53,107 nucleotides of DNA from Candidatus Omnitrophota bacterium (lineage in GTDB: Bacteria; Omnitrophota; Gorgyraeia; Pluralincolimonadales; Pluralincolimonadaceae), in contig PLNR01000005.1 in NCBI GenBank assembly GCA_003141835.1, forward strand, positions 1-53,107. The letters run 5' to 3'. Position 1 is the first letter of the stretch. Every line of letters begins with the position of its first letter. A model generated the notes under the pieces. That model saw only the letters and a program-made list of their open reading frames with translations. It made no database searches and was not told the DNA's origin. Below, piece by piece: positions 1 through 53,107 of this stretch. The translations under genes and the position numbers were made by a program.

Positions 1-59
1 TGGTGTGCCCCGCTTGAAAACTGTACCACTTAAATGGTATAAAAGTCAAGGAGGCGGAG

Positions 60-404
60 ATGGATGAAATGCACGTAGCGGTAACAAAGGGCGGTAAAAG
101 GAAGTGGAGTCTAGAGCAGAAGATGGGCATCATAGGCGAGCTTAACTCCGGGGTGGATGCAGCGGAGCTGTGCCGCAAGTACAATATCCACGCTCAGATG
201 CTGTATAAGTGGAGAAGGACGTTGGAGTCCGGCGGTAAGGAAGGCCTAAAGGCGGGTAGTGAGATCGTTGCCAAAGGCCAGTACCAGGCGGCCTTGAAGA
301 AGATAGACGAGCTTGAGCGCGCCTTAGGCAGAAAGACCTTAGAGCTCGACATTTTAAAAAAAAGCTTCGAACTAAAGGGGTTAAAATTACCCGAGGGGAT
401 ATAA
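60..404 (+). CDS. IS3-family transposase OrfA (HTH_Tnp_1-like)
   Basis: KRKWSLEQKMGIIGELNSGVDAAELCRKYNIHAQMLYKWRR motif, coiled coil, followed by A8 slippery run at 356-363. Confidence 0.9.
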   Translation: MDEMHVAVTKGGKRKWSLEQKMGIIGELNSGVDAAELCRKYNIHAQMLYKWRRTLESGGKEGLKAGSEIVAKGQYQAALKKIDELERALGRKTLELDILKKSFELKGLKLPEGI

Positions 405-433
405 GGCTCCTCTCTCTTCGTTGTAACTGCTCT

Positions 434-1255
434 TTGAGAATAGTCTTAAAGGTATTAGGCAAAGGCCAGGGTTGGTACTTTTACAGGATAAAGCCCCGGC
501 GCCTTATCCCCATAATCCGCAGGCCTGAAGTGGCAGAGGCGATAAGAAAAATCATCAAGGACAGGCCTGCCACATACGGTTATCGTCGGGTGCATGCCAA
601 GATAAGGCATATGGGCATAGTATGCGATTCTAAGACGGTAAACCGGTATATGAGGCTTAAATTATGGCTAGCCTCAGACCGCCAGAAGCGCAAAGCGCGG
701 GAGCGCCGGGAAGGCGTGGTCTCAGTTCCTGAGCCTAATATGCGCTGGGCATCGGACTTTACGATCATCAAGGCCTGGAACAACGAAAAAGGCAGGCTTG
801 CAATCGTTATTGATTGCGGTTCCCGTCAGGTGATAGAATACCTATGGGCGAGATCCATCAAAGGCGATGATATCGGCCGTATGGTAGAGAGGGCAACAGA
901 GAAGCGCTTTGCAGATGGACGGGTTCCTTTAGTCGAGTTCCTAAGCGACAACGGTCCCGAGTACATCAAGACGGAGTTGCGGCTCCTGTTAAAGCAAATG
1001 GGCTTTACGGTATGCAATACCCCGATAAGGAGCCCCGAAAGTAACGGCATCGCCGAGTCGTTCTTTAAGAGCTTTAAAAGGGATTACGTCTACCAGAACG
1101 TCTGTGAGAGCTTTGAAGACATTGCCGCTAAAATAGGCGGCTGGATAGAGGACTACAACACCCAGGCGCCTCATAGCGGCTTGGGGATGCGGACACCGGC
1201 GCAGTTCTATGAGGAATGGAAGCTGAAAAGCAGGTTAAAAGTGGTACAGATTTGA
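434..1255 (+). CDS. IS3-family transposase OrfB (rve/DDE integrase), probably made as an OrfAB frameshift product
   Basis: RRVHAKIRHMGI, WASDFT, EFLSDNGPEY, SPESNGIAESFFKSFKRD motifs; frame is -1 relative to OrfA and open back to the A8 run. Confidence 0.92.
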   Translation: MRIVLKVLGKGQGWYFYRIKPRRLIPIIRRPEVAEAIRKIIKDRPATYGYRRVHAKIRHMGIVCDSKTVNRYMRLKLWLASDRQKRKARERREGVVSVPEPNMRWASDFTIIKAWNNEKGRLAIVIDCGSRQVIEYLWARSIKGDDIGRMVERATEKRFADGRVPLVEFLSDNGPEYIKTELRLLLKQMGFTVCNTPIRSPESNGIAESFFKSFKRDYVYQNVCESFEDIAAKIGGWIEDYNTQAPHSGLGMRTPAQFYEEWKLKSRLKVVQI

Positions 1256-1416
1256 CTGGGGCGGTCCAATTTAGACATATTGAAGAAACTTTTTTGTGTT
1301 CAAGCCTGGTGGATAAATGAAGTTTTTGATGGGATACCAGATGAAATATGTTCTGACCCAATTGAAAGATACGAGGATAGGCCTCCTTATCCAAGCCCCT
1401 AATGGTATAGGATATA

Positions 1417-2139
1417 ATGAATAATAAATTATTAATGAAGATTATTTTATCGTTAGTTCCTATTTTTTTATTATGTTTTTGTGTTTTCGCAATGTCAGAT
1501 GCTTCTGAGAAAATCGATAATAATTTAGAGGTAAGTCCTAAAGGTGCGTCTCAAGAATTAAATTGGCCTTCTGAAAAGATTATCCAAGAGAAGGCCATAG
1601 CTAAAAATAAAATACCCGTATCTGACTATAACTATCTTAAAGTATGGGTTAATGCAGTGCTAAAAAAAGAATGGATTCCCGCTGATCTTACAGATCAATT
1701 TATTCTTCTGGAAAATTTATATGATGAAAGTGATTATTTCATCGGAAGATATAAAAAGGACAATAACATAATCCAAATTAGGATTGGAGACGGTTACCTC
1801 TGGCTTACCATAGGGCCCAGCAAGGGTCTTTCTTTTTACAAGAACAAAAAAGATTTTGTCTTAGCCGTAGCAAAGACTTTTATAAATTACGACAATACTC
1901 AACATGCAAAAATGAAGATATTATCAAACAGGTATGATGATAATGTTGGAGGAATTAAAATTGAAGAAACTAATACTAAAGGTAATATACAACAAGAATA
2001 TTGGTACGAAGATATCGTGTGGAAAATTACGGATGAATATATAAATTTCAAAATATCTCCACCCAAGAAGATTAAAATTAGCGGTAGGCCGATAGGAGTA
2101 AAGACCGATTGGAAGGGCAGAATGGTTATATCTAAATAA
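1417..2139 (+). CDS. hypothetical exported protein in an AT-rich segment
   Basis: ORF with N-terminal hydrophobic signal (LLMKIILSLVPIFLLCFCVFA); base composition visibly more AT-rich than surroundings; no family recognised. Confidence 0.6.
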   Translation: MNNKLLMKIILSLVPIFLLCFCVFAMSDASEKIDNNLEVSPKGASQELNWPSEKIIQEKAIAKNKIPVSDYNYLKVWVNAVLKKEWIPADLTDQFILLENLYDESDYFIGRYKKDNNIIQIRIGDGYLWLTIGPSKGLSFYKNKKDFVLAVAKTFINYDNTQHAKMKILSNRYDDNVGGIKIEETNTKGNIQQEYWYEDIVWKITDEYINFKISPPKKIKISGRPIGVKTDWKGRMVISK

Positions 2140-2247
2140 GACTTATTTTAATTCGTCGCTCTGGACAAAAAATGACGTTTTATTTATCAAAAATTATATC
2201 ATTACAACATCAGCCACAAAATCAAGGAGGTCCCTCCCATGCGCAAG

Positions 2248-2334
2248 TGGACTGCCCCAGTCAAATCTGTACCACTTTTAACCTGCTTTTTAGCTTCCAT
2301 TCCTCATAGATCTGCGCCGGTGTCCGCATCCCCA
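2248..2334 (-). repeat. Inverted remnant of the IS right end
   Basis: Near-identical to the reverse complement of the IS right end (about 1182-1268), only a few mismatches. Confidence 0.85.
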
Positions 2335-2337
2335 GGG

Positions 2338-2393
2338 TGGTGTGCCCCGCTTAATAACTGTACTACTTTTAATCTGGTTTTTAGCTTCCGTTT
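2338..2393 (-). repeat. Second, more diverged IS-end remnant
   Basis: TGGTGTGCCCCGCTTAATAACTGTACTACTT resembles the terminal repeat; following TTAATCTGGTTTTTAGCTTCCG resembles right-end interior TTAACCTGCTTTTCAGCTTCCA. Confidence 0.65.
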
Positions 2394-2418
2394 CTTGTAT
2401 AATCGTCCTCAATCTTTC

Positions 2419-2511
2419 CATATCCGCCGCCTCCGCAGCAAGATAGAAGACCGTAAGCATACTTTCATCGAGACTATCCGCAACATCGGCTACAAATTCA
2501 TCGCAGAGTAA
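2419..2511 (+). pseudogene. C-terminal fragment of an OmpR/PhoB-family response regulator (Trans_reg_C)
   Basis: HIRRLRSKIEDRKHTFIETIRNIGYKFIAE* matches the recognition-helix end and wing typical of the family (V.VHIRRLRKKIE....I.TVRG.GY.F); upstream sequence replaced by IS ends. Confidence 0.75.
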
Positions 2512-2541
2512 CCCCGCTTTCCCCCTCCGTCCCTCCAAAAA

Positions 2542-2594
2542 TTAATCGGGATTTAACGCGCATGTAATACGGATTTAACATTGATGCGTATACT
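2542..2594 (+). promoter_or_regulatory. Four 11-bp-spaced hexamers (TTAATC, TTAACG, GTAATA, TTAACA) plus -10 TATACT
   Basis: Hexamers at 2542, 2553, 2564, 2575; TATACT at 2589-2594. Confidence 0.75.
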
Positions 2595-2601
2595 TACGGG
2601 T

Positions 2602-2784
2602 ATGAAGATCAAAGAAGATGATCTTGATCGCAAGTTCAGGTGCGCAAAGTGCGGCTACTTGACGCAGCGGCAGGCGCCCCCGAGGAGCTGCCCGATATGC
2701 AGGGCCGGTCCCGGAGCTTTTGACGACATCGGTGTCGACAGGTCAGCGGAGAGAAAAGCGGTTTTTAACCCAAAATTAATTTAG
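2602..2784 (+). CDS. small rubredoxin-like zinc/iron protein
   Basis: CAKCGYL...RSCPICRAGPGAF, two CxxC knuckles; start taken at ATG 2602 because the -10 box lies inside the longer ORF. Confidence 0.65.
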   Translation: MKIKEDDLDRKFRCAKCGYLTQRQAPPRSCPICRAGPGAFDDIGVDRSAERKAVFNPKLI

Positions 2785-2817
2785 GGTTAATATGTTTGTA
2801 ATATTGATCGCTATACT
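2765..2817 (+). promoter_or_regulatory. Four 11-bp-spaced hexamers (TTAACC, TTAATT, TTAATA, GTAATA) plus -10 TATACT
   Basis: Hexamers at 2765, 2776, 2787, 2798; TATACT at 2812-2817. Confidence 0.75.
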
Positions 2818-2855
2818 TGCTTAGTGAAAACATTGGGAGAAAGAGAGATGAACAG

Positions 2856-3647
2856 ATGTTCCGTCAAAAGGTATTGGTTTTATGCGTTCTTGGTTTATCT
2901 TCATTAATATTCCCCGCGGCATGCTTCGCGACCGCCACCACCCACATCTGGGCACCGTCCACTGACGTACAGCCGTATGGTGTCATCCACGTAACCCCCG
3001 CGGACGTGTATCTCCCCGTAAAAAAGGACTCATCCGGGAATAGGGTGCCCGTGATAACGAATTCGGGGCTTACCGTGGGCGTGTTGCCTTTCGATAAGTT
3101 CAACGTTGAAGCCGGATTCGACTACAAGGCAGGGTTGGGGGACCTGGATCATGATCCGATGTATTTCAACGCGAAAGGCGGGATACCTGAAGGCGCGTTT
3201 GGAGAGTGGTTCCCGGCCCTGGCTATCGGCGCTTATGATATAGGCACAAAAACCGACAAGACCAATAATAACGTGCTCTACTTCAAAGGTGCGAAGACAT
3301 TCAAGATCAAGGGTTTCGACCTCGGCCGCCTCTCTATGGGGTATTTTAACGGCAATGGCAAGTTGTTACGCGGCCCGAACGGCGGAAAGGACAACGCCGA
3401 TGTTTTCGGCGCCTGGGAGCGCACCATGACTGAAATATCACCAAAGCTCTGGCTCTGCGTCGAGTACCAGGGGACGAAGAGCACCTACGGTTCGTGGAAT
3501 TTCGGCGGGTCGTGGAAATTTTCCGATAACGTCTCGCTGCTCGTAGGTTTCGACCGTTACAACAACAGGAATCTTGCCGATACGGTAACCGTGCAGGTCG
3601 ATATAGATTTTGACGCGTTCAGCAAGCTGTTTAAAGGAAAGAAATAA
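2856..3647 (+). CDS. exported outer-membrane beta-barrel-like protein
   Basis: Signal peptide MFRQKVLVLCVLGLSSLIFPAACFA; alternating beta-strand pattern; first gene after operator array. Confidence 0.6.
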   Translation: MFRQKVLVLCVLGLSSLIFPAACFATATTHIWAPSTDVQPYGVIHVTPADVYLPVKKDSSGNRVPVITNSGLTVGVLPFDKFNVEAGFDYKAGLGDLDHDPMYFNAKGGIPEGAFGEWFPALAIGAYDIGTKTDKTNNNVLYFKGAKTFKIKGFDLGRLSMGYFNGNGKLLRGPNGGKDNADVFGAWERTMTEISPKLWLCVEYQGTKSTYGSWNFGGSWKFSDNVSLLVGFDRYNNRNLADTVTVQVDIDFDAFSKLFKGKK

Positions 3648-3657
3648 GGAGGCTGCC

Positions 3658-5505
3658 ATGACTGACCTTAAAACGACTTCTCCGGTAGTAAAACCTACGC
3701 TCGGATTATTGGGCGCAACGGTAAACGCCATGGCGCTGATCGCGCCGGGAGCGTTCCTCTGGATCACTTACCAGCTGCAGGCCGCGGCCACGGCGCCGAA
3801 CGGCGCCTCGGTCTCGAGCGATATCTGGGCCGGCATAGTCCTCGCGCTGATCGTCGCGTTCCTTACCGCATTTTCGTACGCGGAGCTGGCGAAGATCTAT
3901 CCGGAAGCGGGTTTTGCGAGCTGCGTCTATTTTGCGGAAAAAGCTTTTCTGGACCGCCACAAAGATAATAAGAGGAGCGCGCCGAATTCTTTAGCGCGTT
4001 TCGCCAAAATAGCAACGGGGTGGGCAGCCCATTTGTTCTACTGGGTATATCCGGGCGTCATGGTCGCGATGATGGCGACGCTTATCGGTTATATTTATAC
4101 CCAGTTTACCGGCCATGCGCTATCGAGCATAGTCCTGACGGTCATAGGCGTGGTTTTTGCGATAGCCACAGGATACATCGCTTTCCGCGGGGTGACCGGC
4201 TCGACCAAGACGGCGTTATGGATAAACGTCATACAGCTTGTCACGCTGGTCATATTCAGCGGATTGGCCATCTGGTACCGTTTTTCCAATCCCCAGCACG
4301 CGGCCCAATGGACGTTCAGCGGGGCCTTGGATATAATGCGGCCCCATTCGATCAGCGGCGTGCTGATACAATCTACGCTGGCCATCCTCATCCTTGTCGG
4401 GTTTGAAAGCTGCACGGCACTCGCCGCCGAGACGAAAAACCCGGAGACTACAATACCGAAGGCGATCATCATATCGCTCGTCATCCAGGGCCTGTTCGCT
4501 TATCTGCTCGAGTATCTTGCGGCAGGGCTCATGCTAAGCGACAAATTTACCATGACTGCCGCAGCCGCCTCAGGGGCTCCCATAGGCGACCTGGCAAAGC
4601 TTATCGGCAATAACCTGCTGGGCGGTCTCGGCTTCGGGCTTATGATAACGATGGCGGTCACGGTGGCTATCGCCATAATAGGCACGACATTAAGCTGTAT
4701 GAGCACGGCCATGCGCGTAAGCTGCGGAATGGCTGCCGACCGTGAATTGCCCGAGATGCTCGGTTTCATGCATGAACGTTTCAGCACTCCCCATGTCTCC
4801 CTCTGGACGCTGGTGATCGTTACCTCGGTGATCGCCGCTATCGGAGTGAGATCTGTCGTGGGCCTGACCGGCATCACGCTTGCCTCGAACTTCGGGACGT
4901 TCATATTATACGGCCTGACCTGCCTCTGGACCATAATCGCGTTCAAGGGCAGGGTGAGGTTTAATTTCATAAAACACTGGCTCATTCCCGCGCTGGGCCT
5001 GGTCACTAATGTAGTAATGGCGATCGCGATCATTTATCTGTACAGCGTCGGTAATGCCGACGCGAAAGCCGAAGCGAATATCTGCTTCCTTATCGCGGGG
5101 GCGTGGGCTGTTATCAGCATCGCGTATGTCGCCGTGACTACCGTCAAGAGGTCATACCGCCTGAAGATGATCTCGTGCATGATACGGCCGGAGCAGCTTA
5201 ATATCGTGACAGAGGCCCTTAAGGAAGACGAACTTATCATGGGCATGACGGTGTCAAAGGTAAAGGGATTCGGCCGGCAGAAGGGTAATGTTGACGCGAG
5301 TTCGGATCCGGGCGAAGACAAGATCACATTCCTTCCCAAGATCAGGGTAGACCTGGTCGTAAAAGACTGGGATGTCAGGAAGGTGATGGATCTTATTGGA
5401 GAGGCTGTCCGTACCGGGAATTTCGGCGACGGAAAGATCTTCGTAGTCGATGCAACGGACGCCATGCGCATACGTACCGGCGAAAAAGGCGTCTGGGCCA
5501 TATAG
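3658..5505 (+). CDS. APC-superfamily amino-acid permease with C-terminal PII (GlnB-like) domain
   Basis: Multi-TM APC N-terminal region; C-terminal MISCMIRPEQLNIVTEAL...GFGRQKG...FLPKIRVDLVV...RTGNFGDGKIFVVDATDAMRIRTGEKG; SD AGGAGG before ATG 3658. Confidence 0.9.
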   Translation: MTDLKTTSPVVKPTLGLLGATVNAMALIAPGAFLWITYQLQAAATAPNGASVSSDIWAGIVLALIVAFLTAFSYAELAKIYPEAGFASCVYFAEKAFLDRHKDNKRSAPNSLARFAKIATGWAAHLFYWVYPGVMVAMMATLIGYIYTQFTGHALSSIVLTVIGVVFAIATGYIAFRGVTGSTKTALWINVIQLVTLVIFSGLAIWYRFSNPQHAAQWTFSGALDIMRPHSISGVLIQSTLAILILVGFESCTALAAETKNPETTIPKAIIISLVIQGLFAYLLEYLAAGLMLSDKFTMTAAAASGAPIGDLAKLIGNNLLGGLGFGLMITMAVTVAIAIIGTTLSCMSTAMRVSCGMAADRELPEMLGFMHERFSTPHVSLWTLVIVTSVIAAIGVRSVVGLTGITLASNFGTFILYGLTCLWTIIAFKGRVRFNFIKHWLIPALGLVTNVVMAIAIIYLYSVGNADAKAEANICFLIAGAWAVISIAYVAVTTVKRSYRLKMISCMIRPEQLNIVTEALKEDELIMGMTVSKVKGFGRQKGNVDASSDPGEDKITFLPKIRVDLVVKDWDVRKVMDLIGEAVRTGNFGDGKIFVVDATDAMRIRTGEKGVWAI

Positions 5506-5516
5506 GGAGGATCGAG

Positions 5517-5855
5517 ATGAAAAAGATAGAAGCCATAATACGGCCCGCGAGGGTGGGCCAGGTATGTTCGGCGCTGGAAAAGTTAGGCCACCCGGGCTTG
5601 ATGATCACGGAGATCGAAGGGCACGGCAAACAGATGGGCCTGGAACAGCAGTTTCGCGGAGAAACATTCAAGACGGAGCTGTTGCCTAAAGCGAAGCTTG
5701 AGATCGTCGTGAAAGATGCCGATGTGGATAAGATAGTCGAGACGATCATAAGATCCGGCAGGACCGGCGAGATAGGCGACGGCAAGATCTTTATTTATAA
5801 CATGGAAGACGCCGTACGCATAAGGACGAGCGAGAGAGGCGAAGGCGCGATCTAA
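5517..5855 (+). CDS. nitrogen regulatory protein PII
   Basis: MKKIEAIIRPARVGQV...LLPKAKLEIVV...RTGEIGDGKIFIYNMEDAVRIRTSERG. Confidence 0.92.
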   Translation: MKKIEAIIRPARVGQVCSALEKLGHPGLMITEIEGHGKQMGLEQQFRGETFKTELLPKAKLEIVVKDADVDKIVETIIRSGRTGEIGDGKIFIYNMEDAVRIRTSERGEGAI

Positions 5856-5856
5856 A

Positions 5857-6033
5857 ATGATCAACAAGGAATTGATAGACAAGATAAGACGGCTGAAGGC
5901 CGATCAGGGATATACCCTGTACGAGTTATCGAAAAGGGTGGACGTCCAGCCGTCCACCCTTGAGAGATGGTTGAAGACCAACCGCATAAACAGGGTTTAT
6001 GCGGAGATGATCACCAGAAAGCTCGGGATATAG
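5857..6033 (+). CDS. 58-aa helix-turn-helix protein (below length cutoff of the supplied ORF track)
   Basis: Translation MINKELIDKIRRLKADQGYTLYELSKRVDVQPSTLERWLKTNRINRVYAEMITRKLGI*; starts 1 nt after PII stop. Confidence 0.7.
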   Translation: MINKELIDKIRRLKADQGYTLYELSKRVDVQPSTLERWLKTNRINRVYAEMITRKLGI

Positions 6034-6105
6034 GGATTTTTTTTGCCGGTTTTTTGCAATTGGATATACAAATGGTTAAACGAAAGAAATAAAAGGAGGT
6101 AAGCG

Positions 6106-7443
6106 ATGGGAAAGTACCTGAAGAAGAGCGCGTTCTGGTTTTTCGCGGCTTTTCTGCTCTTCACTGTAATAGCGACGGTAGTCGCGGCCGCGGAGGTCAC
6201 TCCTGCGGCTAAGGTCGACACCGGTGATACGGCATGGCTTTTGACATCGGCGGCGCTGGTGTTATTGATGACGCCGGCCCTGGCATTTTTCTACGGCGGC
6301 CTCGTGCGCAGGAAGAACGTGCTTTCGATCCTGATGCAGTGCTTCATGCTGATGTGCCTCATAACCGTACAATGGGTACTTTTTGGTTACAGCCTTGCCT
6401 TCGGTCCCGATATAAAGGGGATAATAGGCAGCCTCGGGTGGTTCGGGCTCAAAGGAGTGGGGCTTGAACCGTATCCGGCCTATGCCGCGACCGTCCCTCA
6501 TCAGGCATTCATGATATTCCAGGCGATGTTTGCCATAATAACTCCCGGCCTAATATGCGGCGCATTCGCCGAGAGGATGAAGTTCTCGACGTTCTGTATC
6601 TTTACTCTTTTATGGGCAACGCTAGTATATGATCCTGTTTGCCACTGGGTCTGGGGCGTCGGAGGATTTTTAAGGGCGGGTGGTGCGCTCGATTTCGCGG
6701 GAGGCACGGTCGTCCATATCAATGCCGGTGTCGCAGCGTTAGCATGCGCCCTCGCATTGGGGAAACGTAAAGGCTATCCCGATAAGATATCCCCGCCGCA
6801 CAACCTGCCGTTCGCAGTCTTGGGGGCAGGCCTGCTCTGGTTCGGATGGTTCGGGTTCAACGGCGGAAGCGCTCTTGGTTCCGGCTCGCTTGCGACGAAC
6901 GCGTTTGTAGTGACGCACGTTGCGGCTGCTACTGCCGGCCTGACCTGGGCCCTCCTTGACTGGATATTCAGTTCCCGTTCCACCGTCTTAGGTATTATAA
7001 CCGGCGCTGTCGGAGGCCTTGTCGCGATAACCCCGGCGTCAGGTTTCGTCAATGTTGTCGGCGCATTATGGATAGGCATAGGCGTCTCGGTATTCTGCTA
7101 CATGGCCGTTGCCATATTAAAAGTGAAGTTTGGCTATGACGATTCGCTTGACGCTTTCGGCGTCCACGGCGTAGGAGGCATTTGGGGGGCCCTGGCTACC
7201 GGCCTCTGGGCGACAAAAATGGTCAATCCGGCCGGCGCGAACGGCCTTTTTTACGGCAACCCGGCGCAGTTCCTTATACAGTTCAAGGCCGTTATAATCA
7301 CCGCGGTTTATTCGTTCGTAATGACTTTCGTGATACTTAAGGCCCTCAATGCCTTTATGGGTGTTCGCGCTTCGGAACAGGATGAGCGTATCGGCCTGGA
7401 CCTTACACAACACCGTGAAGCCGGTTACACGGTCTTAGATTAG
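6106..7443 (+). CDS. amtB: ammonium transporter (copy 1)
   Basis: Full-length Amt/MEP: GDTAWLLTSAALVLLMTPALAFFYGGLVRRKN, DFAGGTVVHINAGVAALA, FGVHGVGGIWGAL; SD AGGAGG. Confidence 0.96.
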   Translation: MGKYLKKSAFWFFAAFLLFTVIATVVAAAEVTPAAKVDTGDTAWLLTSAALVLLMTPALAFFYGGLVRRKNVLSILMQCFMLMCLITVQWVLFGYSLAFGPDIKGIIGSLGWFGLKGVGLEPYPAYAATVPHQAFMIFQAMFAIITPGLICGAFAERMKFSTFCIFTLLWATLVYDPVCHWVWGVGGFLRAGGALDFAGGTVVHINAGVAALACALALGKRKGYPDKISPPHNLPFAVLGAGLLWFGWFGFNGGSALGSGSLATNAFVVTHVAAATAGLTWALLDWIFSSRSTVLGIITGAVGGLVAITPASGFVNVVGALWIGIGVSVFCYMAVAILKVKFGYDDSLDAFGVHGVGGIWGALATGLWATKMVNPAGANGLFYGNPAQFLIQFKAVIITAVYSFVMTFVILKALNAFMGVRASEQDERIGLDLTQHREAGYTVLD

Positions 7444-7451
7444 GAGGAACC

Positions 7452-7793
7452 ATGAAATATATTGTAGCAATAATACAACCCGATAAACTCGATGAGGTGC
7501 TTACGAAACTTGAAGAAAAGGAGATACACCTGGTGACCGTGACCAGCGTGATGGGCCGCGGCCGCCAGAAAGGCATCTCCGAGGTCTACAGGAGCCATAA
7601 GGAGGCGGGCAGCCTGCTTAAAAAGGTAAAGCTGGAGATCGCCGTGAACGATGATTTTGTAAAACCGACCATAGATGCCATAACGTCCGGCGCAAGGACC
7701 GGCCACGTAGGCGACGGAAAGATATTTATTCTCGATTTGCCGGAATGTATTCGTATACGTACAGGAGAGAAGGGAAATCCTGCAATTGGATAG
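7452..7793 (+). CDS. glnK: PII protein paired with amtB (copy 1)
   Basis: MKYIVAIIQPDKL...GRGRQKGISEVYRSHKEAG...RTGHVGDGKIFILDL...RIRTGEKG. Confidence 0.93.
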   Translation: MKYIVAIIQPDKLDEVLTKLEEKEIHLVTVTSVMGRGRQKGISEVYRSHKEAGSLLKKVKLEIAVNDDFVKPTIDAITSGARTGHVGDGKIFILDLPECIRIRTGEKGNPAIG

Positions 7794-7860
7794 ATTAAAG
7801 CGGGTGACTGGGCAGGCAGGACCCGCCCAAGCGAACTGATTGTCGGGGAGAGATTGCGAT

Positions 7861-7903
7861 TTAACATTAACGTAACATGGATTTAACATTCAGTTAGTAC
7901 ACT
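7861..7903 (+). promoter_or_regulatory. Three 11-bp-spaced hexamers (TTAACA, GTAACA, TTAACA) plus -10 TACACT
   Basis: Hexamers at 7861, 7872, 7883; TACACT 7898-7903. Confidence 0.8.
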
Positions 7904-8000
7904 ATTCCCATAAAATTGGGACGGAAACAAAGTAATTTTTTGCCCTAAATTTATCAATTGAATAATCAATTGTATAAATGACCGGCAAACAAAAGGATAT

Positions 8001-9344
8001 ATGGGAATGATAAAGTTGTTCAAACGTCCGCAGTTCTGGTTTCTTGCGGCCTTCCTGCTCTTCACGATAGCCGCGACAGTAGTGGCTGCGGCAGAAGCCG
8101 CTCCCGCGCCTAAGGTAGATTCCGGTGATACAGCATGGCTCCTCACTTCGGCGGCGTTAGTCCTGCTCATGACGCCGGGACTGGCATTCTTCTACGGCGG
8201 ACTGGTCCGCCGCAAGAACGTACTTTCATTATTGATGCAGTGTTTTATGCTCATGTGCCTCATCACGATGCAGTGGGCCTTGTTCGGTTACAGCCTTGCC
8301 TTCGGGCCTGACATAAAAGGTATCATAGGCAGCCTCGGGTGGTTCGGGCTCAAAGGAGTGGGGCTTGAACCGTATCCGGCCTATGCCGCGACCGTCCCTC
8401 ATCAGGCATTCATGATATTCCAGGCGATGTTTGCCATAATAACTCCCGGCCTAATATGCGGCGCATTCGCCGAGAGGATGAAATTCTCGACGTTCTGCGT
8501 ATTCACGCTTATCTGGGCGACCCTCGTATACGATCCGGTCTGCCACTGGGTATGGGGCGCCGGCGGGTTCCTTAAGGCCGCAGGAGTGCTTGATTTTGCC
8601 GGCGGTATCGTCGTCCACATCAATGCCGGCGTGGCGGCATTAGCATGCGCCCTCGTATTGGGGAAACGTAAAGGCTATCCCGACAAGATATCCCCGCCGC
8701 ACAACCTGCCGTTCGCAGTCTTGGGGGCAGGCCTGCTCTGGTTCGGATGGTTCGGGTTCAACGCAGGGAGCGCGCTCACATCAGGCGCACTGGCGACAAG
8801 CGCTTTTGTGAATACCCAGTTTGCCGGCGCGGCCGCAGGCCTGACCTGGGCCCTCCTTGACTGGATATTCAATTCCCGTTCGACGGTCTTAGGCATCATA
8901 ACCGGAGCTGTCGGCGGCCTCGCCGCGGTGACCCCTGCCTCGGGTTTTATAACTCCCATAGGCGCAATATGGATAGGGATCGTCGTTTCGGCATTATGCT
9001 ACATGGCGGTCGCGATATTGAAAAATAAATTGGGCTACGACGATTCGCTCGACGCTTTCGGCGTCCACGGCATCGGCGGAATGTGGGGGACGCTGGCTGC
9101 CGGCCTCTGGGCGACAACCATGGTCAATCCTGCCGGCGCGAACGGCCTTTTTTACGGCAACCCGGCGCAGTTCTTCATCCAGTTAAAGGCCGTGGTAATA
9201 ACTTCCGTATATTCATTTGTCATGACTTTTGTGATCCTTAAGGTCCTCAACGCGGTTATGGGCGTGCGCGCCTCGGAGCAGGACGAGCGCATCGGCCTCG
9301 ACCTTACGCAACACCGTGAAGCCGGCTACACGATCTTAGATTAA
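8001..9344 (+). CDS. amtB: ammonium transporter (copy 2)
   Basis: Highly similar to 6106-7443 at protein and DNA level. Confidence 0.96.
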   Translation: MGMIKLFKRPQFWFLAAFLLFTIAATVVAAAEAAPAPKVDSGDTAWLLTSAALVLLMTPGLAFFYGGLVRRKNVLSLLMQCFMLMCLITMQWALFGYSLAFGPDIKGIIGSLGWFGLKGVGLEPYPAYAATVPHQAFMIFQAMFAIITPGLICGAFAERMKFSTFCVFTLIWATLVYDPVCHWVWGAGGFLKAAGVLDFAGGIVVHINAGVAALACALVLGKRKGYPDKISPPHNLPFAVLGAGLLWFGWFGFNAGSALTSGALATSAFVNTQFAGAAAGLTWALLDWIFNSRSTVLGIITGAVGGLAAVTPASGFITPIGAIWIGIVVSALCYMAVAILKNKLGYDDSLDAFGVHGIGGMWGTLAAGLWATTMVNPAGANGLFYGNPAQFFIQLKAVVITSVYSFVMTFVILKVLNAVMGVRASEQDERIGLDLTQHREAGYTILD

Positions 9345-9353
9345 GGAGGAACC

Positions 9354-9695
9354 ATGAAATATATTATTGCTATAATCCAGCCTGACAGGCTAGATGATGT
9401 GTTGACGAAATTGGAAGAAAAGGAGATACACCTGGTGACCGTGACCAGCGTGATGGGCCGCGGCCGCCAGAAAGGCATCTCCGAGGTCTACAGGAGCCAT
9501 AAGGAGGCGGGCAGCCTGCTTAAAAAGGTAAAGCTGGAGATCGCCGTGAATGACGATTTCGTAAAACCTGCGGTAGAGGCGATAAAGTCAGGCGCGCGCA
9601 CAGGCCACGTCGGCGACGGCAAGATATTCATCCTCGACCTGCAGGAAGCCATCCGCATCCGCACGGGCGAGAAGGGCGGCCCGGCGATAGGATAA
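9354..9695 (+). CDS. glnK: PII protein paired with amtB (copy 2)
   Basis: Near-identical to 7452-7793. Confidence 0.93.
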   Translation: MKYIIAIIQPDRLDDVLTKLEEKEIHLVTVTSVMGRGRQKGISEVYRSHKEAGSLLKKVKLEIAVNDDFVKPAVEAIKSGARTGHVGDGKIFILDLQEAIRIRTGEKGGPAIG

Positions 9696-9823
9696 TGTGT
9701 ATTTCGAAATGCCGACCGGACAATCAGGTTCGCGCAGAGCCGATTTATGACGCAGTTGCTATCGGTCGAAGCGAGTAATAAATAAGGCCAAGCGAACTGA
9801 TTGTCGGGGAGAGAGATTGAGAT

Positions 9824-9866
9824 TTAACATCCGTGTAATATGGATTTAACATTGGGGCTGTATACT
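9824..9866 (+). promoter_or_regulatory. Three 11-bp-spaced hexamers (TTAACA, GTAATA, TTAACA) plus -10 TATACT upstream of glnA
   Basis: Hexamers at 9824, 9835, 9846; TATACT 9861-9866. Confidence 0.8.
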
Positions 9867-9899
9867 TTTGGCATAAAATAAAAAGGGAGGTAAGCCAGC

Positions 9900-11411
9900 A
9901 TGAAAGGGAAAGCAGTAAAGAAGGGGGCAGCGGAAGTGAAGACAAAAAATCCGCTCGTGAACGGCGCGTTCGACGAAAAGGCCGCGCGCGACGTGATGAA
10001 GATGGTGAAGGAAAAGAAGATCGATATAATCGATCTTAAGTTCAACGACCTGCCGGGGTTGTGGCAGCATTTCTCGATACCGGCTTCGGAATTGCTCGAG
10101 ATGGATGATATAACACGCTCCATCTGGGTCGATGGCATCGGGTTCGACGGCTCCTCGATCCGCGGTTTCCAGAAGATACAGGAATCGGACATGATCATGA
10201 TACCGGACCCGGCTACCGCGGTCATCGACCCCATATGCGAGGTCCCGACCTTAAGCATTATCTGCGATATTTACGACCCGTTGACGCGTAAACCGTATTC
10301 ACGCGATCCGCGTTATATCGCGAAGAAAGCTGAGAAATACCTCAAAGAAACCGGCATAGCCGACTCGATCTATTTCGGCCCCGAAGCCGAGTTCTTCCTT
10401 TTTAACGACGTCCGTTTCGACCAGAACGAGAATTCCGGTTATTACTATATCGATTCGGATGAAGCCGACTGGAACACCGGGCGCAAGGAAGACCCGAACT
10501 TAGGGTATAAGATCCGTTTCAAGGAAGGGTATTTCCCTGTCCCGCCGCACGATACGCTCCAGGATCTAAGGAGCCGCATGATCTTGAAGATGAAGGAAGC
10601 GGGAGTGACCATAGAGGTTCATCATCACGAGGTTGCCACAGCCGGACAATGCGAGATCGACATCAAATTCGATAAACTGACCAAGATGGCCGACAAACTT
10701 TTGATGTACAAATACATCATAAAGAACATGGCCAGGAAGAACGGCATGGTAGCGACATTCATGCCGAAGCCGCTCTTCGCGGACAACGGTTCGGGAATGC
10801 ATTGCCACCAGAGCCTCTGGAAAAACGGCGTCAACCTCTTCTACGACAAGAACGGCTACGCGCTCATAAGCCAGACCGCCAAATATTACATCGGCGGCCT
10901 GTTAAAGCACGCGAACAGCCTTATGGCCTTCTGTGCCCCTACGACAAACTCTTATAAGAGATTGGTCCCGGGCTATGAAGCGCCTGTAAACCTTGTATAT
11001 TCGGCGCGCAACCGCTCGGCGGCCGTCCGCATACCGATGTACAGCGACAGCCCGAAATCCAAGAGGATCGAGTTCAGGCCTCCGGATCCGTCATGCAACG
11101 GCTACATCGCCTTCAGCGCCATGCTCATGGCCGGTTTGGACGGTATCATCAACAAGATCGATCCGGGCAAACCGACCGACAAGGACCTCTTCGAATTGAG
11201 CGGCGAAGAGATAGCCAAGATACCTACGGTGCCGTCATCGCTGAAGCGCGCGATGGATGCATTGGAAGCGGACCACGAGTACCTGCTTAGAGGCGGGGTA
11301 TTCACAAAGGATGTTATAGACATTTGGCTGGAATTCAAGAGGAAGAAAGAGATAGACGCGGTGAGAATGCGTCCGCATCCTTACGAGTTCTACCTCTATT
11401 TCGATATTTAA
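9900..11411 (+). CDS. glnA: glutamine synthetase type I (first copy)
   Basis: [52 protein letters not shown] motifs. Confidence 0.95.
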
Positions 11412-11416
11412 GGGTA

Positions 11417-11438
11417 TGGTAGAGAGTCTACTCTACCA
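11417..11438. terminator. Candidate bidirectional hairpin between convergent genes
   Basis: TGGTAGAG-AGTCTA-CTCTACCA, 8-bp perfect stem; no T-tract. Confidence 0.4.
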
Positions 11439-12284
11439 CTATTCGAGAGGCGGTTTATAAGTAGGGGCGGTTCCTAATTGATTGGCTGGCTGCCCACCCC
11501 CAATGTTGGGCGCAGGAGCTGCCCCTTCTTTTTTAGAGAAGGCCAGGTACCCCATAGTAAATAATCCTACGACGGGAATGATCGTAATAACCCCGATCCA
11601 TCCCTCCTTGCCGCGCGCCAAAGCGATCCTGAACCAGATGAAACCGAAGAGGAACAGGTCGCATATCGGCGCCAAGAAAGCTCCCAGTATCGGCACAAAC
11701 CCGGTAAGGAGCAACAATAGCCAAACATATCTTACGTTCCCTATCTTGCATGCCAGGAAGAGGTTCGCAATGGGTATCCATGCCATCCAGCCGTTTTGGG
11801 TATCCGTTTTCCTTGCGATGGCCTGGAGGCATACGGCAGAATAGATATAAAAGATCAGGCAGGCGATTATTATGACCCCGAGGAATGCCATTATGATGGC
11901 GGCTAACACGACCTTGCTTTCTTTATCCGGTAATTTGATCTTAGGGGTTTCTGTGACGGAAAGGCCCGATAATTTTTCTTCCTGGGACGGGCTTAGAGGT
12001 GTCACGGCTTCAGCCACCGGCGGGACAGTCTCGACGGTTTCGGCCTGAGGCGCGGGCGATGCTTCCGCAGGTTTAAGGTCCACCGCCTGCCCGTTTATCT
12101 CCCGTATGTCGGCGAGGTCATAAGTCATCTCGGTTACGCCGTAAAGGTCTACGGTCACGGAATTATTGGTTATCGCCTTGATATTCCCTTCGACCTTCTT
12201 GCCGGACCTGAAAGTTACCGTATCCGCCCACGCGTTCACCGTTAAAAGCGCAATCGCCGCGCACACTAAGAGTATCTTTTTCAT
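11439..12284 (-). CDS. membrane protein, DUF5684-like with N-terminal secreted beta domain
   Basis: Signal peptide, TVTFRSGKKVEGNIKAITNNSVTVDLYG domain, C-terminal TM region with WMAWIPIANLFLACKIGN. Confidence 0.7.
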   Translation of the reverse strand: MKKILLVCAAIALLTVNAWADTVTFRSGKKVEGNIKAITNNSVTVDLYGVTEMTYDLADIREINGQAVDLKPAEASPAPQAETVETVPPVAEAVTPLSPSQEEKLSGLSVTETPKIKLPDKESKVVLAAIIMAFLGVIIIACLIFYIYSAVCLQAIARKTDTQNGWMAWIPIANLFLACKIGNVRYVWLLLLLTGFVPILGAFLAPICDLFLFGFIWFRIALARGKEGWIGVITIIPVVGLFTMGYLAFSKKEGAAPAPNIGGGQPANQLGTAPTYKPPLE

Positions 12285-12358
12285 TGTTACCCCCTATATA
12301 CCTAAATTGTATCCAAACTTACCCCCAAAGGCAAGGATTATCGTCAAAAAATCTTTTC

Positions 12359-12386
12359 TTGCATTTTCAGGAAAGTTTGGTATAAT
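12359..12386 (+). promoter_or_regulatory. sigma70-type promoter TTGCAT-N16-TATAAT for nadE
   Basis: -35 12359-12364, -10 12381-12386. Confidence 0.6.
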
Positions 12387-12411
12387 AGGGGGCTAAATTA
12401 GCGAGGTGAAA

Positions 12412-14124
12412 ATGGATCCGATCCGCTTTGGCATAGCCCAAATAAACCCCACCGTGGGTAACCTTCAGGGCAATAAAGAGAAGATAATAAAGTGCATAAG
12501 TGACGCAAGATCATTGGGTTGCGACATCGTTATCCTCCCGGAGCTCGCTATAACCGGCTATCCGCCGGAAGACCTCCTCCTAAAGCCCCAGTTTGCCGAT
12601 GACGCCATGAAGATCCTTAATGAGATAGCCCATAAGACCGATAATATCATAGTGATCCTGGGTTGCCTGGACAAGACCAAGGACGGGATCTATAATTCGG
12701 CCGCTCTTATCCGCGACAAGGAACTTATCCATATATATCATAAGATACTGCTCCCGAATTACGGCGTTTTTGACGAAAAGAGGTATTTCAGGGCCGGCAA
12801 CGAGTCCTTTGCGTTCAAATTCGAGGGGCTTAAGATCGGCCTGAATATCTGCGAGGATATCTGGGATGGCAGCGGACCGGCCAGTTTCGAGGCTGTCGAT
12901 ATGGGCGCGCAGGTCATAATAAATATTTCAGCCTCTCCTTACCACGCCGGCAAGCTGCATGCCCGCGAGAAGATGCTTGTCGAAAGGGCGCAGCAGACCG
13001 CCTCGATAATCCTTTATGACAACCTCGTAGGCGGGCAGGATGAGCTCGTATTCGACGGCGGTAGCATGGTAATAGGCTGGAAGGGCAGCATTCTCGCACG
13101 CGGGAAACAATTTGAAGAGGACATAGCGCTCTTCGACCTCAATCCCGAGGAATACCTTAAATACAGGAAGGTGCCGGCCAGGAAGCCGGCCGTAAATAAT
13201 TACAGGGCCAAGGAACTTTCCCTTAAGAGATGCGAAGTGAAGATAAGGCCGCCTTTCCCGCCGCGCCGCCTTGAGAAATTAGGCAGCGTAGAGGAGATAT
13301 ACAAGGCGCTTGTCCTGGGCACCAGGGATTATATGACTAAGAACGGGTTCAAGAAGGCGGTAGTCGGAGTGAGCGGGGGAATAGATTCGGCCCTGACCGC
13401 CTGCATAGCCGTAGACGCGCTCGGCAAGGACAATGTCGCGGCCGTGACGATGCCTTCGATGTACACAAAAGAAGAGACCCGCGCCGACGCTGTCGCCGTC
13501 GCAAAAAACCTCGGCCTGAAGACGATAACCATACCCATAAATACCATCCACCTGGCGTATACGCGCATGCTTAAAAAGGAGTTCAAGGACTCCAAGGTCG
13601 ACATAACCGAGGAGAACCTGCAGGCGAGGATACGCGGCAACATCCTTATGGCGCTTTCGAATAAATTCAACTGGCTCGTCCTGACGACCGGCAATAAGAG
13701 TGAGATGTCGGTGGGTTACTGCACCCTTTACGGCGATATGGCCGGCGGTTTCGCGGTACTGAAGGATGTCCTGAAGACCGTAGTCTACCAGTTGTCTGAA
13801 TACAGGAACGCAATCGCCGGGAAAGAGGTCATCCCGGTCACGACGATAAAGAGGGCTCCGACCGCCGAATTGAAACCCAACCAGAAAGACCAGGACACGC
13901 TTCCGCCTTATCACGTGCTTGATGGCATACTGAAACTTTATGTCGAGGAAGACAAGTCGGCTGGCGAGATCGTCGCCCAGCGTTTCGACGCTAAGGTCGT
14001 GAAGAAGGTCATCTCGATGGTCGATAAGAGCGAGTATAAAAGGCGCCAGAGCCCGCCCGGGGTCAAGATAACCCCGAAGGCCTTCGGCAAGGACCGCAGG
14101 GTGCCCATAACAAACAGATATTAA
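12412..14124 (+). CDS. nadE: glutamine-dependent NAD+ synthetase (amidase + NadE)
   Basis: N-terminal nitrilase-type amidase (LPELAITGYPPEDLL, NICEDIWD) and C-terminal SGGIDSALTACIAVDALG, TTGNKSEMSVGYCTLYGDMAGG. Confidence 0.95.
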   Translation: MDPIRFGIAQINPTVGNLQGNKEKIIKCISDARSLGCDIVILPELAITGYPPEDLLLKPQFADDAMKILNEIAHKTDNIIVILGCLDKTKDGIYNSAALIRDKELIHIYHKILLPNYGVFDEKRYFRAGNESFAFKFEGLKIGLNICEDIWDGSGPASFEAVDMGAQVIINISASPYHAGKLHAREKMLVERAQQTASIILYDNLVGGQDELVFDGGSMVIGWKGSILARGKQFEEDIALFDLNPEEYLKYRKVPARKPAVNNYRAKELSLKRCEVKIRPPFPPRRLEKLGSVEEIYKALVLGTRDYMTKNGFKKAVVGVSGGIDSALTACIAVDALGKDNVAAVTMPSMYTKEETRADAVAVAKNLGLKTITIPINTIHLAYTRMLKKEFKDSKVDITEENLQARIRGNILMALSNKFNWLVLTTGNKSEMSVGYCTLYGDMAGGFAVLKDVLKTVVYQLSEYRNAIAGKEVIPVTTIKRAPTAELKPNQKDQDTLPPYHVLDGILKLYVEEDKSAGEIVAQRFDAKVVKKVISMVDKSEYKRRQSPPGVKITPKAFGKDRRVPITNRY

Positions 14125-14138
14125 AAAAGGAGAAAGAG

Positions 14139-15479
14139 ATGGCAGCCAAATCGATCAAGGACAAAGAATATGTATTAAAGATGGCCAAGGAGGCCAACGT
14201 AAAGTTCATCAGGCTGTGGTTCACCGACATCCTGGGATTTGTAAAATCTTTCGCAATAACGGTAGAGGAGCTCGAAGGGGCGCTCGAAGAGGGCATGGGA
14301 TTTGACGGTTCCTCTATCGAGGGTTTCGCGCGCATAGACGAGTCGGACATGATGGCGCGGCCCGACCCAAGCACTTTCGTACTTCTTCCCTGGAGGCCGA
14401 AGGACGAATTCGCCGTCGCCAGGATGTTCTGCGATATCGTCCGGCCTGACGGTTCGCCTTTCGAGGGGGACCCGAGATATATATTGAAGCAGAACCTGAA
14501 GCGCGCGGCGAAACTCGGATTCACTTTTTACGTCGGGCCCGAGCTGGAGTTCTTCTATTTCAAGGATAATAAAGGGACCGAGCCGCTAGACGCGGGCGGG
14601 TATTTCGACCTTATACCGCCTGACCCGGCATCGGATTTGAGGCGCGATACGGTCCTCATGCTCGAGGCGATGGGCATAGGCGTCGAATACAGCCATCACG
14701 AAGTCGCGCCGAGCCAGCACGAGATAGACTTAAGATATACCGACGCGCTCACGATGGCGGATGCGGCGATGACATACCGCGTCGTCGTCAAGGAGGTCGC
14801 CCAGCGCTACGGTTATTACGCGACGTTCATGCCCAAGCCGGTGTACGGGGTGAATGGGTCGGGCATGCACGTCCACCAGTCGCTCTTTAAGGGCGACAAG
14901 AACGCCTTCTTTGAAGCGAAGGATAAATACCATCTTTCAAAGCTGGCAAAGAACTATATCGCAGGCCTGCTCAAGCATTCGCGCGAGATAACCTCGGTCA
15001 CGAGCCAGTGGGTCAACTCATACAAGAGGCTCGTCCCGGGCTATGAGGCGCCGGTATACATCGCGTGGGCAAAGAGGAACCGCTCGACGCTGGTAAGGAT
15101 ACCCGAATACAAGCCCGGAAAAGAGAAGGCGACGCGCGTAGAATACCGCTCGCCGGACCCCGCGTGCAATCCTTATCTTGCGTTCAGTGTCATGCTTGCC
15201 GCGGGACTAGAGGGCATTGAGAAGAATTACGAGCTAATCCCTCCGACCGAAGAGAACGTCTTTGAATTGACGCCGGAAGAGAGGACGAAGCGCGGGATAA
15301 GGCCGTTACCCGGCGACCTTTATGAGGCTATATGCGAAACCGAGAAGAGTTCCGTGGTAAGGAAAGCCCTCGGCGAGCACGCCTTCCGTTCGTTTATCGA
15401 GAACAAGAAGATAGAGTGGGATAAATACAGGGCCCGCGTCACCGATTATGAGTTAAAGGAATACCTTTCGATATTATGA
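14139..15479 (+). CDS. glnA: glutamine synthetase type I (second copy)
   Basis: [64 protein letters not shown]. Confidence 0.95.
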   Translation: MAAKSIKDKEYVLKMAKEANVKFIRLWFTDILGFVKSFAITVEELEGALEEGMGFDGSSIEGFARIDESDMMARPDPSTFVLLPWRPKDEFAVARMFCDIVRPDGSPFEGDPRYILKQNLKRAAKLGFTFYVGPELEFFYFKDNKGTEPLDAGGYFDLIPPDPASDLRRDTVLMLEAMGIGVEYSHHEVAPSQHEIDLRYTDALTMADAAMTYRVVVKEVAQRYGYYATFMPKPVYGVNGSGMHVHQSLFKGDKNAFFEAKDKYHLSKLAKNYIAGLLKHSREITSVTSQWVNSYKRLVPGYEAPVYIAWAKRNRSTLVRIPEYKPGKEKATRVEYRSPDPACNPYLAFSVMLAAGLEGIEKNYELIPPTEENVFELTPEERTKRGIRPLPGDLYEAICETEKSSVVRKALGEHAFRSFIENKKIEWDKYRARVTDYELKEYLSIL

Positions 15480-16207
15480 CGCGTAAACCCGCGGCCAAAA
15501 GCCCGAAATCGCAGTCGTCATACGAGAAACAGATAGAGGCGTTATCGAAAATAAGCCAGACGATAGCCTCAAACCTTTACCTGGAAGACGTCCTGCGCCT
15601 TATAGTCATGGTCACGGCCGAGGTGATGAACTCAAAAATATGCTCGCTCATGCTCGTGGACGAGGAGAAGGGCGAACTTGTCATACGCGCTACCCAGAGC
15701 GTCAGCGAAGCGTATAACAAGAAACCCAACATGAAGATAGGCGCCGGGATAGCCGGGAAGGCCGCCAAGGAAGGAAAGCCGATCCAGGTATCGGATGTCC
15801 GCGGCGACCCGCGTTACCTGAACAGGGATATCGCCAAAAGCGAGAAGCTCTGCTCGCTCCTCTCGATGCCGATGACGGTGAAAGGGAAGGTCATAGGCGT
15901 CCTGAACGTCTATACATCGACGCCCCATATCTTTACTCGGAATGAGATAAACGTCCTGACTTCGGTCGCCAACCAGGCGGCAGTCGCCATAGAGAACGCC
16001 CAGCTGATGGTCAGGTCCAAGGTAATACAGGAGGAGCTCGAGGCCCGCAAGATGGTCGAGAGGGCGAAGGGGATACTGATGCGCAGGGGCATGGCCGAGG
16101 AAGACGCTTTCAGGAAGATACAGAAACAGGCGATGAGCCTGCGCAAGACGATGAAGCAGATCGCCGAAGCTATAATACTGACCGACGAGCTGGAGCGGGA
16201 CAAGTAG
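15476..16207 (+). CDS. GAF-ANTAR antiterminator-type regulator
   Basis: GAF domain then MVERAKGILMRRGMAEEDAFRKIQKQAMSLRKTMKQIAEAI; ATGA overlap with glnA stop. Confidence 0.88.
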   Translation: MTRKPAAKSPKSQSSYEKQIEALSKISQTIASNLYLEDVLRLIVMVTAEVMNSKICSLMLVDEEKGELVIRATQSVSEAYNKKPNMKIGAGIAGKAAKEGKPIQVSDVRGDPRYLNRDIAKSEKLCSLLSMPMTVKGKVIGVLNVYTSTPHIFTRNEINVLTSVANQAAVAIENAQLMVRSKVIQEELEARKMVERAKGILMRRGMAEEDAFRKIQKQAMSLRKTMKQIAEAIILTDELERDK

Positions 16208-16212
16208 CCCTA

Positions 16213-16241
16213 TTGACTTTAATAAGTTTTTATAATATAAT
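16213..16241 (+). promoter_or_regulatory. sigma70-type promoter TTGACT-N17-TATAAT
   Basis: -35 16213-16218, -10 16236-16241 upstream of the glycan cluster. Confidence 0.65.
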
Positions 16242-16300
16242 CGAAAAAAGATTTTTTCAAGTCTGGCTGAACTTTAACCCAAAAAACGAAGGAGATTAAC

Positions 16301-16972
16301 GTGAAAAGAACTCTTTTTGCCTTGGGAATGTCGGTTTTGTTCGTTATGACGTTATCGGCATGCGGGCAGAAGACCGCAGTTTCGCAGAAAACCGAGGCCT
16401 CTAAGGCCGAGGCCCAGCGGGCCGAAGTACCAGCCGTCCAGGCGCCCAAACCCGAGGCCAAGGAGATCATCCTGGCCGATTTCAACTCGGGAAAGAAACC
16501 CAATAATTTCGGCGGCGATTTTGGCGGATGGAACAAAGACCCGAATGATACGACCCAGGGCTGCAAGGACTCTTTTACTTCCGATGAGCGGTACGGGATG
16601 GAGGGTTTTTCCCTTCAGCTCGATTATGATGTTGATTCCCCGAATCCCGCGTACAACGGTTTCTGGATGAAATTGGGAAATTTCGACGCGACGCCTTATA
16701 GCAAGCTCGTTTTTTACGTCAAGGGGGACGCGAAAATAGGATATCCCGCGAAATTCAAGATAGAGCTTAAGAACGCGAACGGAGAAACCGGAAAATATTA
16801 CGTGACGCAGATAAGCCCGACATGGGCGCCGGTAGAGGTGCCGTTCTCGAGTTTCGACGGTATAAAAGATTTCAGCAAATTGACCGAGTTTACCATCGTC
16901 TTTGAGGATTCCGTGACAAGGCCCAAGGTCGGCAGGATATACCTCGACAACATCGGCTTCGCGAAAGACTAA
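16301..16972 (+). CDS. lipoprotein with carbohydrate-binding-like (CBM11/CIA30-like fold) domain
   Basis: Lipobox-like LSACG; ADFNSGKKPNNFGGDFGGWNKD...YSKLVFYVKGD...GRIYLDNIGF; paralog of 29825-30406. Confidence 0.65.
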   Translation: MKRTLFALGMSVLFVMTLSACGQKTAVSQKTEASKAEAQRAEVPAVQAPKPEAKEIILADFNSGKKPNNFGGDFGGWNKDPNDTTQGCKDSFTSDERYGMEGFSLQLDYDVDSPNPAYNGFWMKLGNFDATPYSKLVFYVKGDAKIGYPAKFKIELKNANGETGKYYVTQISPTWAPVEVPFSSFDGIKDFSKLTEFTIVFEDSVTRPKVGRIYLDNIGFAKD

Positions 16973-16978
16973 AAACCC

Positions 16979-19387
16979 ATGGACTTCAAGATAACCGAAG
17001 ATAATTTCAAATTAAGCGGACAGGACATTTACGTATTCTCCGGGGAGGTCCATTACTTCAGGATAAGGCCGGAGAACTGGGCCACCCACCTAAAGAAGGC
17101 CAAGGCCGCAAACCTTAATACGGTAAGCACCTACATACCCTGGGACTGGCACGAATACGAAGAGGGGAAGTTCGATTTCTCGGGCCATACGAACCCGCAG
17201 AGGAACCTCCTCGGTTTCATAGAGTTATGCAAGAAGAATGGCTTGTACCTGATAGTCAAGCCGGGCCCTTATATCCTCGCCGAATACCTCGACCACGGCA
17301 TACCGCAGTGGCTGCTCTCATCGCACCCCGAGATACTCTCGCTCAACAGGGACGGCAAGCCTTTCAGCCATGCCCGCGTGACGCTGATGCACCCGGTCTA
17401 TTTGAAGTACGCGAGGCTGTGGTATGACAAGGTCCTCGAGATAATAAAAAATAATTCGATAACAAAGACCGGCGGGATAATACTCTCGATGCAGCTGTGC
17501 AACGAGATAGGCGTCTTCGCCTGGCTCGACAAGGAAGCCGATTACAACCCGGCCGCGCTGGACTATTACAGGAAATTCCTCTCCGAAAAATACAAGAAGA
17601 TAAACCGCCTGAATGTCCTCTATAAGTCTAAATACAAGAGCTTCTCGTCCGTGGTCCCGCCGTCGGGAAGCACGTCGAGATTGACCGAGCTCGCATCTGA
17701 CCTGGATTGGCATCTCTTCTGGCGCCATTATTATGCCGCTTACATAGAACATCTGTTAAAGGAAGCGACGAAGAGCGGCGTCCGCCTGCCGTTCACGCAC
17801 AACCTCCCGGGATGGGTCTGGGGCAGGGCGGTAGAATACCCGCTGAATATCACCATGTACCAGGATGTGGCCAAGCTGTACCCGAAGGTTTTTCTCACGG
17901 TCGACCATATCCCGGAGAACGTCTCTTACAGGAATTTCCACGACGCGGCCATAATACAGCAGTTCACAAGGGCGATCCAGGGGAACAGGGGCCCGGTTTT
18001 CGTCGCCGAAATGCAGGCCGGGACGCGCGAGCATAACGTCGTCACTTATCCCGACGAGCTGGAACTTTTTTACAAGTCCTCCATGGCATACGGCGCGGCC
18101 GGGATGAACTTCTACATGTTCTCGCAGGGGAAGAACCCCAAAGGCAAGTCCGCGGTCGGCCCGACTTTCTACTGGCAGACGCCGCTCGATTACGACGGCA
18201 AGGAGACCGCGCTTTATCCCGTAGTAAGGCGCTTCGGGAAACTCGCCTCGACATTCGGCGCGCTTGTATCAAGGGCGAAGACCGACCCGAAAGTGGCGTT
18301 GCTCTTCTATAAGCCTTATTACTATACCGAACTTACCCATAATTACGACCTGGAGAAGATGGGCCTGAGTTATAGCCCGAAGACGTTAAGGGATAATATC
18401 TTTTACGAGGGCATGGCGAAGATCCTCAAGATGGTCAATTGCGATTACGATATCCTCGACATCGAACTTACCAAGCCGAAAGACCTGGCCAAATATAAAC
18501 AGGCGTGGGTCGTCTCGCTCGAATACATGGACGCGGAGCCGCAGAAACTGCTGGCGAACTATGTCGCCGGCGGCGGACACCTGGTCATCCTGCCGAGGGT
18601 CCCGAAGTACGACCTCTCGCTGAAGCCGTGCGAGGTGCTGGGGCAATTCCTGAAAGTCGGCGAGACAGAGGAAGTCTCTCCCCGCGGCCCCACGATAGAT
18701 TTTTTTGACGTCAAGGAGATGTCCGTCCTTAACCCGGTGCAGGTCTTCAAGGAGCCTAATGCTGAACCTATGGCGCTGCTTCCCGACGGCAGCACCTGCG
18801 GTTTCGTCAAGCATTTCGGCGGCGGCTGGGCGCTGGTTGTGGGGACGGCGTTCGGGCATTCGACCGAAGAGAACATAGACGCGTATTCGCGCATCCTGAA
18901 GATGGATGATATACGCGGCAGCGCGGTCCCGACGAACGAAAAGATGATCGTCCAGGAGTCTTTCGTAGAAGACCGGGCGTTCCTCTTCATCGCGAATTAT
19001 TACAGGACCACGGAATCCGGATACATAACTTTCACCGACCCGGTCTCGAAGAACGAGAGGAAGATGCCGCATAACATGCCGCTGGTGCTCGCGGGGCTGA
19101 CCGGCCTCATCATACCGGTGAATTTCCCGGTGCATGGCAGCGCCGCGAAGATAATCTTCTCGACGTCGCAGATATTGAGCGCTTTCGAGAAGGGCGATTC
19201 CGTATTCGTGGAATTACACGGCCAGCCCGGATCGGAAGGCGAATTGACCGTCGCCATCAAGAAAAAGCCCAAGCAGGTATACGCCGACGGCAGGAAATTG
19301 GAATTTTCCTACAGGTCGGGCGAGGCGATAATACCCTTCAGGCACAGCGACGAAGGCCCTGTCCTAATGAAGATCAATTTAATCTAA
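16979..19387 (+). CDS. glycoside hydrolase family 35-like beta-galactosidase
   Basis: FSGEVHYFRIRPENW, TYIPWDWHEYEEGKFDFSG, KPGPYILAEY, LCNEIGVF, VAEMQAG. Confidence 0.85.
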   Translation: MDFKITEDNFKLSGQDIYVFSGEVHYFRIRPENWATHLKKAKAANLNTVSTYIPWDWHEYEEGKFDFSGHTNPQRNLLGFIELCKKNGLYLIVKPGPYILAEYLDHGIPQWLLSSHPEILSLNRDGKPFSHARVTLMHPVYLKYARLWYDKVLEIIKNNSITKTGGIILSMQLCNEIGVFAWLDKEADYNPAALDYYRKFLSEKYKKINRLNVLYKSKYKSFSSVVPPSGSTSRLTELASDLDWHLFWRHYYAAYIEHLLKEATKSGVRLPFTHNLPGWVWGRAVEYPLNITMYQDVAKLYPKVFLTVDHIPENVSYRNFHDAAIIQQFTRAIQGNRGPVFVAEMQAGTREHNVVTYPDELELFYKSSMAYGAAGMNFYMFSQGKNPKGKSAVGPTFYWQTPLDYDGKETALYPVVRRFGKLASTFGALVSRAKTDPKVALLFYKPYYYTELTHNYDLEKMGLSYSPKTLRDNIFYEGMAKILKMVNCDYDILDIELTKPKDLAKYKQAWVVSLEYMDAEPQKLLANYVAGGGHLVILPRVPKYDLSLKPCEVLGQFLKVGETEEVSPRGPTIDFFDVKEMSVLNPVQVFKEPNAEPMALLPDGSTCGFVKHFGGGWALVVGTAFGHSTEENIDAYSRILKMDDIRGSAVPTNEKMIVQESFVEDRAFLFIANYYRTTESGYITFTDPVSKNERKMPHNMPLVLAGLTGLIIPVNFPVHGSAAKIIFSTSQILSAFEKGDSVFVELHGQPGSEGELTVAIKKKPKQVYADGRKLEFSYRSGEAIIPFRHSDEGPVLMKINLI

Positions 19388-19392
19388 AGGAG

Positions 19393-21333
19393 ATGCAGGC
19401 GGTGAGGACCCTACCGATATTTCTTGTCTTGTCTTTTGCCTTTCTTTTCTCGCTCCCCTGTAACGCCCAGGAAGATATCCTTGTAAAGATACCCCCCCGT
19501 TCCGATATTAAAGTCGTAGCCGATTTCGACAGCGGCAAAGACCCGAACAGCATCGGCGGATACCCGTCGATGGATTTCAAAAAACCCGCTTTCCTCCAAT
19601 CCGCATACAGCAAAAAAGAAAAACACGGCGCCGCCGGTTATTCGCTTGAACTTGGATTTTATGTGCCAAAGGGCGAGGATGCTGTATGGTCGACCGGCCT
19701 CAACGAACTCGATATCAGCGCGGCAAAGGGCATATCGTTCTGGATAAAAGGCACCGAGGGTTCCGAAAAGTTCTGGATGGCGCTGGAAGATAAGGCCGGC
19801 AAGAAAGACGAAGTCAACCTGGCCGGTTACATCAAGCCGACGACCGATTGGCAGGAGATAAAAGTCCCGATAGAAAAATTCCCGTCGATCGACACGAACA
19901 GCATGGCAAAATTCAGCCTTGACTTCAAGGGCGACCCCAGTGTGATCAGCGGTAAGATATACCTGGACGATATCGCCTTCTACGGCGACCCGGAGCTATT
20001 CTTCCTGGGGTTAAAAGATAATATCGCCTATTACCCGGCAAACATCCTCGCGGACGCGCGCAAGAAGGAGCTGCTCACCAGTTCGGACAGCCAGATGCTT
20101 ATGGGGATAGCGCAGGATACATGGGGTTTCTTCAAGAACGTGGTGGACAAGAGGAGCCACCTGCCGCTCGACTGGATAGAGATGGCGCCGGAGAGGGCGA
20201 TGGGCGATTACACCTCTCCCACTAATACAGGGCTCTATTTCATAAATATAACGGCGGCTTGCGACCTTAAATTAATAACGAGGGAAGAGGCTGTCCAAAG
20301 GATATCTGACACGCTTGATGTGATGGAGAAGATGCCGCGATGGCGCGGGCTGTGGGATAATTACCATTCCACTACTAACCTGCAGGTCACGCGCCGCTAT
20401 ATCTCATCGGTCGATAACGGATGGCTTGCCGGCGGCCTTATCATAGCCAGGCAGGCTTTCGACAAGGAACTGGGCAAGCGCTGCTCGAAATTCCTGGATG
20501 AGATGGACTTCTCGGCCCTTTATAACAAGGAGCTCGGCCAGCTCAACCTCGGCTACGACAGGGAGACCGAAAAATATTCGCCTTATAATTATGGCCAGTT
20601 GAACGGCGAGGCGCGGTTCACCAGCCTCGTTGCGATAGGGAAAGGCAACGTCCCGCAGGAGCACTGGTACAAGATGGCGAGGACCTTCCCGCCTGAGATA
20701 GACTGGCAGGCGCAGAAGCCGGAGGGCAAATGGGTCAAGAAGTCAGGGGTCAAATATTTCCAGGGTTATTATACCTATAAAGGCGAAAAGATCGTCCCGA
20801 GCTGGGGCGGGAGCCTATTCGAGTTCCTGATGCCCTCGCTTATGGTTAAAGAGAAAGAGCTTGCGCCGAAAGGGCTGGGTTTGAACGACCTGAAAGGCGC
20901 CAACGCCCATATCGGGATGGCTAAAGATAAAGGATATAATGCCTGGGGGTTCTCGCCGTGCTCGACGCCTGACGGAAGCTACGGCGGGTATACCGAATTC
21001 GGCGTCGGAGGGATAGGATTTAAAGGATATAAGGACGAGGGCGTGGTCACGCCGCACGTGGTTTTCCTCTCCCTTACTTTTGTGCCGGATGAAGCGATCT
21101 CGAATATCAGGAGACTCCTTTATTATTACAATATATACGGCGAGTTCGGGATGTATGATGCCGTGAACGTGAAGAGCGGGAAGGTCTCTTACAGGTATCT
21201 TGCGCTCGACCAGGGCATGATACTCCCCTCCATAGATAACTACCTGAATAACGGCGCGATAAGGGAGCGTTTCCACAAGGACCCGGTAGCCAAGAGGACG
21301 GAAAAGCTCTTAAACGAGGATTTTTTCGAATAG
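19393..21333 (+). CDS. exported protein: N-terminal CBM-like domain + C-terminal glucoamylase-like (PF10091/GH144-type) domain
   Basis: VVADFDSGKDPNSIGGYPS...; then PERAMGDYTSPTNTGLYF, GLWDNYHSTTNLQ, SVDNGWLAGGL, WGGSLFEFLMPSL, NAWGFSPC. Confidence 0.75.
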   Translation: MQAVRTLPIFLVLSFAFLFSLPCNAQEDILVKIPPRSDIKVVADFDSGKDPNSIGGYPSMDFKKPAFLQSAYSKKEKHGAAGYSLELGFYVPKGEDAVWSTGLNELDISAAKGISFWIKGTEGSEKFWMALEDKAGKKDEVNLAGYIKPTTDWQEIKVPIEKFPSIDTNSMAKFSLDFKGDPSVISGKIYLDDIAFYGDPELFFLGLKDNIAYYPANILADARKKELLTSSDSQMLMGIAQDTWGFFKNVVDKRSHLPLDWIEMAPERAMGDYTSPTNTGLYFINITAACDLKLITREEAVQRISDTLDVMEKMPRWRGLWDNYHSTTNLQVTRRYISSVDNGWLAGGLIIARQAFDKELGKRCSKFLDEMDFSALYNKELGQLNLGYDRETEKYSPYNYGQLNGEARFTSLVAIGKGNVPQEHWYKMARTFPPEIDWQAQKPEGKWVKKSGVKYFQGYYTYKGEKIVPSWGGSLFEFLMPSLMVKEKELAPKGLGLNDLKGANAHIGMAKDKGYNAWGFSPCSTPDGSYGGYTEFGVGGIGFKGYKDEGVVTPHVVFLSLTFVPDEAISNIRRLLYYYNIYGEFGMYDAVNVKSGKVSYRYLALDQGMILPSIDNYLNNGAIRERFHKDPVAKRTEKLLNEDFFE

Positions 21334-21346
21334 AGAGGGTTTAGCC

Positions 21347-22582
21347 ATGAGGACCACCAAGGCAAACAGCGTATTGGCGACCGACAGGATCCTGTCCGAT
21401 AAACAGAGGAAGAACCTCTCCATCCTTGAGCTTGTCGTAAAGCACGGCCCCATATCGAGGACCGAGATCTCGCGCCAGACCGGCCTCAATATCGTCACTA
21501 TCTCCAATTACATAAATGAGTTCATAGAGGCCGACCTCGCCGTAGAGAAAGGTTTCGACGTTTCCACCGGCGGCAGGCGCCCGACGCTCGTGGAGCTCAA
21601 CCCTAAATTCGGTTATATAATCGGCGTCGGCCTGACCGCCCTGAATATCGTGGGGATCCTTGTCGACCCCAAGATGCAGGTCGTCTGCGAGGTCAAGAAG
21701 GAGCGGCCCGCCGATAACAGCGAGGTGATAATCGGCAAGCTCGTCGAGACGGTCGAGGAGGTCCTCGCCAGATCGAAGATCGAGCCTGAGAAGATAAAAG
21801 GCTTAGGGATAGGCATACCCGGCGTCATAGACGTCGAGGGGCAGACGATAAGATGGCTCGGAGCGATGGGCCTTTCGATGGTATCCATATCCGGCGTGTC
21901 CCTTAAGGACATATTCGAGAAGGAATTTGACATACCCACACTGGTCGAGCATGACGCGGCGTGCGCCGTCTTCGGCGAGCGCTGGTTCGGTTTTGAGTCG
22001 GGGATAAAGGATATGATCTATATGTACACCGGCGTCGGCTGCGGGCTGATAATAAACGGCCAGATATACAGGGGATCGAACGGATCGGCCGGGGAAGTGG
22101 GTATCTTCAATACCGCCGTGCCTGACCCCGAGGCGAGAAGGCGCGAATCCCTCACCCTTGGCACATGGGAGCTCGACCTCGGTATCGGGTATTACGCAAG
22201 GGAAGAGATGAAAAAAGGGACGAAGTCGAGGATATTCGAATTGGCAGGGAACGATCAGGGCAAGATAAATCTTAATTTGGTGATAGAGGCGTCCAAGGCC
22301 GGGGATAAACTCGCCAGCGAGCTGCTCGAGAATGCCGGCAACCAGCTGGGGAAGAAGGTGGCGTTCCTCGTCAACCTCCTCAATCCCGAGGTTGTGGTGA
22401 TCGGAGGGGGGGTCGAGCAGGCCGGCTCGATATTCATGGATTCGGCGAAGAGGACAGTCCATTCCTGGGCGCGCGAAGAGAATATAAGGAATTTAAAGAT
22501 AGTTCCTGCCAGGCTGGGGGAAAATGCCGTCGCGATGGGCGCGGCCTGCCTCGTCTTGCAGAGGATATTCACGAATGCCTAA
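21347..22582 (+). CDS. ROK-family transcriptional regulator
   Basis: N-terminal wHTH (ISRTEISRQTGLNIVTISNYINEF), ROK domain (GLGIGIPGVID, EHDAACAVFGERWFG, GSAGEVG). Confidence 0.9.
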   Translation: MRTTKANSVLATDRILSDKQRKNLSILELVVKHGPISRTEISRQTGLNIVTISNYINEFIEADLAVEKGFDVSTGGRRPTLVELNPKFGYIIGVGLTALNIVGILVDPKMQVVCEVKKERPADNSEVIIGKLVETVEEVLARSKIEPEKIKGLGIGIPGVIDVEGQTIRWLGAMGLSMVSISGVSLKDIFEKEFDIPTLVEHDAACAVFGERWFGFESGIKDMIYMYTGVGCGLIINGQIYRGSNGSAGEVGIFNTAVPDPEARRRESLTLGTWELDLGIGYYAREEMKKGTKSRIFELAGNDQGKINLNLVIEASKAGDKLASELLENAGNQLGKKVAFLVNLLNPEVVVIGGGVEQAGSIFMDSAKRTVHSWAREENIRNLKIVPARLGENAVAMGAACLVLQRIFTNA

Positions 22583-22620
22583 AAAACGCAAGCATCAGGC
22601 AAAACGCAGGAGGCACTGGG

Positions 22621-23922
22621 ATGAAGGGATTTAACAGGTTGTTGGCGTTTTTTGTCGTAATGGTTTTCGCGTTGCAGATCACGGGTTGCGGCGGGACCGG
22701 CGAAGGGGCCGGTAAACCCAGGAAGGTGCCGATAAAAGTCGCTTTCTGGGGCAGCCCGGAAGAGATAGAGATACTCAACGCGACGATAAAGGACTGGCAG
22801 AAGACACGCCCGGATATCGAGGTAAAGGTCGAGCATATACCGTTCGGGAGCTATGTCAGCAAGATACTTACCGAGATCGCCGGAAGGTCGGCGCCGGATA
22901 TCATCGCCTCAGAAGTCAATATGTTCGCATCTTTCGCGGATAAGGACGTCTTCGTCGATCTCAAGCCTTTCATAGATAAGGACAAATCGTTCAATTTCGG
23001 GGATTTCTTCCCGGAGGTCGTGGACAGGTATACGGTCAACGGAAAGATCCTCGGCATCCCCCGTGATACTGCGCCGATGGCGTGCATATATTATAACAAG
23101 AGACTTTTCGACGAAGCGGGCGTGCCCTATCCCACCGATGACTGGGATTGGAGCGGCCTTCTTGACAAGGCGCAGAAACTTACCAAGGTCGATAAAGAGG
23201 GCAAGGTGATCCAGTACGGCTTCTACAGCGACATGTGGCCTAACTTTGTCCTTTCCGCGGGCGGTAAGATCGTCAACGACGTAAAGCACCCCACGAAATG
23301 CCTCCTGAATTCCCCGGAATCAATAGAGGGCTTGCAGTTTTTGGTCGATCTCTCGCTTAAATATAAGGTATCGCCCACTTCAAATACGTTCCGCAACCTC
23401 GGCCTCGGCGTCATCCAGATGTTCATGATGCAGAGGGTGGCGATGTTCCATTCGGGCATATGGGAGACTCCTGTAGTCGGGAAGACGAAGGATTTTAGTT
23501 GGGATGTCGCGATGTTCCCGAAGGGCCCGACCGGCATAAGGAGATTCGCGACCGGCGGGACCGCGTACAGCATATTGAACACCACGAAACATCCCGAGCA
23601 GGCCTGGGAGGTGTTGAAGGCGTTAAGCGGCGACGAAGGCCAGATAATACTTGCCGAGTCCGGGCTCGCGCAGCCGGCGAACAAGAAGATCGCGGAAAGC
23701 GAACATTTCGCCGGGAGCAACAAGCCGCCGCTCAACAAGAAGATGCTGAACGAGGCGGTAAAATACTGCGTCTACGACCCCTTCAACTCCAAGTGGCGCG
23801 AGATACGCGACCTGTACATAAACCCGGAATTCGACCTGATGTTCAACGGGCTTAAACCGGTGAAGGAATCGGTCGACGCGATAGTGCCGAAAGCCAATGA
23901 ACTGTTAAAGGAAGGAAAGTAG
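22621..23922 (+). CDS. ABC transporter sugar-binding lipoprotein (SBP family 1)
   Basis: Lipobox LQITGCGG; VAFWGSPEEIEILNATIKDWQKTRPDIEVKVEHIPFGSY. Confidence 0.9.
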   Translation: MKGFNRLLAFFVVMVFALQITGCGGTGEGAGKPRKVPIKVAFWGSPEEIEILNATIKDWQKTRPDIEVKVEHIPFGSYVSKILTEIAGRSAPDIIASEVNMFASFADKDVFVDLKPFIDKDKSFNFGDFFPEVVDRYTVNGKILGIPRDTAPMACIYYNKRLFDEAGVPYPTDDWDWSGLLDKAQKLTKVDKEGKVIQYGFYSDMWPNFVLSAGGKIVNDVKHPTKCLLNSPESIEGLQFLVDLSLKYKVSPTSNTFRNLGLGVIQMFMMQRVAMFHSGIWETPVVGKTKDFSWDVAMFPKGPTGIRRFATGGTAYSILNTTKHPEQAWEVLKALSGDEGQIILAESGLAQPANKKIAESEHFAGSNKPPLNKKMLNEAVKYCVYDPFNSKWREIRDLYINPEFDLMFNGLKPVKESVDAIVPKANELLKEGK

Positions 23923-23931
23923 AGCGAGAAA

Positions 23932-26301
23932 ATGAAATTCCAGACTGACTACGGTTATTTCACCGATGACGGCAAGGAATATGTGATAACCCGGCCCGAT
24001 ACCCCGCGGCCGTGGGCAAACGTGATCTCCAACGGTTCGTATTCGCTCGTGATATCCCAGACCGGTTCGGGTTTCTCGTGGTGGGAGAACTCTAACCTCG
24101 CCAGGCTTACCAGGTGGGAACAGGACCTGGTCAAGGACGAGTGGGGCAAATACCTTTATATAAAGGACAGGGATAGCGGTGATTTCTGGTCCCTGGGATG
24201 GAAACCCGTATGCCGCGATTTCGACAGCTATGAATGCCGCCACGGAATGGGCTATACCGTCCTGTCTAACAAATACATGGGCATAGCCTCCTCCATGACC
24301 GTTTTTGTCCCGCGCGAAGAGCCGGTCGAGATATGGAAGGTCACTTTAAAGAACGAATCAGGCACCGTAAGGCCGCTGTCGCTTTTTTCGTATTTTGAAT
24401 GGCTTCTCGGCAACAAGGACGACTCCCACAGGGAGTTCCACAAGACCTTTATCGGCACGTCATACGAAAAAGGGGTACACGCGCTTTACGGCGAGAAGAG
24501 GAAAGAGCTGAGGCTCCCCGGTTCGATAATGGGCGAGTACCCGTGTACCGCGTTCTTCGCCTCGTCGGTCGAGCCGGAGTTCTACGAAGGCGAGAAGGAA
24601 AATTTTATCGGGATGTACCGCTCGCTCGCTGATCCGCTCGCGGTCGAGAAGGGCTCTCTCACGAATACCACCGGCAGGTGGAACGACTCGATAGCCAGCC
24701 TCCACGTCAACGTCGACCTGAACCCGGGCGAGAGCAAGGAGATCATATTTATCCTGGGCTTAAGCCAGGGCAAGGCAAAGGACGCGAAGATAATAAAGAA
24801 ATATTTCGACGTCAATAACGCGAACGCCGCGCTTACCGAGGTCAAGAAATACTGGGGAAAGATGCTCTCCGGCCTTACGGTAAATACGCCGGACGACGCG
24901 CTTAACCTTATGACGAACACCTGGCTCAAATACCAGGCGATATCAGGCAGGATCTGGGCCCGCGCCGCCTATTACCAGTCGAGCGGCGCGTACGGTTTCA
25001 GGGACCAGCTCCAGGACAGCCAGATATTCCTTCCTTTGGATACGTCGCTCACCAGGAAACAGATACTTTTGCATGCGGCGCACCAGTTCAAGGACGGCAC
25101 AGTCTATCACTGGTGGCATACGCTCGCCGAATGGGGCCCGAGGACGAAGAAGGTGGACGACCTGCTCTGGCTCGTATTCGTTACGTTGAGTTATATAGAA
25201 GAGACCGCTGATTACGGCATACTGAGGCAGAAAGTCAAATTCGTGGACGGCGGAAGCGCCACGCTCCTCGACCATTGCGAACGCTCGATAAAGAAGGTGC
25301 TGTCGAGGTTCTCGAAACGCGGGTTGCCGCTGATAGGCGAGGGCGACTGGAACGACGGCATGAACTTCGTAGGCGTGAAGTTCAAGGGCGAGTCGGTCTG
25401 GATGGCGCATTTCTTCGCCGACATATTGAAGAGGTGGTCTGAGGAGGTCCTCTCCAGCAAAAAAGTTGGCAGGAAAGCCGACGCGAAAAAATATATCAGG
25501 AAGTTCGAAGACCTCAAGAAGGCGATCAATAAGTACGCATGGGACGGCGAATGGTACTGGCGCGCGACCTGCGACGACGGTTCCCTTGTGGGAAGCTCCA
25601 AATGCAGAGAGGGCAAGATATTCCTTAACGCGCAGATCTGGGCCGTCATCGCCGGGACAGGCACCGAAGAGCGCATAAAGAAGGCCCTGGCTTCCTGCTC
25701 GAAATATATTTACAGGGACTACGGCGCAATATTGCTTTATCCCGCGTTCTCCGAGCCTAACGAGAAGATAGGTTATATCAGCCGCTACGCGGCCGGCGTA
25801 AGGGAGAACGGAGGGGTCTATACCCACGCCGCGACCTGGGCTGTCATCGCAGAATGCATGAGAAAGGACGCGGATACCGCCTTTGACCTTTACAGCAAGA
25901 TATGCCCTCCGAACAGGAGTAAAGATATAGACCATTACAAGGCCGAGCCTTATGTCACCCCGGGCAACACCGACGGCCCGGATTCCGTGAATTACGGCAG
26001 GGGGAGCTGGACCTGGTATACGGGTTCGGCGGCCTGGCTTTGCAGGGTTGCGACAAACTGGATCCTCGGCGTCAGGCCGGTCCCTGAGGGGCTCCTCATA
26101 GACCCGTGCATCCCCAAGGAATGGAACGGGTTCGAGATGACGCGCAAGTTCAGGGGAGCCACCTACAAAATAATCATTTCAAACGCTTCACACGTCTCGC
26201 ACGGCATAAAAGAGATAAAGCTGGACGGCAAAAAGCTGGACGGCAATATCGTGCCGCCGCTCAGGGACAAGAAGATCCACCTGGTGGAAGCGTCTCTTTA
26301 A
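23932..26301 (+). CDS. GH94-family glycoside phosphorylase (cellobiose-phosphorylase-like)
   Basis: NVISNGSYSLVISQTGSGFSWWENS, FRDQLQDSQ, GEGDWNDGMN, VTPGNTDGPDSVNYGRGSWTWYTGSAAWL. Confidence 0.9.
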   Translation: MKFQTDYGYFTDDGKEYVITRPDTPRPWANVISNGSYSLVISQTGSGFSWWENSNLARLTRWEQDLVKDEWGKYLYIKDRDSGDFWSLGWKPVCRDFDSYECRHGMGYTVLSNKYMGIASSMTVFVPREEPVEIWKVTLKNESGTVRPLSLFSYFEWLLGNKDDSHREFHKTFIGTSYEKGVHALYGEKRKELRLPGSIMGEYPCTAFFASSVEPEFYEGEKENFIGMYRSLADPLAVEKGSLTNTTGRWNDSIASLHVNVDLNPGESKEIIFILGLSQGKAKDAKIIKKYFDVNNANAALTEVKKYWGKMLSGLTVNTPDDALNLMTNTWLKYQAISGRIWARAAYYQSSGAYGFRDQLQDSQIFLPLDTSLTRKQILLHAAHQFKDGTVYHWWHTLAEWGPRTKKVDDLLWLVFVTLSYIEETADYGILRQKVKFVDGGSATLLDHCERSIKKVLSRFSKRGLPLIGEGDWNDGMNFVGVKFKGESVWMAHFFADILKRWSEEVLSSKKVGRKADAKKYIRKFEDLKKAINKYAWDGEWYWRATCDDGSLVGSSKCREGKIFLNAQIWAVIAGTGTEERIKKALASCSKYIYRDYGAILLYPAFSEPNEKIGYISRYAAGVRENGGVYTHAATWAVIAECMRKDADTAFDLYSKICPPNRSKDIDHYKAEPYVTPGNTDGPDSVNYGRGSWTWYTGSAAWLCRVATNWILGVRPVPEGLLIDPCIPKEWNGFEMTRKFRGATYKIIISNASHVSHGIKEIKLDGKKLDGNIVPPLRDKKIHLVEASL

Positions 26302-26308
26302 GAGAGAG

Positions 26309-27709
26309 TTGATGAAAAAACTCGTCGTTTTGATATTCGCCGCGATTTTAGCCTTCCAATCGGCCGGTTGCGCCAACAAAGGGGAAAATCTCGATACGGT
26401 AAAGGTGGTTTACTGGGAAAAGTGGACCGGCTTCGAGGCCGACGCCATGCAGGCGGTCATAGACCTTTTTAATTCCAGGAAATTCACCAATAAGGACGGC
26501 AAGGTCATACATGTCGAGATGAGCGTGGTGAGCGAACTCGACAGGCGGCTGCTTACGGCGGCCGCCGGAGGGAACCCGCCTGATGTAGCCGGCGTCTGGA
26601 CATGGCTTGTCACCGCATACGCGGAAAAAGGGGCGCTTACCTGCATCGATGATTACCTCCGCGAAGCGAACATCACCGAAGACAGCTATCTGCCCGTCTT
26701 CTGGGAGATATGCAGGTACAAGGGAAAGATGTGGGGCCTCCCGTCCACGCCCGGGTCCGCAGCGCTGCACTGGAACAAAAGGCTCTTCAGGGAAGCCGGC
26801 CTCGACCCGAATACCCCTCCGAGGACTATCCAGGAGCTCGACATAATGGCGGAAAAACTGACCCTCGTCAAATTGCCGGGCCAGGATAGCCCCATATCGT
26901 TTTACGAATTGAAAAGCAGGACGAATTATAAGGACCAACTTGCCCAGGGCAGGATAATACAGATGGGCTTCCTCCCGTCCGAGCCCGGATGGTGGCCGTG
27001 GTCGTGGGGCTATTGGTTCGGCGGGAAATTATGGGACGGGAAGGGGACGGTAACGACCGATGAGCCGGGGAACATAAAGGCTTACGAATGGGTCAGGTCC
27101 TATTCGGAAAAATTCGGCGTTGATAACATAAAAAAATTTTCGAGCAGCTTCGGCGTCTTCTCCTCGCCGCAAAACGCCTTCCTCTCCTCAAAAGTGGCCA
27201 TGATCGTGCAGGGCGTATGGATGTATAATTTCATAGACAAGTATGCCGCGGGAATGGATTGGGCCGCGGCCCCGTTCCCGTCGGATGAGGGCAGGTTAAA
27301 GGACGTAGCTTACGTCGAAGCGGACGTCCTCGTCATGCCGAGGGGCGCGAAACACCCGGCCGAGGCGTTCAAGTTCATAAGTTTCGTCAATACCCAGGAA
27401 GCAATGGAGCTGTTGTGCGAAGGGCAGGTGAAGTTTACTCCGCTTAAAAATGTAAGCGAAGGTTTTTATGCCAGGAACAAGAATCCGTATATCCGCGTAT
27501 TCAGGTCGCTGGCCGAGAGCCCGAACGCCTTTATTACGCCAAAGATGATAATATGGCAGGAGTACCAGCGCGAGATGAGTTTCGCCTACGAATTAGTACG
27601 GGATCTGAAGGCCGCGCCTAAAGATGCGTTGGCTGAGGTAAAAAAAGTGATGCAAAGAAGGCTGGAGAGGGAACTAAAGATGGCGGAGAGGGCCGAGGGA
27701 AAGAAATGA
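26309..27709 (+). CDS. ABC transporter sugar-binding lipoprotein (SBP family 1)
   Basis: Lipobox FQSAGCAN; KVVYWEKWTGFEADAMQAVIDLFNS; overlaps permease start. Confidence 0.9.
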   Translation: MMKKLVVLIFAAILAFQSAGCANKGENLDTVKVVYWEKWTGFEADAMQAVIDLFNSRKFTNKDGKVIHVEMSVVSELDRRLLTAAAGGNPPDVAGVWTWLVTAYAEKGALTCIDDYLREANITEDSYLPVFWEICRYKGKMWGLPSTPGSAALHWNKRLFREAGLDPNTPPRTIQELDIMAEKLTLVKLPGQDSPISFYELKSRTNYKDQLAQGRIIQMGFLPSEPGWWPWSWGYWFGGKLWDGKGTVTTDEPGNIKAYEWVRSYSEKFGVDNIKKFSSSFGVFSSPQNAFLSSKVAMIVQGVWMYNFIDKYAAGMDWAAAPFPSDEGRLKDVAYVEADVLVMPRGAKHPAEAFKFISFVNTQEAMELLCEGQVKFTPLKNVSEGFYARNKNPYIRVFRSLAESPNAFITPKMIIWQEYQREMSFAYELVRDLKAAPKDALAEVKKVMQRRLERELKMAERAEGKK

Positions 27710-28590
27710 CCAAAGGGGAGAAGAAGGACCTGCTAAAGGGCATCCTGTTCACCTCGCCGTGGCTGGTCGGCCTGTCGATATTCGTCATCTATCCGGTCGT
27801 GGCGTCGTTCTATTACAGTTTCTGCTATTATTCCGTGCTCCAACCGCCCCGGTTCATCGGGCTCCTCAATTACAGGGACCTTTTTACCGACCCGATATTC
27901 TGGAAATCGTTGTGGAACACGGCCTATTTTGTCATCTTCATGATACCGCTCGGCTTCGTGACATCGCTTTCATTGGCGATGCTCCTCAATACGAAAGTGA
28001 GGGGCATGGCTTTTTACAGGATGATATTCTTCATACCGTCCTTAGTGCCGATGGTCGCGGGTTCGCTGCTCTGGATGTGGATCTTTAACGGCGAGTACGG
28101 CCTCCTCAATAGTTTCCTGGTAAAGATAGGGATCCCTAACCCGCCGAACTGGCTCATGGACGTGAACTTTGCGAAACCCGCCATCATAATCATGAGCCTC
28201 TGGGGGCTCGGCCAGACGATAGTCATCTATCTCGCCGGCCTGCAGGATGTGCCGGTCACGCTTATCGAGGCGGCCGACCTCGACGGCGCCAGCTGGTTTG
28301 ACAAGCTGTGGAATATCACGATACCGATGATATCTCCGGTGATCTATTTCAATATCATTATGGGGATAATAGGCAGTTTCCAGATCTTCGCCCAGGCCTA
28401 CATCATGACCAACGGCGGCCCGCAGCGCTCGACGACTTTTTACGCGCTTTACCTGTACCAGACCGCGTTCGAGGATTTCAGGATGGGTTACGCCAGCGCG
28501 ATGGCATGGATATTATTCGTCATAATACTCTTGTTGACGATGCTCGTGCAGCGCATCTCCAAAGAGAAAGTCTATTACCATGGGGGCTGA
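27706..28590 (+). CDS. ABC sugar transporter permease (MalF-type)
   Basis: Six-TM; EAADLDGASWFDKLWNITIPMISP EAA motif. Confidence 0.93.
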   Translation: MTKGEKKDLLKGILFTSPWLVGLSIFVIYPVVASFYYSFCYYSVLQPPRFIGLLNYRDLFTDPIFWKSLWNTAYFVIFMIPLGFVTSLSLAMLLNTKVRGMAFYRMIFFIPSLVPMVAGSLLWMWIFNGEYGLLNSFLVKIGIPNPPNWLMDVNFAKPAIIIMSLWGLGQTIVIYLAGLQDVPVTLIEAADLDGASWFDKLWNITIPMISPVIYFNIIMGIIGSFQIFAQAYIMTNGGPQRSTTFYALYLYQTAFEDFRMGYASAMAWILFVIILLLTMLVQRISKEKVYYHGG

Positions 28591-29744
28591 TGATGCCGCA
28601 AGGTAAAGGCATAAGATTTTTCACGTACCTGGCTTTGACCGCCTGCTCGGTAGTCTTCGCGCTGCCGTTCGTATGGGTAATGGTCACTTCCTTAAAACCC
28701 GTCGAGCAGACGATGACGATCCCGCCGACGTGGGTCCCGAAGACCTATTATATACAGGTCGCCGGCAAGAAGCTCGAGGTGAAGAAAGGCGTCGTTACGC
28801 AGGAGGCCGGAGTCATTGCCGTCGTCAAGGACGGGCCGAAGAGAGGGGAACGCGTTTTTGTGGCCGACTCCCAACTCAAGGACGGAAAGGCCCTCCTGCA
28901 GGTCCAAGTAGCCGACAGGATCGAGGAAAATTACTATGCCGTGGATATCGAGAAAAAAGTACAACCAGGGTGGGTGCAGGTCATAGAGAAATTTTCGACG
29001 CAGTACGAAAAGGTCGAGCCTTACTGGACGTTCGTCCCGCCGCAGGAAGTGACCGAGAAGGTGAAATTCTGGTTCACTAATTACCTGGACGTCTTCGCGA
29101 AGATACCGTTCCTCAACTACGCCAAGAACACGCTTATCGTCTGCATCCTCGGCGTCATCGGGATGACATTCTCCAGCGCGCTTGTGGCATACGGCTTCTC
29201 CAGGATCACCTGGAAGGGCAGGGATTTCATATTCACACTGACGCTTGCGTCGATGATGATACCTTTTGCGGTGGTAATGGTCCCTCTTTACGGCGTATTC
29301 AAGAATTTCGGATGGATAGGGACCTTAAAGCCGCTGTGGTTCCCGTGTTTCTTCGGCGGCGCCTTTAATATCTTCCTCCTGAAACAATTCTTCATGACGA
29401 TACCCCGCGACCTGACCGACGCGGCCAGGGTCGACGGCTGCAACGAGTTCGAGATCTTCTGGAGGATAATACTGCCGCTGTCGAGACCCGCGCTTTCCGT
29501 AGTGGCGCTCTTCCATTTCATGTACGCGTGGAACGACTTCATGGGGCCCTTGATATACCTCACGAACAAGGACACATATACGCTTTCACTCGGTTTGCAG
29601 GTATTCCAGAGCCAGCACGGCGGGACCGAATGGCACCTGTTGATGGCCGCTTCGGCGATGGTATTATTGCCGATATTGATATTGTTCTTCTTCGCGCAGA
29701 AGACATTCATCCAGGGTGTCGCGCTGACGGGATTGAAGGAATAA
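28590..29744 (+). CDS. ABC sugar transporter permease (MalG-type) with large extracytoplasmic insertion
   Basis: DAARVDGCNEFEIFWRIILPLSRPA EAA motif; start at overlapping ATG 28590; about 110-aa insertion after TM1. Confidence 0.92.
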   Translation: MMPQGKGIRFFTYLALTACSVVFALPFVWVMVTSLKPVEQTMTIPPTWVPKTYYIQVAGKKLEVKKGVVTQEAGVIAVVKDGPKRGERVFVADSQLKDGKALLQVQVADRIEENYYAVDIEKKVQPGWVQVIEKFSTQYEKVEPYWTFVPPQEVTEKVKFWFTNYLDVFAKIPFLNYAKNTLIVCILGVIGMTFSSALVAYGFSRITWKGRDFIFTLTLASMMIPFAVVMVPLYGVFKNFGWIGTLKPLWFPCFFGGAFNIFLLKQFFMTIPRDLTDAARVDGCNEFEIFWRIILPLSRPALSVVALFHFMYAWNDFMGPLIYLTNKDTYTLSLGLQVFQSQHGGTEWHLLMAASAMVLLPILILFFFAQKTFIQGVALTGLKE

Positions 29745-29824
29745 CGAAACGCTGTTTTGGCTTGAAATAGGTGTATGGTTAGTGTAAGATTTAACCTTAT
29801 AAGAGAGGAAAGGAGGAGGTTCAG

Positions 29825-30406
29825 ATGAAGAAGGTGTATTCCGCGTTAACCGCAATGGCGATCGTGTTGCTTTTTGCGGGGCAGGTATGTGCCGCCACCC
29901 TGGTCATAGCCGACTTTGATTCCGGGACCAAACCTAACAACATAGGCGGCGATTTCGGCGCCTGGAACAAGGACGAGGCCGATGCGACCCAGGGCTGCAA
30001 GATGGACTTTGATTCGAAGGTGGTGCACGGCACCAAGGGCTTTTCTATCCGCCTGGATTACGATGTAGATTCGCCCAATCCGGCCTACAACGGCTTATGG
30101 ATGAAGCTCCAGAACACGGATGCCTCCAAGTACAGCAAGCTCAGTTTCTGGATCAAGGGTGATGAGACAGCCGGTTTCTCCCCCAAGGTAAAGCTCGAAG
30201 TCAAGAATGCCAAGGGAGAGGTAGGTAAATACCTGGTCACCGGTATCACCAAGGACTGGCAGGAGATATCGATACCGTTAAACCAGTTAACGGGCCTGAC
30301 AGACCTCACTTCCTTGACAGAGTTCGTCATAGTATTCGATGATATGACCTGCGCGTCGAAGAAACAGGGAACGATCTACATAGACGACATAGCGTTCGTT
30401 AAGTAA
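29825..30406 (+). CDS. exported carbohydrate-binding-like protein
   Basis: Signal peptide; strong similarity to 16301-16972 product. Confidence 0.7.
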   Translation: MKKVYSALTAMAIVLLFAGQVCAATLVIADFDSGTKPNNIGGDFGAWNKDEADATQGCKMDFDSKVVHGTKGFSIRLDYDVDSPNPAYNGLWMKLQNTDASKYSKLSFWIKGDETAGFSPKVKLEVKNAKGEVGKYLVTGITKDWQEISIPLNQLTGLTDLTSLTEFVIVFDDMTCASKKQGTIYIDDIAFVK

Positions 30407-30417
30407 GATATGAAGTA

Positions 30418-31407
30418 ATGGGGCTCCTTGTAGGCCTGACATTCGATATCAGATCCCACAAAGTCCCCAAAGGTTTTCCGGACGATACATGGGCCGAACA
30501 CGATGGTAGAGACACTATCTCTACCATCGTTGAGGCCATTAATTCGGCCGGGAACAAGGCTATACGCATAGGCTCTTCCAGGCGCCTCCTCTCCGCATTA
30601 TCCTCCCTCAAATGCGATATAGTCTTTAATATAGCCGAAGGCATATCCGGGAGGAACCGCGAATCCGAAGTCCCGGTGCTCCTCGACATCGCCGGGATAC
30701 CTTATGCGGGTTCCGACGCGCTCACGCTTTCACTTTCCCTCGATAAGATAATCTCAAAAAAAATATTCATGCATCACGGGATCCCTACGCCGGCATATTT
30801 CGAATGCGTAAAAGGCGGCAGGACTGTCGTGCCCGGGGGATCGGGATTCCCGTTCATAGTAAAGCCGAGGTACGAAGGCTCGGCCAAGGGAATAGAGCCG
30901 GGTTCGGTGGTCAGGGATATGCCGTCTCTCAAGAAGCAAGTGAATAAAATAATCAAAAGATACGGGCAGCCTGCCCTTGTCGAGGAATTTATTGACGGCT
31001 GGGAATTTACCGTAGGCATAATAGGCAACAAGGACCCCGTAGTCCTTCCGGTCGTGCAGCGGCACGTGGAGAAGGAGACCGGATTGAGCAGCCACATCTT
31101 CGGCAAGGCCTGCGCGGATAAGCAAGGCTTGGCTTACAGGGACCTTTTGGATATAGGCGCGCCGCTCGAGGAAAAAATAAAAAAACTTGCGCTCGAAGCG
31201 TTCAAAGGTCTGGAATGCAGGGATTTTGCCAGGATCGATTTCCGCGTCGACCGGAAGAGGCAGCCCCACATACTGGAAATAAACCCGCTTCCGTCCCTGG
31301 CGAGGGACGATTATTTTTCAATGGTCGCGGAGCTGATGGGGATGACGTACGAGAGGATGATAAACATGATGTTAGGGGCAGCCCTGGACAGGTGCGGACT
31401 GCGATGA
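30418..31407 (+). CDS. ATP-grasp ligase, D-alanine-D-alanine-ligase-like
   Basis: GRNRESEVPVLLDIAGIPYAGSDALTLSLSLDKIISKKI, FIVKPRYEGSAKGI, FARIDFRVDRKRQPHILEINPLPSL. Confidence 0.85.
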   Translation: MGLLVGLTFDIRSHKVPKGFPDDTWAEHDGRDTISTIVEAINSAGNKAIRIGSSRRLLSALSSLKCDIVFNIAEGISGRNRESEVPVLLDIAGIPYAGSDALTLSLSLDKIISKKIFMHHGIPTPAYFECVKGGRTVVPGGSGFPFIVKPRYEGSAKGIEPGSVVRDMPSLKKQVNKIIKRYGQPALVEEFIDGWEFTVGIIGNKDPVVLPVVQRHVEKETGLSSHIFGKACADKQGLAYRDLLDIGAPLEEKIKKLALEAFKGLECRDFARIDFRVDRKRQPHILEINPLPSLARDDYFSMVAELMGMTYERMINMMLGAALDRCGLR

Positions 31408-32255
31408 AAGACGCGTATTCGCATCCGGGTTTCTGCGACGTCGCCTACGACTGGGACAGGAGGCCGGAATGCGACTTCATAGAGCGGTGCATCGAGAAAT
31501 ATTCCGGCGCGAAAGTCCGCTCCATCCTTGATATAGCTTGCGGGACCGGCATACACTTGATGGAATTCGCGCGGCGAGGATACGATGCGGCGGGTATAGA
31601 CGCGAGAAGAGAGATGGTCGATTTCGTCCAGAAGAGATCCGCTGCCGAAGGCCTCGACGTAAAATGCGCGCAGGCGGATATGAAGAGGTTCGACATTGGA
31701 CGCAGGTTCGGATGCGCTATCTGCATGCTCGATTCATTCAGGTACCTGTTGACCGACAAAGATATATTATCCCACCTAAGATCCGTCTCCGCTTCACTCG
31801 AGGACGGCGGGATCTATGTCATAGACCTCTGGATGCCGGAGGACGACCGCATCGGAGGATGGGAAGACCTCCGCTGGACCCAATCCCGCGGGAATATCCG
31901 CGTCGACGCGAGGTATCTCCAGCACGGGGAGACTTTTAACCCGGGAGAGAAGACATTCGATGACGAGCTCATATTCAAGGTGACCGGCCCTTCGGTCAAC
32001 TCTACCCTGAACTCGAGGGCGAAGACCAGGGCCCTGCTCTTTTCCGAGTTCCGGGAATTGGCGGAAAGGGGAGGATCGTTCGAGCTGAAGGAAAAATTTT
32101 ATAATTTTGACTTTGATTCCAAAGAGGGCTATAATATTAAATCAATGCCGAATGAAGCAGCTCACAGCAGTGATTCTTCGGCATGCCGGCGCATAACTAG
32201 CCAAGTTACTGCATCCGGCATAAGAACGAACCTGGTCCTCAAAAAACGGAGGTAA
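31404..32255 (+). CDS. class I SAM-dependent methyltransferase
   Basis: VRSILDIACGTGIHLMEFARRGYDAAGIDARREMVDF; ATGA overlap with preceding gene. Confidence 0.85.
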   Translation: MKDAYSHPGFCDVAYDWDRRPECDFIERCIEKYSGAKVRSILDIACGTGIHLMEFARRGYDAAGIDARREMVDFVQKRSAAEGLDVKCAQADMKRFDIGRRFGCAICMLDSFRYLLTDKDILSHLRSVSASLEDGGIYVIDLWMPEDDRIGGWEDLRWTQSRGNIRVDARYLQHGETFNPGEKTFDDELIFKVTGPSVNSTLNSRAKTRALLFSEFRELAERGGSFELKEKFYNFDFDSKEGYNIKSMPNEAAHSSDSSACRRITSQVTASGIRTNLVLKKRR

Positions 32256-32259
32256 AGAT

Positions 32260-32604
32260 ATGCAGAAAAGCCTGCTTAAATGTTTTATTTTTACCGTTTT
32301 AGCCGCTGTCTTAACCTATCTTCCCGGTTGCGCAGGCATAGAACCTCCGTCCCCCAAACAGATAATAGAACACCCGTTCGGCACCTCTATGCTCAGGGCC
32401 GGCCTCACTAAAGACCAGGTCCTCGCGCAGTGGGGGGAGCCTGACCTGAAGGAATTCGACGACGGTACCAGCAAATGGGGCAACGCCAAGGAGAGATGGA
32501 CGTATTACGGCAGGATGACCGGCCTGCCGGTGGACGAAGGATATCTTACGAAGACGCAGTACCTGTATTTTGACGGAAAGAACCTGGTCAGATATAATGA
32601 ATGA
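32260..32604 (+). CDS. small lipoprotein, SmpA/OmlA (BamE)-like
   Basis: Lipobox LPGCAG; GLTKDQVLAQWGEPDLKEF motif. Confidence 0.55.
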   Translation: MQKSLLKCFIFTVLAAVLTYLPGCAGIEPPSPKQIIEHPFGTSMLRAGLTKDQVLAQWGEPDLKEFDDGTSKWGNAKERWTYYGRMTGLPVDEGYLTKTQYLYFDGKNLVRYNE

Positions 32605-32785
32605 CGGTACGAAAAAGTTCGATTGCTGTGTCCAGTGCAAGATGTTCTGGGATTGCAGTACCCGCCCGGACAACTTGGCCAGGGAGGGGGAGAGCCATTG
32701 CTGTTCCTCTTGCGGAAATTTCGAATTATGCAGGATAGTTAATGAAAAGATAAAAAAGGAAGGCCCTTTATTTACCCGTATCTAA
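32597..32785 (+). CDS. small cysteine-rich protein
   Basis: MNDGTKKFDCCVQCKMFWDCSTRPDNLAREGESHCCSSCGNFELCRIVNE; eight Cys; overlaps upstream gene end. Confidence 0.55.
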   Translation: MNDGTKKFDCCVQCKMFWDCSTRPDNLAREGESHCCSSCGNFELCRIVNEKIKKEGPLFTRI

Positions 32786-33931
32786 TTTAAACGCCAGCTT
32801 TGAGAGGTCAACGCTCTCTTTTATATGGATGCTTTGCTGTTTTGCGAGGTCGATCGTCTTTATCTCGTCCAGTCTCCTTCCGTTTATATCGAAGACCACA
32901 TTTACAACCGGACGCAAGAGATAATCTTCATGGACTTCCGCTACCTTGCCGATCTCATCGGTATTCAACTTGACCCACGTCCCAATAGGATAGAGGCTGA
33001 CGCGTTTTATCAGGGCCTTGATAACTAACGGCGAGAACTGTTCCGAATTCCTTAATATTTCCCTGATCGCATCATGCGGGAAATATTTATCCCTGTAAGG
33101 GCGGGGGTGCGTCATCGCCTCGTACATATCCGCTAACGCGATGATCTGCGTATATTCATGAGTATCTTCGCCTTTGATGCCATCGGGATAACCCGAGCCG
33201 TCCACCCTTTCATGGGCCTGGTGGGCGATCTTAACGGCGAGCTGCAGTATATCGTCCTTGGGGCCTTTTAAAATATCGGATGAGTAGCAGGTATGTTTTT
33301 TAACCTCATCAAATTCAGTTTCACATAACGGTTTCGGGGTTTCGACCAGGTCCAGGACTTTAACCATCCCCAGGTCATAAAGGTATGACGCTATCCCTAA
33401 TTCCTGGAGTTTGGACTTGTTATAGCCTAATGTTGCCCCAATCAAAAGGGAGAGGATGCAGGCGTTCACGGAATGGCACCACAGGTAGTTCTCGGGTGAG
33501 CACCTGTTTGTTATAACTGCCAGCTCGTGTCCGCCTAAACAGACCTGGTCGACCATCTTCCTGATCACCGGGACCACTTGCTGGCAATCGAAAGGTTCGT
33601 CGTTTTTTACCTTAACGAAGATATCCTTTATCAGGTTATACGCTTCCTCGTAAATTTGGGAGGACTCTTCCTTATCTTCTTTCATCTTATTTATCGCTTT
33701 TGAGATCTGGACCTGGTAGGTCGGTTCTTCCTTTTTGGATTCTTTGCGGTCCATCTCCTTTATTGCCTGCGCGAGTTTAAGGTAAGATTGTTCCGTCTTT
33801 TTTTCTTCTTGTTTTTCTGCCGGCTCCTCTTTCTTCTCCTCAATTTTCTTATCTTCAACCGGGGTTTTCGGCGGTTCGGGTTTTTTTGAGATTTTTTGCG
33901 TAAGTTTTATTAAGTCTGAGAGCCGTATCAT
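32768..33931 (-). CDS. HD-GYP-domain protein (degenerate HD motif)
   Basis: AHQAHERVDGSGYPDGIKGEDTHEYTQIIALADMYEAMTHPRPYR; HDIG replaced by YDLG. Confidence 0.85.
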   Translation of the reverse strand: MIRLSDLIKLTQKISKKPEPPKTPVEDKKIEEKKEEPAEKQEEKKTEQSYLKLAQAIKEMDRKESKKEEPTYQVQISKAINKMKEDKEESSQIYEEAYNLIKDIFVKVKNDEPFDCQQVVPVIRKMVDQVCLGGHELAVITNRCSPENYLWCHSVNACILSLLIGATLGYNKSKLQELGIASYLYDLGMVKVLDLVETPKPLCETEFDEVKKHTCYSSDILKGPKDDILQLAVKIAHQAHERVDGSGYPDGIKGEDTHEYTQIIALADMYEAMTHPRPYRDKYFPHDAIREILRNSEQFSPLVIKALIKRVSLYPIGTWVKLNTDEIGKVAEVHEDYLLRPVVNVVFDINGRRLDEIKTIDLAKQQSIHIKESVDLSKLAFKLDTGK

Positions 33932-34743
33932 CTTTTTACGACGCCAAAGTCCTCGGCTACTTCCTGCATGATCTTTTCATCCACGTTCTGCGCTTTGGCC
34001 ATCATGCCCACTATCAACCCCATATCGCAGAGGTTGTTCACCCTTCTCGGGATCCCTTCGGAGGCTTCATAGATGACTTTACAGGCGTCATCGGTAAAGA
34101 TCTCGTTTTCCCTGCCGGCTATCGTGCAGCGATGGATGATATACTGCCTCATCTCTTCATAGTCTAATTTATTCAGGTGATATCTTATGGCGAGCCGTTG
34201 TTCAAGCTGGGGGATCTTGTAAACCTTCTCTTTGAGTTCCGGCTGGCCGACGAGGATAAGGGTAAGGAGGAACCTGTTGTTCAACTGGAAATTAAGAAGC
34301 AGCCTTAATTCCTCAAAGACCTCGGGCCTGTCGATCGCCTGCGCCTCGTCAATGATGATCACGGTTTCCACGTCGTTATTCAAGTCGGCGTATAATTTTT
34401 CGTTTAACATATGGAGCAGTTGCAGTTTGCCGCCGACCACGTCCGTGCCTTCAATTTGGAATAATATCTCCCTCAGGAAATCCCGGGGGGAAAGTTTCGG
34501 GTTTACGATCAAAGCGACTTTATACTTGGAATCCTTCTTAGTGAGTTCCGAGATAAGCACGCGGCTTAAGATGGTCTTGCCGCTTCCGTATTCGCCCGTA
34601 AGCAAGGCGGCGCCTTTTCTTTCCCTTACGGCGTAGAACATGCGCATGAGCGCCTCTTCGTGTTTCGGGGAATGGTATAAAAAACGGGGATCGGGTACGT
34701 TCTCGAAAGGTTTTTCTTTAAGCTTCCAATATTCCTCGTACAT
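33928..34743 (-). CDS. AAA ATPase, ExeA/GspA-like (similar to EPS-locus-associated ATPases)
   Basis: YEEYWKLKEKPFENVPDPRFLYHSPKHEEAL, GEYGSGKT Walker A, VIIIDEAQ Walker B. Confidence 0.9.
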   Translation of the reverse strand: MYEEYWKLKEKPFENVPDPRFLYHSPKHEEALMRMFYAVRERKGAALLTGEYGSGKTILSRVLISELTKKDSKYKVALIVNPKLSPRDFLREILFQIEGTDVVGGKLQLLHMLNEKLYADLNNDVETVIIIDEAQAIDRPEVFEELRLLLNFQLNNRFLLTLILVGQPELKEKVYKIPQLEQRLAIRYHLNKLDYEEMRQYIIHRCTIAGRENEIFTDDACKVIYEASEGIPRRVNNLCDMGLIVGMMAKAQNVDEKIMQEVAEDFGVVKR

Positions 34744-34745
34744 CG

Positions 34746-35765
34746 TTACCTCGTCGCCTTTTTACCGGCGACCATTAAAGCAGCAATGAGGATAAAGATT
34801 ATGGATATCTGCACCAAAATCAGTATAGCATGAATCAAGGGTGCTTTCAATAAAACAATTGCGCTGATCCCAAGCGATAAGCTTACAAAATAGATAAATA
34901 TCGTTGCTTTCAACGGGCTGAAACCCATGTCCAGGAGGCGATGGTGGAAATGGTCCCTTCCGGTATACTCCAGCCATTCCTTGAAATTTTTTACTTCCCC
35001 GTGCCTGACCCGCATGATCGTCGTGAAGATAACATCGAAGATCGGGACGCCCAGGATCAGGACCGGCACGACAAGCGCCACCTCATTATTGTATGCCCAA
35101 TCCCCTAAAACAGCAAAGCCGGCCAAAATAAAGCCTAAAAAATTGCTGCCGGCGTCGCCTAAAAAAATATTGAAAGGCCTCAGGTTATATATTAAAAATC
35201 CCAAACAGGCGCCTAAGGCGGCCAATGTTAACGCTATAATGGCCGGCTGGCCGGTCAATATGGCGATTACCAGAAAACAGGCCAAAACTATTGCGCTGAC
35301 CCCGGTCGCCAGCCCGTCCAAGCCATCCAGGAAATTCATGGCGTTAGTTATGCCGACGACCCAAAATATCGTCAGCAATATTTCCGCCATATCTCCCCAT
35401 AGGGTAGGAGGAAAGAACGACAGGCAGACGCCGTATTTTATTATTATTACCGATGCAATGACCTGGATTATAAGCCTGAATAGCGCGGATAGCCCTTTTA
35501 TGTCGTCGATCAGCCCGACGAGCATGACCAGGCTCCCGCCTAAGACCAGCCCCTTTATTTCGGTCTGCCGCGGCCCGGCGTATAGAAGCGCGATCAAGAA
35601 AGAAGCCCAGACAACGACCCCGCCCAAAAGGGGCACGGGGGTTTTGTGGATCTTTCTCTTGTTAGGATAGTCTAATATCTTAAAACGCCCGGCAATTAAT
35701 TTCGCGAGGGGGGTCAGGATAATGGCGGCTAAAAAAGAGGCCAGGAACAGGACCAGCGGCTTCAT
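34746..35765 (-). CDS. undecaprenyl-phosphate N-acetylhexosamine-1-phosphate transferase (WecA/MraY superfamily)
   Basis: LLGGVVVW, LVGLIDDIKGL, NAMNFLDGLDGLATG, FLGDAGSNFLGF, GRDHFHHRLLDMG. Confidence 0.92.
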   Translation of the reverse strand: MKPLVLFLASFLAAIILTPLAKLIAGRFKILDYPNKRKIHKTPVPLLGGVVVWASFLIALLYAGPRQTEIKGLVLGGSLVMLVGLIDDIKGLSALFRLIIQVIASVIIIKYGVCLSFFPPTLWGDMAEILLTIFWVVGITNAMNFLDGLDGLATGVSAIVLACFLVIAILTGQPAIIALTLAALGACLGFLIYNLRPFNIFLGDAGSNFLGFILAGFAVLGDWAYNNEVALVVPVLILGVPIFDVIFTTIMRVRHGEVKNFKEWLEYTGRDHFHHRLLDMGFSPLKATIFIYFVSLSLGISAIVLLKAPLIHAILILVQISIIFILIAALMVAGKKATR

Positions 35766-36376
35766 ATCTTTAGCAACAACCGGTGGGACTTGAAACCTTC
35801 GGCGTATTTTACCCTTGCTTGCGCTCCCCTGAAGGCCGCCCAGGACTTTACGGTCCCTAAAATGTTTGAATTATGGTTCGGCGTTTTTTTGATCTGTGAA
35901 CGGTGGGACCTTAGCAGTTTTATCTTGGCGTCCAGGGTGCCGCTTATGTCTATGAAAATATTGGGGTCAAGGCCCTGGCTGCCAGGTAATTCATAATGGA
36001 GGACATTTTTTATGAACCGGGCCGCCGCAAGGCTCGCTTTTCCGGCATTCCTATGGTCCTGGTGAATGTCATCCGGATAACAGGTAAAGACGATGTCCGG
36101 GTGGATCTTATCGAGGATATCCTCGATAAAGGAGATGAGCGGCTGTCCTTCGGGGATCATCGCGTCGGAGAAATCTCCCCAGTATATCTTTTTTGGTTTC
36201 AGGAGCCTTGCCGATTTCTCCTGCTCCTTCGTCCTTAATGCCGGGTTACCTCCCGCCTCACCCCTGCTTAGGACCAGAAGGTATATCTTGTGCCCGCTCC
36301 TGGAATATTTTGTTAAAGCCCCGCCGCAGCCGAATTCAATGTCATCCGGATGCGCCCCGATCGCTAATATATTCAT
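35762..36376 (-). CDS. PIG-L family deacetylase
   Basis: MNILAIGAHPDDIEFGCGGAL, LSRGEAGG, PDDIHQDHRNAG. Confidence 0.93.
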   Translation of the reverse strand: MNILAIGAHPDDIEFGCGGALTKYSRSGHKIYLLVLSRGEAGGNPALRTKEQEKSARLLKPKKIYWGDFSDAMIPEGQPLISFIEDILDKIHPDIVFTCYPDDIHQDHRNAGKASLAAARFIKNVLHYELPGSQGLDPNIFIDISGTLDAKIKLLRSHRSQIKKTPNHNSNILGTVKSWAAFRGAQARVKYAEGFKSHRLLLKI

Positions 36377-37064
36377 GTTCGAGTTTTCCCGAGAGTATAG
36401 ACAGGCTTTTTTGCCCGTAGTTAAAGATCAGGTCCATTATCGACATATACGGTATGAACGGGTGATATAATTGGTTATACGCGGGATGAGTGAAATCCTG
36501 GAATTTGAGCTTTATCTTCTCTTTGGTGAATTTTGCCGCGTCGATATAATCGTATGCGCCGGTCCCGGACAGGTACGTGTCGGCGTTCAAGCACTTGCAA
36601 ATGTTGATCAACCTGTCGGTGCTGTTGCCGTCGATCTTCAAATGAGAGGCAAAATATATCTTCCGTTCGATACCCAGGTAACTCAGTATATATTTTGTTA
36701 TGAAGATATTCAGGTCGACCAACCTGTCCCAGCGCTTGAAGTATACCGCGTCGAGGAACGGGCCGTGCTCTTTAAAATGTTTTGCCCTGTTGTAATTTAT
36801 TTTAATGCTCTGCCAGTGCTTGTGCTGCCAGCAGACTTTGTTGTTTATCTCGACTTCGTTCAAGGCCTGCCCGAAATGCCCTTTTGTTATGACCGGGACG
36901 GTCAGCCAGATCCAGCCGTCCTTTGTCCTTATCCGGTTCCTGTTCTGGAAGCTGCCCTTGGCGAACTGGACGTTATCGAGCAGGACGAAACTCTCGGCGC
37001 TCTCTATTTTGTCGAAATAGCCGAGCCAGGGCAAATATTGAGGCTGATGGATAGAGATATTCAT
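36342..37064 (-). CDS. WbqC-like family protein
   Basis: MNISIHQPQYLPWLGYFDKIESAESFVLLDNVQFAKGSFQNRNRI. Confidence 0.9.
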   Translation of the reverse strand: MNISIHQPQYLPWLGYFDKIESAESFVLLDNVQFAKGSFQNRNRIRTKDGWIWLTVPVITKGHFGQALNEVEINNKVCWQHKHWQSIKINYNRAKHFKEHGPFLDAVYFKRWDRLVDLNIFITKYILSYLGIERKIYFASHLKIDGNSTDRLINICKCLNADTYLSGTGAYDYIDAAKFTKEKIKLKFQDFTHPAYNQLYHPFIPYMSIMDLIFNYGQKSLSILSGKLEHEYISDRGASG

Positions 37065-37083
37065 CTTTTTGCGAATAATACGC

Positions 37084-37112
37084 ATTATGATTAGAAAACG
37101 TCCCCTTGTCAA
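37084..37112 (-). promoter_or_regulatory. sigma70-type promoter TTGACA-N17-CATAAT for the wbqC operon
   Basis: Reverse complement of TGTCAA 37107-37112 and ATTATG 37084-37089. Confidence 0.65.
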
Positions 37113-37182
37113 GAAAAAAAGGCCGAAATCCGAGATCGGGCCCGTTGTGTGCCCGGCCGGCGGCGGTGATATTTTTCGCTCC

Positions 37183-37211
37183 TTGACAATCATGCGTATT
37201 TTATGTATAAT
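37183..37211 (+). promoter_or_regulatory. consensus sigma70-type promoter TTGACA-N17-TATAAT
   Basis: -35 37183-37188, -10 37206-37211, upstream of 37258 gene. Confidence 0.8.
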
Positions 37212-37257
37212 TATACAGCGAAAATAGTTAGGAAGATCTTAAGGAGAGCGGATTTGC

Positions 37258-40200
37258 ATGATAGTTAGGCGTAGGTCTAACAAGAAAAAGGGATTTTTTA
37301 ACGAGATAAGGGCGGGATATTTTCCCGCCCTTTTGCTTTTTGCGGCGGTATTTTCGCTGGTTGCCGTCAGCAATGAGGCCGTTGCGGGCGCCCTCGGCCT
37401 CGTATTAAATGGAGATTTTGAAGAAGGCAGCACGGGAGGATTAGGCACGATCACTAGCTGGAACAGCTGGGGCGGCAGCGGCTACCATCACAACGATTAT
37501 AACCATACGATCAGCGGTTCAAAGGCGGTAAAGATCTGGTGGGATGACTCCGGCATATGGCAGAATTTTGCCGTAAGCGCTAGTACGGATTATTACTTTA
37601 ATGCTTATTTTTATAATCTATCTACCGACCCCTTGCACATTTGGAAGGGGTACCTTAAAGTCGAGTGGTATTTATCAGATGGATCTACGAAGATCTCGGA
37701 AGATACGATAGGCTTGCTTTATCCGGATGGTACCGATCCTTATAATATTTGGAAAAATGTATCCGCAAAAATTACGTCACCGGCCACTGCCGCTTACGGC
37801 AGGCCGGTCTTTGGGGTAAAAGACTGGACCTCGGCCGGCCCTTCGGGGGCGGTAAGCTTAGATGATCTGTATGCCGGCACATCCGCTCCGTCGGGACCCA
37901 CTGTGGGAGGCACCGCCTACACCGATGACACTGAGGCTACACCAATAGCCAGCGCGCCCGTTAAAGTGATCGTCTACGACAGCTCGTTGTCCAGGACGTC
38001 CATTTTTACGGCCACAACAAACGGCAGCGGCGTCTATTCCGTGACCCTGCAAAGCGGAGAGCTCGGCGCCGGCGATATAATCTGCGCCTACCTCGACGGC
38101 AGCGATAAGGCTACCTCCGTCTATAGGTGCGGGGGCACAAGCAACGTATCCAACCTAAACCTTTATAAAAACAATGTCGTCGTGTTTAATAACGACACAA
38201 CCGACATGACAAACGATGACCTTTACAAGGTTGACGACGGTAATGCAAATATACTCTATTCCGTCTCCGCCGCCTCAAGCGGCAACCTCACCGTCGACAG
38301 CAATATCGAACTCTTCCTCGAAGGCTCGAGCTCTAAAACCTTCGCCCCGGGAGGCAGTGTGACCCTCCAGGGCACAGGGGCCTTGAAGATAGAGTCAGGG
38401 GCGACGTTGAGCATGGCAAGTTTTGCCCTCACAGTCCCGGATAACTTGACAAACGCAGGCACCATAACCCAAACATCTTCAGGCACTACGACCCTCACAG
38501 GCACAACCAAGACCGTAACAGGCGGCGGCTCGACAACGTTCTATAACCTGACAGTGTCGGGCACGTATACCTTAAGTACCAACATAAAGGCATCCAATAC
38601 CCTGACCATAGACGACAATAAATACCTGTCAGTAAATGCGTCAAGCGCCTCAGTGACGGTCGAGGTCGGGGGAAGCATAGTAAATAACGGGAACGCTGCC
38701 GGCGAAGGCATAGTCCTTGCGAATTCGACCAATTCGATAATAATAAAGGGCTCGGCAGGCGCCAAGAGGGCCCTTACCAACAATAACATCGACTTTAACG
38801 GTAAGACCGTCCACCTCGATAACATGGACGTCCAGGTGGCGACTAACCTAGGTGCGGCAGGCGACACCATAGTCCTCGACTCAGCCTGCGAGTTCGACGA
38901 TATGACGGTCAACCCCGGCACGCTTAATAACTCGGGAGGCTACGATTTAACGGTAAGCGGCAGCTGGGAGGTCTCCGGCACGGGGACTTTCACGCCGGGC
39001 ACAGGCACAGCCTCGGTGAGCTTAACCGGCACAGCCAAGAACATAACCACCACCTCCAGTAATTCCTGCGCCTTTTATAACCTGGTCGTCTCAGGCAGTT
39101 ATACCCTGCAATCGTCTATAGGGGTGGCCCATAATATGACGATCAGCAGTACGGGCACCCTGGATGCCTCTAATAAGACTATCACCCTGACGGGCAGCGC
39201 GGGCAATTTTGATGTTGAGGGTACCTTCACTTACGGCACTTCTACGGTTGTCATACAGGCAACAGGCGATATCCAGGGCGCAGCCAGCGGCGGTACTTTT
39301 AAAGCCGGATTTTATAATTTGACTATCGGTAAAGTGTCGGCGACCCCGACTGTAACAGTCACCGCCGGCGGCACGTGGGAAGGCATACAGGTTTATCATA
39401 CCCTGACCATACTATCGGGAGCCACTCTTACCGGCGTCGCCGACAGAAAAGTCCAGATGCTAAACGGCTCGACGGTAGTCAACAGCGGCACGTGCAACCC
39501 GGTAGAGTTCGAGTTTAACCTTGGCAGCAGCGCAGGCACCGCCACCATGGGCGGCGGCAGTTACACAGGCGACCACATCCAGATCGTCCAGGGCACAGTG
39601 ACCCTGGCCGGGGCCGTGACCGCCTCTTATGAGTGGAGAATAGGTTATTGGCAATCTAACTCGCCCGGTGTCCTTAACCTTAATGGTTATAATCTTACAT
39701 CCTCAGGAAGTATTATCCTCGGGCAACATACATTCGGGGACCAGGTAGGCCAGCTAACCACCGGTTCGGGAAGCATAACTGCGCTCAACCTTTTTGTAAA
39801 CGAGACGATAACCAGCGGCGGCGACCACTGTTCTATTACCGTGGGAAGCGGCAGTGTTTGCACTTTTTCAGGAGCAGTTTTGACCCACGCGAACGGCATC
39901 ATTACAAATAACGGTTCGATCATTTGCGGAAATTTCACTAACGAGAGCGGCGGTACCTATACCGCCAATACCGCAAGCTGTTCCATATCCTGCGCGGATT
40001 TCACCAATGACGGGACGTTTACCAACAGCCAGACCAATACCGTATCCGCCTCGGGAAATGTGGCAATAACCGCTTTCGGCGCCACAACCACCAAGAACAC
40101 CCTTACCATGACAGGCGACGGCAAATACATAAATTCCAGCGCGAATCTGGGCAATCTCGTCAATAACGGCGGTACCACCGGCAGCAGGAATTATATCCAT

Positions 40201-43200
40201 ACCAATAACCTGGTCCTCGACGGGACGTTTACAAACAACTCCGGGAAATATTTTACCACCCTTGACGACGACGCCTTGACCAGCAGGAACCTCACTACCG
40301 GCGCCGGCGGCGTAAACGGCACGATAAGTATAAACGGCCCTTTCTACGCGAACGCCTCGACGATAACCATTGACGACGCCGCAACAGGCAACTTCGATGT
40401 GAACGTACAGGCTAATTTTCAATGGGGCACTTCTCTCGTCGACCTTAAGGGCACGGGCTCGATAATCGGCCATAGCCACTACATAACTTTCAATAGTTTG
40501 ACCTGCGGCTATGCCGGCAAGACTACTTCGATCAACATGGGCGCCGACTGGATGGGCTTCGATATCCATGGGACGTTGACCGTCGGGACAGGCGTTCTCC
40601 AGCAAAGCATCGCTAATCAAAAGATTTTTGTATACGGCGCTACGATCGTAAACAGCGGCACAATTTACGTGACGGAGCTTTGGTTCGACTTAGCCGCCCC
40701 CACCATCATGAATGGCGGGGATCTATCGACCACCCAGATATTTATTGCCAACGGCGCCACATTGACCCTTACCGGGAACGTGACCCATTCCGGAAATTGG
40801 CAGACAGGCCATCAGGGCCAGAATACGACTAACGTCCTTAACGTCAACCAGTACAATATTGTAAGTTCGGGATGGTTCGACGCGGGAGAATGGAACCTGA
40901 CCGAATTTGCATGCGTAGGCCAGGTGAACGTTACGACAGGCAACATCACGGTAGGATTGGATATGCATGTATATCCCAGAAAAAACGGCTCTGATGTCTC
41001 TTCCATTAATTTAGGAAGCGGCACTCACAGCATCGGGCTTGAACTTGGTATTGTAACGAGCGGCACCGTCCCTGAATCCACCGCAAATGGCGTGCTCACT
41101 CTTTCAAGCGCCACAACCACCGTAGGGGGGAATTTTAAGAACCTGGGGACTTCCGCCCAGGTCATCGCCAACGGCGGCACGCTCATATTTAACGACAATA
41201 CCAGGACCTCTACCATATACGGAAGCAGCTCATTTTATAACCTGACCTGCGCGACCGCGGGCAAGACATTGCTTTTTAATGTGGAAACGGGCCTTAATAA
41301 TTACATCACGACCGTCACCCGCAACCTGAATTTTTCCGGCAGCTCGGGTACAGGCAACAAGATCACTCTGGGCCGTTCGGACGGAAGCGGTTCACAGCAA
41401 TGGGCCATATATCCGGCGGGTTCTAAGGGCGCCTCGCCCGGTTGGACGGTTGCGTACGTGGATGTGTCGAATTCCGTAAACCTCAATAGCAATTATATCA
41501 ATCCCGATAATTCCAACGACGGCGGGAATAACAGCAACTGGTTTTCTCCGACCCTGGTCAAATTATCGGCTTTTTACGCCATCGGTTATTTTGACAAGGT
41601 GGGGGTATATTGGAAGACGGCCTCGGAATACAATAACGCGGGTTTTAATGTTTACGTAAGCGAGAATCCCGGCGGCCCGTATAAGAAGCTGAATCCCGCG
41701 TTGATCGCCGGCCTGGGCACATCCACTACCGGAGGGGAATATTCATATACCGATACCGGCATAATAAACAAAAGGACTTATTATTATAAACTGGAGGACG
41801 TGGAATTAAGCGGCCGCTCAAAGATGCACGGGCCGGTAGCGGCCCATCCGGGCCTGGATTCGGACGGCGACGGTATGACTGACGATTGGGAGACCTATTA
41901 CGGGCTTGACCCGCATAATCCCAACGACGCCTTGCTTGACCCGGACGGCGACGGGCTCACTAATTTAGATGAATTTTTGAAGGGTACGGACCCGACACAA
42001 AAAGATGAAGAGGCGCAGGAGGGAGTGCGCATAATCAGTTCGGACGAAACAGGCATAACCCTGGAGCTCGTAACCTCAGAATTTAAAGCGACTCCTAAAA
42101 AAATAGACAAAGTCACATACCAGGTCCTTAAGATCCCCGGATATGAGCACGGGTATACCGACGAACCGGGAAAGCCCCAAATGCCGCTCAAGCCGGTCCT
42201 CTTGGGTATCCCGCAAGACGTATCCTGCGCTATTGCGGACCTGGACCTTGATGTGACCGAGCTGTCCGGATACAATATCTATCCTGTCAGGAGTTCCCGC
42301 CTTGTAGACGACCTAAGGAAAACAATGGCCGGAAAAGAAGACCTGAAAGCGGAAAAACCAGTGTTCAAAAAGATAGAATCACATCTCGTAATAGACGAGA
42401 AATTTTATTCCACGGATACTTATTATCCTGCCGATATAGTCAGCCTCGGGTTTGTGGGAGATATGAGAGGCCAAAGAACGGCTTGCGTGGACATCTCCCC
42501 GCTGGTTTTCAACCCGGCCCAGCACAGCTTAAAATTTTATAAAAGGATAAAGTTCAAATTGCAATTTAAGAGTGCCGAAGCCGGTCCTCCGATAGGGCCG
42601 CCCCCGTCTTCGCCGAGCCTGGATGCCAAGATAAAGATATACACAACGAAAGAAGGATTGTGCCGGATAGGATGGGACGCGCTTTGGAATGCCAAATTTT
42701 ATGATGCCATCTGGCTGGATCCGCGCAAGATAAGGCTTTATAACAAGGGCCAGGAAGTGGCAATACGCATCGCCGGGGAAGAGGACGGGAGGTTCAATAG
42801 CGACGACTACATCGAATTTTACGCCCAGGCCAATAATTCAAAATATTCAACGGAGAACGTCTATTGGCTCACCTACACCCAGGGAAAAGGCCTGAGGATG
42901 GAGAATATTCCCAGTAGCCCCGGTGTCCCGGTCGCGGTCCCGGACAGGTATAGGGCGAAAGTGCACCTCGAGAAGAACGATTTTTACTGGGGTGAGCGCG
43001 AAGGCCCCGAAGATATCGACCGCTGGTTCTGGAGCAGCTACATCTGGGGAGGTACCGAGGTCAATTACCCTATAGGCCTTAAGGATGTAAACCCCCTCCA
43101 TCCGGGAGACGAAGCGAGAGTGAAGATCGCCTATTATGCCCTGTTTGACGTCGACCATCATACGTTGTCCCGCCTGAATGGCGGGACCGTCAATGATGCG

Positions 43201-44922
43201 TCATGGACGGGCCAATGTGAGCATGTGGCGGAGGTGAGCGTGCCGCAGAACGTTCTCGCCGAGGGGGGTAATACCATAACCCTGGCGGCGCAACTTGCCC
43301 CGGGGACAGAATATGACTTGCTTGTGCCCAATTATTTTGAGGTGGAGTACTGGCGGAATTTCGTCGCGTCCGACAATGCCCTGGATTTTTCTTACAGGCC
43401 GGTTGGCGGCGGAGTGACAGAATTTAATATATCCGGGTTTACGAAAGATAATGTCGAATTATTTGATATAACCGAACCGGCCAGGGCCAGGTACGTTACC
43501 GGGTCCGAGACCGTATTCCAACCGAACGGTTCATATTCGCTGGTATTTAAATACGATTTTAAACCGGATGAAGGGAAGAGGTTCCTCGCCTTGACCCCGG
43601 ATAAAGCGGATCCGGCCGGGCGCTTAAAGATCTACGCGCCTTCGGGCCTCTCTTCACCGGAAAACAAGGCCGATTATATAATGATCTCGTACGGGGCCTT
43701 TAAAGACAACCTCTACCCCCTTAAGAGATTGTATGAAAGGAAGGGGCTAAGCGTCAGCGTGGTCGACGTAGAGGATGTATACGATGAGTTTAATTACGGC
43801 CTAATGAGCCCCTATGCGATAAAGGATTTTTTAAGGTACGCCTATAATACATGGCAGCGCCCGGCGCCTACATACGTGCTTCTGGTCGGAGACGCAAATT
43901 ACGATTACAGGGATAACCTGGGTTCCGGAAAAATAAACTACGTCCCCGCTTATCTTTTGCCCAACACGCCGTATCTGGGCGAGACCGCTTCGGACAACTG
44001 GTTCGTATGCTTGGACCCTCCCCAGCTTATCGCCGGTCAGGTCCAGGATGATGTATTGCCGGATATGTTCATCGGCAGGATCCCCGCGAGCGGGAAGGAT
44101 GAGGTCGATAACGTGGTCAAAAAGATCATAGATTATACCTCCCTGCCTTACAGGTATCAGAGCAAAAAAGTCACTTTTGCGGCAGATGACGAGGCTATCT
44201 TTGAACAGACCTCTGATAACCTGGTGCAATACCTGCCCGGGAACATGATCCCGTCGAAATTATATCTTTCCGGCTATACGGATTATTCGCGGTTTACCCG
44301 GGACCTGATAAACGAGATCAATAGCGGCACGGTCTTGCTGAATTACGCAGGACACGGCTCGACCAACCTTTGGACCGAGGAGGAATTATTTAATACGGGC
44401 ACGGTCGGCCTGTTAAATAATTACCGCAAGTATCCCTTTGTCGTCTCCTTCGATTGCCTGGACGGTTATTTCCTTGACCCGGACGACGGGTTTAGGTCTA
44501 TGGCCGAGGTGTTTTTAAATAAAAAAGATGCCGGCGCGATCGCCTGTTTTTCTCCTACGGGCATGGGAATGCCGGAAGGGCAGCAAGCCTTAAGCGAAGA
44601 ATTATTTAAGTCGATCTTTGTGGACGGTAATTACAGGCTCGGCCCGGCCACGACCCGGGCGAAGATCAACTTTTATTCCAGGATGGGAGGGCAGTATAAG
44701 GACCTGATAGAGACGCAGACTCTCTTCGGAGACCCGGCCTTGTCTTTAAAGACGGGAGTAAAAGAGGAGAAGAAGTGGCGGAAGAAATCATTGGGCCGGC
44801 AGCCCCTGGCGGTTTCCTCAGACGATGATTTTAAGGACATCCTCCAGCAGCTTATGCAAAACGCCAAAGATAGCGGGAAATGGGGCAACGGTTTTAAAAG
44901 ATCCAGAAGGCCGGAAGACTAG
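37258..44922 (+). CDS. giant multidomain surface protein: CBM4_9-like domain, beta-strand repeat region, TSP3/EF-hand-like Ca repeats, C-terminal C25 (gingipain-like) peptidase
   Basis: LVLNGDFEEG... ; repeated FYNLTVSGTYTL-type units; DSDGDGMTDDWETYYGLDPHNPND; YVLLVGDANYDYRDN, NYAGHGSTNLW, VVSFDCLDGYF. Confidence 0.88.
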   Translation: MIVRRRSNKKKGFFNEIRAGYFPALLLFAAVFSLVAVSNEAVAGALGLVLNGDFEEGSTGGLGTITSWNSWGGSGYHHNDYNHTISGSKAVKIWWDDSGIWQNFAVSASTDYYFNAYFYNLSTDPLHIWKGYLKVEWYLSDGSTKISEDTIGLLYPDGTDPYNIWKNVSAKITSPATAAYGRPVFGVKDWTSAGPSGAVSLDDLYAGTSAPSGPTVGGTAYTDDTEATPIASAPVKVIVYDSSLSRTSIFTATTNGSGVYSVTLQSGELGAGDIICAYLDGSDKATSVYRCGGTSNVSNLNLYKNNVVVFNNDTTDMTNDDLYKVDDGNANILYSVSAASSGNLTVDSNIELFLEGSSSKTFAPGGSVTLQGTGALKIESGATLSMASFALTVPDNLTNAGTITQTSSGTTTLTGTTKTVTGGGSTTFYNLTVSGTYTLSTNIKASNTLTIDDNKYLSVNASSASVTVEVGGSIVNNGNAAGEGIVLANSTNSIIIKGSAGAKRALTNNNIDFNGKTVHLDNMDVQVATNLGAAGDTIVLDSACEFDDMTVNPGTLNNSGGYDLTVSGSWEVSGTGTFTPGTGTASVSLTGTAKNITTTSSNSCAFYNLVVSGSYTLQSSIGVAHNMTISSTGTLDASNKTITLTGSAGNFDVEGTFTYGTSTVVIQATGDIQGAASGGTFKAGFYNLTIGKVSATPTVTVTAGGTWEGIQVYHTLTILSGATLTGVADRKVQMLNGSTVVNSGTCNPVEFEFNLGSSAGTATMGGGSYTGDHIQIVQGTVTLAGAVTASYEWRIGYWQSNSPGVLNLNGYNLTSSGSIILGQHTFGDQVGQLTTGSGSITALNLFVNETITSGGDHCSITVGSGSVCTFSGAVLTHANGIITNNGSIICGNFTNESGGTYTANTASCSISCADFTNDGTFTNSQTNTVSASGNVAITAFGATTTKNTLTMTGDGKYINSSANLGNLVNNGGTTGSRNYIHTNNLVLDGTFTNNSGKYFTTLDDDALTSRNLTTGAGGVNGTISINGPFYANASTITIDDAATGNFDVNVQANFQWGTSLVDLKGTGSIIGHSHYITFNSLTCGYAGKTTSINMGADWMGFDIHGTLTVGTGVLQQSIANQKIFVYGATIVNSGTIYVTELWFDLAAPTIMNGGDLSTTQIFIANGATLTLTGNVTHSGNWQTGHQGQNTTNVLNVNQYNIVSSGWFDAGEWNLTEFACVGQVNVTTGNITVGLDMHVYPRKNGSDVSSINLGSGTHSIGLELGIVTSGTVPESTANGVLTLSSATTTVGGNFKNLGTSAQVIANGGTLIFNDNTRTSTIYGSSSFYNLTCATAGKTLLFNVETGLNNYITTVTRNLNFSGSSGTGNKITLGRSDGSGSQQWAIYPAGSKGASPGWTVAYVDVSNSVNLNSNYINPDNSNDGGNNSNWFSPTLVKLSAFYAIGYFDKVGVYWKTASEYNNAGFNVYVSENPGGPYKKLNPALIAGLGTSTTGGEYSYTDTGIINKRTYYYKLEDVELSGRSKMHGPVAAHPGLDSDGDGMTDDWETYYGLDPHNPNDALLDPDGDGLTNLDEFLKGTDPTQKDEEAQEGVRIISSDETGITLELVTSEFKATPKKIDKVTYQVLKIPGYEHGYTDEPGKPQMPLKPVLLGIPQDVSCAIADLDLDVTELSGYNIYPVRSSRLVDDLRKTMAGKEDLKAEKPVFKKIESHLVIDEKFYSTDTYYPADIVSLGFVGDMRGQRTACVDISPLVFNPAQHSLKFYKRIKFKLQFKSAEAGPPIGPPPSSPSLDAKIKIYTTKEGLCRIGWDALWNAKFYDAIWLDPRKIRLYNKGQEVAIRIAGEEDGRFNSDDYIEFYAQANNSKYSTENVYWLTYTQGKGLRMENIPSSPGVPVAVPDRYRAKVHLEKNDFYWGEREGPEDIDRWFWSSYIWGGTEVNYPIGLKDVNPLHPGDEARVKIAYYALFDVDHHTLSRLNGGTVNDASWTGQCEHVAEVSVPQNVLAEGGNTITLAAQLAPGTEYDLLVPNYFEVEYWRNFVASDNALDFSYRPVGGGVTEFNISGFTKDNVELFDITEPARARYVTGSETVFQPNGSYSLVFKYDFKPDEGKRFLALTPDKADPAGRLKIYAPSGLSSPENKADYIMISYGAFKDNLYPLKRLYERKGLSVSVVDVEDVYDEFNYGLMSPYAIKDFLRYAYNTWQRPAPTYVLLVGDANYDYRDNLGSGKINYVPAYLLPNTPYLGETASDNWFVCLDPPQLIAGQVQDDVLPDMFIGRIPASGKDEVDNVVKKIIDYTSLPYRYQSKKVTFAADDEAIFEQTSDNLVQYLPGNMIPSKLYLSGYTDYSRFTRDLINEINSGTVLLNYAGHGSTNLWTEEELFNTGTVGLLNNYRKYPFVVSFDCLDGYFLDPDDGFRSMAEVFLNKKDAGAIACFSPTGMGMPEGQQALSEELFKSIFVDGNYRLGPATTRAKINFYSRMGGQYKDLIETQTLFGDPALSLKTGVKEEKKWRKKSLGRQPLAVSSDDDFKDILQQLMQNAKDSGKWGNGFKRSRRPED

Positions 44923-44939
44923 GACCTGTCCGAGGGGAG

Positions 44940-45782
44940 ATGAAAAGAGAGCTTAAAATAGAGGTCGCTAACCATGTCGTGGGCCTCAACATCGATGAAG
45001 AGCGCCACCCGTCTTTTATAAAAGACGTCCTTGGGGCGTATAATATGTTCATTTCCGGCGCTGAGCCGACGATCTCCGTCGATGTAGAGTTAACCGGCGA
45101 TGCGCCTCCGGAATACTTCCCTTCTTCAAGGCTCATTTTTGAAAATAACACTATTGCCATAGAAGATGACTGTCTTTTAGGCAGTTTAGACCTGAAAAAA
45201 AAGCGCGGCCGGATAAAATTAAATCCCGTAAATCCCCTGTATCCGCTGGGCACATTCCTGAGGAATGTTTATACGTTTTTGGTGGTACTGGAAGACAAAG
45301 GGGTAGCCCTGCACGCAGTTGGCGTATTGGAAGAGGAAGAGGCGCATGTATTTATCGGTCCGTCAACCGCGGGCAAGTCCACCGTGGCGAGCCTCTCCCC
45401 GGGCAAAGTCATCCTGAGCGACGACCTGATACTTGCCAAAAAAGTTAACGGAGAATTTAAAGTTTTTCCTACCCCGGCCTGGGGCGACAGGCAAACAGGG
45501 CCGAGGCGGAACAGGCCTTACCGGATAAAGAATTTGTTTAAATTAATAAAAGACAAGACGGTGTACCTGGAAAAATTCTCGCCCGCGTATGCCTTGGCGA
45601 ATATATTTACCGTACCCCATATACCGGCTGAATTGATCCCAGAGGACGAGTTGCTGACTACATTTTCAGAACTTTTATCCGCTGTGCCGTGTTATGGGAT
45701 GCATTTCCTGCCGGAGCCGTCGTTCTGGCGGCATATCGAAGGGCTTAAACCTGAAATAGAGTTCTCAAAGAGAGAGAGTTGA
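44940..45782 (+). CDS. HPr-kinase-like P-loop protein
   Basis: VALHAVGVLEEEEAHVFIGPSTAGKSTVASLSPGKVILSDDLILAKK. Confidence 0.8.
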   Translation: MKRELKIEVANHVVGLNIDEERHPSFIKDVLGAYNMFISGAEPTISVDVELTGDAPPEYFPSSRLIFENNTIAIEDDCLLGSLDLKKKRGRIKLNPVNPLYPLGTFLRNVYTFLVVLEDKGVALHAVGVLEEEEAHVFIGPSTAGKSTVASLSPGKVILSDDLILAKKVNGEFKVFPTPAWGDRQTGPRRNRPYRIKNLFKLIKDKTVYLEKFSPAYALANIFTVPHIPAELIPEDELLTTFSELLSAVPCYGMHFLPEPSFWRHIEGLKPEIEFSKRES

Positions 45783-45784
45783 CC

Positions 45785-46060
45785 ATGGATATGAAGACCA
45801 GGATACCGGCCAGGTCCGGCAAGACCGCTTCAAGGGTCATAGACGGGGAAGCCGTTATAGTCCTTTTGGATAAACAGGAGACCATTGTCTTGAGCGACGT
45901 CGGTTCGCGCATATGGGAGATCATGGACGGCAAGAAGGATATAGGCGAGATCAGCGGCGCGATCATATCGGAATTCGACGCCACGCATGAAGAGGCATTG
46001 AAAGACATTACCGAGTTCGTGGAGGATATGGTACAGAGAGGGGCGGTGGAGGTCAAATAA
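45785..46060 (+). CDS. PqqD-family peptide chaperone
   Basis: AVIVLLDKQETIVLSDVGSRIWEIMDGKKDIGEISGAIISEFDATHEEALKDITEFVEDMVQRGAVE. Confidence 0.85.
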   Translation: MDMKTRIPARSGKTASRVIDGEAVIVLLDKQETIVLSDVGSRIWEIMDGKKDIGEISGAIISEFDATHEEALKDITEFVEDMVQRGAVEVK

Positions 46061-46061
46061 G

Positions 46062-47114
46062 ATGAGAGAAGCCGATAAGGGCCGGGACCAGTATTTAAGG
46101 ATATACCGCAAGACGATGGATAATTCTATCTGCTTCCTTGCCCATTGGGAATTGACCTATAAATGCAACTTGGGATGCAGGCATTGTTACGCCGCCGGAA
46201 GGAAAGACGGTAAGGAATTTTCTTACGAAGAGGCGAGGCCTATCATAGACGAACTCAGGGATATGGGCTGCCTCTATCTCATCTTCAGCGGGGGCGAGAT
46301 CTTGATGAGGGATGATTTTTTCGATATCGCGTCGTATGCGAGAGGGCAGGGTTTCGCGCTGCGGCTGATGACGAACGCCACCCTGATCGACGAAGCTGTC
46401 AGCGAGAAGATAGCGTCTCTCTACCCTTTAGCGGTCGAGACGAGCATATATGCCGCTGATAAGGACCTTCACGATGCCATCACTTCTTCCGCGGGTTCTT
46501 TCGATAAGACGATAAAAGCTGCGAGGCTCCTCAAGGAAAGGAACGTAAGGGTCATCTTTAAATTCCTTATCATGAATGACAATATCGGAGAGTTCAGGGC
46601 CGTAAGATCATTAGCGGGAGAGATCGGCGCGGATTTTGTATTCGATTTTTGCGTCGTAGGCAAAAATGACGGCTCTAAGGCCCCATTAAGATACAGGCTC
46701 GATAAGGAGAAGATCAAAGATTTTTTTATATCGAACGATCTCCCTCTGGGAAAAAAGGAAGCCGATGACGAGGATCTTCTTTGTATCGCGGGCCTTAATA
46801 ATATTTTCATTACGCCCCATCTCGATGTTTATCCCTGTATCGGGCTGGACGTGAAATTAGGCAACCTCCGCGAAGGGAGCCTCAAGGATATATGGCGTTC
46901 CTCGGAGGAATTGAATTTTGTAAGAAACATAAACCTGCCCGACTTGCCGAAGTGCAAAAGCTGCGGCCTCGCTCAATTTTGTTTTAGATGCTCGGGAATA
47001 GCGCTTTCCGAAGATAACGATATTTTAGGGCCGTCGAATTTCGACTGTTCGGTCGCCGCAGCGGTAAGTGAAATTGCGGCGGAAAAAGAGGAGTTGATAA
47101 ACAATGGAAAATAG
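46062..47114 (+). CDS. radical SAM/SPASM protein
   Basis: CNLGCRHCYAAGR cluster motif; SPASM cysteines CIGLDVKLGNLREGSLKDIW...CKSCGLAQFCFRCSG. Confidence 0.93.
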   Translation: MREADKGRDQYLRIYRKTMDNSICFLAHWELTYKCNLGCRHCYAAGRKDGKEFSYEEARPIIDELRDMGCLYLIFSGGEILMRDDFFDIASYARGQGFALRLMTNATLIDEAVSEKIASLYPLAVETSIYAADKDLHDAITSSAGSFDKTIKAARLLKERNVRVIFKFLIMNDNIGEFRAVRSLAGEIGADFVFDFCVVGKNDGSKAPLRYRLDKEKIKDFFISNDLPLGKKEADDEDLLCIAGLNNIFITPHLDVYPCIGLDVKLGNLREGSLKDIWRSSEELNFVRNINLPDLPKCKSCGLAQFCFRCSGIALSEDNDILGPSNFDCSVAAAVSEIAAEKEELINNGK

Positions 47115-47262
47115 CCCGCGTAAAGACAAGAAAAGGCCGTACCGCAAACCGGCCGTCATTTTTTCCAAAAAGATAGAGGTGATATCCACGGTTTGTAATA
47201 CATCCAGGGGAGGCGAAAGCGGTTGCAGGAAAGCAATCCCTTGTTTTCGCCTTCTTTCATAA
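47104..47262 (+). CDS. putative RiPP precursor peptide, 52 aa (not in supplied ORF track)
   Basis: MENSPRKDKKRPYRKPAVIFSKKIEVISTVCNTSRGGESGCRKAIPCFRLLS*; ATG overlaps radical SAM stop; three C-terminal Cys. Confidence 0.65.
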   Translation: MENSPRKDKKRPYRKPAVIFSKKIEVISTVCNTSRGGESGCRKAIPCFRLLS

Positions 47263-47280
47263 ATAAGGGCCGGACCTGAG

Positions 47281-47784
47281 ATGACGGAAGCAACGGCGCG
47301 CGTACGGGAATCGTTCTCTATCATGCGTGAGGCCATGATACGAGGGGGGTCTGCGATGAGGCTGCGCGCTAAGGGAGACAGCATGGGCCCGCTGATAAAA
47401 GAAGGGGACGTCATAGTCATAAGGCCCAGCACGTTTGACGAGATTGGGATCGGCGATATAGCCGTGTTTGGCGTCAGGGGTAAGCTGTGCGCCCACAGGC
47501 TTATAATGAAACGCGCCAAGGGCAACCGGCATGTCTTTGTTACGAAATCAGACAGGACTTTTACGGCCGACGCGCCTTTCGGGCATAAAAATTTATTCGG
47601 CAAGATATCCCATATCCAAAAAAACGCGCTGACGTTAAACCTCGAATCGTCCTTTTGGGTGCCGCTCAACCGCGTCCTGGGCTTATATCATTTAATACTG
47701 TGCCAGGCTGCCGTCCGTCTTCGCCTTCTTTACGCTGTATTTAAAAAAGGCGATGCTCAACGGGATGAGCAACGCGGAGAATAG
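47281..47784 (+). CDS. S26-like signal peptidase family protein
   Basis: MRLRAKGDSMGPLIKEGDVIVIRP...IGDIAVFGVRGKLCAHRLIMK. Confidence 0.8.
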   Translation: MTEATARVRESFSIMREAMIRGGSAMRLRAKGDSMGPLIKEGDVIVIRPSTFDEIGIGDIAVFGVRGKLCAHRLIMKRAKGNRHVFVTKSDRTFTADAPFGHKNLFGKISHIQKNALTLNLESSFWVPLNRVLGLYHLILCQAAVRLRLLYAVFKKGDAQRDEQRGE

Positions 47785-48498
47785 CAGCAAAAACCCCGCC
47801 TCTTTGGCGAGTTGCGCTAAAGAATAGCCTTTATAGACCGATAATTCCATGGCCCGGATAGCGTAAGTGATGGGAAAAAATTTCGCCAGGAATTGAAGCC
47901 ACCCCGGCAATACGGTAATGGGGAAATATACCCCGCCTATCAAACCCTCGACGCTGTTTATTATCCAACCCAAAGGATTCCCGCGCTTGAAGACCATAAT
48001 AAAACCTGCGGATATTATCCCTAAACCGCTGAAAGACGCGACTGTCAAAAACAGGATCACAATAGCGGATAATATATTTATGTGGGTAAAGTCTATTTTA
48101 AACAGGAAGATCCCCAATGCGATATAGATGGCCATATCCATGGTCGCGAAGATCAGGTTCCACAAGGCCATAGAGAGTAATATGGCCGGTATCCCGGCGG
48201 GGGTCAGGAGTATCGCTTCCAGGGTCCCCTGCGCTTGTTCGGACTGTATCCGGCTTGAAAAAGAACCCAACCCGATGCCGACATAGCTGAAAAACGCCAT
48301 ACCCAGCAGGACATAGGAAAAATAATTCACGCCGAATTCTTCCAAATGGCTGACCAGCATCCGGCCGAATAATTTATCGATAAAGAAATAACCCAGCAGG
48401 CTTATCAGTACCCCGAAGATATTGGCGAGAAAAGCCAGTTTATAACTGGACTCGATAAGGAAGTCTTTCTTTATGAAGGCCAGCGGTATTTTGCACAT
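47692..48498 (-). CDS. ABC-2 type transporter permease
   Basis: Six-TM; EQAQGTLEAILLTPAG; paired with ATPase. Confidence 0.88.
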   Translation of the reverse strand: MCKIPLAFIKKDFLIESSYKLAFLANIFGVLISLLGYFFIDKLFGRMLVSHLEEFGVNYFSYVLLGMAFFSYVGIGLGSFSSRIQSEQAQGTLEAILLTPAGIPAILLSMALWNLIFATMDMAIYIALGIFLFKIDFTHINILSAIVILFLTVASFSGLGIISAGFIMVFKRGNPLGWIINSVEGLIGGVYFPITVLPGWLQFLAKFFPITYAIRAMELSVYKGYSLAQLAKEAGFLLLFSALLIPLSIAFFKYSVKKAKTDGSLAQY

Positions 48499-48499
48499 C

Positions 48500-49282
48500 C
48501 TATGACCCCGCAGTCAGCTTCACGAATACCTCGCCAAGCGTAGCGGTCGGACCGCCCACTTGCTTGCGTAATTCTTCCAATGTCCCGAATGCGCGGAGCC
48601 TTCCTTTATCCAGGACCATGAACAGGTCGCAGAAATCCAGGGCTTCGTCCATATGGTGGGTGGCAATTATTGCGGTTTTATTCCGCGCCTTCACTAAAGT
48701 TTCTTTGATGAATCCCCTTAAGCTCAAAGCGGCGGCGTAATCGAGGCTTTTTGTCGGCTCATCCAGTAACAGGAGTTCCGGGTCGTGAAGCAGCCCCCTC
48801 ATCAACGCAAAACGCCTCTTCATGCCCGTCGAGTAGGAATCGAACCTTTTACCCGCGTAATCGACCGCAAATAATTCCGACAGCTCGCCTATCCTGGCCC
48901 CGGCGGTTTTCCTGTCGAGCCCGTAGAGGGCGGCAAAGAATTCCAGGTTTTGCCTGCCCGTGAGGCGCCAATAGAAACTCCTTTCTTCCTCGGCCACCAA
49001 TCCGATGGACATCTTTATCTTCTCTTCAAGGCCGGAGCCGTTTAATAAGACAGAGCCCCTGTCAGGCAAAAGGAGCGTAGCGATTATCTTTAAAAGGGTG
49101 GTCTTGCCCGCCCCGTTCGGCCCCAGCACGGCAAGTATCTTCCCCCTCTCGAGGCGGAAGGAAACATCATCGAGCGCCCTGACCGGTATCCCGCGCCCGA
49201 GATCGAATTTGATCAATTTTCCGAAAGAGAGGGGAGGGGTAAAATCCTTGGTTAGCCCGTCTACTTCTAATATAGGTCTCAT
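48500..49282 (-). CDS. ABC transporter ATP-binding protein
   Basis: LGPNGAGKTTLLKI, YSTGMKRRFALMRGLLHDPELLLLDEPTKSLD. Confidence 0.95.
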   Translation of the reverse strand: MRPILEVDGLTKDFTPPLSFGKLIKFDLGRGIPVRALDDVSFRLERGKILAVLGPNGAGKTTLLKIIATLLLPDRGSVLLNGSGLEEKIKMSIGLVAEEERSFYWRLTGRQNLEFFAALYGLDRKTAGARIGELSELFAVDYAGKRFDSYSTGMKRRFALMRGLLHDPELLLLDEPTKSLDYAAALSLRGFIKETLVKARNKTAIIATHHMDEALDFCDLFMVLDKGRLRAFGTLEELRKQVGGPTATLGEVFVKLTAGS

Positions 49283-49366
49283 CTGGTTAGGTTTTATTTC
49301 GCCTTTGACTAACTATACCACCGCAAAAAGTAATTGGCAACCAGTTTATTCGTAATAAGAAAACCA

Positions 49367-49395
49367 TTGAAAGAAAGGCGGGATGCTGTTATAAT
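49367..49395 (+). promoter_or_regulatory. sigma70-type promoter TTGAAA-N17-TATAAT
   Basis: -35 49367-49372, -10 49390-49395, 10 bp upstream of Wza-like ATG. Confidence 0.7.
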
Positions 49396-49405
49396 AGCCG
49401 CTGAG

Positions 49406-50176
49406 ATGAAAGATAAAAATCAGTTTATCGCAGTAAGCCTTATCCTTTGCCTCCTAGCTTTTTTGCCCGCCCCTGTCTTTTCCGAAGAGAAACAGCCCGA
49501 AACCGGTAATAGAGGTTATCTTGCGGGAGGCCCTAAAGCAGCGGCTCCGGCCCCGGCCGTAGTAGAAGAGGAATACTGGACGAGGCCCCTGGAATATCAC
49601 ATAGGTAATGGCGATGTTATCGAAATTTCAGTGTGGGACATTGCCGCACTTTCCAAGGATATAACGGTCCGGCCGGACGGGAAAATTTCATATCCGTTGA
49701 TAGGCGAGGTCGACGTCTACGGATTAAGCATGAACCAGTTGAACGACGAGTTGACGAAAAGATTTTCCGTTTACGTCAGGCATCCGCAAGTTACGGTCAT
49801 CCTCAAGAAATTCGAAGGCAAGAGCGTATTTGTATTAGGTGAAGTCAAGAGCCCGGGTGTTTATAAGTATGGCGGACAAATACGGCTTATAGAGGCCATC
49901 AGCGTGGCGGGCGGGTTCACTCTTGATGCGGTCCCGAGAAGCGTATTGGTGATAAGGGGGGATATTACGAAGGATAAAAAACCCCAACTTATAAAGATCG
50001 ATGTGGCGAATATCTATACAAAAGCATATTTACGTAACAATATTTTATTGCAGCCGAATGACATCGTTTTCGTCTCCCGCTCGATCATAGCAAACGCGAC
50101 AGATTTCTTCACGAAGATAAATCAACCGTTGACCACGTATATTTTGACTAAACAAATCGTCAACCCGGGCTGGTAG
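49406..50176 (+). CDS. polysaccharide export protein (Wza-like, Poly_export/SLBB)
   Basis: YHIGNGDVIEISVWDIAALSKDITVRPDGKISYPLIGEVDVYG; VFVLGEVKSPGVYKYGGQIRLIEAISVAGG. Confidence 0.92.
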   Translation: MKDKNQFIAVSLILCLLAFLPAPVFSEEKQPETGNRGYLAGGPKAAAPAPAVVEEEYWTRPLEYHIGNGDVIEISVWDIAALSKDITVRPDGKISYPLIGEVDVYGLSMNQLNDELTKRFSVYVRHPQVTVILKKFEGKSVFVLGEVKSPGVYKYGGQIRLIEAISVAGGFTLDAVPRSVLVIRGDITKDKKPQLIKIDVANIYTKAYLRNNILLQPNDIVFVSRSIIANATDFFTKINQPLTTYILTKQIVNPGW

Positions 50177-50177
50177 A

Positions 50178-51227
50178 ATGGTTTTAGATGAATTAGCAAA
50201 AAGGGCGCATGAGGAAGGACTCAGCGCCCTTTTGTATTACGGCATTAAAGATACAAGCCTTTTAGGCTTGTTACCGCCCGAATTTATTTCAGGATTGGCC
50301 CGCCATTATTACAATAACGCCTCTTTCAACCTGTTCGCCCAAAAGAAATTAGGCGAAGTTCTGGCCGCTTTTGAAACGGCCGGGATCGACGCTATAGTCT
50401 TAAAAGGCCTCTCGCTGATGGATACGGTATATCCAAATATAGCCGTACGCCCCATAACCGATATAGACCTTTTGATCAAAGAAAGCGATCTTCCGCGCGC
50501 GAAAAATAAGTTGAACGAATTAGGATACGCTTGCGAAGAATATTGCCGGGAGGATTTCTATAACGGCGAAATAGCCATCGACATCCATTCGAGCCTGTTA
50601 AATTCGGTCAGGGTGAAGAGCCGGCATAAAACCTGCGAGGTCGATAACGCCGAGTTATGGAGGGATTCCGGTTCCATGATTTTGGACGGGAGAAAGGCCA
50701 GGGTCCTCTCGCCCGAGGACCAGTTGATCTCGCTCTGCCTGCACTTGTTCTATCACCACGGCCTGAAAAGGCTGATCTGGTTCGTGGATATTTACGCGTT
50801 GTTAAATACGCATGAAAATGTATTTGATTGGGCCAGGTTCCTGGACAAATGCCGCAGGTTTAAGGTCAAAAGCCCAGTTTACTATTGTCTTTCGGCTGCC
50901 GAAATAAAACTCGGGACCCTTGTCCCGCGGGAAGTTTTGGAAAGGTTAAAACCGCCGGCCGAGAACATCTTGACGAGGAAGATCCTGGATCTGGCGATGC
51001 ATAAAGATATATCCGAGAAGGTAAGGTTCTATTTTATCCTGTTATCTTTGGAAAAGCTTAAGGATAAGCTTTTGTACTTATTCGAGATCATACTGCCGCG
51101 CCCAAGCGTTTTGAGGGCCGTTTACCTGCCCGGGTATTCGCTTCCGCGCCTTTACTTCTTTCACTTTAAAGCGATTTTCGTCGAATCTTCCAAAGCGGTA
51201 GGTTCGCTGCTTGACACCTCTCCATAG
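50178..51227 (+). CDS. nucleotidyltransferase family protein (NTP_transf_5-like)
   Basis: GIDAIVLKGLSLMDTVYPNIAVRPITDIDLLIKESDLPRA; DIHSSLL; LCLHLFYHHGLKRLIWFVDIYALL. Confidence 0.85.
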   Translation: MVLDELAKRAHEEGLSALLYYGIKDTSLLGLLPPEFISGLARHYYNNASFNLFAQKKLGEVLAAFETAGIDAIVLKGLSLMDTVYPNIAVRPITDIDLLIKESDLPRAKNKLNELGYACEEYCREDFYNGEIAIDIHSSLLNSVRVKSRHKTCEVDNAELWRDSGSMILDGRKARVLSPEDQLISLCLHLFYHHGLKRLIWFVDIYALLNTHENVFDWARFLDKCRRFKVKSPVYYCLSAAEIKLGTLVPREVLERLKPPAENILTRKILDLAMHKDISEKVRFYFILLSLEKLKDKLLYLFEIILPRPSVLRAVYLPGYSLPRLYFFHFKAIFVESSKAVGSLLDTSP

Positions 51228-51239
51228 ATGTTATATAAT
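51211..51239 (+). promoter_or_regulatory. consensus sigma70-type promoter TTGACA-N17-TATAAT
   Basis: -35 51211-51216, -10 51234-51239 upstream of Wzc-like gene. Confidence 0.75.
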
Positions 51240-51285
51240 CAATGGCAAGTTTATGAAAATAAAAGAGTTCCGTCAAGGAGCATAA

Positions 51286-53107
51286 ATGCCGCAGTATGAA
51301 TTAAACCTGCGTGACTATTGGGTAATTTTACGAAAAAGAAAGACGGTAGTTTTTCTTACTTTTGGCGTCGTTTTGGCCTTGACCGCCGCTTATTCCCTCC
51401 TCGAAGAACCGATATATAAAGCCTCCGCGACCGTCAGCATAGCCGAAAAGAAAACCTTCGGGAAGATGTTATCCGAGGTATTCATCGTTTCCCCGGGCGA
51501 CCCGCTTCTCTCCCAGTCGAGGATCATAAAAAGCAGGCCGGTTGCAGAAGCGGTTGTCAGGGAATTGAATTTAGCCGGCGTCAACCCGACCGAAGAAGAG
51601 GTCCAGAAGATGACTTCGGTCGTGGGAGCGTCCATCTCGACGGAGATAGTGACTAATACGAACCTCATCCGCATCGACGTGGTTAACAGGGACCCGCGAA
51701 AAGCCGCCGCGATCGCCAACGTCGCCACCAGGGCATTTGTCGTCGAAAATTTAAAGGAAAAGAATAAGCAGGCCCGCTCTGTGCGCGAGTTTGTCGAGAA
51801 AAGGATGGAGGAAATCAAGGGGAAGTTAAGGGCGTCTGAAGTCGCGCTTATGGAATTCAGGAGGAAAGAATCGACGGCGGGAATTGCGGTCCCGCTCCAA
51901 AATAAACTGGTAGAGCTTGAAAGCAAAAGGGCCGAGCTGCTTTTGACGTATACCGAAGTCCACCCCGACGTCATAAAAATAAACGAACAGATCCAGGGAA
52001 TAAAGGAGCGGCTCGAGAGCATGTCGGGAACGGAACTCGAATTTGCGCGGCTGACCCGGGAATTCCAGATGAACGAAAAGGCGTACCAGGAATTGGAGGC
52101 CAGATACCATGAAGCGCAGTTCGCCGAAGCGGAGGAGGTTTCCGATGTCAATATAGTCGATCCCGCGAGCGTCCCGCCGCGTCCCGTGAAACCGGATCGC
52201 GTATTGAACCTGCTGATGGGGTTGATCGTGGGCCTGACTTTGAGTTTTGTCTCGGCTTTTGTCACGGAACATTTAGATACCTCGTTAGGGACGATAGAAG
52301 ATATCGAAAGCGTGATCAAACTGCCGGTCCTGGGAGTGATCCCCCACTTACCGATCAAGGATGAAGAGAAGAAGAGCTTCAGGGAGAGATTCTCGATAAT
52401 AAAGCAGGTCAAGGAGGAGGACCTGTTATTGCGGCTGAAACAACAGCTGGTCATAAATTATCCGAATAAATCCCCGATCATCGAGGCATACCGGATCTTG
52501 TATACGAGCATACAAATAGAAGTCTTCGGCGGAGAGCTTAACGGGAAGAGTTTGTTATTGACTAGCACGGGTCCCGGCGAAGGCAAATCGATAACGATCG
52601 CAAACTTAGGCCTCACGATGGCGCAGATGGGCAAAAGGGTCCTCCTGATCGACGCCGACCTAAGGCGTTCCATAATCCATAAGGTCTTCGGATTTAAGGA
52701 TAAAAAACCCGGCCTCGCCGATATACTGTTGGGCACTGCGACGGAAAATTCAATAAGGGGCTTGACGGATTTCCTTCTTGGGTTTGGTTGGGATGAGGCA
52801 TTAAAGATCCCCGGCATAGATAATTTAAATGTTTTAACCGCCGGTTCGACCGTCCAAAACCCGGCGGAACTCCTCGGTTCGCAAAATATGGTCAATTTCC
52901 TTAAGAAGATGAGGGAAAAATACGACGTCGTATTATTGGATTCCCCGCCGGTTTTGGCGGTTACCGACCCGTCCGTGCTTGCGCCGAATGTAAATGCGGT
53001 GATCTTACTTTATGAGGCCGGGAAGATATCCAGGAGCGCGCTCCATCGGGCAAAAATGCAATTGGAATCCGTAAAAGCGCCCGTCAAAGGAGTGGTCTTA
53101 AACGATA
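51286..53107 (+). CDS. Wzc-like polysaccharide co-polymerase / BY-kinase, truncated by window end (not in ORF track)
   Basis: Frame from ATG 51286 reads MPQYELNLRDYWVILRKRKTVVFLTFG...; Wzz domain, then TSTGPGEGKSITIANLGLTMAQMGKRVLLIDADLRR and YDVVLLDSPPVLAVTD; open to 53107. Confidence 0.93.
   Translation, partial: MPQYELNLRDYWVILRKRKTVVFLTFGVVLALTAAYSLLEEPIYKASATVSIAEKKTFGKMLSEVFIVSPGDPLLSQSRIIKSRPVAEAVVRELNLAGVNPTEEEVQKMTSVVGASISTEIVTNTNLIRIDVVNRDPRKAAAIANVATRAFVVENLKEKNKQARSVREFVEKRMEEIKGKLRASEVALMEFRRKESTAGIAVPLQNKLVELESKRAELLLTYTEVHPDVIKINEQIQGIKERLESMSGTELEFARLTREFQMNEKAYQELEARYHEAQFAEAEEVSDVNIVDPASVPPRPVKPDRVLNLLMGLIVGLTLSFVSAFVTEHLDTSLGTIEDIESVIKLPVLGVIPHLPIKDEEKKSFRERFSIIKQVKEEDLLLRLKQQLVINYPNKSPIIEAYRILYTSIQIEVFGGELNGKSLLLTSTGPGEGKSITIANLGLTMAQMGKRVLLIDADLRRSIIHKVFGFKDKKPGLADILLGTATENSIRGLTDFLLGFGWDEALKIPGIDNLNVLTAGSTVQNPAELLGSQNMVNFLKKMREKYDVVLLDSPPVLAVTDPSVLAPNVNAVILLYEAGKISRSALHRAKMQLESVKAPVKGVVLND

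What the first reader, a model, noticed from the sequence alone, without database searches (positions are those of the whole stretch)
47104..47262. Overlooked 52-aa RiPP-precursor-like ORF overlapping the radical SAM stop codon
MENSPRKDKKRPYRKPAVIFSKKIEVISTVCNTSRGGESGCRKAIPCFRLLS is below usual ORF cutoffs, starts 11 nt inside the end of the rSAM gene (translational coupling), and has a charged leader-like N-terminus (KKRPYRKPAVIFSKKIE) followed by a Cys/Ser/Thr/Gly-rich tail with three Cys. From memory, P-Y-x-K-P-x-I-x-x-S-x-K-I-E-like leaders with C-terminal Cys occur in small peptides near PqqD/rSAM genes; I could not verify this.
Basis: partly seen in the sequence, partly recalled or inferred. 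Interest (0 to 1): 0.8.

Follow-up and report, generated by a model that had tools for sequence, protein, structure and literature searches.

The report
Precursor of a radical-SAM phosphopeptide
A tiny gene that standard gene calling can miss encodes the raw peptide that a neighbouring set of enzymes most likely cuts, cross-links, phosphorylates and exports; the same unnamed peptide family, with the same enzyme set, occurs in dozens of uncultivated bacteria from several phyla.

Summary
The 52-aa ORF is real and very probably a RiPP precursor. It is kept full length behind the same radical SAM gene in two relatives (83% and 77% identity, dN/dS at most 0.35). All five genomes of a 384-genome phylum sample that hold the orthologous rSAM hold the peptide. 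Related peptides follow related rSAMs in Omnitrophota, Chloroflexi, Acidobacteria and others. No Pfam or NCBIfam model matches them.

The cassette has an HprK/PEPCK-fold kinase, a PqqD recognition domain, rSAM/SPASM, the precursor, an archaeal-type signal peptidase (conserved Ser/His/Asp), a nucleotidyltransferase and an ABC-2 exporter. This is the enzyme set of the Bacillota 'linear polyphosphorylated peptides' (LPP, described May 2026), plus an rSAM. The leader has LPP spacing. The residue that LPP phosphorylates (position 18) is a Cys in 35 of 37 peptides here, and 39 of 55 peptides end in Ser (7% background).

Best reading: PqqD-guided rSAM modification at Cys, kinase action on the C-terminal Ser, cleavage after Ser28, export. 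Leader binding, cleavage and kinase fold rest on homology; the chemistry is inferred. New variant of a known kind.

The parts
47104..47262 (+). precursor peptide gene, 52 aa (whole ORF with stop)
47087..47093 (+). ribosome-binding site AGAGGAG inside the end of the rSAM gene
   Evidence: sequence; GGAG-type stretches at the same place in L002, L003 and L017
47140..47151 (+). YRKP: YxxP motif expected to bind the PqqD domain
   Evidence: Tyr and Pro invariant in A3; role of the motif from PMC13381572
47104..47187 (+). predicted leader (residues 1-28), cut after Ser28 (small residues at -3 and -1)
   Evidence: position statistics of 37 peptides; geometry of LppA in PMC13381572; cleavage not shown
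47188..47259 (+). predicted core TVCNTSRGGESGCRKAIPCFRLLS, Cys at core positions 3, 13, 19, C-terminal Ser
   Evidence: inference
46062..47114 (+). radical SAM/SPASM enzyme (CxxxCxxC plus seven SPASM Cys invariant in six orthologues)
45785..46060 (+). PqqD-family RiPP recognition element; best solved relative is LppB (9x8z)
44940..45782 (+). HprK/PEPCK-fold P-loop kinase
47281..47784 (+). S24/S26 archaeal-type signal-peptidase-like protease, Ser34/His72/Asp97 conserved; predicted leader peptidase
47692..48498 (-). ABC-2 permease, convergent with the protease gene, recurs in many cassettes
48500..49282 (-). ABC transporter ATPase
50178..51227 (+). NTP_transf_5 nucleotidyltransferase; fused to the protease in other cassettes; only copy in the genome
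37258..44922 (+). giant secreted protein with Propeptide_C25 and Peptidase_C25 domains; recurrent neighbour of the I-VC peptide subtype; only C25 in the genome
49334..50176 (+). polysaccharide export (Wza-type) protein, context

Best explanation
47104-47262 is the precursor gene of a RiPP pathway. The peptide is translated in a coupled way with the rSAM enzyme. PqqD (45785-46060) binds the YRKP leader motif (inferred from the closest solved relative, LppB bound to its leader). The rSAM/SPASM enzyme modifies the core, most likely at the near-invariant Cys31 and the downstream Cys residues through a thioether (chemistry inferred). The HprK/PEPCK-fold kinase phosphorylates a Ser, most likely the C-terminal Ser52, as lasso-peptide kinases do (inferred). 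The nucleotidyltransferase may extend that phosphate (inferred). The signal-peptidase-like protease removes the leader after Ser28 with help from PqqD (by analogy with LppS/LppB), and the ABC-2 pair exports the product (inferred). The role of the product is not known; the neighbours point to the cell surface (exopolysaccharide export, secreted C25 protease).
For: Conserved ORF under purifying selection. Peptide present behind all five orthologous rSAMs in 384 genomes. Homologous peptides next to related rSAMs in several phyla. The rSAM tree and the peptide subtype agree: 5 changes for five labels, 29 on shuffles. The window's PqqD is the only one in the genome, its best PDB match is LppB, and LppB's Tyr-anchoring Asp70 and pocket Phe74 correspond to Asp74 and Phe78. 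Protease with Ser/His/Asp spacing close to LppS (38 and 25 residues against 39 and 25), conserved across cassettes. The kinase model (pLDDT 90.7) matches PEPCK first and HprK/P next. Leader spacing equals the LPP motif. Terminal Ser in 39 of 55 peptides against 7% of module ORFs. Protease-nucleotidyltransferase gene fusions parallel the B2-nucleotidyltransferase fusions of lasso clusters (PMC8498205).
Against: No expression, mass spectrometry or in vitro data. Six of 37 type-I peptides lack a terminal Ser (four Thr, one Ala, one Gly), and the LPP kinase did not accept Thr in place of its Ser. The protease is absent from the stretch examined in some type-I loci. The link between the protease and a terminal Ser is not significant once the tree is considered. 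The target residue of the rSAM is unknown. The Ser statistic is not corrected for shared ancestry.
Confidence: 0.82

Rival explanations
1. The peptide is a RiPP precursor, but the modification is a sactipeptide- or ranthipeptide-type thioether only; the kinase and nucleotidyltransferase act on something else, such as a sugar or lipid for the adjoining exopolysaccharide.
For: The best PDB match of the rSAM profile is the sactisynthase SkfB. Exopolysaccharide genes adjoin the cassette here and in many relatives. NTP_transf_5 is not specific to RiPPs (general knowledge).
Against: Kinase, PqqD, rSAM and peptide stay together in dozens of loci with shuffled order. In L148 the kinase is fused to the leader-peptidase-type protease, and in about ten loci the nucleotidyltransferase is. 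The terminal Ser is conserved while the rest of the core varies.
Confidence: 0.25
2. PQQ- or mycofactocin-like redox cofactor: the peptide is cut down to a small modified amino-acid product.
For: PqqD plus rSAM/SPASM plus a small peptide is the layout of PQQ and mycofactocin clusters. The rSAM scores against mycofactocin and PqqE models.
Against: All scores lie far below the cut-offs (128 against 265, 93 against 381 bits). The core varies in length and sequence. No other PQQ or mycofactocin gene was found in the cassette, while an exporter and a kinase are present.
Confidence: 0.06
3. A lasso peptide with an extra rSAM enzyme.
For: YxxP leader, discrete PqqD, HprK-like kinase and nucleotidyltransferase are features of some lasso clusters. 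The genome holds several Asn-synthetase-like genes, two of them about 20 kb beyond the window.
Against: No B2-type Transglut_core3 peptidase anywhere in the genome. No cyclase among the window's cassette genes. Asn-synthetase-like genes are ordinary in polysaccharide loci (general knowledge).
Confidence: 0.04
4. The ORF is a conserved but non-coding overlap and the similarity reflects something else.
For: It is short and overlaps the rSAM gene.
Against: The overlap is only 11 nt. Third-position bias, low dN/dS and protein-level conservation across phyla.
Confidence: 0.02

Closest known systems
Linear polyphosphorylated peptides (LPP; lppA-K-B-S-D-N of Paenibacillus alginolyticus, PMC13381572, 2026)
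   Same: Discrete PqqD-type RRE, HprK-like kinase, archaeal-type signal peptidase as leader peptidase, NTP transferase, exporter, YxxP leader with equal spacing, location in polysaccharide loci.
   Different: An rSAM/SPASM enzyme is present here and the words radical SAM do not occur in the LPP paper. Position 18 is Cys instead of the phosphorylated Ser3. Conserved terminal Ser. ABC-2 pair instead of an MsbA-like exporter. Outside Bacillota, to which the paper says LPP is restricted.
Paeninodin / pseudomycoidin-type lasso peptides (PMC8498205)
   Same: HprK-like kinase acting on a C-terminal Ser, nucleotidyltransferase (sometimes fused to the leader peptidase), discrete RRE.
   Different: No B2 peptidase in the genome, no cyclase in the cassette, rSAM present, different leader peptidase.
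SynChlorMet cassette (NCBIfam TIGR04248-TIGR04251: ScmD, ScmC, ScmE, ScmF)
   Same: Kinase-like ScmC, PqqD-like ScmD, rSAM/SPASM proteins.
   Different: All scores far below the curated cut-offs (ScmC 20.8/125, ScmD 38.6/100, ScmE 79.5/400, ScmF 70.7/400 bits).
Sactipeptides / ranthipeptides (SkfB and similar)
   Same: rSAM/SPASM enzyme and a Cys-containing small precursor; SkfB is the best PDB match.
   Different: No model of either class reaches its cut-off; the linkage was not tested.

Membership tests
RiPP pathway (general) | Genetically encoded precursor with conserved leader and variable core next to modifying enzymes | tested here: met
RiPP pathway (general) | Precursor is actually modified and cleaved | not testable with these tools
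   needs expression and mass spectrometry
LPP | SpI-like leader peptidase with Ser/His/Asp | tested here: met
   triad spacing compared
LPP | Discrete RRE and HprK-like kinase in the cluster | tested here: met
LPP | NTP transferase in the cluster | tested here: met
   2.4 kb beyond the protease gene; the two are adjacent or fused in other cassettes
LPP | Leader motif YxxPxVLxHQxIxFETxxS with Ser at position 18 | tested here: not met
   Y0, P3, V5, I11 and a small residue at 15 agree, but position 18 is Cys and HQ/FET are absent
LPP | MsbA-like exporter | tested here: not met
   ABC-2 permease and ATPase instead
Lasso peptide | B2 (Transglut_core3) leader peptidase | tested here: not met
   none in the genome
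Lasso peptide | Asn-synthetase-like cyclase in the cluster | tested here: not met
   none in the window's cassette; homologues elsewhere in the genome
SynChlorMet | Curated scores of ScmC, ScmD, ScmE, ScmF | tested here: not met
PQQ | PqqE and PqqD above curated scores | tested here: not met
   93.2 of 381 and 34.8 of 46 bits
Sactipeptide/ranthipeptide | Cys thioether to an alpha, beta or gamma carbon | not testable with these tools
   needs MS/MS or NMR
Curated precursor families (Pfam-A, NCBIfam) | Any model matching the peptides | tested here: not met
   no credible match for 21 peptides

The most novel reading that the evidence does not exclude
A widespread, unnamed RiPP class in which a radical SAM crosslink at a core Cys is combined with HprK-type phosphorylation (and perhaps nucleotidyl or sugar transfer) at the C-terminal Ser, released by a signal-peptidase-type enzyme and tied to a secreted C25 (PorU/gingipain-like) protease at the cell surface.
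Probability: 0.42. Interest if true: 0.78.

Novelty: new variant of a known kind. Interest (0 to 1): 0.64.

Why it matters
It gives an enzyme set found in dozens of uncultivated bacteria its missing substrate. It extends LPP-like phosphopeptide RiPPs, reported in 2026 as restricted to Bacillota, to Omnitrophota, Chloroflexi and other phyla with an added radical SAM step. It predicts exact residues to test: Cys31, Ser52, the cut after Ser28, and Tyr13/Pro16 binding to PqqD. Peptide subtypes track the rSAM tree, so subtype-specific chemistry can be compared.

Tried and rejected
Pfam and NCBIfam for the peptide: nothing credible. PQQ, mycofactocin and SynChlorMet membership: scores far below cut-offs. 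Lasso peptide: no B2 peptidase, although Asn-synthetase homologues exist elsewhere. Link between terminal Ser and presence of the protease: Fisher p 0.059, and independent pairs on the tree give no support. Link between small -3/-1 residues and the protease: p 0.051, in a count where the motif anchor was misplaced in a few peptides (placement corrected, where the link was not retested). Weak peptide hits (G018, G044 and others) and hits with E above 0.001 showed no cassette in the comparison and were set aside as chance. Literature on an rSAM plus HprK pathway: none found in the open library; subscription journals are not covered.

Full report
Observation. The ORF lies exactly where stated: ATG 47104, stop 47260-47262, 52 aa, overlapping the rSAM stop by 11 nt, with AGAGGAG 10 nt upstream. 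The single codon between the upstream stop and the ATG leaves one start.

Is it a gene? In the same family, G008 and G004 carry the full peptide at 83% and 77% identity, with the same ends, behind rSAMs of 82% and 79% identity. dN/dS by Nei-Gojobori is 0.14-0.35 overall, lower in the leader (0.04-0.25) than in the core (0.24-0.34). The numbers are small (52 codons, three sequences). In a 384-genome sample of the phylum, a profile of the rSAM gives five genomes at E 1e-167 or better and then a gap to 1e-105. All five have the peptide. The cassette is patchy: a 95%-complete genome of the same genus (G002) lacks both genes.

How far does the family reach? A scan of one genome per species with the six rSAMs returned 80 loci. 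Iterated profile search of small ORFs found homologous peptides in Omnitrophota, Chloroflexi (Anaerolineae, Caldilineae), Acidobacteria, Thermodesulfobacteriota, a Thermodesulfovibrionia MAG, Planctomycetota and unclassified bacteria, usually just behind the rSAM gene. Flanks of the more distant Omnitrophota rSAMs show the same layout with sister peptide types in most but not all loci. I call them I-VC (window type), I-CC (Cys-Cys), LxxCK and FF-AC. On a quick tree of 56 rSAMs the five peptide labels need 5 changes (least possible 4, shuffled mean 29), so enzyme and peptide type go together. Several deep branches of that tree are weak. None of 21 peptides credibly matches Pfam or NCBIfam.

The enzymes. 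Upstream of the rSAM are a PqqD-family protein (54 bits, PF05402) and a P-loop protein that Pfam misses. Its AlphaFold model from 33 homologues (pLDDT 90.7) matches PEPCK first and HprK/P next. That is the HprK/PEPCK kinase superfamily; kinase activity is inferred. Downstream are an S24/S26 protease closest in the PDB to SEC11 of the signal peptidase complex, with conserved Ser34, His72 and Asp97, a convergent ABC-2 pair, a polysaccharide export gene and an NTP_transf_5 gene. The protease and the nucleotidyltransferase are one ORF in about ten other cassettes, and kinase and protease in L148. PqqD, NTP_transf_5 and C25 each occur once in the genome, all within this 14-kb stretch. The rSAM has the CxxxCxxC motif and seven SPASM Cys, all invariant in the six orthologues.

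What it works like. Popov et al. (PMC13381572, May 2026) describe LPPs in Bacillota: an SpI-like leader peptidase, discrete RRE, HprK-like kinase, NTP transferase and exporter, with leader YxxPxVLxHQxIxFETxxS and polyphosphorylation on core Ser3. The window's PqqD hits the crystal structure of their RRE (LppB, 9x8z) first in the whole PDB. Reading the alignment with the contacts named in the paper, LppB Asp70 (holds the leader Tyr) is Asp74 here and Phe74 is Phe78. In 37 type-I peptides (set defined by YxxP and Glu at position 12), counted from the Tyr: position 5 is I/V/L in 36, 11 is I/L/F/M/V in 36, 13 is A/V/T/S in 35, 15 is A/S in 34, 18 is Cys in 35. LPP has Tyr0, Pro3, Val5, Ile11, Thr15 (last leader residue) and Ser18. 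So the phosphorylated Ser of LPP sits where this family has a Cys, and the small residues at 13 and 15 fit a signal-peptidase cut after position 15 (Ser28 in the window). This is a comparison of spacing, not a statistical test of common descent.

The terminal Ser. 39 of 55 peptides end in Ser and 6 in Thr, against 7% Ser for 433 module ORFs (binomial p 2e-32, not corrected for ancestry). Lasso kinases of the paeninodin type phosphorylate a C-terminal Ser with little regard for the rest, and a nucleotidyltransferase adds hexoses to that phosphate in pseudomycoidin (PMC8498205). I therefore place the kinase target at Ser52. The FF-AC type, which lacks the terminal Ser, also lacks the protease nearby but keeps a kinase and nucleotidyltransferase; a general protease-Ser link did not hold up.

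The C25 neighbour. A secreted protein with Propeptide_C25 and Peptidase_C25 domains flanks the cassette in 16 of 25 I-VC loci and 2 of 30 others (Fisher p 7e-6, ancestry not corrected). Its catalytic domain is closest in the PDB to PorU and then to gingipains. It may trim the exported peptide or be its partner; nothing here decides this.

Verdict. That the ORF is a RiPP precursor is well supported. Leader binding by PqqD and cleavage by the protease are supported by homology to a characterised system. The rSAM product, the phosphorylation site, the nucleotidyltransferase step and the biological role are inference. It is not a member of LPP as defined (Ser18 and the exporter differ) nor a lasso peptide, but it works like an LPP with an added radical SAM step.

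Noticed in passing
window 37258-44922: Giant 2554-aa secreted protein with C25 protease and propeptide domains, PorU/gingipain-like, recurrent neighbour of this cassette in Chloroflexi and Omnitrophota; only C25 in the genome.
   Followed up: partly
window 47692-47784: The protease gene and the ABC-2 permease gene overlap tail to tail by 93 nt on opposite strands; the overlap is kept in L002 and L003.
   Followed up: no
L182 5992-11370: Several rSAM genes in tandem with one peptide and a PqqD gene.
   Followed up: no
L146, L153, L156, L158, L176: FF-AC peptide subtype without terminal Ser and without the signal-peptidase-like gene nearby, but with kinase and nucleotidyltransferase; possibly a different processing route.
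   Followed up: partly
L148 from 4447 (+): One ORF holds both the kinase and the signal-peptidase-like domain.
   Followed up: no
G008 (L193) and G004 (L192) against the window: The cassette is more similar to that of another genus (G008) than to that of the same genus (G004), and absent from G002; suggests transfer or loss.
   Followed up: no
L053 4861-10953: A Nitrospirae contig with two rSAM cassettes and three peptides, one with a long Gly/Gln repeat core.
   Followed up: no
G000:C1:72246-80018: Asn-synthetase-like genes about 20 kb beyond the window; probably polysaccharide-related, context not read.
   Followed up: no
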